DNA from: Pegea sp. RAD2-039
Lineage: Eukaryota; Chordata; Thaliacea; Salpida; Salpidae
Assembly: GCA_034620365.1 (NCBI GenBank)
Contig: JAQGEQ010000071.1
Location: forward strand, 1,364,001 to 1,428,000
Length of the DNA: 64,000 nucleotides
Direction: 5' to 3'
In this document: positions 1 to 64,000 of the stretch, in pieces
Numbering within the stretch: the first letter of the stretch is position 1
How the letters are laid out: each line of letters begins with the position of its first letter
Translations under genes and position numbers: made by a program
The notes under the pieces: model-generated
Told to the model about the DNA's origin: nothing
Database searches by the model: none
Seen by the model: the letters and a program-made list of their open reading frames with translations, nothing else

Positions 1-89
1 TTATTTACTTGCTTTTATTAATAGTTAATTTGAAATATTTTTTATTATAATATGATTATTAAAAATTAAAATATCTATTTACAGGAATA

Positions 90-3000
90 ATGTCTCAAAT
101 CCCTATTTCAACTCTCAATATTTCGGGTGAGTTAAATCAAGCCAAGTTGATGACAAGTTTAAATTTGTCATTAAAAAGTTGATCTTCGATTCTGAAGCCC
201 TGAATTAATTTCTTTAGATGCTGAAGGAGCTTTGCATCATCTTCATCCCAATCCTTCTGCTAGAGAATTTGTACCCAGAAGTACTTCTAATATCAACCCA
301 TCTCCAAACCTCAAGTTAAACAGTAGCTTTCATGAATTTCATCCAAACAAACCTAGACCTTCTGACCTTTCACCTCAGGTATTTTTTATCAATTAAATTT
401 TTTCCAAAAAAATTTGATAAAATAATTTTGAAATTTTCAGTCACAATTTTATACATCATCAAACAATCAGTTCTCAATTGGATTACAGAGACCAGAAATC
501 GGATTAACTACTAGTAGTGGTGTCCGAAGCCACCAGCAGTTACCCATTAGTAGCAGTCAGGACTTTATGCAAGGTTTGACTTTTTACCAAAAGTATCTAT
601 TAACTTTATAGAAATTGATGTTGACAGTTATTACTTTAATTGCATTAGCTTAATAATTGCTGGCTTTTGATGTAGAGCCCACAAGTTTTGTGATTTGAAC
701 ATCATTTTTTGAAGAGATTGTAGAAACTTTAAACTTCTGTAAAGCTTGTTTAGGCTATTTGAAAATAAAATAAGTTTTTTGGTGAAATTTTGGCAGTTAT
801 GACGTCAATGAAATTGTAAAAGCTTCTATGAAACTGTTAGAGCAAACCTTTCTATATCGAATCAAGTGTTTGTTGGCTATAGGTGCTAAAGTGTTGTTAC
901 GGTTGTTGAAGTGTTTAGCTAGTTTAATGTAGGTTATTAAGTTATCAGAATAGAAAATAACAAGTTATTTAATTCATCAAAAGTTGTATGTAAACTCAGT
1001 AAGCTGTTATTTTGGTTTTTTATCAATTTTTAATCAAAATTGTTCAAATTCTGCCAAAATTTCTAATCATTTTATAAACGCCACCATTATTGTTCAAATT
1101 TTGTTATGAAACTGCCATCTTTGAATGTATATATGTAATTTCTTTTAGAGATTCCAGTATCTAACATATCCTATAGAAACCTTTCAAAACATCCGTTCAA
1201 TCAGTCTACTAATAATTCCAATCATTATTGTACCACTGAAAGCACAAATCAGCCTACCAATAAGAATAAAGGTAATCGAAGCATTGCATATGTCTTATGT
1301 AATTTAAGACTTCCATATAATCATAGTAGCAAATGATACATCTGCGAAAAGGTTCTATATTTTTTATTTATTATAGTTTACTTTACTGATATTAGTAAGG
1401 TTATTTTCTAAATTTTAATCAGTTCTGTGGCTATCTTATCTAATAATCTCAATTTATTATTATATTATCTTTTAGTAAGCAGCAAACTCAAAAGTTCAAT
1501 TGTTAAATGTCAAAAATGTTAGCTTAATCTTGGAATAGCTTTTGAATGAAAATAATTTTAAAATGTTTATAATTTGTGATTGTAATTCACTTGTAGTTAT
1601 AAAATAGGTTGTAAAAATTGAAAAATTACTCCAAATGCTATTGGAAAGTACAAATATGAACCTATTAATTTGTACTTACATCACAATTAGCATATGAATT
1701 TGTTTTTAGTTGAAATAATTTAATATTTTCATTTGGTTACAGCAAATTATTCTCGTACCATACACTCAGGCATTGAAATGAACTTCCAACCTTCTTTGAA
1801 TGAACGATCGTCACCAGCAAATCGAAGATTTACTTCCACATCAGCCCCAACCCCACCAGTCAATAACAATCACTCTGAGATGGGAGATATAGGTGATGAT
1901 AAAGATTTCACTTTCCTGAAATTGTGATAAGATTTATCCACAAAATAAATAAAAATATTTCGATTTATAACAGCTGGTTTTGTAAGTAGAACAACTTTCA
2001 AGTACTTGTTAAAATAATAAAAGTAGCAGGTGGGTAAGGTTGTAAACAGAATTTGAGGTTTTTAATCACACTACTACAGCATGAAAAGTTACATTTTGCA
2101 CTTACAGGAAGTCACTCGAAGATAAACATCGATGAATCTAACCGTCATCTGCTGCCAGTTACTCATGAAAATGGAGGAACAACTTATTTCTTCACCGATA
2201 AAACCACCAACAACATCTCCACCCCATCAATGGTTTACTCTTTCGTTTGATCATTTCAATATTTTGTAATATAAACATCTTCATAGGTAACTCCAAGTTT
2301 CAATATCTACCCTGGAAGCCATCCTCAGATAGATTACATGCCTTCTAGCTGCTCTAGCTCCTTCTTTGTCAACTCAGAGTATCGTAAGGTGATCTTAGAC
2401 CGATCTCGGATTGCGATGGCTCGTCTAAATCCAGAAGAAGAGTCTAGTGAGTCTAAACAATTTACTTTTATCAACGAAATTAATCAATTTCTCTTTTCTA
2501 TTTCAAATTAATGAAAATGAATTGTAATAGATCTACCAAGTGAGGTGGAAAATTATCATAATCTCTTTCCCCTCGAAGCCCAGCCAGCCAACCTCCAGAA
2601 ACATTCATTTGGTTATGTGACTACATGCTACAAAGCTCTGCAAATTAAAGACGGTCGTCTCTACTGCCTACGTAGAGTACACGGTTAGTGCTTATTTAGA
2701 CAAGTGGAATTAGATTTGATACGAAACTGGTATCGACAGGATTCAGGCAAATCAACGAGAAATCCATGAGATTTGCTGAGATGTGGAAGAACTTGCATTT
2801 GGCCAATGTGGTTCAGTTACGAGAGATATTTACAACAAAAGCATTCGGGGAACTTTGTAAGAAAATTGTTTGATACACTCGCGTGTCAATTGCAACATAC
2901 CTGGAACTACTTTTTCTTACAGCTTTAGTCTTTGTACATGATTACTACCCTGGGGCAGAGTCTCTTCTTAACCACCATTTTCGAAATAATTACAAGAACA

Positions 3001-4247
3001 AATGGAATGGTGGAAGTCATAGATCAAATGGTGGATTTCTAAATGAATCACTTATTTGGTCGTACATTGTACAATTGACCTCTGCCTTACGAAGTATTCA
3101 CTCTGCTGGTTTAGCTTGTCGAGTTATTGATTTATCAAAGATACTAGTAACTGATAAATCCAGGTAAATGTCGAAACTTTATCTTTTTTTTTGCTGTTTC
3201 AGTTTGATTTTTCAGATTACGAATCAATGGCGCCGGAATATCTGACATTCTTTCCTTTGATGCACAAAACCCAACTTCTCAAATCCAGCAATGTCAGCAA
3301 GAAGATCTGGTGTCTTTAGGAAAGGTTTGTAGGAATCTTTTAACAACAACAAATATTTCTTTCAAAATTTCACCATATGGTTTGTTTCAAGGTTATCTTG
3401 GCCTTGGCATGCAACACTTTGAATATTTCTTCATTACAAAAATGCACAGAACATGTCCATATTCATTATTCTGTAGATTTGAAGAATCTTATCCTGTAAG
3501 TAAATCTTCATCATTTATCTCCTATTCTTTAATTAATTGTCATTCGGTAGCTATTTGTTGAATCAACCTCAAAACCGATCACTCAGTGTCAATGAGGTGA
3601 TGCCGATGATTGGAGCTCGCTTCTACACTAGTCTCGATACTGCCATGCTTCGATGTGATACCATCGAAAGTGAATTGGAAAAGGTAATCATCATCATTAG
3701 TAATTTGAATAGTTTGAAGTTATTAATAAAGAATAGGAAGTAGATAATTGCAAAGTCGCAAGCTACTATCAACTACGTGTTAGTTGAGAAGTTAAACTCG
3801 TGATAATTGTCATGTTGACGTTCAGGAAATCGAGAATGGTCGCTTGTATCGTTTGATAATCAAACTTTCTGTGATAAACGAACGACCAGAGTTTGATGGT
3901 GATGCAAAGTGGTCTGAAACAGGCGACCGGTATCTGTTAAAGTTGTTTCGAGATTATGTCTTCCACTCTGTCACTGAATCTGGGAACCCTTTTATCGATA
4001 TCTCTCATATCACTGATTGCCTCAATAAAGTAAGCTGTCGCATTTCTTCATTGTGTTTTACTGCAGCTCCAAACTTCATCTTAACTCTAACAATCTTTAG
4101 TTGGATGCTGGGACTTCGGAAAGATTGTGCCTGATGTCAAGAGATGAACTGAATGTTTTGGTGGTGTCATATGCTGATTTGAAGAAAGCATTTACCAAAT
4201 GCTTCAGTGAGCTTCTTCAGAACTCTTCTTTTTTAGGTCAACGCTAA
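90..4247 (+). CDS. PAN3: PAN3, regulatory subunit of the PAN2-PAN3 poly(A) nuclease
   Basis: PAN3 recruits the PAN2 deadenylase to poly(A)-binding protein and starts cytoplasmic mRNA decay. Fifteen exons join in frame to give about 698 residues: 90-126, 218-378, 441-573, 1149-1271, 1743-1892, 2108-2232, 2287-2446, 2531-2683, 2740-2856, 2923-3163, 3216-3324, 3392-3495, 3551-3683, 3826-4029 and 4101-4247. Exon 2 carries a PAM2-like PABP-binding motif (PSAREFVPRS). The middle is Ser/Asn/Thr-rich. Exons 8-12 form the pseudokinase (YCLRRV, REIFTTKAFG, HSAGLACRVIDLSKIL), and the last exons form the conserved C-terminal knob domain. No N-terminal CCCH zinc finger is visible. The first exon follows an acceptor (AG at 83-84) and is open upstream, so either this is a short form or the 5' end lies outside the window. 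Identity is secure; the exact start is not. Confidence 0.93.
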
Positions 4248-6412
4248 CAGATTTATTATGTGAGGTATTTTACTAAACATTTTGCAAATTTGTTTATTTT
4301 GCTCAAACTTGATAAAGAGAATAATATTTTTACCGACTTTTGCTATGTCTGTGTTTGGTGAAATTTCTGTCTAACCCCTTGACATATTCCTACTTGCTCT
4401 TAAAGTTAACAAATCTTTACTCCTGCTGCATAATTTTTCCTTTTGTGTGCCTTTCCTCTCATCCATGTTTTCAAAGTCTCTTTGATAAATGTCTTGTTGA
4501 AGTTTGTATCTTTTCATTAAAAGTTTTCTGGACAAATATCGAAAATAATGCAATGAATAAATCATAGACTCAATCAAACACAATAAGTTAAGAGAATTGC
4601 CAACCAACTAATTTCAAGTTAATGTTTATTTACTTATTTTCCATTCAACCGTCTTCTACATTACTTACCTTGTACACACCATAAATGCTTCAGTGACAGC
4701 CTGAATCTATAAATTTTTTGGATTTTAATGACTAGCAAACCACAAGCAGTATTACAAAAACTTCAGTTTCACATCGAACAACTTTCTGATCTTTATAGAT
4801 GAATGGATGCAGTTTTGCATAATATCTTCATTTAAATTTTTAACAGTTTCAAATGAGAATTTCGAAATTACCCACCTTACCCTACCCTGTATCAGTAAGA
4901 CTTGTATTTTTATATGTTTCTGATCCTATCCTTTTTTCTCAATACTTTATAAATACTTCTTATATCTTTAGTCTTTGTAAAAGCTTAACTTCAAACTTTA
5001 GCGGACTACATCTGACTTTTTTGTAATACTTTTTACGTGTAAATAATAGCACGTATAAAACATTTTGTGTGATCAAATAAAAATGATTGAATAAATTTCA
5101 TCAGATAGTTTGTGCTTGATGTAATAGTCTTAAATTATAAAAACTGACATCAGATGCACACTGCATTAATTTGTTGATGTTTATCAAAAAAATAGTTGTG
5201 ATAATGTTTCGAATGAAGTGATTTTGATATATCACTTGCTCGATAAGCCTTAACAAATTTCAAATTAAAAGCAGTTTACTTAAACTCTGCCACTGAAGCT
5301 TACAATGTTTTGATATTTAATTCCATGATTCAACTAAATCGATAAACTGATTGTGATAAATTGATGAGAAGTGAGTTAAGTAAGCAGCAAGACATTTCAA
5401 ATGTTTTCGTTTTAAATGTATTTTAATACAAGCAGAAAAACACTTGATTATTGAAATATTTTGATTTTCTAACTTGTGAAAAACGGAAGCCATCAGTCAC
5501 AATATTTACTTTGCTTTCTATCATACAACAATTTTATAGATTTCAGGTTTATTGATTGTTAATTTAAGCACTAAATGGTGTGATGTTCTGAAAAATTTGA
5601 GAAAAATATTCTTTTCTAATCTAAATCCAATTATTTGAGTACTTTTGTAAATTAATGCTCGTAAGTAGCATTCAACTAACTGATGCGGCAATAACATTTA
5701 AGTCAGCTAAATATATTGATTAATGCAATTTATTTTAAATGATTTCAAGCACCAACCTGAACAGAAAATGAATTTAGTTGACAATTTAACATCAAGCTTA
5801 ACAGTTTGATAAAATGCTCAAATATATTTTTAATAAAAGCTAACTTAAGTGATAGTGAAAATAATTACATCATACTTCAGTAATCTACCTCTTAGAGATA
5901 AAATAATTCATTTGATAATCAAGTGTTTGGACAACTATACAAATCGACCATTTCTATTCCCGTCTTAAAATTATACCCAGCAAACTAAAAAGCATCGAAT
6001 TCTTAAAAGTTAATAAATTTGCTTAAGGCACAAATGTATGGCCATGTAAACAAAGATATAAAAGTCGAAATAATTTGGTAGTAATCAGTATAACTTAGTT
6101 AAAATTAAACTTAGAGTTAAAGCTAGTTAGTTCTGCAACCATTAAATAAAAATTGATCTAATAAATTAAATATTCTGTACATTTTAGGTTAGCAATAAAT
6201 TGAAACAATCTAGACTCTCTTCTAATTACTCTACAAATGATGAAAGCTTTAATAGGTCAGAATTTTATTTGTGAAGAAAGCGAATGAGAAAAACATAAGC
6301 TTAATTGATATTATAAGAATTTTCTTCATAGAAATCGTAATAACCTAGATGTAAAAGGTCAAATTGCAAAATTGTATTGCTTTTAACTAAAACTTCTAAC
6401 ATTTTAAGGTTT
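4248..6412. other. Convergent 3' flanks of PAN3 and POMP
   Basis: AT-rich DNA between two convergent genes. It probably holds both 3' untranslated regions; a minus-strand AATAAA for POMP sits at 6264-6269. I see no other gene, RNA or repeat here. Short open frames near 4340-4607 overlap on both strands and lack coding character. Confidence 0.6.
5076..5081 (+). terminator. Candidate poly(A) signal of PAN3
   Basis: AATAAA lies about 830 nt after the PAN3 stop, with a second AATAAA-like word just downstream. It is the best plus-strand signal before the convergent POMP gene, but such words are common in DNA this AT-rich. Confidence 0.4.
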
Positions 6413-7490
6413 TTAAAGTGGTTTCAATCCAAGCTTGTGCTCCATCATAAGATGAGGATCTCCCATGATCTCACTATTATCACGGTCTGATGAGAAAATT
6501 CAATTAATATAAAGAAATATTATTTGTTTAATTTTTGAAAATTTATCTTTAACAATTTAATAAATAATTTATTATTATACCTAAGATAATTGTCAAACAT
6601 ATGAATTAAAAAATGAAAGTTTAATAAAAAAATGTAACTTCTTACATTAACTAATTGTTTTTTAGAGCTTGCCTTAATAGCAAACAAAATATTCTATTTA
6701 AAAACTTACCACTTAAGAAATCTTTTGGAAAGATATCTGCATCATGACCATTTAGAATATCAAGAGCAAAGTTAGATGAAGGAAGGCATGGCAATCTAGT
6801 CATTGCTTTCTTGATGGAAATCTTTTCCATTTCAAGTTTCAAAGGTGCATGAAGCCCCTAAAGATTATTGGATCAAATAAGATGTTGCTGGCTAGATGAC
6901 CATTATAACTAGATCAAATAAACTAAACATACAATCATGCGACAAAATTAGTTGCTACCTAAATTATTAATACTAATATTTTATTCTAAATTGTTATTTG
7001 TTCATATATTTCTTAAATGATAGATTATAATTTAATTTTTAAAAAGTTTTGCACAAACTTGGCAATCACGTAAACTTTTATACATGGAATCCTTGTTGAA
7101 TAGATCAACAGACTTGCCCTGTAATGGATGAACAAATCTCTTACTAATATCTTCACTTTGAATGCTGCATAAAAATTTATATCAATTATTTTAAAGACTT
7201 ATTTATATAATTGTTGAAATGATGAAAATTTAACAAGTTTAAGGATTAATCTATCATGGCATATAACTAAAACAAATTTACAACAATGTTGATTGAAATC
7301 TTTAAAAAAAATTTTTAATTAGAGTTTATTTTATTGATGAAATATGACAATTATAAAACTAAATAAGTTAGATTATAGAAAGACATGAGATAACTAACCC
7401 TTTAATCATAGAAGATTTTATTCCACATTCATTTGCAGTATCACCACTAACTCCTTTAGTCATGAACATTTCCATATTTCCGTTAGCCAT
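6413..7490 (-). CDS. POMP: Proteasome maturation protein (POMP/UMP1)
   Basis: POMP is the chaperone that assembles and matures the 20S proteasome, first on the ER membrane and then inside the half-proteasome, where it is degraded. Four exons on the minus strand, 7399-7490, 7059-7164, 6710-6857 and 6413-6486, join in frame to give 139 residues, against 141 in human. The family core is plain: GLHAPLKLEME, RLPCLPSSNFALDIL, and the C-terminal EIMGDPHLMMEHKLGL. The N-terminal third is divergent, as usual for this family. An unpaired acceptor-like site lies about 25 nt upstream of the ATG. Another proteasome gene, PSMA1, lies 12 kb away; there is no sign that they are linked in expression. Confidence 0.95.
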
Positions 7491-10400
7491 TTTTTTATTT
7501 ACTTGAAAGGCTAATAAAATTATAAATATATTAAAAAATTGATTAAATTTATGTAAATCAATTTAATTGCAGTATGCTACTATAAAATTTTAGTCTCCAA
7601 CAAAGGCTAAGTCACAATTCTTTCAACAAATGATATAATTTATAGTTTAAAATGCTATGAGCTTATCAAACAGAAGTCAGTAAAGAATTAGTTTTGTAGT
7701 TACTATGAAAAACTAAACAAAATATGATGTTCAACGACTAGCTAACAAACTTTATTCCAAATATATATTTACATAAAAAATAGTATAAAACACTTTTTTG
7801 TTAATTATTTATAGTATTTTAGTTTTGAAATTTATTAAGAATTTTAGTCCTTATTTGTAAACACTATCATAAAATAATCTTTAAAGCAATAAATGATTAA
7901 AATTCACAAAATAAATATATTAAACAATTTGATATATTCATTAATGTTTTTTCTGTTTATAAAAATACCAGCTTAATATGTAAATATAGAAATTTATATT
8001 TAAAAGAAAATGAGTACTATCAAAAGTTTAAAAATTATATAATATTAATTTAATGCCAATAAATGGTTCTAAAAGATACATAAACTTATTTGATTAAGGA
8101 AAATTTATAGAAAACGAGACTCTTATCACAAAATAGCTAACAAATGAATTTTACACAGGAGTTAAAAAAGATTCGATTTAGTTTTTTTTTATAAATAACA
8201 AAAAATAATTGAGGTAGGTGATAGCAAGTGAAAAACAATCATACTAATTTTAATAGAATGAAAAAAACAAAATATAAGGCTTCAAATTGATTCTAGCAAT
8301 ATTTCATTGGGAGCGAAATGGCTAATATTTGGCCTACTATCAATTTAGATTAGTCATTCAAAAATAGTAGTTTCAAACTTGAAACCCGTTAAATAAACAT
8401 TTATTTATTATATATTATTTTTGACATAAAAATGAAGTTAAAATTTGTTTAATTATAATTGTTTCACAGCTCTTAATAACAGTTTTAATCATTTAGAAAA
8501 TCAAAAACTAACTCAGAAAATAATTCAAAAAAATTAATTATAAAGTTAATTCTTGGTTTTCATTGAAACAGTTTGAAATATATCTTCAATTACAGAAGTC
8601 ATATTACGGACTAATACGTTTTTATTGCTTTTTATAATAACTAAATTTATTTAGCAGATGCTGCTGGGGTAAGCACTAACTATCAAAAAAATATTTTGAA
8701 AATAATGTTATTAATAAGTAATGATGCTAACATCGATTATTGAACTACAAAAAAAAGTGCTTTCCATGGGTTGCTAAAATAGATTTTTCTAATAGGTTGA
8801 ATAAGCATACAAAATGTTAATCTATATCATGAAAGATAAACAACTTAAACACTATACATCTAAAAAGCCTTCCATACTTTGCGCCTACTTGTAATTAAGT
8901 TAAGTAATAGCAAATTTTGCATGTGGTTTTTAAAATTTACCTATAATAAACTTGACTTTACAAGAACATATTTTTCTGTGAAAAGATGCGTTTGAAAGAT
9001 ATATAATGTATGTATTTATTCGAAGGTATGTGATTTTTTCCTTTTACAATTTGCTTTTTGGGAATTCATCAACTTTTTGATAGTAAGCAAAATATTTAGT
9101 AAACTAAATAGAAGCAAATTATTATTCCATTAATAGCTATTGTAAAGTAGAAGAAATTTGACATAATTGCATTTTAAAGGTCAATAAGATCTGCATATAA
9201 CAGTAATTTTCAGAAATGTATTGGTAAAACTATTGCGTTAGGTATTTTGAGATCACAGATTGTCTTGTAATATGATGGATTTAATTGTTTATTTGAATTA
9301 TCTTACAAGTATTAACTAATGTACACACTATAATTTTTTTTTTACTTGATAAATTTATTTGGAATGTAAATCTGAAACCATTTGCGGTGAATAACTTGTG
9401 CAGAAACATTTTTTTTTCAGTTTTTGATAGCAATTTGTAAACTTATTTCAATCTTCATTAATAAATTTGAAAACCATATAAATACTTGTATAATACTTTT
9501 ACTTTTTTAAAAGAGATTTGGTTAAATAATCCACCATTAATTATTGTAATATTTTATTTTATCAAATGGAATATATTGCTTTACTCTAAACTAAGATGTA
9601 ACTCTTTTAAGCTCTTTTGTGGCTTTTTGATGTTTTGGTGCAAATTTTAGTTAAAGTTAGATATTTGCAACAGCGGGAATAATTGTAATTTGGTAATTTT
9701 TCACTAAATGTGCAATTATTAACTTTAAAAAACATGAAGATTTTACATGTTAATTTTTGAGGTTAACTTTTAAAATCACTTTTCTATTTTAATGTAAATA
9801 GTTTTTTATGATATTAACATATTATAAAATAATTGCATGATATAAAATATATACTTAATTAATAATTTTCTCCAAAATTAAAAATAATTTTAATTTTATT
9901 ATAGTTAACGTCTTGCTAGTAGATACTATTTCATATTTTCATTCATTTCATTTAAATTTACTGATGGACTATTAATGATTTTTCTAAGTTTTGCTAAATG
10001 CCTTAAAATCTCATGAATTAATATCAAAATTATTTATTTATGAAATTGTTTATATTTTTGTATGCATGGATGGTATTATCATGGACAAAAGTATTTTTTT
10101 TCATAACAAACAAATTACAAGCCTAAATGCTTCAACAATCTGACAGATTATTTCTAATCTATTTAATTTCAATTTTTTATAGATTTTGATATTTTTAAAT
10201 AGCTGATATAGTTAGTTATTTAAGCATTGAAAACTTCAGATGTTTATAAGTTGGACTAGTTATTTATTAAAATATTCATTTAATATCTAGTATTTGAAGA
10301 GTATATTTATAGATAGTATAATAAACTGTCTATTATTCAGATATTTACTTAAATCCAGATTTAATTCTCTTAAAATATTTCATCATGTGTGGTGATTTTG

Positions 10401-10501
10401 CTTATTATTTTTAAATCTGATAAACAAAACTGCTTATATCAAATGATTTTAAACCTCTGATTCTTCTTTAAGGTTTTTTTAATTTAAAATTATTTTTGAG
10501 T
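7491..10501. other. Intergenic region between divergent POMP and the SENP-like gene
   Basis: About 3 kb of very AT-rich DNA that must hold the promoters of two divergent genes. I found no RNA gene, open frame with coding character, or recognisable repeat. No TATA box can be singled out because TA-rich words occur throughout. Confidence 0.5.
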
Positions 10502-11446
10502 ATGTTACCGTCAACACTACAATATGAAGAGGATGCATACAAAATTCCTTATCAGTCTTTACATGTAGGAACATTAATCATAAAGCCAGGCCTACATGAT
10601 TATATTGGAGAAGATGCAATGCCTGAAGGCAATCCTTGTGTGTCTTTAAAAGCAGATAAGATCTCATTTAGAATAAGAATAGTTAAAACAAGTGAGTTGT
10701 TAACCCAATATTTTATTGATATTTAATATTGGGTTTTATAGATTGTCAGCAGCTTATTGAGATTAAAGACACTGATATAATAGAGATTAATGTTTGTGAT
10801 GTCATGGATCCAGGATTTCTTTTTATTAAAACAACTAGTGAAAAAGCGCGAGAAATTCGTGAGTTAACTGATATGAAAAGGCTTTTTGGGCCTTACTTGG
10901 ACCCTCAAGCTTATGGTGAATTTGATTTTATAGTCTTGAATGTACTAACAGCTAACTAACAATGTTTTTCATTTAATCAACAAAAGCATTTTTAAAATTT
11001 TTTCTAAACACTGAATGAAAATATAAGTAGATGCATATTTCATTTTAATTACAGTAAGTTTATTTTTGAGGATGTATTAGCCTTTAAAAGTAAATAATAT
11101 TATTAAGTTTTTGATATTTATGGTTTTATGATTAGATTTTATAGATATATAATGATGATTTTTCTATTTTAATAGAAAAAGATGAACAATATGTGAAAGT
11201 CATTTGTTCAAATGCATATGTATCCAGAGTAAAACAAAAGTTTTGTCATTTCATTGATTTATATATCAAAAATTCTAAATTTTCAAAAGATGAACTCTTT
11301 CATGTGATATCTGAATATGAAGCTAAGAGTTGGTTACCAGATGTTAGTTTTATGATTATTTTGTTCTAACTTTTTTTAGTAGCTTTTTTTTAGATTCAAA
11401 TTTATTTCAGGAAATCTTTAAGATTTTATTTATTAATAGAGTATGA
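10502..11446 (+). CDS. Small protein resembling the N-terminal PH-like region of SENP6/7, no protease domain
   Basis: Four exons (10502-10691, 10742-10915, 11176-11342, 11411-11446) join in frame to 188 residues. The splice from 10915 to 11176 restores a continuous sequence reading GPYLDPQAYEKDEQYVKV. The pattern (KADKISFRIRI, DIIEINVCDV, FLFIKTTSEKAREI, then the GPYLDP segment) resembles the beta-rich region ahead of the peptidase in SENP6/SENP7-type SUMO proteases. This is a remembered resemblance, not an alignment. No SENP catalytic His, Asp or Cys block follows, because the frame stops at TGA 11444-11446, inside the ATG of the EHMT gene. It may be a free-standing protein, a degenerate SENP, or part of a bicistronic transcript with EHMT. 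The reading frame is well supported; the family is not. Confidence 0.5.
11421..11446 (+). promoter_or_regulatory. Overlapping stop/start codons with an embedded splice acceptor
   Basis: The SENP-like frame ends in TGA at 11444-11446 and the EHMT frame starts with ATG at 11443-11445, giving ATGA. A T-rich tract ending in TTAATAG, with AG at 11438-11439, precedes the ATG by three bases and could serve as a trans-splice acceptor inside the upstream coding exon. The overlap is read directly; use as a trans-splice site is inferred. Confidence 0.5.
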
Positions 11447-14400
11447 CACGTTCAAAGAAAAGAGATGGCATGCCAAAGCAACTGGCAAGAAAAGCAGCTA
11501 ATCACCGGGTAATATTATCAGCAGGATTTTTACTTGTAAATGTTGAAGTGATATTTTCTTTTAGCTAAGAACTACTAATAAAACTTCTGATAAAAATGAA
11601 GCTTCAAGCTCGAAAAACACTCTCGTTAATGGTGAGATGTAATTCTTAAGTTTGTATGTGTGAAGTCATCGTTACGTTTCACAGGTGCTAGTGGATCTAC
11701 CAATTTCAAATCTGAACCTATGAAGTAAGTACTAAGGACTTAATTGTAAAAAATCATTTCTTCAACTACTTCCAACCACTTACTAATCTAATTTGTTAAT
11801 ATTAATTCACAGTGTCGCTTCTTCAAGTACAGGAGATAAAATTGAAGTGAGAACATTTTAATATCAAATTTATTTGCTAATACATTTGTTACTGGTAGTA
11901 TTTTTATCAGCAAATTTAAGAACAATTTTGTAAGTTAGCAAAACTTGTATTTCAAATGTAGTTTGTTTTAAAAAAATATTCAAATACATTTTTCTTAATT
12001 TTAAGGACGTCAGTACAGGAGAGTTACCAGGTTCTTTCTTTCGTTCACTTGTAAATAGCATCTTGTCAAATTAATTTGTAGTTTTAATTTACATATTCTT
12101 AAATGACATACAGATAAGTCGGAAGATTTTGCATTACAAACCAGAGACGCAAACACAGTCAGTAGCTTGAACTGATCTTTTGATAGATTATCTTTTAATA
12201 AACTTGGGTTTTACTCCACTTTTTTTTTTCAATTCTTTAATTTTATATCGATATCATCACTTACCAGCTACTTATATCAAGTAATTATTATTCAGGAATG
12301 TTTGAACAAATCTCCTAGAATTCTTACTCCAGATGTACGAGCTCAAATGAAGGTAAATACATCCCACTAACTTCCACAAAGATTTTCATTCATTTTGTTT
12401 TACAGAAAGATAAATTCAAAGAAGATGTTGGTTTAAAATCTTGATCTTCTAACTCCAAATTAATCTTGTTTACTTTTAGTCAATCCGAAGCGACATGATT
12501 AATATCATGGGTTTAAGTCCCTTGTGCAGATGTGTTATTCCCACAAAGAGCGTTAGTTTCAACAAGGATGAACCAGTCAAGTGTATGGCTCTGGATTTCG
12601 TCTACGGCAAAGTATTTCAATCTTTCTATCCGACTCTTATGTAACTGGGATTCCTCAGATCATTGGATGTGACAAGTCAGTCTCGCAGAAGACTCCTTCT
12701 CGCTTATATCGTTCACAAGAAGATAAAGTGGCAATTGCTTGCTGTGAAGAACATGGGTAAGTTGTGGTTTGATGCTTGTAGCTCAAATATTGAAAACCTT
12801 TTGTTGCAGAGAGCGTATGATCCGACACGAGAGTTGCCCCTTGTGTGGTCTCTTCTGTACTGCTGGCACTATCATGTTCTGTATCAAATGTCCTGATGTT
12901 CCTCATCGTTTTCATCGGTTAATTTTACTATTTGTTGCTTTATTTGAAATTACATCTGAGATCTTTTAGAGATTGTTCCGTAAAGAAAGGATCACCATCA
13001 GCGTGTCCACATTGTGGGTCTGGCCCCAACTTTATTCGTGAAATTGAACTGAAACCTGGTGGTGAAATTGATCTTGCTCATTTGATCATTGGACAGAAAA
13101 TAGACCGGAGCAGGAAAAAGAACTATTTGTCAAATAGGTGGTTGTGGTCACATGACCAGTGGACTCATGTTTATCTAGGATTTTGTTTTAGGCAGCGAGC
13201 AGCTCGAATGATTGGCAACAACTCAATTGTGTTTGATAGCAACCTTGAACGACAACTAGAAATAGAAAATAAAAAGATCAGCAAATCTTTGCAAGATGGA
13301 AGAATTATTGACATCTCTCATCTGCCTCCGGGACTTGACAGATCGCAATTGGAGCTGATCATGAAAAATCTGTAAGATCGCTGCTATTTACTGACTGCTT
13401 ACTCATTCATTAGTATTTCAGTTCGTTAGGTAAAGAGTCTGTTAGCTTCGATAAGTCTCAAATCCTTCGTTTCACTCGATTAAGTGATGTGAAATCAGTG
13501 AGTGATCTTAATTCGTTCATCTTTCTTCTGATTGGTCGATACATTTTCAGCTCATAGAAATCTTAGTCAACGCAGAGGATCTACAAAAGTATCATGAGAC
13601 TTTATGTGAAGCACTTTTCATTGCTTATGGCGTCAGAGCAAAACATATCTTGTACATCTTACTGCAACTAGGTTACGATATCAACAGGAAAAACTCGAAA
13701 GGAGAAACCTTGCTGGTATGCAAAATTCCTTTCTACCTACCCATCTCTCATCCAAGCATTTTTATTAGTACTTGGCAGTGAAGGAATCAAACCATGAGTA
13801 TGTCCACTTCTTCCTGCTGCATGGAGCAGATGCACTCGTTGAAAGCCAGGTTTGCATCAAAGGTAATTGTAGCTCTTCATCACAAATCTCCTAAGACACA
13901 CTCTTCCAACAGGAACATCATCCTTTCATCTAGCTGCTTACAAAGGCGACATCAAATCTTTATATCTTATTCTACTCTCTCAAACGATTGATTTAAACGC
14001 TGAAACGAGTCAGGGCTGGACACCGTTTGGTTTAGCGGCTACAGCGGGTCATCTGACCACAGCTGAGTATCTCATCTGTCAAGGAGCAGACCTCCAATTG
14101 TTTGGAAGTGTAAGAAGATGATCTTGTGTCTGTGTTTTATTCATCAATCATCATAACAGATAGGCAAAAATGGATTTCATCTGGCTGTTTCATCAAACAA
14201 CTTAGAAATGGTGAAGTTGTGTCTTCGCAAAGGATGTAATCCCAACATCGTTAGTTCCAACATCTTCGTGAACATCTCAACTAGCTTCTTCGTCAACAGA
14301 AAACAGCAGATGGTGAAACAGCGTTGCACATAGCAACACGAAACGGCAATTATCCCATCGTTACTATGCTCCTAGGTGGAGGAGCAGATCCTTGCATCTT

Positions 14401-15763
14401 AAACTCTCAAGGAAAAGGATGCATCAATGTCAGTTACTCGCATTCTACTTCTCACTCTTTATCATTTGAACTTTTTAGGAGGATGTCTCGGAGGATAGTA
14501 TGTGTTGGCTGGCAATACGAATCAATAAGATGTGTCGAGAGCTCATTATAGCTCCGGTTACTCCCCTCAACATCGAACGAACTTTATGTCGTGATATGTC
14601 ACGTGGTTTTGCTCGTGTTAGTTAAAATCGTCCAATTAGAAAGCTTCATGTTATTGAATGAAACTCATTACAGGTTCCAGTGTCATGCGTGAACGCAGTG
14701 GACTCTGAACCATGTCCAGCTTGCAGTGGCTCCGAATCATCTTTTAAATACATCACTAAAAGTCTTTACGTCAACAACGAATCACAACCGAATCTTTGCG
14801 TTAAACCTAATGAAGTTTGATCCTTTCAGCGCCCTCTAGTGTTTCATTCATCTTCTTGTTTCAGATCTGCCTCTGTAAAGATAGTTGCTGTGTGAGTCCA
14901 TCTAAATGTGATTGTGTGATGAGTAGCGAAAGATGTTGGTATGATGAAAACGGATTTTTAGTTCCTGAGTTTGTTGCTGAGTCTCACTGTCCTATCTATG
15001 AATGCACACAGCTCTGTCGATGTGACAGCTCATGTCGTAACAGAGTAGTACAGATGGGGATGCGGTTAGTTTCTATCGCTAACCAACCAACCTTCGAACA
15101 TCGTCTGATTGTCACTTTTTCTATTCCAGCTATCGATTACAAGTTTATCGCACCTCTTTTATGGGTTGGGGTTTAAGATCTCTGGATAGAATTCCAAAGG
15201 GGGCATTTATTTGTGATTATGTGGGTGAAGTAATACCAGATAGCATCGCAGAAGGAAGGCAAGAAGACACTTATCTATTTGATATTCAAAACCATCATCT
15301 TGTGAGGATTTAGTGAGATGAAGTTGATGAGGTTTCACTTTACACTTTTTGCAGCAAACTGACAATTTCTGTGTGGACGCAAATGAATATGGAAATTGTT
15401 CGCGATTTATCAACCATCTTTGTGATGCAAATCTCTACACCATTCGAGTGTTTACTGAACATAGAGACCCTCGATTCCCGACTTTAGCGTTCTTCTCTGT
15501 GAAAGAAATCGCCCCTCTTGAAGAACTCGGGTAAGTTGATCTTAAATTGAAACTTCTGTTTGTTACTTTTAATTGATTTTATTTCCTTTAGTTTTGATTA
15601 TGGAGAAACTTTTTGGGATATTAAAAGCAAGACTGAATGCTGTAAATGTGGTTCACCTATGTGCAAGTATTCTAAAGAAGCTTACGACCTAAAAAAGAAG
15701 AATAAAGAAACGAGCGACGATGAAAAGGAGAATGAAGAGAAAGAAGTAGAAGAAATGAAATAA
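11443..15763 (+). CDS. EHMT: EHMT/G9a-type histone H3K9 methyltransferase (ankyrin + SET)
   Basis: Chromatin enzyme that mono- and dimethylates H3K9; the ankyrin repeats read the mark. Twenty-five exons join in frame to 929 residues; nearly every intron is about 45-60 nt. Exons 1-8 (11443-12426) code a low-complexity basic/Ser-rich N-terminus. Residues about 119-250 form the family's cysteine-rich region ([15 protein letters not shown]). Residues 373-597 (exons 13551-14428) are ankyrin repeats. Residues 598-757 are pre-SET with clustered Cys ([18 protein letters not shown]). SET follows ([37 protein letters not shown]), then post-SET Cys (CCKCGSPMC). The catalytic NHxCxxN-type motif and YGE are intact. 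The protein is shorter than human G9a or GLP (about 1200-1300 residues), mainly at the N-terminus. The start at 11443 is the first ATG of the frame and overlaps the upstream stop. Confidence 0.95.
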
Positions 15764-16191
15764 ATTAGCTTGATCAGTTTTTCTTCGTTTTATCTTCTAC
15801 CTATTTTTAATTTGTTGTTTTTAAGTTGTTTCTGTCGATATGGTATCGTCTTATCTCATTTGAGATCTCAAATTTTTTATTCAAATGGGGTCAGCTGGTT
15901 TGTTACAAATATTTCAAATATAGAATTACTTGTGCTGGTGTTTACTAGATTCGTTCAATTTTTTCTACTTTTTTAAATTGTGAACTTTGCTTGATCAATT
16001 GTCTACAGTTTCACTCAAATTGAATATCGAATTTCTGCATAGGTCGAAATAATCATAAAATACTTTTTTTAGCTCTGACTTTAAACAAAAAGTCTTTTAT
16101 ATAAAACTATGAAAAGATTTCAGCCTAAAATTTTATTTGTAAATTTAATTCACTGTAGAGTCTCAACTAAAAGATCTGAAATCAATCCGAT

Positions 16192-16197
16192 AATAAA
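16192..16197 (+). terminator. Candidate poly(A) signal of EHMT
   Basis: AATAAA about 430 nt past the EHMT stop, the first canonical hexamer downstream. The stretch between is T-rich and holds no gene. Confidence 0.35.
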
Positions 16198-16544
16198 GTT
16201 AGTTTTGTATATTTTTTGCAAGAAATGCAAAATTATCCACTAAAAAGTCGGTTTATTCCGCAGAACGTTGGCAGTTACTAACTCCTTTCAAACCTGTTGC
16301 TCCTGCTTAAACAAACCTCCTTAGTACAAGCATCGACTTTTTGGTGTTTATTAAAAGAAAATTATGAAAAAGTATTTAATATTTTTTTAGTGAGCTCGAA
16401 GTTTACATTGATGAAAAATTAAATGCATAAGTCAACTTAGGGTTGTTTAAACAATTATTTCTGGCTTTTAATTAAGTTACCAGAGTTTTCAACAATGAAA
16501 TGTGTTTGAAAATATGATTTAAGTAATTTTTAACAAGCTTTATG

Positions 16545-16728
16545 TACTGTTGCCAGTTTCTTCATTTTATACATTTAAATTTATCTATACTTCTAAATTG
16601 TTTCTAATTATTCCACATTAAATATCAAACTGGACTTTTCATTATCTCTCTGCAGTCATACTGTTTGTTTGCTATAAAAGCAGTATAATTTGTTATCTAC
16701 ATTGATGAATAAAATTAATAAATAATGA
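16545..16728 (+). mobile_element. LINE 3' end, diverged copy
   Basis: Shares with three other places in the window a 3' signature: GTTGCCAGT near its start, then GCTATAAAAGCAGTATAA (elsewhere TATAAGAGCTGTATAA), ending in an AATAAAT-type microsatellite tail. It looks like the 3' untranslated end of a non-LTR retrotransposon. The coding LINE fragment beginning at 16740 follows at once, so this is the end of a separate copy. Confidence 0.55.
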
Positions 16729-16739
16729 GTTTTGAATTA

Positions 16740-17985
16740 CCTACCTTGCTTGATAACAGCAACCAGCTTGTTATGAAACCAGAGAATAAAGCTGAATTGT
16801 TAAACAATCAATTTCATAGCACTCTTATAACCGAAGATACTTCATCTTTTCTTACTCCAACATTCTTACAAATGTCTCTGAGATGATAGATCTTGAAATA
16901 ACGGTTGATATGGTAACTAAGGCTCTTTCTTCTTTAAAATTATCAGTTTCCAACACCCCAGATTAGATTCCTGCTATGTTTTTAAGAAAAATTACTTCCT
17001 CTTTATCACTACCTTTATCGCTACACTTTAACATCAATCTGAGGCAAGGAAGAGTTCCTCAAATTTGGAAATCATTACTCTTATTCATAAAAAGGGTCCT
17101 AGAAACACCGCACTTAACAACAGACCAGTTTTGCTTGCTTCAGTTATCTGCAGAACTCAAGAGCATATCATTCACAATCATATGACCAGTCATTTGATGG
17201 AGCACCATCTAATATCTGATGTCCAACATGGCTTTGTGAAATGGAGATCTTCCTTGACTCAATATCTCAATTTTCGTTTGGTCTTACAGCCCATTATGAA
17301 AGTAATACTCCTGGTGACTTCATATACCTCGATTTTGCTAAAGCGTTTGATTCTGTCCTACGCAAAAAGCTCGTTACTGTATTAAAAAACTTAAAAATCA
17401 ACAGTTTTATCTTAAAGTGGATTGAATATTACTTATCAGATAGAATCCAACAAACTCGTGTTGAAAGATCTTAATCTACTCCTAGTCAAGTTACCAGTGT
17501 TGTTCCCCAGGGTACCGTTCAGGATCCCCTTCTCTTTTTAATTTTCATTGAAGACCTCATCAGAAGACCAGTAGCAGTAGATTATATCAGTGTGTCAAGT
17601 GTGACATCAAGCTATTATCTTGCAATCCTTCAAAACTTCAAACCGCATTACACACTACAGAAAACTGGTCTATTTTAGATATTTTGGAAATTCGACGGTT
17701 TAAATACTACTCAATTCTAAGTTTTTAACTATCCACAATTTAGTTGACCTTCAATTCAATGATTTCTTTTCCATTATTCCTTCCCTCAATTTATATCAAC
17801 GCAGACGACACACAACATCTTAGTAAGCCCATATCACCTGGTACGTTAATCAGAGTAAATTTTCTTTCATACCGCTCAATTAGTACTTGCTTAAATAGCT
17901 TGTTTAATCAGACATTGGAACAGAATCACTCGTGTTGTTCAAGCAGAAGTTGGACCGTTTAATATTGCCAACATTTCTAAAGTGT
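16740..17985 (+). mobile_element. Decayed non-LTR retrotransposon (LINE) with reverse transcriptase domain
   Basis: A chain of frames reads as the reverse transcriptase of a CR1/Jockey-type LINE. It runs from an N-terminal block (KPENKAELLNNQFHS) to the palm: IWKS/ITLIHKKGPRNT, NRPVLLASVICR, then motif A YLDFAKAFDSVL, motif B VPQGT...DPLLFLIFIEDL, and motif C NADDTQ near 17795-17812. After that comes a C-terminal block with FKQKLDRLI near 17935. Several frame changes and stops interrupt it, for example the stop right after TRVERS at 17472-17474, so it is inactive. The 5' end and the endonuclease are missing. The 3' signature seen elsewhere in the window is not found directly downstream. Confidence 0.85.
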
Positions 17986-20996
<3,011 letters not shown>

Positions 20997-21090
20997 TCTT
21001 ATTATACAATAGCATCTAATTTGTGTTGACTTTATTTTTGTTGTATTTTTTGGTTGAATATAAAATTAGCAAAGATATTAAAGAGTTGAT

Positions 21091-21096
21091 AATAAA
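21091..21096 (+). terminator. Candidate poly(A) signal of PSMA1
   Basis: AATAAA 95 nt after the PSMA1 stop and about 100 nt before the left edge of the 5S array. Confidence 0.45.
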
Positions 21097-21410
21097 ACAT
21101 GTTGATGTGCCAATTATTATTTTAAATATTTTGCGGAACGAGGAGTCATCAATCAAAATTAATTCATTAGTAAACATTTTATGTAGATATAATGCTTTTC
21201 CTAATAATTTCATTTATTTCCACTTGAAGTAAACTACTTTTGCAATTGTTGTGTTAAAAAGTTGACAAGTCGACGACTTCTTTAGTATTTCATCAGCTTA
21301 TTACAATTAAGGTTTTAGCTGGAAAATAAATGAAAAAATTGTTCTTTCATTTCTTTGTGTTGCTCTTAATAAACATTATTTGTTGTATGGTGAAAAAAAA
21401 ATTGAAAAAA

Positions 21411-21528
21411 GCCTACGACACGCGGTATTCCCAGGCGGTCACCCATCCAAGTACTGACCGCGCCCGACACTGCTTAACTTCCCAGATCGGACGAGATGGG
21501 GTGTATTCAGTGTGGTATGGTCGTAGGC
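21411..21528 (-). rRNA. 5S rRNA: 5S ribosomal RNA, copy 1
   Basis: 118 nt. The ends pair (GCCTACGAC with GTCGTAGGC). The internal control region is present: A box GTTAAGC, and C box TTGGATGGGTGACC. On the minus strand the gene is followed by a T6 run and then a T9 run, the Pol III terminator. A TATA-like CTATTTAAA (plus strand 21549-21557) sits 21-29 nt upstream. Confidence 0.98.
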
Positions 21529-21548
21529 GATGTCTCTTACTTTTTCTT

Positions 21549-21557
21549 CTATTTAAA
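21549..21557 (-). promoter_or_regulatory. TATA-like element upstream of 5S
   Basis: On the minus strand TTTAAATAG lies at -29 to -21 relative to the 5S 5' end. The same word precedes every full copy. An upstream TATA-like box near -30 is known for 5S genes in several animals; its role here is inferred from position and conservation within the array. Confidence 0.5.
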
Positions 21558-21778
21558 CTCTGCTTTTCCTAATAATTTCATTTATTTCCACTTGAAGTAA
21601 ACTACTTTTGCAATTGTTGTGTTAAAAAGTTGACAAGTCGACGACTTCTTTAGTATTTCATCAGCTGATTACAATTAAGGTTTTAGCTGGAAAATAAATG
21701 AAAAAATTGTTCTTTCATTTCTGTGTGTTGCTCTTAATAAACATTATTTGTTGTATGGTGAAAAAAAAATTGAAAAAA

Positions 21779-21823
21779 GCCTACGACACGCGGTATTCCC
21801 AGGCGGTCACCCATCCAAGTACT
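21779..21823 (-). pseudogene. Truncated 5S rRNA fragment
   Basis: Only the last 45 nt of the 5S sequence (nt 74-118, including the C box) are present. At CCAAGTACT the sequence jumps to an A-rich run and restarts in the 3' flank of the next whole gene at 21841. The extra piece of about 62 bp explains the 430-bp unit. It lacks the 5' part and the A box, so it is a pseudogene. Confidence 0.95.
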
Positions 21824-21840
21824 AAAAAAAATTGAAAAAA

Positions 21841-21958
21841 GCCTACGACACGCGGTATTCCCAGGCGGTCACCCATCCAAGTACTGACCGCGCCCGACAC
21901 TGCTTAACTTCCCAGATCGGACGAGATGGGGTGTATTCAGTGTGGTATGGTCGTAGGC
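21841..21958 (-). rRNA. 5S rRNA: 5S ribosomal RNA, copy 2
   Basis: 118 nt, identical by eye to copy 1. It is flanked downstream (minus strand) by T runs, directly next to the truncated fragment, and upstream by the same TATA-like word. Confidence 0.98.
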
Positions 21959-22205
21959 GATGTCTCTTACTTTTTCTTCTATTTAAACTCTGCTTTTCCT
22001 AATAATTTCATTTATTTCCACTTGAAGTAAACTACTTTTGCAATTGTGTTAAAAAGTTGACAAGTCGACGACTTCTTTAGTATTTCATCAGCTTATTACA
22101 ATTAAGGTTTTAGCTGGAAAATAAATGAAAAAATTGTTCTTTCATTTCTTTGTGTTGCTCTTGATAAACATTATTTGTTGTATGGTGAAAAAAAAATTGA
22201 AAAAA

Positions 22206-22323
22206 GCCTACGACACGCGGTATTCCCAGGCGGTCACCCATCCAAGTACTGACCGCGCCCGACTCTGCTTAACTTCCCAGATCGGACGAGATGGGGTGTA
22301 TTCAGTGTGGTATGGTCGTAGGC
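22206..22323 (-). rRNA. 5S rRNA: 5S ribosomal RNA, copy 3
   Basis: 118 nt. It differs from the other copies by one base (plus-strand GACTCTGC in place of GACACTGC), which falls beside the A box and would disturb one base pair. T-run terminator and upstream TATA-like word are present. Confidence 0.96.
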
Positions 22324-22573
22324 GATGTCTCTTACTTTTTCTTCTATTTAAACTCTGCTTTTCCTAATAATTTCATTTATTTCCACTTGAAGTAAACTAC
22401 TTTTGCAATTGTTGTGTTAAAAAGTTGACAAGTCGACGACTTCTTTAGTATTTCATCAGCTTATTACAATTAAGGTTTTAGCTGGAAAATAAATGAAAAA
22501 ATTGTTCTTTCATTTCTTTGTGTTGCTCTTAATAAACATTATTTGTTGTATGGTGAAAAAAAAATTGAAAAAA

Positions 22574-22691
22574 GCCTACGACACGCGGTATTCCCAGGCG
22601 GTCACCCATCCAAGTACTGACCGCGCCCGACACTGCTTAACTTCCCAGATCGGACGAGATGGGGTGTATTCAGTGTGGTATGGTCGTAGGC
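22574..22691 (-). rRNA. 5S rRNA: 5S ribosomal RNA, copy 4
   Basis: 118 nt, same as copies 1 and 2 by eye. It is the rightmost gene (first upstream on the minus strand); the spacer beyond it breaks off near 22903. Confidence 0.98.
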
Positions 22692-22903
22692 GATGTCTCT
22701 TACTTTTTCTTCTATTTAAACTCTGCTTTTCCTAATAATTTCATTTATTTCCACTTGAAGTAAACTACTTTTGCAATTGTTGTGTTAAAAAGTTGACAAG
22801 TCGACGACTTCTTTAGTATTTCAAAAGCTTATTACAATTAAGGTTTTAGCTGGAAAATAAATGAAAAAATTGTTCTTTCATTTCTTTGTGTTGCTCTTAA
22901 TAA

Positions 22904-24484
22904 ACTATAAACATTAAAGATAGATTTATTAAGAATTTCTAAGGTGCATTTCTTTTAGTTTTTTTAAGAAATAATTAATCCTGTATGATGAAAATTAAAA
23001 TGATGGATATAGAAAAACTTAATCTGGATTTTTATGATTTAACGGCTTTTTTCTAAATTTTTACAATAGATTAATAATTGTTTTTGTTCTATAGTTGATG
23101 TTGGAAAATTGTTTTAGAAAGCATAAGTTTAATTGATATTATTCTCTACAATAAAACGTTGTTTACTGTAAGTTGAAAACTTTTTATTTTACCACGCTTC
23201 ATGTTGTTTGTCACATATATTTGTTATGAAACATTTCATTTCTGATTGTCTAAGCACTTTACAATTTTTTTTTGTAGTTTTTTAATTTTTAAATCTGTTT
23301 ACAGCTTAAAATATTAGATATATTTATTAGGATAACTTACTTTTTTTCCTGTAGCTGTATAGTAATTAATTTGATAATGTTATAAGTTTGTTCAAGTTTA
23401 AATTTTTAAAGATTATATGTGAAAAAGTGAAATATTAAAAAAATTAAATTTATATGAAATTATAAAATTTTAATTTTATATTTAATAAATAAAGCAAAGT
23501 TTTCTTGTTAATTAGCTAAAAGTGAAAACTTTGCTGTCATAGATAGAAATTAGTAATAAGGTCGATATGTTGTGTACACTAATTATTCATTTTGTAGTCA
23601 GTAACATGTTTTATTAAAATTTTAGATGTTTAAATGATATAATTTTTCAGTAATAAAATCATTTAGTAATCTATCTAATGTTTATACAAATTTATTAAAT
23701 GTTTAACCTTTAGCATTTTTTTAGAGTATTATAGAGTGCAAAGCTTCAGCAATATTTTTAAATTATTTATTTTTTTGTAACTCTTGCTGTTATAAACACT
23801 TTATTATATTTGTCTGGCTCTCTATGTTGTGTAAATTTGTTGAATAATATTTTGGTGTTAATCAATAAATTTTTTAGTGCTGTGGTATTTTTTTGGAATA
23901 TAAATCTTTTAATTATACCTCATTTCAAAAAAAAGTACAAATTTTTCCTAAGGTCATACCATTAATATTATTCACCAAATAACATTATATTGATATAAGT
24001 TGTTTTAATTGTTCAAAACTTTTATAAATGTTAATGAAAGCTTAGACTAAATGTAAATGCTATCTTGTTAGAAATAATTGTATAGTTTCATTTCTAATAT
24101 GCTTTATATTGAAGTATCATTAAACAATGAATATTGAATTTTTAACTTAATTATATATATTGAAATATATAATTCTATATCAGTATAGAGTTGACTCTAT
24201 TTCTTTTTATGAATATTATAATTTTGTTTAAATATTATTGATTTTTTTGATTTCATTAATACTGTTTAGTTATCTCATAAATATGTTATGGTAAACACTT
24301 ATTTATAGCTAATGTTAAAGTATTAAGTAATTAAATGCTGTTAATATAAGGCTTCACCATTGTTTTTTATAAAGTTATAAAATGATATTTGTTACTATTA
24401 TTTGAGTATTAATCATTTGTTATTTTTATAATTTTTTTTCCTTTTAAGAGATTAATCTTTTAATAAGTTTATTTGGTTTAAAGT
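22904..24484. other. AT-rich intergenic region right of the 5S array
   Basis: No gene, RNA or dated repeat seen. T-rich runs and TA-rich stretches only (for example 24150-24190). It should contain the promoter of the PI4K2 gene. Confidence 0.45.
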
Positions 24485-30705
<6,221 letters not shown>

Positions 30706-31338
30706 TTGAAGCAGTTTTTTTTTATCTTTTGTGTGCAATCAGTTTTGAGTAATTGTTAAAGGTAGCTTTCCAAGTATTTATTTGTTGAAACAGTTCGCTA
30801 ATTTCAAATCTTTGTCAGATTCTACAATTTACTTTAATACTTACTTATACAGATAAATTATATTTCTTTAAATCTTTACAGATACTATTGTTCTTTCTTT
30901 CTAGCCCTTATGGTCAGCTTGAGTTTGTGTTTCCACCTAGCATGCTGTGTCAAGTATTTAAGTTTTTCTTATTTATTCTTATTAATATCGTTTATTAGAT
31001 TAGATTGTTTACCACTTCTTCGGTTAAATCTATTTATTTGGATGTCTGAACATATTTGCCGAATGTCAATTTATTTGTCTAAAGATTTGATTTGGTGGGT
31101 TTACTGTTGCACCCTACAGAAAGTCCTCGATGGTTTTATTAAAAGCATGCTAAATCATAAGTGTATTTTTGATCTTCGATTTCAAATTGACAGCTTATTT
31201 AGATTTTGTGAAAGATGATATCGTTGTAAAATCATTGGTCTGCTTTTATAAAGTTGCAATTCTCTAGAAGCTTTTCTGTGTCTCTTCATACTTATATGGA
31301 TTTTATTTTTTCGTTCTTTTTACTTTTGACTGTGTGTA

Positions 31339-31344
31339 AATAAA
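31339..31344 (+). terminator. Candidate poly(A) signal of PI4K2
   Basis: AATAAA about 630 nt after the stop, at the end of a T-rich presumed 3' untranslated region (30706-31360). Confidence 0.4.
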
Positions 31345-32645
31345 ATAAGTTTGTTTTTAAAATGATAAAAAATCCTCTAAATCAAACACAAGAATCTTTC
31401 TTTTACAAAACTTAATCTCAATTATTATCTTAATATTTAATTGAAATGTAAATGTTATTGACAACAGATATGAAGCAGATTTGCACTTCGTTTAAACCAT
31501 TTGAATCTCTTAAATAATAAATCTTGCTTCGGTTTTACTAAATATTCAAATGTCGATAAAAATGATCTTAAAACGAATTTGCAGAAATTTATTTTCAGTT
31601 AAGTTGTTTCATGTATAACCAATTTGAATAAAATTTGAAATTTCCCTTTCAGCTTTATCGTCTTCATCAATATTTATTACTTTTGACAATTTTTTTGAAC
31701 CAACAATACTACTTTTTGTTTAAAGTCAACAAGTAAATCATGAAGTAATTTCGGTTTGAGCTAGATACATTTCTAAGATAAAATTAAAAATAAACAACGC
31801 CTTTAAATTCGAAGTATTGAATAGTTCAGCCCACATTCAGTATTTGTTGGATATCTATTTGTGATTCCAATAAGATCACTAAATTATTTCAAGTCTTTTT
31901 AAGCTTCAAGAAAAATTATCTTACAAAAGTGCTTTTAGTTTTGTTTTGTCAGCGAAATATCAGTAGTCACAACATTATCTGACAGTTTTGTGAATATTGA
32001 AAATGACTAATCTAACAGTTTGCTATAAAACTTCAAATTCTGTTTCTTTGCTACCTTATATATCCTTTAAAACAATTATTACTCATCTTTAAATAAAGAA
32101 TTTGTTAACTTGAAGATACTTTTTAACATTAAAATAGGTTTTTAGCAAAAAATCAAAGAAAACTCATTTTAAGCTGCTGATGTAAATCTTCACATTATTA
32201 GTTAGCAAAAGTATTAAAATTTGATAATAAACTTTGTGATGGTTGCAAGCTGTATTGATAGATTACTTAATTCTACAGAAAGAATCTCAGCAAGCTCATA
32301 TTAGAATTGATGGTAGTACAGATAGAACAATAATTTTTGTCAAAAAGCTTTTAGTAATTAGAATTTTAAATTTCTTGAGAAGTATTAATCAGCAACAAAC
32401 GTGAAGTGATTCAGGTGCCAAGAATTTTTTTAAATGTTCATCGAGTTCGTGAGATTTCAAACTTTTATTTTTCTTCAATAAAACATTCAAACTATTAAAT
32501 ATCTCATTTTTTGTTTCAATAAGTCAACTTCTCAATAGTTAACGGGAAGCATATAGTATGTTTTTATATCCTGTTTGTTTTATATAGAAACACCTAATTT
32601 GATGATTAAATTAAAAAGTTGAATATTGCTTACTAAAATCAAAGT

Positions 32646-32651
32646 TTTATT
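32646..32651 (-). terminator. Candidate poly(A) signal of BRF2
   Basis: AATAAA on the minus strand about 150 nt past the BRF2 stop. Confidence 0.45.
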
Positions 32652-32798
32652 TCGAAGAAGTGAAAAAATCACAATCATAGAGCCGAAGAGACTTTGTAGA
32701 AACTCCTCTTCCTAGGACTACAACAGAAACCAACAGAAATGAAACTAAAAATTACAAAACCGATGTTTGGATAGACATTTCAAAAAAATGCAAATTAA

Positions 32799-35700
32799 TT
32801 ATGAACTTGAATCTTGTTCAGACAAAAGCTTATAAATCTTCTTAGCATTCTTTACCTCTTCAGAACATCGGATGTATTGACATAATTCTCCATCAGGAAT
32901 ATCATCTTCTGTCAAAAACTCTTGAGAAGAAGCAATCTTCATCACTTTGGCTTCTTGTCTTACAACTTTCACTTTTCGTTTATTTCGTGAAACTAATTTC
33001 AGATATGAGATGGGTGTTTCGAAATTCTCATCTCTTCTCTCTTCAATACTACTACTACCAGCTTCCGGATTTTCAGCTTTATCACCATCTTCTTCTTTTG
33101 TAGAAACTAATGGGACCAAGTAATCACAATGCTTAATGACGTCATCGATGTAAAAATGGAAGTTGGAAAAATTAACTTTTTTGTTAGCAGTCATCCAAGG
33201 TAGTCTGAAAAACGACAGAGACATTAATCTGATACCCACCAATCGGTTTTCTGTTTCTTAAAATTTTATTTTTGACGTTTTTGAGCTCTTTCATTTTACG
33301 AGTCATTTTTCTCAACTAGAAACTCTAAAAATATTTTTTAAATTTAAACTGTAGCAAAACACATATTTTACGAAGAATTAAAAGCTTTTTATATTATGAA
33401 AAAAATTCAGACTTTCATCCCAAACTTTAACCTAAAACTTCACAAAGCTAGAATAAAAATGAGTTTTGAAATACTCCAAATTCCAAAAACAGAAATTTGC
33501 TAAAAGAAAATTAATTTTATTTAATCTTTAGTTTAAAAACTACGAGAAAGAAACTGACAAATTATTAAAATTAAAACTTACTTTAATATCATTGAGATAA
33601 TTCTGTCAGCGATTTTACGCAAAGGATTAATTGTTGCACATTTCAACTTATTCATTTTGATAAACTTACTAAAAGCCATTCTCTTAGAGCCAGTCCTACA
33701 AACAATTTAAAGATTAAATTAAAAATATAAGTTTTCGAAAGTATGATATGAAATTAAATATCAAATGGTTGGTGTTAGTGTAAATTAAGCTGAAATGAAT
33801 TTTATTGTTAGAAATACTTTGTAAATAATTTTCATTTATTAGGAAGGCTGTGATCAGATGTATCAACCCTTCTCTTCATACAAGACTGTCACAAGCTTGA
33901 TATGAAATTTTGTAATATCAACGCCTTGCCCTCAATAGTGCTATTTAAAATTATTAATGATTTCTATCATCTTAACTTTAATAATTTCTCTAAATCTTTC
34001 ATATGTCTTCAGAGGTTCATCATGCAACAATTTTAATGTGACCCAGTTACTAAAAGCTTTTTCAACTGAGTAACCCCATTTAGCAATGTCTTTACCGACT
34101 TCATCATATCGTAAAACTATCACCTCTTTCAAAATTGTGTTAAAAATATGATCTATAAGCAAGTGATCACGCCAGTTTCTTCACTTATTTTTGATTCATA
34201 ACTTATATTTACTGATACCTCTACATTGTTCCTATTTTTTCTACATCAATCATATTAAACTGTGATACTCAAGACCTTCTCATTGGCTTTCTACAGTTAT
34301 TTGCCTTATTTTTGCTATAAGAGCTGTATAATTTGTCATTTGCAGTCATGCGTTGAATAAAATAGATAAATAATTTTTACTAATAACTGATATGAGTAAA
34401 TTAGTTACATAATTAAGAAACTGCTTATTAAAATTATATAAAAATCTTCTACTAAATATAACTAACTTTTCCTGTGATACAAATGATAGGTAAGAAGCAA
34501 ATTGTGCAATCGTATATCGGCTACATCCAGTAACAAACGAAATCGCATCTAAGACTTTGACAATCTTTTTTGCTTTTGTAGCAAGTTCTTCACTGTAAAA
34601 ATAAAACAAGCTAAAAATTATATTCAACATTTTACAATTTTAAATCAAGACTAAAAAAATAAAAGAAAATATTATAAAATTGTTTTTTTGAGATTTCAAA
34701 TAAAAACGACAAATAAATTGAGGAAAATAAATATTTGGAATATTTTAGATAACTTGTAATAATTTTATTATTTGGCTAGATAAAAATCTTCAACAAAATA
34801 ATTAGGAAGATGTAAGACTCTTTCAGTAGAAAAAGTAAATGATAAAAAGATTAAAAAACTAAATTTAAAGATTAAAATTTACTAACATTAGCTGCATTTG
34901 AAAATAGGATTTGAGAAAAAAAATTCTCACAAAAAAACTAAATGGAATTTACAAGAAAGGTTAAAAATGTAAACTTTCGACAAACATTACTTTGAAATTA
35001 TTCTGATTCGACGGAACGATAATAGAAATAAAATATTGTACATTGAAATCGTTTATACATTCAAACTTAGTGGAAAGATCATTTGAGAATCTTTCCAAAA
35101 AATGTACTTAAAAAATGCTATTTAAATATTAGTAAAAAAAAAGATTAATTTGAGTTTGTTAAAGAAACATACTTTTTTGACATTGATGGAATGTTTTTTA
35201 TCATGATGTCTAATGAATCGAAATAAGATTTGGGTCTTTCAGTCTTATCGAAAATTGAAGCAACCTATAAATCAAATTTGTAAAATCAATTCAAAGCTTG
35301 TAGTTGAATGAGTTGAAGAAAATATTGATTGTGATGATAATTATTTGAAAAAGTTCTCACTTCAGAGATAATCTTCTGCATTCCTCTACTGTCAATAGGA
35401 ACTTCATTACATAGTAGAACTAGTGGAATGTGAACATCATTTTGTTCTAGAATAATCCGCACACAGGCAACTACAAATTAGGAGATTAAATGATTAAAGA
35501 TATTTCAACAAAATTAAAAAGTGAAGTAAATTGAACAAACTTCAGTTGATATTATTACATTAAATATCGTTGAAATATTAGAAAGATCAAAAAATTATTG
35601 GATATATTTGGGCTTTGAATCATTTAAGTTTTAGATAAATAATTGAAATCAGTTGTTCTTGATATTGAAGACTCACAAAATAGTATCTCATAAAATGATA

Positions 35701-37823
35701 ACAGCGAAATATAATGAGATGTTCTCGCGTTTAAGGGATACTCCAAATAAAAAAGCTTCTTAAACTTTTATTTACAAAAAAATAAACAAGAATTAAGACA
35801 ATGTAGATTGTTAAATTGACATTATTTATTTATATAATTACTAAATAGGTTAAATGGGATAAAATAATATTAAGCTAAATATGAAATCTTGTAATATCGC
35901 TTTTTTGAAGACTTCGTATTTAAAATTATTAATGGTTTCCGTCATCTTAACTTTAATAATTACTTTAAAGATCGCAATCTTTTCAATTAAGTAATTTCGT
36001 TAACAATAATATATGATGTTGCCAGTCTCTTTATTAGTTCACTTATTTTGTACTTTTGATTCATAACTTATGCTTCTAATGCACTGCTAGTTTTCCTAAT
36101 TCTGCTAAACTATGATACTTTAGAACCTTTTAATTATCTTTCCATTCATATTGTTTCTGTTGCTATAAGAGCTGTATAATCTGCCATATCAACCCATGCG
36201 TCTGATAAACAAATAATTGGTAAAAAAAAAGAATGTTGCATTTTGGTTTACTAACTTTAGTATAAATTAATGATTTGTTACTTACTCATGTATTTCATTT
36301 TCAATTCATGATTCTTATAAACAAGATGATTTCGGCAGAGATAGTAGAACATATCGCTGACTTCTTTTTTAACAGAGTCATTCTGTGAAAACTTCCGCAA
36401 GACTGCTTCAATGTATCCATCATATGTCTGATGCAATCGAAACAAATGAACTCTAAACAAATGTATAAATATTTGAGTAAAGAACAATTCCATTTGTTAG
36501 TCATCTAAAAAATGTAGCTACTACTTAAATTGATCAATCATTAATTTCATATTAACTGTACACACATTAGCATTCCTCAACTAAGAGGCTATCAAGTTTT
36601 CAGGGAGTATCAATGAAAACATGAGGCACAAATTGATCTCTATTTCGATCTGTGTCCTAATTGGTTATTTAGCCAAAAATTTATGGAAAAGAACTTTCAG
36701 TAGCGCGAAGAAAAGACATCTTGATGAGTAACTTTCTCGATAAGAAAGTTATTGTTTTAAAATATGAAGTATCTTTGAAAATATTTACTTTGTGGTAAAT
36801 TAAAAACTCTTTAAAAATACTTTTACATTTTTCTTTAATCTTTTAATCATATGATAAATTAGATGACTGATCACAATTATACTAAAGTAGATAATTTGTT
36901 CATTGATTAGGGTCAAGTTCTCTACATTAGCAAACAAGTAGGCGTATATTAACAAAAAGATTAAAAAATGAACCACTTCTCAATACATCACATTTACTTT
37001 CAACAAACAGCAAAAATAAGTTTTTGATTAAAAAAATATCATTAAAATATTATTAATTTGTAAACTTAATAAAATACCTACAAACTTTTCCTACAAATGT
37101 GATGAAAATAAGAAACATATGATTAAACTTTACAAAGTATACTTACGTATGAAGTGAACGTCTATAGCACTTTTTCCCTTTTTTAAAAAAGACTTCTACA
37201 CTATCTGAATCCCATGTTGTACTGATAGGTGGTTCTAGATTTTCTAACAAGTTTTCAGTAAAGTAACCACATTCAGGACAGACCTTCAAAATATTTATAA
37301 ACTTTAATTTCAGGATTTATCTTAATAGTTTATACTAAATTATACAAAATCTATTTTTATATCATAATTTTATTTCAAGAAATTTCAACAAATTCATCTT
37401 ATCTACAAAAAATTATAGAAAATTATTAAATTAATCTTAAAAAAAAAACATTAGTGAAACATTATTTGATTTCTTATATAAATAAAATGAATCTATATAT
37501 AATAATTGAATTGGTTAGCCATATAAACAACTGTTTACAAACTTTTGTATATAGCCTAAAATAATCAGCCTTTTGCAGTGAGATGATGGAAATGCATGAA
37601 TACAATATCAATTTTAAATATTAAGAATGGATAAAATATATTTATAAGTTAAGATATTTTTATTGATAATTAGTTTCATTATTTTAATCATATCTAAAAT
37701 ATACTTAATAATACTTTGTTATAGCCATCAAGTGTAAATAATCATAAAAAATATTTTACTTACAGAACCAGTTTCAACTTTATCATAACCTATCATTTCA
37801 TTTTTACACTCTATACACTTCAT
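32799..37823 (-). CDS. BRF2: TFIIB-related factor BRF2 (RNA polymerase III initiation factor)
   Basis: BRF2 replaces BRF1 in TFIIIB at promoters with upstream elements (U6, 7SK type). Eight exons join in frame to 403 residues (human 419): 37764-37823, 37147-37283, 36286-36452, 35361-35470, 35173-35264, 34467-34592, 33582-33695 and 32799-33204. An N-terminal zinc ribbon has CIEC at the start and CPEC in exon 2. Two diverged cyclin-like folds follow (VHIPLVLLCNEV; VLDAISFVTGCSRYTIAQF). The C-terminal acidic piece DDIPDGELCQYIRCSEEV closely resembles the human ending (DENISDSEIEQYLRTPQEV). TFIIB and BRF1 lack that ending. Two LINE 3' ends sit in introns, antisense to the gene. A strong acceptor (minus AG at 37866-37865) lies 41 nt before the ATG. 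PIGS ends 354 bp upstream on the same strand. Confidence 0.82.
33841..34372 (+). mobile_element. LINE 3' fragment in a BRF2 intron (copy A)
   Basis: Plus-strand remnant, antisense to BRF2, in the intron between exons 6 and 7. It contains a decayed end of a LINE ORF (reads near INPSLHTRLSQA and YQRLALNS with many stops) and then the shared 3' end: TATAAGAGCTGTATAA near 34317, TGCAGTCATGCGTTGAATAA, and an AATAGATAAATAA tail. Confidence 0.7.
35872..36222 (+). mobile_element. LINE 3' fragment in a BRF2 intron (copy B)
   Basis: Same family and orientation as the copy at 33841-34372. It aligns by eye through TTTAAAATTATTAATG, CATCTTAACTTTAATAA, TTGATTCATAACTTAT and TATAAGAGCTGTATAA to CATGCGTCTGATAAACAAATAA. 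It lies in the intron between BRF2 exons 3 and 4. Divergence is visible but modest. Confidence 0.7.
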
Positions 37824-37863
37824 CTTGATAAAATAATATGAAAATGCTTAAATGTTACCAAAT

Positions 37864-37880
37864 ACTGAAAAAAAAGTTTC
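37864..37880 (-). promoter_or_regulatory. Unpaired splice acceptor upstream of BRF2
   Basis: On the minus strand an ACTTTTTTTTCAG acceptor stands 41 nt before the BRF2 ATG. No matching donor is evident in the 350-bp gap from PIGS. It could end a 5' UTR intron or receive a spliced leader. Confidence 0.4.
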
Positions 37881-38176
37881 AATAAGATTTGACCAACTTT
37901 GTAATTTATCATACTATGTGAAAGAGTTTTAGTAAAAACAAAAATATATGAATATTATTTAGTAGTTATTATTACTAAAATCTAGGTTACAATTAATTTG
38001 TATCATGTTTTGACATTAGGAGATGAAATTCATATCTAATAATTGTTTATCAAAATAAATTGGTCTAAATTTCATTTACTAAAAATAATATAAACCAACT
38101 ACTTAAACAATTTTAAAACTTTTGACATTCTTAAATGCATTTCTGATTATTACAATCATAAGCCACTTTCAAATAT

Positions 38177-39778
38177 TCATTTTAGTTTCTTACTCTTTAA
38201 GCGTTTAATTGTATTAAAAACAGAAACTATAATAGTTATGGATATAGGAAGAAACAGAGGACAATAAATTGCAAACTTTTGATCTTCAGGAAAATATAAT
38301 AATTCTAAAAGAGTTGGATCAAAAAATGCTTTATCAGATGAAACATATGCAGTTCTAGCTTCATGAAGTGCAGACAGCAGTTTGTTGGACTTTAAATAAT
38401 CTTTTGAAGCTTTTATTGCTTTAACAGCAGTAAACACTTCTTCAGCTACATTATCATTTATCACAATATTTTTGATATTAGTTAACAACGTAGACAAAGA
38501 TTGAATCGAATGAATTGAAGCTGCAATATTTTCAATACATCGTAATCTATACAAAAGGTCTAATTCCCAAAGAGCAATTCCTGTATCTTTAGGAGGCAAA
38601 AATTTAATATTTTGATCATCTACATTCAAATAAATGTCATTATCTAATCCAGCAAGTAGCACCCGAAGATGACTTATGAATATAGGCATTAATGAATCAA
38701 TATTAAGCATTTCATCACTATTGTTCAACTTATTATATAAAGTCATTCCACCCCATCGAGGAACCAGAAATGAATTTGTTTTTGATATTTGACCACCCTC
38801 TTTAAGTATTTTTAAAGGTGTATGTACCTTATCAACTATATGAACTACCAAATTTAAAGTCGGGTTGACCGAAATTTGTGAACCTAATCTACTTTCAACT
38901 CTATTAATGATCTGAGAGAGTTGTTCTTTTACCACATATGTATTAGCTTCATTGCTTCCTTTATTTGTCAACTTCTGTGGTTTAAAAAATGGTGGATTAG
39001 CAAATAAAATTTGAGATCCAATGTTAAGATCATATACATCTTTTAAGAGATTCAAAAATGAATGTAAATACTTTTGTATTGCCTTTTCTATATTCCATCC
39101 AATTATCTGATCTTCTGATTCAGTTAAGACAAGTGAAAAGAGAAGATCAAGCTTTGATGAAACTTTCATCATCTTTTGTAAACGAACAGAGTTTTTTGTT
39201 TCAACTTTGACTTTTTGAACAATCTGCTGAATTGTATCATATAAAAACTGCTCATTAATAATTACACTTTTTATCAGCCATGAAAGTTTTTCAGATGTAT
39301 AGATTTCAAAATCTTCAAAACTTGCAAGAAAAATTGTGATTTTTCTATCAAAAGAAACTTCAAACTGAATACTTTGTTGATTGCTAATAACAAAATCAAT
39401 TATAATTTCACCAGGGTTACTAGACAGATTATCTCTTTTGGAGGATATTTCATCATCAGTTTCTAAATTATATCTGAAATCAATTTGATATGAGTTTGTT
39501 CTGTGTATACTTTCATATACGACTTTATTTAAATCATTTTCCAACATTTTTTTTATACTATTAGGAACATTCTCAAAATTTGATGTTAATATAACATTAG
39601 TTAAAATATTTAGTGCTTTTCCTTCAGCTAATTCATCAATTTCATCATATGGTAAAACAGCTCTATAGACTTCAGTAGTTTTCCACCAAACTGGTAACCC
39701 AATGAAGACAAAAACAAAAAATACTACCAACGAAACCTTGTTTTGGATGTTATTTTCATTATCAGACACTTCTTTCAT
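38177..39778 (-). CDS. PIGS: GPI transamidase subunit PIG-S, single exon
   Basis: Non-catalytic subunit of the ER complex that attaches GPI anchors to proteins. One uninterrupted frame of 533 residues (human 555). An N-terminal membrane helix (residues about 14-30) runs into the family hallmark GLPVWWKTTEVYRA and LPYDEID. A large luminal domain follows, with the conserved WGGMTLYN, then a C-terminal membrane helix (PLFLPISITIIVSVF). The tail KSKKLK ends in a dilysine (KKxx) ER-retrieval signal. It is the only gene in the window without introns in its coding region. A strong acceptor (GCTTTTTTAG, AG at 39797-39796) lies 17 nt before the ATG. No AATAAA or ATTAAA occurs on the minus strand between its stop and the BRF2 start, which fits a PIGS-BRF2 tandem transcript. 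Confidence 0.95.
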   Translation of the reverse strand: MKEVSDNENNIQNKVSLVVFFVFVFIGLPVWWKTTEVYRAVLPYDEIDELAEGKALNILTNVILTSNFENVPNSIKKMLENDLNKVVYESIHRTNSYQIDFRYNLETDDEISSKRDNLSSNPGEIIIDFVISNQQSIQFEVSFDRKITIFLASFEDFEIYTSEKLSWLIKSVIINEQFLYDTIQQIVQKVKVETKNSVRLQKMMKVSSKLDLLFSLVLTESEDQIIGWNIEKAIQKYLHSFLNLLKDVYDLNIGSQILFANPPFFKPQKLTNKGSNEANTYVVKEQLSQIINRVESRLGSQISVNPTLNLVVHIVDKVHTPLKILKEGGQISKTNSFLVPRWGGMTLYNKLNNSDEMLNIDSLMPIFISHLRVLLAGLDNDIYLNVDDQNIKFLPPKDTGIALWELDLLYRLRCIENIAASIHSIQSLSTLLTNIKNIVINDNVAEEVFTAVKAIKASKDYLKSNKLLSALHEARTAYVSSDKAFFDPTLLELLYFPEDQKFAIYCPLFLPISITIIVSVFNTIKRLKSKKLK

Positions 39779-42700
39779 ACTAGTTTCATAAAAATCTAAA
39801 AAAGCAATAAACAGTAAAAATAAAAAAATCTAAATCAAATAAAAAAAACAAAAAATATAAAATCATATATAATTAGATAACTGGACTTTATTACTTGTAA
39901 ATAATTATAATATTACATAAATGAAAGATGTGCTAAGTAAATGCAACATTAATAAATTATTAACTATATTTATTAAAAATATATAAAACTGAAACTTAAC
40001 AGCATTAGCTTGATGAGTTAGCAATATATTTAAACATTTAATAAGCAAATTATTTTTTACTCTAAACATTATGATCTATCTAAAATATGATGCATATATA
40101 TTAAAAATAAAGAATTCTATAATGTTTTTATAATGTTTCAATGATCAAAATTTATGCAGTAATTTTAAAAACATATCGGCCTAATTTGTCCATTTAGACA
40201 ATTGAGGTGTGATCAGAAAAGCTTTATGAACACCAATTTAATAAAATGTCATTTATAAATCCTAAAACTAAATTTTAATAATAATTTAGAGTTGAAAAGT
40301 CAAAACTCGTATTTTAAAATGATTAACGATAATTATTTAAGAAACTTTCCTAAACCGTTACGTCTACAGTCTTAATATTGTATATATTAGTAGTATGATT
40401 CATAAAAGTGTAAATTTTGTCAATATAAAATGTTTTTTTTAATATCTTGGTTATTCGACTGTAGAGTTTTACTAGAAGATTAAATTTGTATTTTTCATAA
40501 ACTTGATCTATCAGTTTGTATCATACATCATTCTGAGATGGCACAATTAAAAAGTTCTGCAACCTCATATCAGATAAAAAACTGAAAGTTATTTTTTTAT
40601 AAAAGCAGCCTATCTATGCATGCTTTAAGCTTAGTTAATAGATCAAACATTTGCAAAAAGTTTTATTATAGCACAGTCAAACAGCATAGATAACTAAGTT
40701 TAATTTAAGAATTATTCCCACTCAATTTTTATGTGCAAATTAACAATAGCAAGATTAAAGTCTTATAAAAAGTGTTTTTTTATTCACCTGAGGTGGAAAA
40801 AATTAATAAAAAACTATATGACTTTAATTTAGATTTATGCAATTTTCTCGTAAAAAAGACAAAACTTAACTAATATGAAACTTGTCATGTTTCATTGAGT
40901 ACTTTTTGCAATTCATGATCAAGGTACTTAAACTAACTAAAGTACCTAACCTGCTTTCACCAGTTTTAAGCAAAGCTGTAAATCCATGTTCTTTTTTAAA
41001 AAGCTAGCCTAGTTTAGGTGGTATGCGCCGTAAGATCTTTTCTGTTAACTATATAATAATGAATATTATTTATTATACTTATGATTTATTATTAGTTGAA
41101 GTTTTAAACAAAAGCTTGATAAAGTTTATAGTAAATAGTAAACCATTTGTTTTATTTTTAAAAGCAGCTCTCCAAATAAAAGTTTTAAATTAAATAGAAC
41201 TGTAATAACTACGTAAAATAATTCACATATTTCATGGTTATATCTTTATATAATTAGGCAGACAAAAATTTACAAAGATTATGATAAAAAGAATAATTTT
41301 TATAATATGGGCCGCTGTAAAAGTTTGATTTTTCCTTTGTCTAAAATAAATCTGTGTCCTTTTTCGCATCACTCAATACTGGATTTAAACAAAATTATTT
41401 ATTTTTTGCTATCCATTGAAACTGTATTTTTTACACTAACGGCTTATAATTGTAAGATTTCTCGCTTCTACTGATAATGTAAACATAAAACTTTTTGTTT
41501 CAACTCATTAATATTTTTAAAGATCATATAACCATGCAAACAAACATTTAGATAAAATAGTATGTAATGTTAACTAAACTACGAAGTATGTAATGACTTT
41601 CTGCTTACTACAAGCTGATTTAATATACATAAGAATGAAATTATTTTATACGAGGTGAACAAGTTTTTATAAAAAATTAGTCATTTTTGACTTGAATTTC
41701 CAGCCACCAAGTGGGCTCGACTTGAAACACGATAAAAATTACAAACTAAACTGGTTAGAGTCCATTGGGAAACAAAGCAATAGATAATGAAATAGTAAGT
41801 AGATTTGGCACCCAGACTAGTAATAATCCTTAGTCGACAAAAACAACTTAAAAAAATGGTTTTAAAGACAAATCTTGCATTTGGTTATTTGTATGGTACT
41901 AGCACTTGTTACTCGAAATCAATAAAAACTTCAAAAAAAGTATTCAAGTAAAAAGAAATTTTCAATTTGGTTATAAAACTAATATTAGTATTTTTATTAG
42001 TATTATTACTTATCATATAGCACTGATATTTACACTAGTGTTATTGTCGGTAAAAAGATTTACGATTTTAACTGTGACTGATATTTTTGATAAAAATTGT
42101 TTCTATTACATAAAGTCATTCATACAAGAAAGAAAGGTTTTTCAAAAATGTTCAATAATTCAATTTATAGTTTATCAAGAGTATTTTTAAGAACATCTAT
42201 TTGCCAAGCTTTTCGTTTGTCGTAAACTATATTTAAAAATAAGCAGAAAAATTCTTAATATTTCATCATTTTTAATGATATGGAACAATCAGTCATAACC
42301 TAAGAATTTGAGGATGATTACCAAAATCTTTAATTATTAATTATATTATTGTAACTAATTCTTCTAATATTTGATGGTTATACTCTTTATAAATATTATT
42401 TCGGTGTGACAATTTTTTGAACTTTCCACACTTAAGAAAGTTTTGAGAATACATTTTCTTGTAAATAAAAAATATCCAGCTATATAACTCTAAAGCCTAA
42501 TTGACTAACTATTGGCTGACATCTTTATGAGCACCACAACTTCATTTGTTATAAGTACACTGTTCAGTTATACATAGATTATGACTGAAACAACACGCTA
42601 TAGCTTCCTTTGAGGTAGTCTAAAATCAACAGTTGAAATATTAGTATTGATTTGTTATTATTATCAGTTCTATTTTTATAAAATTCTAAAATCAAATTTC

Positions 42701-42796
42701 CATAGATTATATTTCAAAGCGAATTAAGGGTAAGTTAGTAATTTCCACAGCGGCTTAAAAGTGAAAGTTAAAAAACTTTTATTATTTATGATTTTG
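39779..42796. other. Intergenic region between PIGS and the LURAP1-like gene
   Basis: About 3 kb of AT-rich DNA. The 94-codon plus-strand frame at 41906-42190 has biased composition and no family resemblance, so I do not call it. A minus-strand AATAAA at 42783-42778 may serve the LURAP1-like gene. Nothing else is recognised. Confidence 0.45.
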
Positions 42797-44836
42797 TTAG
42801 AAATTAAACATAGGAGATGTAGTCGGTAACGCTATTGGAAGAGGTGATCTTCCTCTACGACGCTTATAGTGCTGAACAGATAATCCTCGAAGAAATTGAG
42901 CACCATCAGATGCCGAAAAAGATGAAGGTTTTGGCTGATAAGAACTAAACTTGTTTGGAGATGCTGGTACAACAGAATCATCTGGCTTGCTTTGACATGT
43001 CCCTTCAAAGATAAAAAGTTTTAACAACACATTTAGCTTCTATACTTTAAATAAAGTGAGAAATTTACACCAAGCTGGTAGTTGGTAGAAATCTTCGCAT
43101 GAATACTCAAAATCTTCATCAGTTTTTTGATTTATTTCACTTTTTAATTCTTGCAGATTGGAATAAACTTTATCTAGTTGAAGGAGTATCGATTTGTCTT
43201 GTTCTCTTAACTCATTCTAAAAAAGAAAGTTTTCGAAATTTAGAAAAACTTCAAAAGCATAGAGTCTAGTTGAAAGAACAAAAATTAAATTGACAAGCTT
43301 GATAACAAATGCAAATTTATAGTAAATTCATAACCTCCAAGTATATGTAAATTCAGTTTTCACATCAAGCTTGCCGCCTGATTATTATATTTAATCATAA
43401 TTTATCATTACTGATTTACAACAAAATTACGAATGTTAAACTTCTAAACTTAATAAAATAAAAATTAGTTAGCAAGAATACGTTTTTCAATCAAACTATA
43501 AAGTAGCTTAAAACTCATTCTATTGTTTCAAGCATTAAAGTTAATGTAATAAGCTATTCCATCAATTTAAGTTAACAACCTTACAGCAGTTTTGATCAAT
43601 ACTAATTAGTGGGTTTTGGCAACTTACTAGCTCTAAACGTATCCACAACAGCCCGGTCTCAATATCGACTTCGGCAGGGTCACATTTGCGAAGCTGAGTA
43701 AGTTTACGACGTGCAGAACGCCTCATAGAAATAAATGATTCTTCCTTTTTTGATTGAGACAACTTCAAGTTTAAAGCTGTTGACAATTAAGCGATTGTTT
43801 AAGTATTTTAGTTGGTAATCAAAACAACTTTTCAAATAGTTTGAGTATTTTTTATCATCAGTTTATAACTTAAAATAAAATGGATTTTTATCTCTTTTAT
43901 TAGTTTATAAGTTCCTCACATCAATAAGCATGGATATAGAACTTATCAAAGACTAAAAATATTACTTCGCCAAAGAAATTTATGAGCAGTAGTATATTTT
44001 TCTAGACTACATTAACATTGATTGAAAATAAGTGATAATCATTACACCCTCATGCATTTTTCATGAATTATATTTTAGTAAGCCTTATCTCATAATTCAG
44101 CAATTGTAATATCCTAATGCAAAAAATTCTGAAGAGTAATTTCACAAATTCTAGAAGTTATTAGTTGCCATAATGTAAACAGAAACGTCAATAGTGATTA
44201 GTTATTTTCAGCTCTATTCATTTGTTAAAGTGTAAATAACTTCAAAAGTACTTTGTCGAGAGTGCTTGTACGCTAAGCTACTCATTTGTTTCTTCTAAAT
44301 AAATGTAATTAAAGTATTTATGAATTAATGCAACTTAAAATACCAACTTTTAAACTTCAAACAACTTGATTTTGTGATTAAAACTCTTAATTACCTTCTG
44401 CTTGTTTTATATGAGATGTAAAATCGCTTATATCAGTCGAGAAGTTAGAGTTTGCTTGAACTTCATGAGTTTGTTGAACTGTCGGGTATTGTCTCTTTAT
44501 AACACGGAATAAACCTCTCCGTATGCGTTGAGTGGAGCTGAAGTCGACTTTTCCTATCTCTTCTTCAGCAACCTCTTTCAAACCATTTGTTTTCATCTCT
44601 CTGTATCTTTCACTCATCTTGTTGCTTTGACAATCCCTATGGCTTTTCTCATTGTTATGATAGCTGTTTGATACGACAAATTGTCGCCAATTGCTGGTAC
44701 CACCGTCATTGTGAAGTAGCCTATTTATTTTGCTGTCATACTCTGGGTATCTTTCTAAACAAGCAGTTGAGCAGTTTGTCCAAGAATAATAGGAAGCACT
44801 TGAATGTGTTGTTGCTGTATCAGAATTTAGAGACAT
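42797..44836 (-). CDS. LURAP1/FAM89-like leucine-repeat adaptor protein
   Basis: Four exons (44395-44836, 43628-43776, 43069-43216, 42797-43002) join in frame to 314 residues. The first 150 residues are Ser/Thr/Asn-rich and probably disordered. The second and third exons code a basic stretch (RRSARRKLTQLRK) and then a coiled-coil segment (TGLLWIRLELNELREQ, ILLQLDKVYSNLQELK). This segment resembles the leucine-rich adaptor core of the LURAP1/LRAP35a and FAM89/LRAP25 proteins, which link MRCK kinases to myosin at the cell cortex. The C-terminus is Ser/Pro-rich with a basic RRRGR. The family call rests on one short segment by memory and could be wrong; the exon structure is well supported. The donor at 43069 (GTAAAT) was chosen because it is the one that keeps phase. 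Confidence 0.5.
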
Positions 44837-47800
44837 TGTGATTATTTCAAAAATAAATTCCTTAAAAATGTAGTGTTTAATTTAAATAGGATTATTTTGT
44901 AAAGTAGTTCATTAAATTTGGTAATAATAATAGTAATTTACATGGCTTGGCCTCGTTTATTTTATAATTCAACATTTTTCAACTAAAGAATTACTAAATA
45001 TATTTGTAAAATGAAAGCTTTTTCATGTCTTCGAAAGATGTTTCATCAAAATGTTGTACAACAAAGCTTAGATCATTCAAGCATGAATTTAAAGTTCTTG
45101 GAAAGTATAAGTAGTAATTTTTTTAATATTCTACACAGCCTTTTTTGCAAAAATCTTGTATTTTTACATTAAAAGCAGTTAAGTTAGAAAAACAATTAAT
45201 TTTTTTTTCAATATAAAAATATAATTTTAATTACAAAGTAGCAACTCATATACTGTTCTATTGATTGCTACTGATGATAGTTACCTTTTCAGACCTAAGT
45301 AACAAACAATTTAATTTTTATACAGATTTAACACGAACAATTGAAACCAGCTGTTGTTGGCTAGCCAGCCTATGTAGTACAATACAAAATAAATATGTCT
45401 TGACATATTTCAAAGCTCAACAAATAACTTTTTCCATAAAAATAATCTAAACTGAAAAATATTTCTTACTACTTTATGCTAACTCTGTGATAATTAATTA
45501 CTTTAAAACTGAACATTTTTTACAAACCCATTTTTACTTATATCGCTTTCATATTTTTACAATGAAAATATGTTTTAAAGTTTCTTTATGAATAATCATT
45601 AACACTGTAACAAGAAGGTATGGTGATAAGCCACCAATAATCACGTGATTATTATTGTATTTGTTGTGCTAGGTGTGTTCTGTTGCTCGTAAATACAAAA
45701 TTTGATAGTCTACAAAGAATTACATTTACTTTTTACAATGAAATAATTCACGAGTAAGTTAAATTACAACTTCTTGACAGCTTTAATCAACATAAAAAAT
45801 CATAGAAAAAAATTGAATTAGTTTGCTTAAAATAATTTTTTAGAAAAAAAAATGTTTCAAAAAGTAATTATGGAGATAAAGGAGTAAAAATAAGATCTGC
45901 CTTTTAAAATTTGTAAACGAAATAATTGAAGCTGCTGCCTTTTTTAATTGTTATTTGAAACGAAAAAATGTACTTTCGTGAATTACTAATCATAAATATT
46001 ATTCAAAATCAGCGCTTACATTATCCGTTTTTAAAAATCACTGCGTTGATACTTTTATAAAGTTTACACAAAACACTGCATAAAAAAACAAACAGTTCAC
46101 TCCATTTAAAACAAACTGATACTAAAAAAATATTCAATCCAACAAACTTATCTTCAAGTTTAAAAACCGCATTAAGTTTCAATAACATTCCATAGCAAAT
46201 TATCTATAAGCTTCTTCATGCTTTACAAAAAAGTATAAAGCGGTAAAGTTTACACTAAACCTTTAACTACTTGTTATGCAGTAGCCTACAGCAAAACGAA
46301 AAGATTCTTTCTGTGAAAATTGTAAAGAGCTTAACTACATAACTTTCTTTTGTTAGTAACATCTCATTTGCTTTTGTAATTGAAGTATTACAAAGTTTTA
46401 AGAACAACTCTTATAAGGTTACTTGATACACTTATCAAATTACTCAAATTTTCTGTCGCCAACTTAAACTCTTTGTTCTTTAGAATTTCTACTTCTTGTT
46501 CAACTTGTTCAAATGGATTTGTTACATGGGAAGTTTTCTTTATCTGTGTCACTACTACGAATGAGTGCAGTTGGTATCTACAAGCCAAGTACAAATTATT
46601 CTTCTTACATTTACAATTTTTATATTCTAGCCATAGTAAAGATTATAAAATGTTTAAAAAAGCTCTTCTTCAACTTATTTTTTGGTAGGATAACTTTTCT
46701 GGAGTTTATAGTTAATCTTTCTTCCAATATGTTTTTATTATACAATATTTAAATGTTATTTAAAAGTACTGAGAAAGTTACTTAATGAAAAGAATGAGAA
46801 TATTAAGCTTCAAAATGCCTTTCTCAACAAGGCAAGCTGAATTACAAAAGAGAATTCGGTACTTTGTAATCAATATCAATAAACTTACAGTTTTCATCGT
46901 CATAATTGTTGGTTTTATCATCAACATGTTTAAGAATATTAGATTATGTTTAATAAATTTGCTATAAGAGCTGTATAACTTATTAGTTGCAGACTTGCGT
47001 TAAATAAATAGATAGATAAATAAAATATTTTATGAATAAGAAGAAAAGAATACTATAATAATCACAAATCATAATATTGTAATAGAAAACGAAGGTTGTG
47101 ATAATAAACGACTTCTAAGTGCGTTAAAAGATGTCTTTTTAAAATCAGTAAAATATTTTTTTAAATACACAAACATATGTGAGACTCAGAATGAATTTAG
47201 AAAACTTTGAAACAAGATTATGGGCTGAATATTTTGTACAAATATTAAATAAAGGTTTGTATGCATGTTTTACCGGAGAACTTACAAAATAAAGGATCTT
47301 TAAAGTTGTAGTCTTATTTAAATCATTTGTTATAATAACACCAAATTACTTCAGTATAGTTTAATTCATTGAAAGTAAAAAAATTGAAAATACTTTTGAC
47401 TAAACAATACTTTCAAAGTGTATAAAGCAAAAGGCTAGCTTTATAATAGTTTTTCAAACAAAGCATCAAAGTTATAAGAATACTCTGCAAACATAATTTT
47501 ATTGATTGCTTCAATGAGTTCAGATAATCGTTTAATTGTGTACCTAATCTTGTAAGGACATATTAACTCTGTAATATTTTATGTTGTTAAAACATTATAT
47601 TCAACAAAAAATATGATTGATGCTTATGCAATTACTTACAACAGTTAAATATTTAAAAATAAAAGTATCTGACAATTTCTTTCGGGCGTAGATTTTTTAA
47701 TCTTGTGTTTGATGTTCAAAAATTTGTTCATCACATAATCAATTGACGAATTTACATAATGGTTATTTCTCGTATTTTGAAATGGACAATTACTAACACA

Positions 47801-48985
47801 ATCTGAAAAACCTTTACTTTATTACGAATGGTTAATTACTTTTAAATAGACTTTTTGAATTTGTAGATTATTTTTTTTTAACATTTCAGATAAGATGATA
47901 TAAATTTATAACCAAGGCATTGTTTTTATATTTATTTGTATAACTGAAGACAGCATTTTCTTGATTTTTCAGCTTTTTGTCAATCTTTTTTCGATGATTT
48001 ATGAGTTAAGTATATCATAAGTAATTAATGTTGAAACTGATAATCATCTTTGAGTGCAAAATACTTTCATTTATATGTTAAACTCTGGTATTAATTTTCT
48101 ACATTTTCTACATTTACTGTTTATGCTGAATCTAAAATAAAAGTGAAATATTTACGTTTTGTCAGGACATAATTAGAATATTACGGTCAGTTGTGCAGTT
48201 ACTTTGTAACTACAGCAAAGGTTTAATTAATAACTAAAAAAGAAAAAAAAAACTATAAAAGTTAAGAGTCATTGTGTAATAACTAAGTGCAATCAGATGC
48301 TAAATATACATTCATACCTAGAAATAAATGGTTAGTGTTCGAAACACAGCTCACCAACCAACTGCTTTTTTTGTAAAGAAAAAATAAATGCTGCTTTTAA
48401 GCTAAAAAAATGATTACATATTATTCAACAGATTTATTTAAATTTATATTTGGCAATGCATTTCATTTTTGGACAATTTATCAGGAAAATATGCTATTTT
48501 GAAAAAATACTAAATACTTAAGAACATTTAGTATAGTTTTTACCATAAAAATATAATGTTAGATAAGAAATGAGATGACTAGTTTAAACATAAATAAAGT
48601 AAATAATTTAAAGTTAAAAAAGTCATTGCTGATTTTCGAAAGAATATACTCAAAATCAGAAACATGAAAAATTTTCAAAAACTTCCAATAATTTTATCAA
48701 AAAATCTAATATAAAACATAAGCACCAAAAATATGGAAATAAAATTAGATAAAATCTATATAACCAAAGTACCTTATGCATGAGTAATTCGAATGCAATA
48801 ATTTTGTTCTAAAGTATTTCACAACTAAATGTGGTTGATGCCAAAACCTTAAATTTCAACCCAAACAAATTAAAATGAATAGTTTTGAGTGAACTGTAGC
48901 AAGTTAAATTATTAGTTGAAAGAAGATATTTGGTAATAGTATTTAAACATTTAGTGACTCGATATTTCACAAGATGATAACAGAT
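44837..48985. other. Intergenic region between the LURAP1-like gene and SLC38A9
   Basis: About 4.1 kb, very AT-rich. A LINE 3' end lies at 46955-47025. A minus-strand frame at 46388-46594 has a faint coiled-coil look but no splice context or family. Nothing else is recognised. Confidence 0.45.
46955..47025 (+). mobile_element. LINE 3' end (copy D)
   Basis: Short copy of the family's 3' end: TTGCTATAAGAGCTGTATAA, then GTTGCAGACTTGCGTTAAATAA, then an AATAGATAGATAAATAAA tail. Upstream sequence does not clearly extend the match. Confidence 0.6.
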
Positions 48986-49383
48986 TGATGCAATAAAAAA
49001 TCAAGACGTCAATTTGCTGATGCAAACAACATCAACCAAGCAAACATTCTATCGAACAAACATATGCTACATTTTTACTTTTTTGAAATCAACTAATCAC
49101 GCTAATGCTAAAAACTTAGATGTAATTGAAGAAAACAATCGTCAGTTACTGCAAAGTTGCTATTTTAGCAATTACGAAGGTTGTAAAAAATGTTGACTGT
49201 GTGTTATATCTAGTGGTTATGCAATTGTCAGTGTTAACTAAATTGCTCAATTTGAAAGTTACACATCTTTATATGAATAAAGAGACAAGTGATGAGGTAT
49301 TTAAATACTTTGTAACCACAATATTTAACCAGATAAATTCTGTCAAGATAGCTTTATCAAAAAGTAGCTTAGCAGATAATTAG
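48986..49383 (+). pseudogene. Degenerate coding-like stretch of unknown origin
   Basis: Three plus-strand frames read in sequence like one protein with frame changes: ADANNINQANILSN, then HANAKNLDVIEENNRQ, then an 85-codon frame with DCVLYLVVMQLSVL and KETSDEVFKYFVTTIFNQ, stopping at 49383. Codon character is better than the surrounding DNA and no splice sites explain the shifts well, so a decayed or retrocopied gene fragment is likely. It could instead be the last exon of a real gene just upstream of SLC38A9. I do not recognise the family. Confidence 0.3.
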
Positions 49384-49466
49384 TTATCAGGACGGTATTG
49401 CCAACAATTTAGAAACTACTAGAAAAATAGTAACATAAGTTAATTCAAGGATTTAAAACTGACAAT

Positions 49467-52400
49467 ATGAGTTTGGAAAACGAAAAAACTCCTCTTTTGT
49501 ACAAAAGAATAGATGATGAAATTGATGAGTAAGTTTTTTTTTACTCAGCCCTGCAATTAAAACCTATATTTTTGATTTTTATTTTAGACTCAGTGATAAT
49601 GATTTGGAAGAAAATAGTTTAAGACAACAAGGAAATTTTGTTTCAATGTAAGTTATTTTACTTCAAACAAGAAAACATTCATTCATCAGTAACTGATATC
49701 CCTCTTAGAACAGTTGTAGTACTTAACTACGGAATTATTACTAATCTAATACCATAAACCCATGTATGTAAAGAGATAGTAGAACTTCATAAATCTACAA
49801 ACTTAGATATGTTTGAATGATTTTCATGAAGTTTTTCAATGTGGAACATGACGATGGGAACATCTTTATTGACCATTCCATGGGCTTTTCAACAGTCTGG
49901 ACTTTTATGTGGAGTCATTTTTATGTGCATTTTGTTTTTATTTGCTTTATACACTGCAGTACTTATTCTAAAAGGATCAAAAAGTGTTGGTAAGTGATAT
50001 ACTACTTAGTAATTGAGCTAATTTATCCTTGATAATAACATTGACTAGTTTTTATACTATATGCCAGTCATTATCAAAATAAAAAATAATCTAGACAGAG
50101 ACATAAACACTGGCCTACTGCAAGAGCTTTCTATATCTTGTGAGAAGATATTGGGAAAATGGACAATCTATGTGAATTTGGTATCAACGATTATCTTATT
50201 AGGTGGTGCCCTCATAGTTTATTGGATTTTAATTGTTGATCTAGCCTATAACACTGTTAATTCAGTATACGGTGAGTCTTATAATATATTCATAAAAATC
50301 TAAAGCTGTTAACATTTACTACAGAAAATCCAAGAACGTAAAATAAAAAATCAACAAGTTTTTACAAATAAATTTTTTAGGTGCTATTAGTTCTGGATCA
50401 CCAAATGAACATTTATACAACAATCTTCTTCATGTAAACACAAATGTTTCATTTATCAGAGGTACATCACAATAAATAGACATTCTTAATCGTATCAATT
50501 TGATACTTAGGCCAATTTTGCTCATGAAATCTCTAGTATAAATGAATCTTTGATCTACAGCAAATCACAGTACAGTTCCTCCAAATGCTCTACCAGCTTG
50601 GACTAAACAATATCTGTTTCCACTTATTTTTATTCCAATTTTCTTGCCAATTTTGCAATTGAAGACTGTCACCTGCTTCTCGAGACTGACAACAGTCGGA
50701 ACTATTTCATTATTTGTGCTGTTTGCTTTTGTTTTAACTAAAGCATATGAGTGGGGATTAAACATATCTTTTGAGGATGTTCAAGATGTTCATTATGTTG
50801 CAAGTAATGAAAGATTAAGTTTATATGAAAATTTACATCAAATAGTTTTTTATAGCATCTAAAGAAACTATTTAGCTATTTTTTTGGTTACACTTTATTG
50901 TGACAAATTTTCTAGTAAAATTTTGATGACTTTAAATACACTAATTAGTCTACTGTTTTTTTTCATGTTTCATAATTCAGAAACTTCTCAGAAAAGATAA
51001 CTTTTCGGTAAAATATTGATTTGATCTCAATAAATGCTATCATTTTCACATCAGCAACAAATTAGCAGTAATGATTTAAAGATTATTTTGAAAAATGTAT
51101 AAGAAATATTTTGTTACAGCCTCCAAAAAGCAGATACTACGAATAAACTTTATTTAAAACATATCTTGAAAAATATCTCTTAGTTTTTCTCTTACTTTGT
51201 TTTTAGAGTATCAATCAAGTTTTCCAGCACTCACTGGGCTGGCTAGCATGGCCTTTTTCTCTCATAGCTCTATTACAACTGTGTTCAAGCACAACAAAAA
51301 ACAAAGACAAATTGTAAATAAAACTTTTAAGTAAAAATATTTCAAAGCTTGCAATGCCTGAAATGTGAAATAAAACTTGATATAGTTTTTACGTATACTA
51401 CATAAACGTACTTTACTGCTTTCGTTTCTTACCTAGTTTATATAACTAATATAAATATAATACAACATATAATATGTAAAGTTCGATATATATACTATAT
51501 GAGAATTTTATAAACTTTGATAACTCAATAATATTTATTTTACTTAACTATACATGCTTTTGAAAAAAAAAATCTTAAAACTCTAATTATATCCAGCTTT
51601 GATTGCTGATAACTTCGAATGATTTAAACAATATGCCGCTTTCTAAACTTTTACAGTATGCATGGATTCTATTTGAATCAAATCTTTTTTGTCATGAGAG
51701 TTGTTTTGTGTTTTTTAATGTATTTACAGAAAACAAATTAACCCATATATTCATTTGAAAAAGCTTATATATATAATAGTCAATTGTTTCTAGGTTCCCT
51801 GCTTGATATGTGGATATTTTTTAACTCTATCATCTTATTTATTTGTTGGTTTCGGTATTTTCCTAACTTTTCCTGGTAAAAAATCAGAAATTCATCAGGT
51901 AAATTTTCATGACGATAATTTTATTTATTTAATTATTCATTACAATATACAAGAAGAGTTCATCTTGCTGACACACATTCTCACAAATAAGATAGTTGTT
52001 CTATATAATTAAGATAGAAATAATAGATGTAGCACATGGTATTTTATGAGTCCCCATGAGATGTAACAGAGTATAATATACAAAAGATAAAAAGAATTAA
52101 AATTTAGAAATGACAATTGGGGCAAAATTAGAATGGTTCAACTTCAGCTTAAATAGCACGAGAGACTGACATGATAATGTCTAGTGACAGTTGGTTCCAA
52201 GTATTAATTGTGCGGTATCAGAACAAGTTTGCTATACTTTATGTACCAGGCGATATAGGCTTATGAATGTGTATTGTGTGTCACATGAGATGATATAATT
52301 TGATAATTTATAAATTAATTACAATTTTTACAGAATTTTATGGACAATATACCCTGGAATGATTCATTTGCTATCGTTGTTCAAGTTCTTTTTCTTTTTC

Positions 52401-53349
52401 GTATGATAACAGTTTATCCAAGTGTTAGTTATATGCTACGCATACAAGTATTTAGTATACTCTTCAAAAAAGACTACCCAGGGTGAGTTCAAACATTTTT
52501 CTCAACAAATCTATTTCAGAATTCATAATGTTGCTACTGCTTACTGAAGAGTAGGTCCAAAGCTTATATAATTAAATAAAACCACAAATGCAATACTGCT
52601 TAAACAAAAATTCTAAGAAATCTCATTTTTTGTAAAATTATTTCTTTTTCAAGGTTTATATCGCAATTAAGAATTAATCAATTTCTTAGTTTTGTTTTGA
52701 AATGGAATACATTTTGCTTAAATGCTACAGAAAGCTTTTGAAGTCTGCTGTAACACTAACTTTCTTTTAATATTTTAGAGCAAAGATAGTTTTTATCTAC
52801 AGCATTTGCTCCATGACACCCTGTGTCTTATGTGCAATTTTTTATCCCAACATTGGAGATATTTTAAGGTAGGAAATAAATATTCTTTCAACAGGCAATT
52901 GCTTTTATAAAAATAAATCTTCAACTTTAATTAAACTCAATTCTGTTTGCTAAAAAATAAATGAAATTTTCAAATTCTGATAAACACTTGTTTATCAAAC
53001 TTTTCTTATAAGGAATACTATTTAGTTATTTATTTAACTACATTTGTAACTAAGACTAGTTTGTAATATAAAATATCTACTTGAATGGTTATTCATGAAT
53101 TGTTTACTACATAATATTCACTCAATATGAAGAATACATATATTATTATACTATATTGTTTTATTATTTAGATATGTTGGAGCTATTTGCGTAATTTTTA
53201 TTCAAGCAATTTTACCATGTTTATTTTATGTTGTCGTAAAACGACGCCGCTTGCAATCGTGGAAATGCTCAGCAGCTATTGGCGTTTTTATATCATTGGT
53301 TGCGGTTATAAACTTGATCTCACAGTTTTTTATTTCTTCCACTGTATGA
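49467..53349 (+). CDS. SLC38A9: Lysosomal amino-acid transporter/sensor SLC38A9
   Basis: Lysosomal-membrane transporter that signals arginine to the Ragulator-Rag-mTORC1 machinery and exports neutral amino acids. Eleven exons join in frame to 478 residues: 49467-49528, 49588-49647, 49832-49989, 50068-50271, 50381-50461, 50561-50803, 51207-51313, 51794-51898, 52334-52482, 52779-52868 and 53172-53349. TM1 carries the hallmark WNMTMGTSLLTIPW (human WNTMMGTSILSIPW). Also conserved are GGALIVYWIL, FPALTGLASMAFFSHSSI, HNKKQRQ, NFMDNIPWNDS, MITVYPSVSYMLR, FYPNIGDILRYVGA and a final INLISQFF. There are about eleven hydrophobic helices and an N-glycosylation-rich loop in exons 5-6. The cytosolic N-terminus is only about 42 residues before TM1, against about 119 in human. 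An acceptor (AG 49448-49449) lies 17 nt before the ATG; further upstream exons are possible. Confidence 0.93.
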
Positions 53350-53397
53350 CCAATGATGTAAAATACAAATTGAAGAAACTTTACTCAGAAGGCTTGT

Positions 53398-53403
53398 AAT
53401 AAA
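53398..53403 (+). terminator. Candidate poly(A) signal of SLC38A9
   Basis: AATAAA about 50 nt after the stop. Confidence 0.45.
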
Positions 53404-56400
53404 ATCTACTAAAACCTTTTATAAAACATAAAATGTTTGAAAACTGTAACTTTTGAATTTGCTGTTTATTCTTCGGTCATTTATATCTTTACGTCTTCTT
53501 CTGTTATTAAATTTAAATTAAATATTTAGAAAGTCGCTGTAAAAAAATTTCATCCAAGACCCAAATCTTGAAATTAGATTTCCTTGTAAAGTTACATATT
53601 GATGAGAAAGGTTTGCTTGGAAAAATCCCTTACAGATTAAATTTTTACTTTGTAGCTATAGTGCATGAATATACAATAAGTTGTTTTAAAAAATAATCAA
53701 ACATGTATAAACAATACTAGTTAATTTTCTTATTTTTTACATAGCTACCCATATTTATTGAACATAAAAATGTAAATATATATAAAATTAAAAACAAAAT
53801 AAAATGAAAATATTAATGGCGTATTTAGAAAACTTGCTTCACATTTTTTCATTTCAAATTTTGTAAAATGATAATAATAAGTTTACTTATAAAGCAAGAT
53901 AGCAAATAATAAGCAAAGGTACTTTTATATATTTTTCTTGTAATACTAAATTTCTTCTTTAGTAGAGACAGAAGATATCTTCTTTTAATATATAATTAAA
54001 TTTACAAGTAATAATTATCTGTTATCATCAGAGAGATGATATTTTTACAGAAATTTAAAATAAAATATTAAGTATACAAAATTAGTCATCAATTTTTTTG
54101 TAATTAATGATTCAATTATATGCTTAATTTCTAGAATACTATAGTATTGTAATTGACCTTCTACAAGTAAAACTGCCAAGTTTCAATAAAAATTAATAAA
54201 AATTTACTAGAACAGCGACCTAAACTTCTCTACATATAAAAATAACATAAAATAACTTAAAGCTGCATAATTTCTTCAAAATAATAAAACTAATTCTTAA
54301 AATGGCTGATTAGATTTTTTTAACTTTTGTTTTTCATTTATTAAACAGTTTATATATAAAAGTATAATGTAAAGTACAATCACTAATTATTAAATAAGCT
54401 CATAATAGTTTTAACGATAGCTACAATTACTAACATTTTTCAAATTGTTTCATAAAGTAAACAGAAGTAACTTTTCAAAGATTGAAGCTTTGAAAAATAG
54501 TTTTTTAAACAATTTATGTCAAATAACTTATTTAGTCAAAATTATGTCACTCAAAGCTTATACAAGTATTTACTGAAATAAAAGATTATAAATACTTTGT
54601 CTGACATTTTTAGATTACACATAGATTTCATCTCTTTTTAAATATTTGTTTTAACTTTTATGACTATAGACCAGAAAGAAAATGTTTTTTGTGGTCTAAT
54701 ATAGTGTGAGATAGATTGAATATAAATTTTGTTATGTTCTCTATTCGTATTAAAAATGAAATTTAAATTTGCAATAAGGAATCAATTTATGTCTTTGTAA
54801 ACTACAAATTTTCAATAGATTTTTTATCAATTCTCATTGCTTATAATTATTTAATTGTGTATAGATCTAACTTAGTTTATATATTAAAAAAATGGTTTCA
54901 TAATCGCTGACTCTCAATTTGCTGGAATTCCAATAAAGATATTTTGTGATAAGTCAACAAATTCTGGTTATTAAGAAAGTGATTATCATCTTATTTTATC
55001 TTTTGTAGTATTTATAGGCTATATCTTTTAAACAAAACTATGTCGGATAAATATAGTTCTATATCTAGGTATTTGAAATTAAACAATATTTTATATCAAA
55101 TATTAAAGAAACTTTAAATACAAAGTATTTACGAAGTAGATACAAAAAGATTATATTGTTAATCAATAAGTTTATTAACTTTATTTACTTTATCTATCTT
55201 TTAATAAGTTTGCTAAACCTAAATTTAGATAGGATTTTAAACACGTTTAACTAAGCTGGTTTGAGTAAAAATTGTGCGATCGTTCTAAACTGTGAATATT
55301 TAAACATTAAAATTTGATGAAAAACGTTTCCTATGTGTTTTTAAACTACTGCAACTTTTATAATCCAAAACTTTAATCGTTTATAAGAATCAGCAGCTAC
55401 AATTTTTATGAAATAATCTAAGCTTTTTATTAAGACTAATTTTTAATGAATGCTGTATTTATCGCAGTAATTATTTTGGATACATCTTTTTTGGCATGCG
55501 ACTGTTTTATCTTTTCAAATCATTGATTTCTCTGTAAATATTTAAAGAAATGTTTGATTATTAGTAATACAGTTTGATAAAAACATATAAATATGAACAA
55601 TAGCAAACATGTCATCATAAAAACTTCTTTACAAAGCTATGGGGGTTTTCTATCTATTTTTAATCTCGTTGTAGTTTATATGTTGTATTAGAAGTTTATA
55701 TTCATGAATAATGTCTTTCTTAAACATTGTTATTTTTATGAGTAATGTGTATGTGTATTAATGATATATTAGTTAATACGCTTTTATTATTATTAGTTTA
55801 TAAACTTATAAACATTCGTTTTAAAAGATCAGATAAAATTTATTGCTGACAAAAGTAAAATTGATGAACTCACACCTTTATTGCATATAACATTTATAAT
55901 TTTTTTATTATTTCAACATTTTTTCTCTAAAACTGTTTTTTAATGATTTCATTTATCTATTATTTAAATCTAAATTTGTACAGTGATTTTCAATCAAAAT
56001 TTTATAAATTTTTGAGTAAAAATAATGTTTAAAAGGAGACCAATTTATAATAATAGAGCTAAAAATCTAGTTAAAAAGTATTTCAGTCAGCTTCTATATA
56101 TTCAGCAACTTAACTTTAAAACAGATGTTTAAAGTATTTCATTAGTTTATACAAAACATAAATTTAAATGAAATTAATGTAATTTAAACAACAAATTACA
56201 AATAATAAAAATTGCTCCTTTATTACAAAAACAAAAAAATATATAAAAAGACTCAAAATCAGTTAAGCAAACAATAAAATAAATAATTATTCAAGAGGTT
56301 GCTCTGTTGATTCGTTTAGAAATCGGTAAAATCTTTGTAAATTATTTCAAATCATTTTATCAAGTAGAAAGGGGTAAAAAAGTTTGAGAAACTATTTGAC

Positions 56401-57124
56401 AAATTTTGAAGTAGAAACTTATTAAGTTTAACCTTTTGATAAATTATTAATCACTTAGCTTTGCCACATATTATTATAGCTTCTAAAGAAGATTATGTTG
56501 ATAATCACTTTTCAGGATAATTTCAACAACTGTTGTTGGTTATTAAGTAAAACAAATTACCATAAGAGTTTTTAATCGGTTTTTCTATAACTTGTTATTT
56601 AAGCTAAATATATATTTTTTCATGTTGTGAGAAGTTTATACCACCCGTAAAAATAAAATTATATTCAAATTTTTCAAAGCATTTATTTCAAAGTTTTTGG
56701 TAAATTCAATTTCACAATAAGCTTATCTCAGAAATTTCCATAACCAGTTGAAAAAATGCACTAATGAAATAGTTTAATAAGTATTTATTAATTCTTTTAT
56801 CAGAATGCTTTTGTTTCAATATAGATGTCTTTAAAATGTACTCACGTTTTAAAAAAAATAAGAAGCAGACACAAAAGTTTTAAAAGAGCAATGTTTGAAT
56901 TTTCTAGAGCACAAAATATTTGGTTTATGAAATGCCAGCGTTAGTTAAAAAATAATTTATCTGGCATCATTTAGGTTCATCATTTTGAAAACTAATTTGC
57001 ACGAAAAATTTCATCCATAGTAATTAGTTTGTTCAACTTCTATGAAGCTAATAAAACTATAAGAATCTTTAAACATAAAAAAGTAATTTTGGAATGTGAT
57101 TTTTTAAATAGCGTACAATTTGTA
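53404..57124. other. Convergent flanks of SLC38A9 and KCNQ
   Basis: About 3.7 kb of very AT-rich DNA with long A and T runs. It presumably includes the KCNQ 3' UTR. No gene, RNA or recognisable repeat seen. Confidence 0.45.
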
Positions 57125-60100
57125 CTAAACAATGTCATTATTTTTGATGTCAAACTGATTGTAATCCTTTTCTACTGAAAAAAAATTAGAGCTTTTTGCT
57201 CTTTCCTCAGTAGTGATCGGTTTCAATAAAGTTTTATGTTTATTTTGGGAGTTGTTTCTACAAATCTCTGAAATATTTCGATGATCTGAAGTTCTTCTTT
57301 GTTTCGTGGATAAGGTAAGCTGGCAGTCATCATCAATTTTATCACCAAAAATTGGATGAAGATGAACATCTTCATTAGATGTCACAATTAACGTCGCGTC
57401 TTCAAATGCAGTTCCTGAATCCTCTTGGTCTAATTGGAGGTTTGTTGATTGGGACTCTCGAAGAAATTCGAGGTTTTGACAACAAGAAGACCCAAAACTC
57501 AGCATATCGCTCGATGAGTGCTGAGACTTTGTAAAATTAGTTTCTTCGGGGTAGAAATGATGTCTTGAAGACGATGAAGATGTAGATGAATCTTTCATTT
57601 GAGGAAGATAATTTTGATTGAAATTGTTGTGAAAAACTGAAATAGAAAAAACTTTAGAGATTTGAGGTTAACTGCAAAAGTGAAAGAAGCCATTTAAGGT
57701 AAACTTTATTAGTTCCATTTTTTATTTATTCCTATTTTTTAGATTGAAATTGATAACAAGTCTTACATTAAAAAATGATTTTTTAGATTTTTCTACATAA
57801 TTTTTAGCAGTGTTATTGTAGTTACATCTATAGAAGTAATTTTGAAAAGATCTCAATTGGCGACGAGATGGACGAGGGACCAAAACAACTAATTGCTAAT
57901 CCTCTGTGCAATTAAACCCCGGCTTGTTGTTGAAGATAAAGTAAATTATTCATCTTTATAGTCACCTATCTAGCGCAGAATGTATCTCCCTCAGCTACGG
58001 GTAAATAGTGCCACTACCTACAACAAAGGCTATGGAAATAAACCCAGGTAGTAAACCTAAAATCCATTAACCTCAATGTCACTACCCCAAGTCACTGGGC
58101 TGTGTCACCGAGTAACGTATTTTAAGAATTTGGATATTCTCTACTATAATCAAAGCCAACGCGCCGGTCGTAAGGAAGTATAACCGACAAGAAGTTCAGC
58201 CAAAAGAAAAGTTATTAAATCGAATTTGGTCGAAAAATTTCACCGTTTGGTAATGATATACATTTCCAATTTACATGACCACCTCTTGGTTCATTGTTAA
58301 AATAATCACTGGAATTTCCACAAATTTTCCTCGTTGAATCATTTTCTTTTTGGTCAAGCTTAAACGAGGGAGGCATAGTCTTCTTAGTATTTCTTAGTTT
58401 ATGTTTTTCTCTATAAGATCTTGTACAGGCTGATTTATTGTGATATAATTCGTCTTCATCATTATTATTTTCTTCCAAGTATAAATGATTCTCTAATGGA
58501 GTGATTTGATGGTATGCTGGTGGTTCACTGGAGTCACAAGAAGTCTTGTACTTTTCTTTCTTCTTCATATTATCACTGCAATTATTTTTTTCTTGTGATC
58601 TACTTGTTTCAATCAAGTCATTGAATTCGTTACTCTGTAAGAACAACTATTTTATTTGTATCTATTAACTTTTTAAGTTACATAAGGGTACTTTAAATTT
58701 TGTTATAAAAATCTGATTTTACAAAAGCTTTGACTAAGTTTGTGATTAAGATGTATACAAAGTAGATTTAAAACTTTGACTTTGAAAATATAATACCTTA
58801 CATCATCAAGGTCTCTTGAAGTTTCCCAAGCACTTGCAGGAAACATATAATTTTTTCTTTTGTCATCTGAACTTATTAGATGTTTTGTAAAACCTCCCAT
58901 CATCTTCCTTTTATGAAAAGTTTCATTATCAAATGATGATAAGTCGTTGTACGAGAAACTGACATACCGACGTTTTGAGCATCGTTTCTTTAAAAGAATA
59001 ACAATACTAAACACTGTACTTGTTAATTATTAACCAGTGAAGAGCTTAATTGATTGTTGCATAGATAGTGACCTAAAACTAATTATATTTAGTAAACTGT
59101 TTGTTGTTAATAACTATTTTTGTTATTCAGTTTCTTACTAAACATGGAGACTAATGAAAAACATGATCTAAGTTTTAAGTGCTTTAAATTAGGTTACAGT
59201 ATTTTACTTGGTAGCTTAATTAAACGCAAGAAAATGAACAAACCGATTCGATATCTATTCTTTTAGTATGGTAATGATGTCTTTTTATCGAAGATGAATT
59301 TGAAAAAGCAGTCGATTGTTTACTTAGTGAGCTAGAACTGTTGTTTATCGTAGAACTTGTTTTCTGATTTTTGTCTGGCCTCTGGCATGAAATTGATCGC
59401 TTGTCTCTAAATTCAATAAATAAAAATGTTGAAAGAAATAAACAAGAAAAACAACTTAGTCCTAACTCACGTTCAACGTAATTCAATTATTCTTCTCGCT
59501 TAATTTATTTTGGTTAAATAACTTATTGATAGACTGATTTTATTACTAATTAAACTTATAAGACTAAATAAAGTTTATACTTAAAAAAGACCAAAATGCA
59601 ATTACAAAATCGACTGGTTGCTGGTTACTATAGAAAAACTAAAGTTTCTCTGAGTATTTTTAAATCTATTGATAAGTAATGATAGTATTTGATACAATTT
59701 TCATAAGGTACAAAGTAATTTTCATAAGACTTATTCATTTGTAATGTAATTTTCAACGAGTTTTAACAAAATATTTAAAGTTAAGTTTCTGAAACTTATA
59801 TTTAATAAAGTTAACAAGCAGTTTTAAAAGTATTAAATTCGCCCCAAATTGTTGGAGTTTAGATGAAGATGGAATAAACTTAGAGTAGCTTTAAATAAAA
59901 CTAATTATGATAAATTTGATTTTATGACCCAGTGGTGAGGTTAAGCTGCAAGTTAACTTTATGAATAAAGTTATTAGAAGTAAATTACATTTTGGTAAAA
60001 TTTCTAAATTTAAATTGAAGGACAATCGTTCAAAAGTTGCAGCAATAGTTGATTACAAATAAATTAAGTGAAGATTTTGTGTACCATTGCTTAAACACAC

Positions 60101-63100
60101 GCTTTAAGTTAAGAAAACATATCTAATGATTAAATGATATTCAAAATTATGAAAAAAATAAACTAGCAAAATCAAACATATACCAATAAAAATTAACTTT
60201 TTCAAGTAAAAAAAAGAATAAAACGGTATAATTTCCATTTACCTGATACCTTCTAATAACATATCCATTTTATATTCAACTCTTTGCATATTTTCTTCTA
60301 TGGTATTTAATCTTACATGTAAATTATCCATTGGTGTAATAATGTGCTTCCTCATTCCACCAATGGGCGAGTCAGTTTGATTTTTGCCTCGAAAAAACGA
60401 CCCACCAGCTATTTGATCAACTCTGTTGTAAGTAAAAAAGTCAACTTTATAAACATACTGAATAATGCTAAGTCAGAAAAAAATTAGGAAAGCATTTATA
60501 AGTAAATTTCTTTTAGTTACTACATATATGTTATCAAAATTATAATTAGATATATAAAACTTTTATACAAAAGTTATTTACAACTTCATGAAACTGAATA
60601 AGCAAATAAATTTTGGATATATTACTTGCTTTGCAGAGACTTGATTCTTGAAAGCATGTCTAGATGGCCAGCTGAATACTGTTCAATGACATCTTTTACA
60701 TCGTAAGGTCTCAAAGCTTCTTTAAACTTTCTTTTTGCAATGTTAAATTTGATCAATCTAGCCATCAACATGAAAGTAATTGGTTTGATTGTTTCATTTC
60801 ATAACGTTTTTATCATTAGTATCACTTATAAGCTCAAAATTGAACTACTTTACTTCAGCTCCGCAGTAATTATAAAATTGTTTAAATATGTGCTACTAAT
60901 GTCTAATAACGTGATTTTACAAACTACACTGAATAAACTTTATACTTTTAAAATTAATAAGTAAATATATTCACACCTTATTGTTCGAATTGCTGCCTTG
61001 TGCTTATCAGTAAGCTGTACTAGACCAGCATCTGTGTGGTTTGTCATATGACTTTCAAAATCTTGTTCAATAGTTTGCTCTATAAGAAAATGATTTTAAA
61101 ATATTTTTTACCTCAAAATCCGGTAATAAGTTAAGAATAGGACCATTGCTTATAATACATTGCTCAAAACTTTTGAAATTGTTAAAGTATGTTAAAAATA
61201 CAAAATATTTACCTTTAATCTCTTTATTTGGGTTTTTAAATGAGCCACCAAATCTGTCACAAACTTTTTCAACGAGCGTCTGAAATAAATAACAAGTTGA
61301 AATTTTATTTTTGTTCTTTGTTAGCTTTAAATTTAAAGATATCCAAAATTGGATTTTACTTTTACTCTTTTTGTAACTTTTATAATATGTTATATCTTAA
61401 AGGAAAATTTTAAAATACTTGAACAATAATGAATATCAAATTATATAATCTACGTTCTTACTAGAAGGTTAGTTTAAAGGTTAATGATGCGATCAAAATA
61501 AGGTTTCTTTTAAATTATTCTACTTCTTAATTAGTATATACTTTAAACAATACATTTTTAAAATTTTAATTACTATTTTGAGTATTATGACATCTTATCT
61601 TTGATATTTTATTGATTTTTCTACCACTGATACAGTTAATTTGATAAGAAGGGTTGAGATTTAAATTCTGTTGAGAATTGCAAATTATTACTTTTATTTT
61701 TAATTATCAAGACTTCAGTGTAAAAGATTTAACAATTATCAAGGTTTTCTACTCGTAAAAATGTATACCAAATGAAATAAGATCAAATCTTTGAGCAGCT
61801 AAAACCACTTAACGTTAACCATATAAAGTATTTGTCATCAACAAAAATATATTACGAAGTGAAAATTGAAAGCAGAGTTATTGGTTTTTTCAAACATTCA
61901 ATCTATAGACCAATCAGATTTTAATAATTAAGTAGGATTTATTTTCTTACACTTACCTCAAAATTAGGAATATTTCCAGCTGTTTGACTTGAAGCAGCTT
62001 GTAGAAAAGTAGTTGTATCTGTTTGACTAGTTTTTCTTGAAAATCTTTGTCGAAATGTAGGTTTACGGCTATTTCTTGAATTAAATGATGTACTAGTCGG
62101 CTGAAACCATTTGTCACGAAAGGTTTTTTTTGCTCCTGACAGCCTAAATATTTATATTTTGTAATTGTATGACAGTTATACATATTTACATATATTTATG
62201 TATTTATATTTACATCTAAACCTGTGTTTATACAGTGTGCTTAGATAACAATTTTGATTTGGCCATCAATTCATAAGTCATTATTTTCAAACTTTGTAGA
62301 GAAGTAATAGTTCATAACTACTTATATAAAAGAGCTTAAACCTAACTAACCACACAATTGATGAAACTATTTCTTGTAATTATGTTAAGCTACAATAGTT
62401 AACACAGTTAACAATCTACAAGTTCTTCTTAGCAAATTCAGAAGTTTTAAAGATTTTTTCATTAAATAAACTTTATCAATTAATCAGATCTAACCTAAAG
62501 TTTTATTTTTCCCTATTTTCAATCTTAACAAATTTCAAGGATTGTCAAAATATCGTTTCAAACTTAACTTCATTTTCCATTTTCGATGTGAAATTGTTAA
62601 AAACCACACAAAATCATATTGGCTTTCAAATCTAAAACTCAGCTTCTAAATAATTAATAGCTTATATGTAGAATAGATATTTTTACTAAAAGCAAATCTT
62701 CTATTTTATAGTTTTTCTTGATGCTAAAGTACAAAGCATTAAAATATAATTAATTGTTGCTTGCATTTTTCCAAATTTGTTAGTACTTCTAAGCAATGTT
62801 TTTGTTTGAAAATAATCTATTAGTTCAAACATTGCCCAAAACATTATCTACTAAATTAAGAAAAAAACACTTTGTAAAGTATCTCACGATGATGCGGATG
62901 ACTGCCCGTTGATTAAAGCAGCTGCTCTTGCATGCAAATAAGGCTGCCAGGTAGCAACAGATGTTGATTTACGATCAGCAGCGTAGCACCTCCACATGCA
63001 TTGAATGAGATAAGCTGCTGGCTGACGTCTTCTTGCAAAATGCTTTTGTCGATGTTGCTCTTGAACTTTTAACGCAAATCCTGAACCTAAAATACCCTGG

Positions 63101-63831
63101 AATCATTAATATTCATTAATTTATAAGTTAAAATAACTTTTAATAATTATAATTTATATTATGATAAGTTTCGCTGGTGATTAACTTTTTACATCTTAAT
63201 TAAATCTTTTGTATAATAGCTTAGAAAAACCAAAAAAGTTATTAAACTTGTTTCTGATGATGACATTAATTGTATAAACTTCAGTTAGGGTTACTAAATT
63301 CTAGCTGAAAATGCTTACTGCAGGCAACGCAAAAAATGAAATTCCCAAAATTGCAAAGCAACTGGCGACAAATCGGCCAAGAACAGTTTTAGGGTACTTA
63401 TCTCCATACCCAATTGTAGTCAAGGTAATCTGTAAGCAGTTTGATTTATTATTTCAAAGTAGTTTTTTTGAGTAAAACTGTGAAATTAGTTTTGAGAGTG
63501 TTTAGTGAGATATTATCTGATATGAAATGGCCACTTAAATCGAATTTAATATCACCAGTTTTAAAATAAAATATTTCAACAACTTTTTAACTGAAACATT
63601 TTTTTACACTTGTTTACCCACTAAACAATTGCCTCATAATCTTCATTATTTTCTCTTCATTAAAAATTAAATTGCATTAAAGATTAAACATTATATGCTT
63701 ACTAGACCCCACCATAGTGCATCTGCTAAATTTGAGAAGTGAAGATCATTTGCATCTTTTTCGGCTTGATACACAAAAAATGAAGCAAATACCAAAGCAA
63801 GAAAACCAATATACCACGCTGTAAGTAGCTC
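57125..63831 (-). CDS. KCNQ: KCNQ (Kv7) voltage-gated potassium channel, pore to C-terminus (5' part outside the window)
   Basis: M-type K+ channel subunit. Twelve exons are in the window: 63703-63831, 63319-63429, 62888-63096, 61957-62143, 61213-61279, 60977-61079, 60626-60757, 60243-60422, 59244-59406, 58802-58987, 58244-58634 and 57125-57636. The first codes S5 and the pore turret ([26 protein letters not shown]); the next codes the filter [10 protein letters not shown] and S6 (ISFFALPA). Then come [20 protein letters not shown], the calmodulin-binding IQ helix ([14 protein letters not shown]), helix B/C ([17 protein letters not shown]) and the tetramerising coiled coil ([17 protein letters not shown]). 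The distal tail is Ser/Asn-rich and has a PPAY motif of the kind Nedd4-family ligases bind in vertebrate KCNQ. About 789 residues are visible. S1-S4 lie beyond 64000. Two endings are possible (stop at 58215, or splice from 58244 to 57636). Confidence 0.95.
57850..58200. repeat. GC-contrasted insertion of unknown type in the last KCNQ intron
   Basis: About 350 bp with far more G and C than any neighbouring intron (CGACGAGATGG, AACCCCGGCTTG, CAACGCGCCGGTCG). No open frame runs through it on either strand. A GAAAAG word occurs at both edges (near 57846 and 58206) and could be a target-site duplication. It looks like an inserted mobile-element fragment or SINE, but I cannot name a family. Strand unknown. 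Confidence 0.45.
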
Positions 63832-64000
63832 CTGAAATTTTTATGAAGCTTTCTTTTTAGAATAAATTGTTTCTTATTTTATAAGAGTACGATTTAACTG
63901 CCACATGAGTAGTCACTATGAACGTAAGTTATATAAAGTAGAATAAATATACAGATCCAACTTGAAATTTCACCAATAATTGAAAAGAGTAATAAATTAT

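Follow-up and report, generated by a model that had tools for sequence, protein, structure and literature searches.

Two genes on one strand

The locus studied here raises the question of how two coding frames that follow each other on one strand, with a gap of 0 nt between them, can each be given an mRNA, or whether they belong to a single gene. It lies in a stretch of 64,000 nucleotides of the Pegea sp. RAD2-039 genome (contig JAQGEQ010000071.1, positions 1,364,001 to 1,428,000; below, the window), which is AT-rich (22-39% G+C in 2-kb steps) and belongs to an assembly of 105.7 Mb in 387 contigs. The second gene of the pair is EHMT (G9a/GLP). It extends over 11443..15763 on the plus strand in 24 exons, codes for 922 residues, and has 23 introns that range from 47 to 159 nt (median, 53 nt). 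Pfam recognizes the Cys-rich region (PF21533, E 6.2e-25), the ankyrin repeats (PF12796, 1.5e-27) and the SET domain (PF00856, 1.9e-20), and an 898-residue version of the protein matched human EHMT1 in the PDB (3hna) with an E value of 1.1e-89. The start of this frame at the ATG of an ATGA, proposed in the initial annotation, was confirmed, with a length of 922 residues here versus the 929 given there. A histone H3-like stretch in the N-terminus (KQLARKAA) was considered and discarded, its score being reached by 16-19% of shuffles; it gave no PDB match. Between EHMT and the gene for the proteasome subunit PSMA1 lies a broken reverse-transcriptase remnant (window 16722-17962, +).

The gene in front of EHMT (10502-11446, +) starts at ATG 10502. 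Its first three coding exons, 10502..10691, 10742..10915 and 11176..11342, have coding log-odds of 25.6, 21.9 and 9.5 (scored in the frame given, with a coding table derived from the EHMT and PIG-S genes of the window). These three exons carry a clear coding signal and account for 177 residues, the remaining tail being set by the choice of splice site. The third ends in a phase-0 donor, GAT/GTTAGT, whose score of 7.4 falls among those of the EHMT donors (1.4-11.1). A possible last exon, 11411..11446, has no coding signal of its own (log-odds, -2.7) but is just 36 nt long. Spliced together, the four pieces do form one open reading frame, 188 codons long as had been described, with the TGA at 11444-11446.

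The name “SENP-like” that this frame had received found no support. Its protein did not match any Pfam family (with E values up to 10 allowed, a single DUF appeared, at E 0.3), and it had no PDB match below E 0.43; compared with five loci for SENP-type peptidases in this genome, it showed no similarity (best E, 2.6). Neither a Peptidase_C48 domain nor a recognizable SENP sequence was found, and in the genome-wide search the protein matched only its own three exons. A SENP relative that has diverged beyond the reach of sequence comparison could still be behind it. Since no family was found, we use the neutral name “upstream gene.” SENP-type peptidase genes do occur elsewhere in the genome (L006 and L012), and in the one on contig C10, the two halves of the domain are widely separated in the DNA. 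The domain halves of SENP6/7 are likewise separated.

Acceptors and the stop-start overlap at the junction

Candidate splice acceptors were scored with a matrix built from the 23 EHMT introns. Those ahead of EHMT include the ones ending at 11410 (score, 10.5), 11379 (8.1), 11393 (6.1), 11382 (5.3) and 11439 (4.5). The one at 11410 (AG 11409-11410) is the strongest AG before the gene, and its score ranks in the top 0.2% of all AGs on the plus strand of the window. It closes a predicted intron of 68 nt with 59% T (11343..11410, +) and is, at the same time, a candidate trans-splice site. A second candidate is the weaker AG at 11438..11439 (+), in the sequence TTTATTAATAG followed by AGT, whose score equals the median of the 23 EHMT acceptors. 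It had been pointed out before, and it does leave only AGT ahead of the ATG. The two sites are, therefore, 32 nt and 3 nt in front of the EHMT start codon, i.e., both lie shortly before the ATG of the downstream gene.

The end of the upstream protein depends on which of these sites is joined to donor 11342. Removal of 11343-11410 gives a tail of 11 residues with the stop within ATGA, that of 11343-11393 gives 35 residues with a stop at 11501, and that of 11343-11439 lets the frame continue into EHMT as an in-frame fusion. If the donor is left unspliced, translation meets a TAA at 11367-11369. The overlap of stop and start at 11443-11446 had been the main observation of the initial annotation, and it is correct that ATG 11443-11445 opens EHMT while the upstream frame can stop in the TGA. 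It should be noted that it hinges on acceptor 11410, one among several possible. With this acceptor and the ATG given, its chance was about 0.07, obtained by shuffling the 32 bases before the ATG and multiplying by 1 in 3 for the phase, and 16 of 55 genes sampled from the genome (see below) begin with ATGA anyway. For both reasons, the overlap by itself is weak evidence and no proof of anything. No AATAAA is found between 11342 and 11446, where the variant AATAGA occurs at 11435. The first one past 11342, at 11577, is inside EHMT exon 2, a position that would agree with the upstream mRNA ending late and that is unsurprising with 2.7 AATAAA per kb in the window.

Spliced-leader genes and acceptors in the rest of the genome

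The genome encodes the ascidian spliced leader (SL) RNA. The 16-nt Ciona leader ATTCTATTTGAATAAG, as printed in the excerpt of PMC7986045 that was available, followed by GT had 259 matches (141 + 118) with at most 1 mismatch, while the reversed pattern used as a control matched nowhere on one strand and once on the opposite one. A leader of this kind points to a tunicate. Among the 100 leader matches listed, 99 were exact. At least 33 exact copies follow each other head to tail on contig C4, in steps of about 199 bases or multiples thereof. The first 10 kb of contig C11 (L026, C11:1-10000, minus strand) contain eight units of 198 bases, and every unit has the leader, a GTAAGT donor and a short 3' hairpin. 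These three elements together take up no more than 46 nt, which is how long the SL RNA of Ciona is according to the consulted section of PMC11155486. Four of the eight units have the exact leader, ending in AATAAG, and the other four end in AATAAA, i.e., with a final A for G. Eight exact copies were also read in their context, and half of them (4/8; L107, L108 and L019) lacked GTAAGT, so that not all of the 259 matches are leader genes. Such dispersed exact copies, two of which are 22 bases apart at one locus, are perhaps the reverse-transcribed ends of leader-bearing RNAs. Rfam had no match for either the leader array (L026) or L019. A bdelloid rotifer leader had 0 matches with up to 3 mismatches allowed; for another rotifer, Brachionus plicatilis, the portion consulted of an EST study reports no leader (PMC1925144).

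The presence of a leader gene within the cluster of 5S rRNA genes of the window was also considered and rejected: the best leader match in the window has 3 mismatches and is not at the 5S genes. The cluster itself (21410-22691, -) comprises four complete genes plus a fragment, with a repeat unit of about 368 bases. In a genome-wide DNA search, the only other 5S sequence was one diverged copy on contig C84, a strikingly small set, with copy counts that are lower bounds.

If leaders are added to many transcripts, acceptors should be frequent just before start codons. We took 66 upstream regions, from 50 of 147 Ras-family, 10 of 46 UQ_con and 6 of 8 proteasome-alpha matches, selecting matches near the start of the domain and taking the most upstream Met in the open frame as the gene start. 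Leaving out L051 (a copy) and 10 regions without an in-frame Met, 55 remained. An acceptor with a score of at least 5 was found no more than 50 nt before the ATG in 31/55 starts versus 46/213 control windows further upstream (p 1e-6), and one with a score of at least 7 in 13/55 versus 11/213 (p 1e-4). These p-values are somewhat too small, because some of the sampled genes are relatives of one another. At the threshold of 5, the opposite strand gave 8/55, and 200 shuffles gave a mean of 9.8 and a maximum of 17. The upstream gene has such an acceptor as well (score, 8.0), 29 nt before ATG 10502, a start codon whose context is at the 7th percentile among the 55 sampled starts. Most of the acceptors at gene starts have no donor close by: a donor scoring at least 4 was present 44-70 nt upstream of 4 of the 19 start acceptors that scored at least 6, compared with 122/655 random positions and 19/23 true EHMT introns. 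Long introns in the 5' untranslated region (UTR) would look the same. A search of the 55 upstream regions for a common leader revealed no word of at least 11 bases in three or more of them.

A probable operon and the alternative readings

The single strand, the 0-nt gap, the T-rich stretch with its acceptors and the leader in the genome together make it most likely that the upstream gene and EHMT are resolved by spliced leader, and we consider that they probably form a two-gene, tunicate-type (Ciona) operon without spacer. In such operons, genes of the same strand follow each other with no DNA in between, the gap here being one between coding frames and not transcript ends. A spliced-leader operon had been one of the readings of the initial annotation; it is now the best explanation, given a leader that is multicopy in the genome and start acceptors without a nearby donor. 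In such an operon, a single promoter upstream of 10502 would give a pre-mRNA spanning both genes, and the 16-nt leader, supplied by SL RNA genes at other places in the genome, would be joined to acceptor 11410 or 11439. EHMT would in this way obtain a monocistronic mRNA of its own, in which the leader is followed by 32 or 3 nt of 5' UTR. The upstream mRNA might be made in two ways. Its last donor could be read through up to the TAA at 11367-11369, with polyadenylation near the acceptor, or 11342 could be spliced to 11411, in which case the TGA of ATGA would be the stop and the 3' end would fall inside EHMT. With the latter, the leader site at 11410 would be the cis acceptor of the last predicted intron of the upstream gene, and so the two mRNAs would exclude each other. 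We can carry this further and regard 11410 as a switch contested by cis donor 11342 and the leader: cis use would give an upstream mRNA stopping in the EHMT start codon, trans use would give the EHMT mRNA, and 11439 would provide a third, protein-fusing outcome. Such a switch is conceivable, albeit doubtful.

Several observations go against the operon. Long introns in 5' UTRs could account for the start acceptors that have no donor nearby, donor 11342 and acceptor 11410 look like an ordinary cis intron, AATAAA is missing before the acceptors, and ATG 11443 has a start context that ranks only at the 24th percentile among the 55 sampled starts. The pair could also be one alternatively spliced gene, as had been suggested, in which 11342 is spliced to 11440 and the upstream domain would form the N-terminal part of an enlarged EHMT protein (...SWLPD-S-MTRSKK...). 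This alternative retains some weight because the two frames stay in phase when donor 11342 is joined to acceptor 11439; its intron of 97 nt is inside the EHMT range, and 6 of the 23 EHMT introns bypass an upstream AG, at least 37 nt away from the donor, whose score equals or exceeds that of the AG used. Four of these six belong to the 5' part of the gene, which is less certain. However, four stronger acceptors (11379, 11382, 11393 and 11410) precede 11439, a match of phase is expected 1 time in 3, and, according to the consulted text of PMC2760879, gene prediction often merges the abutting genes of operons by mistake. We, therefore, hold a single gene to be unlikely.

It seems quite unlikely as well that we are dealing with two abutting genes that have separate promoters, with EHMT either starting independently or having a long intron in its 5' UTR. 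The acceptors ahead of ATGs could stem from long 5' introns, but a promoter has no space between the frames and would have to lie within the upstream gene, and the exons of PAN3, UMP1, PSMA1, PI4-kinase and PIG-S in the window are at least 2 kb apart, as measured between Pfam-anchored exons rather than full gene ends. The ATGA overlap brings to mind a bicistronic mature mRNA, on which ribosomes that stop at the TGA restart at the overlapping ATG. Splicing of 11342 to 11411 without trans-splicing would indeed produce an mRNA with the overlap, yet this is expected at about 7% by chance, and restart would be unnecessary because the genome has a leader system, which makes it highly improbable. Nor does the operon need the overlap, which may go unused, since the two genes of Ciona operons abut (in the part consulted of PMC2760879). 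In the part consulted of one paper on leader operons, no stop-start overlap was met with, and one may still be in print.

The system most likely belongs to a known kind, the Ciona-type operon. According to the consulted parts of PMC2760879 and PMC7986045, about 20% of Ciona genes are in operons, where they abut without intergenic DNA and the leader is added to the downstream gene. The pair described here, known from genome sequence alone, resembles these zero-spacer operons of Ciona intestinalis in the same 16-nt leader encoded in the genome, the single strand, the absence of a spacer and the acceptors just before the downstream ATG. Unlike in them, the strongest acceptor doubles as the predicted cis acceptor of the upstream gene, and the stop could overlap the downstream ATG. 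Intercistronic sequence is also absent from the SL1-type operons of Caenorhabditis elegans, as described in sections of PMC12582326 and PMC7986045, which have another leader and belong to another phylum. In Ciona, one acceptor may receive either a cis exon or the leader, as might happen at 11410; in the excerpt consulted (PMC11155486), this is the first acceptor of non-operonic genes, whereas here it would sit between two genes. A spliced-leader system has, thus, been recognizable in a genome without transcripts, and EHMT, a chromatin regulator, is placed downstream in a probable tunicate operon. The shared acceptor, if true, would be a simple test case for the competition between cis- and trans-splicing, with a readable product on either side.

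Some other features of the genome were noted along the way. Searches gave no match for COX1. Six telomere motifs were looked for in 17 of the 10-kb stretches at contig ends (the assembly has 387 contigs), and none of the motifs occurred there in four tandem copies. Some gene matches come in pairs, on separate contigs or close together (C127/C169, C32/C40 and C264), with the same score or almost the same upstream DNA; these are either recent duplicates or uncollapsed haplotypes. An exon of the proteasome maturation factor UMP1 (window 6654-6857, -) lies about 13 kb from the gene for the proteasome subunit PSMA1. This PSMA1-like gene (named by eye, as is the next), at window 19503, seems to have its ATG in a separate exon, and a second one, L085 on C236, has an open frame of 259 residues.
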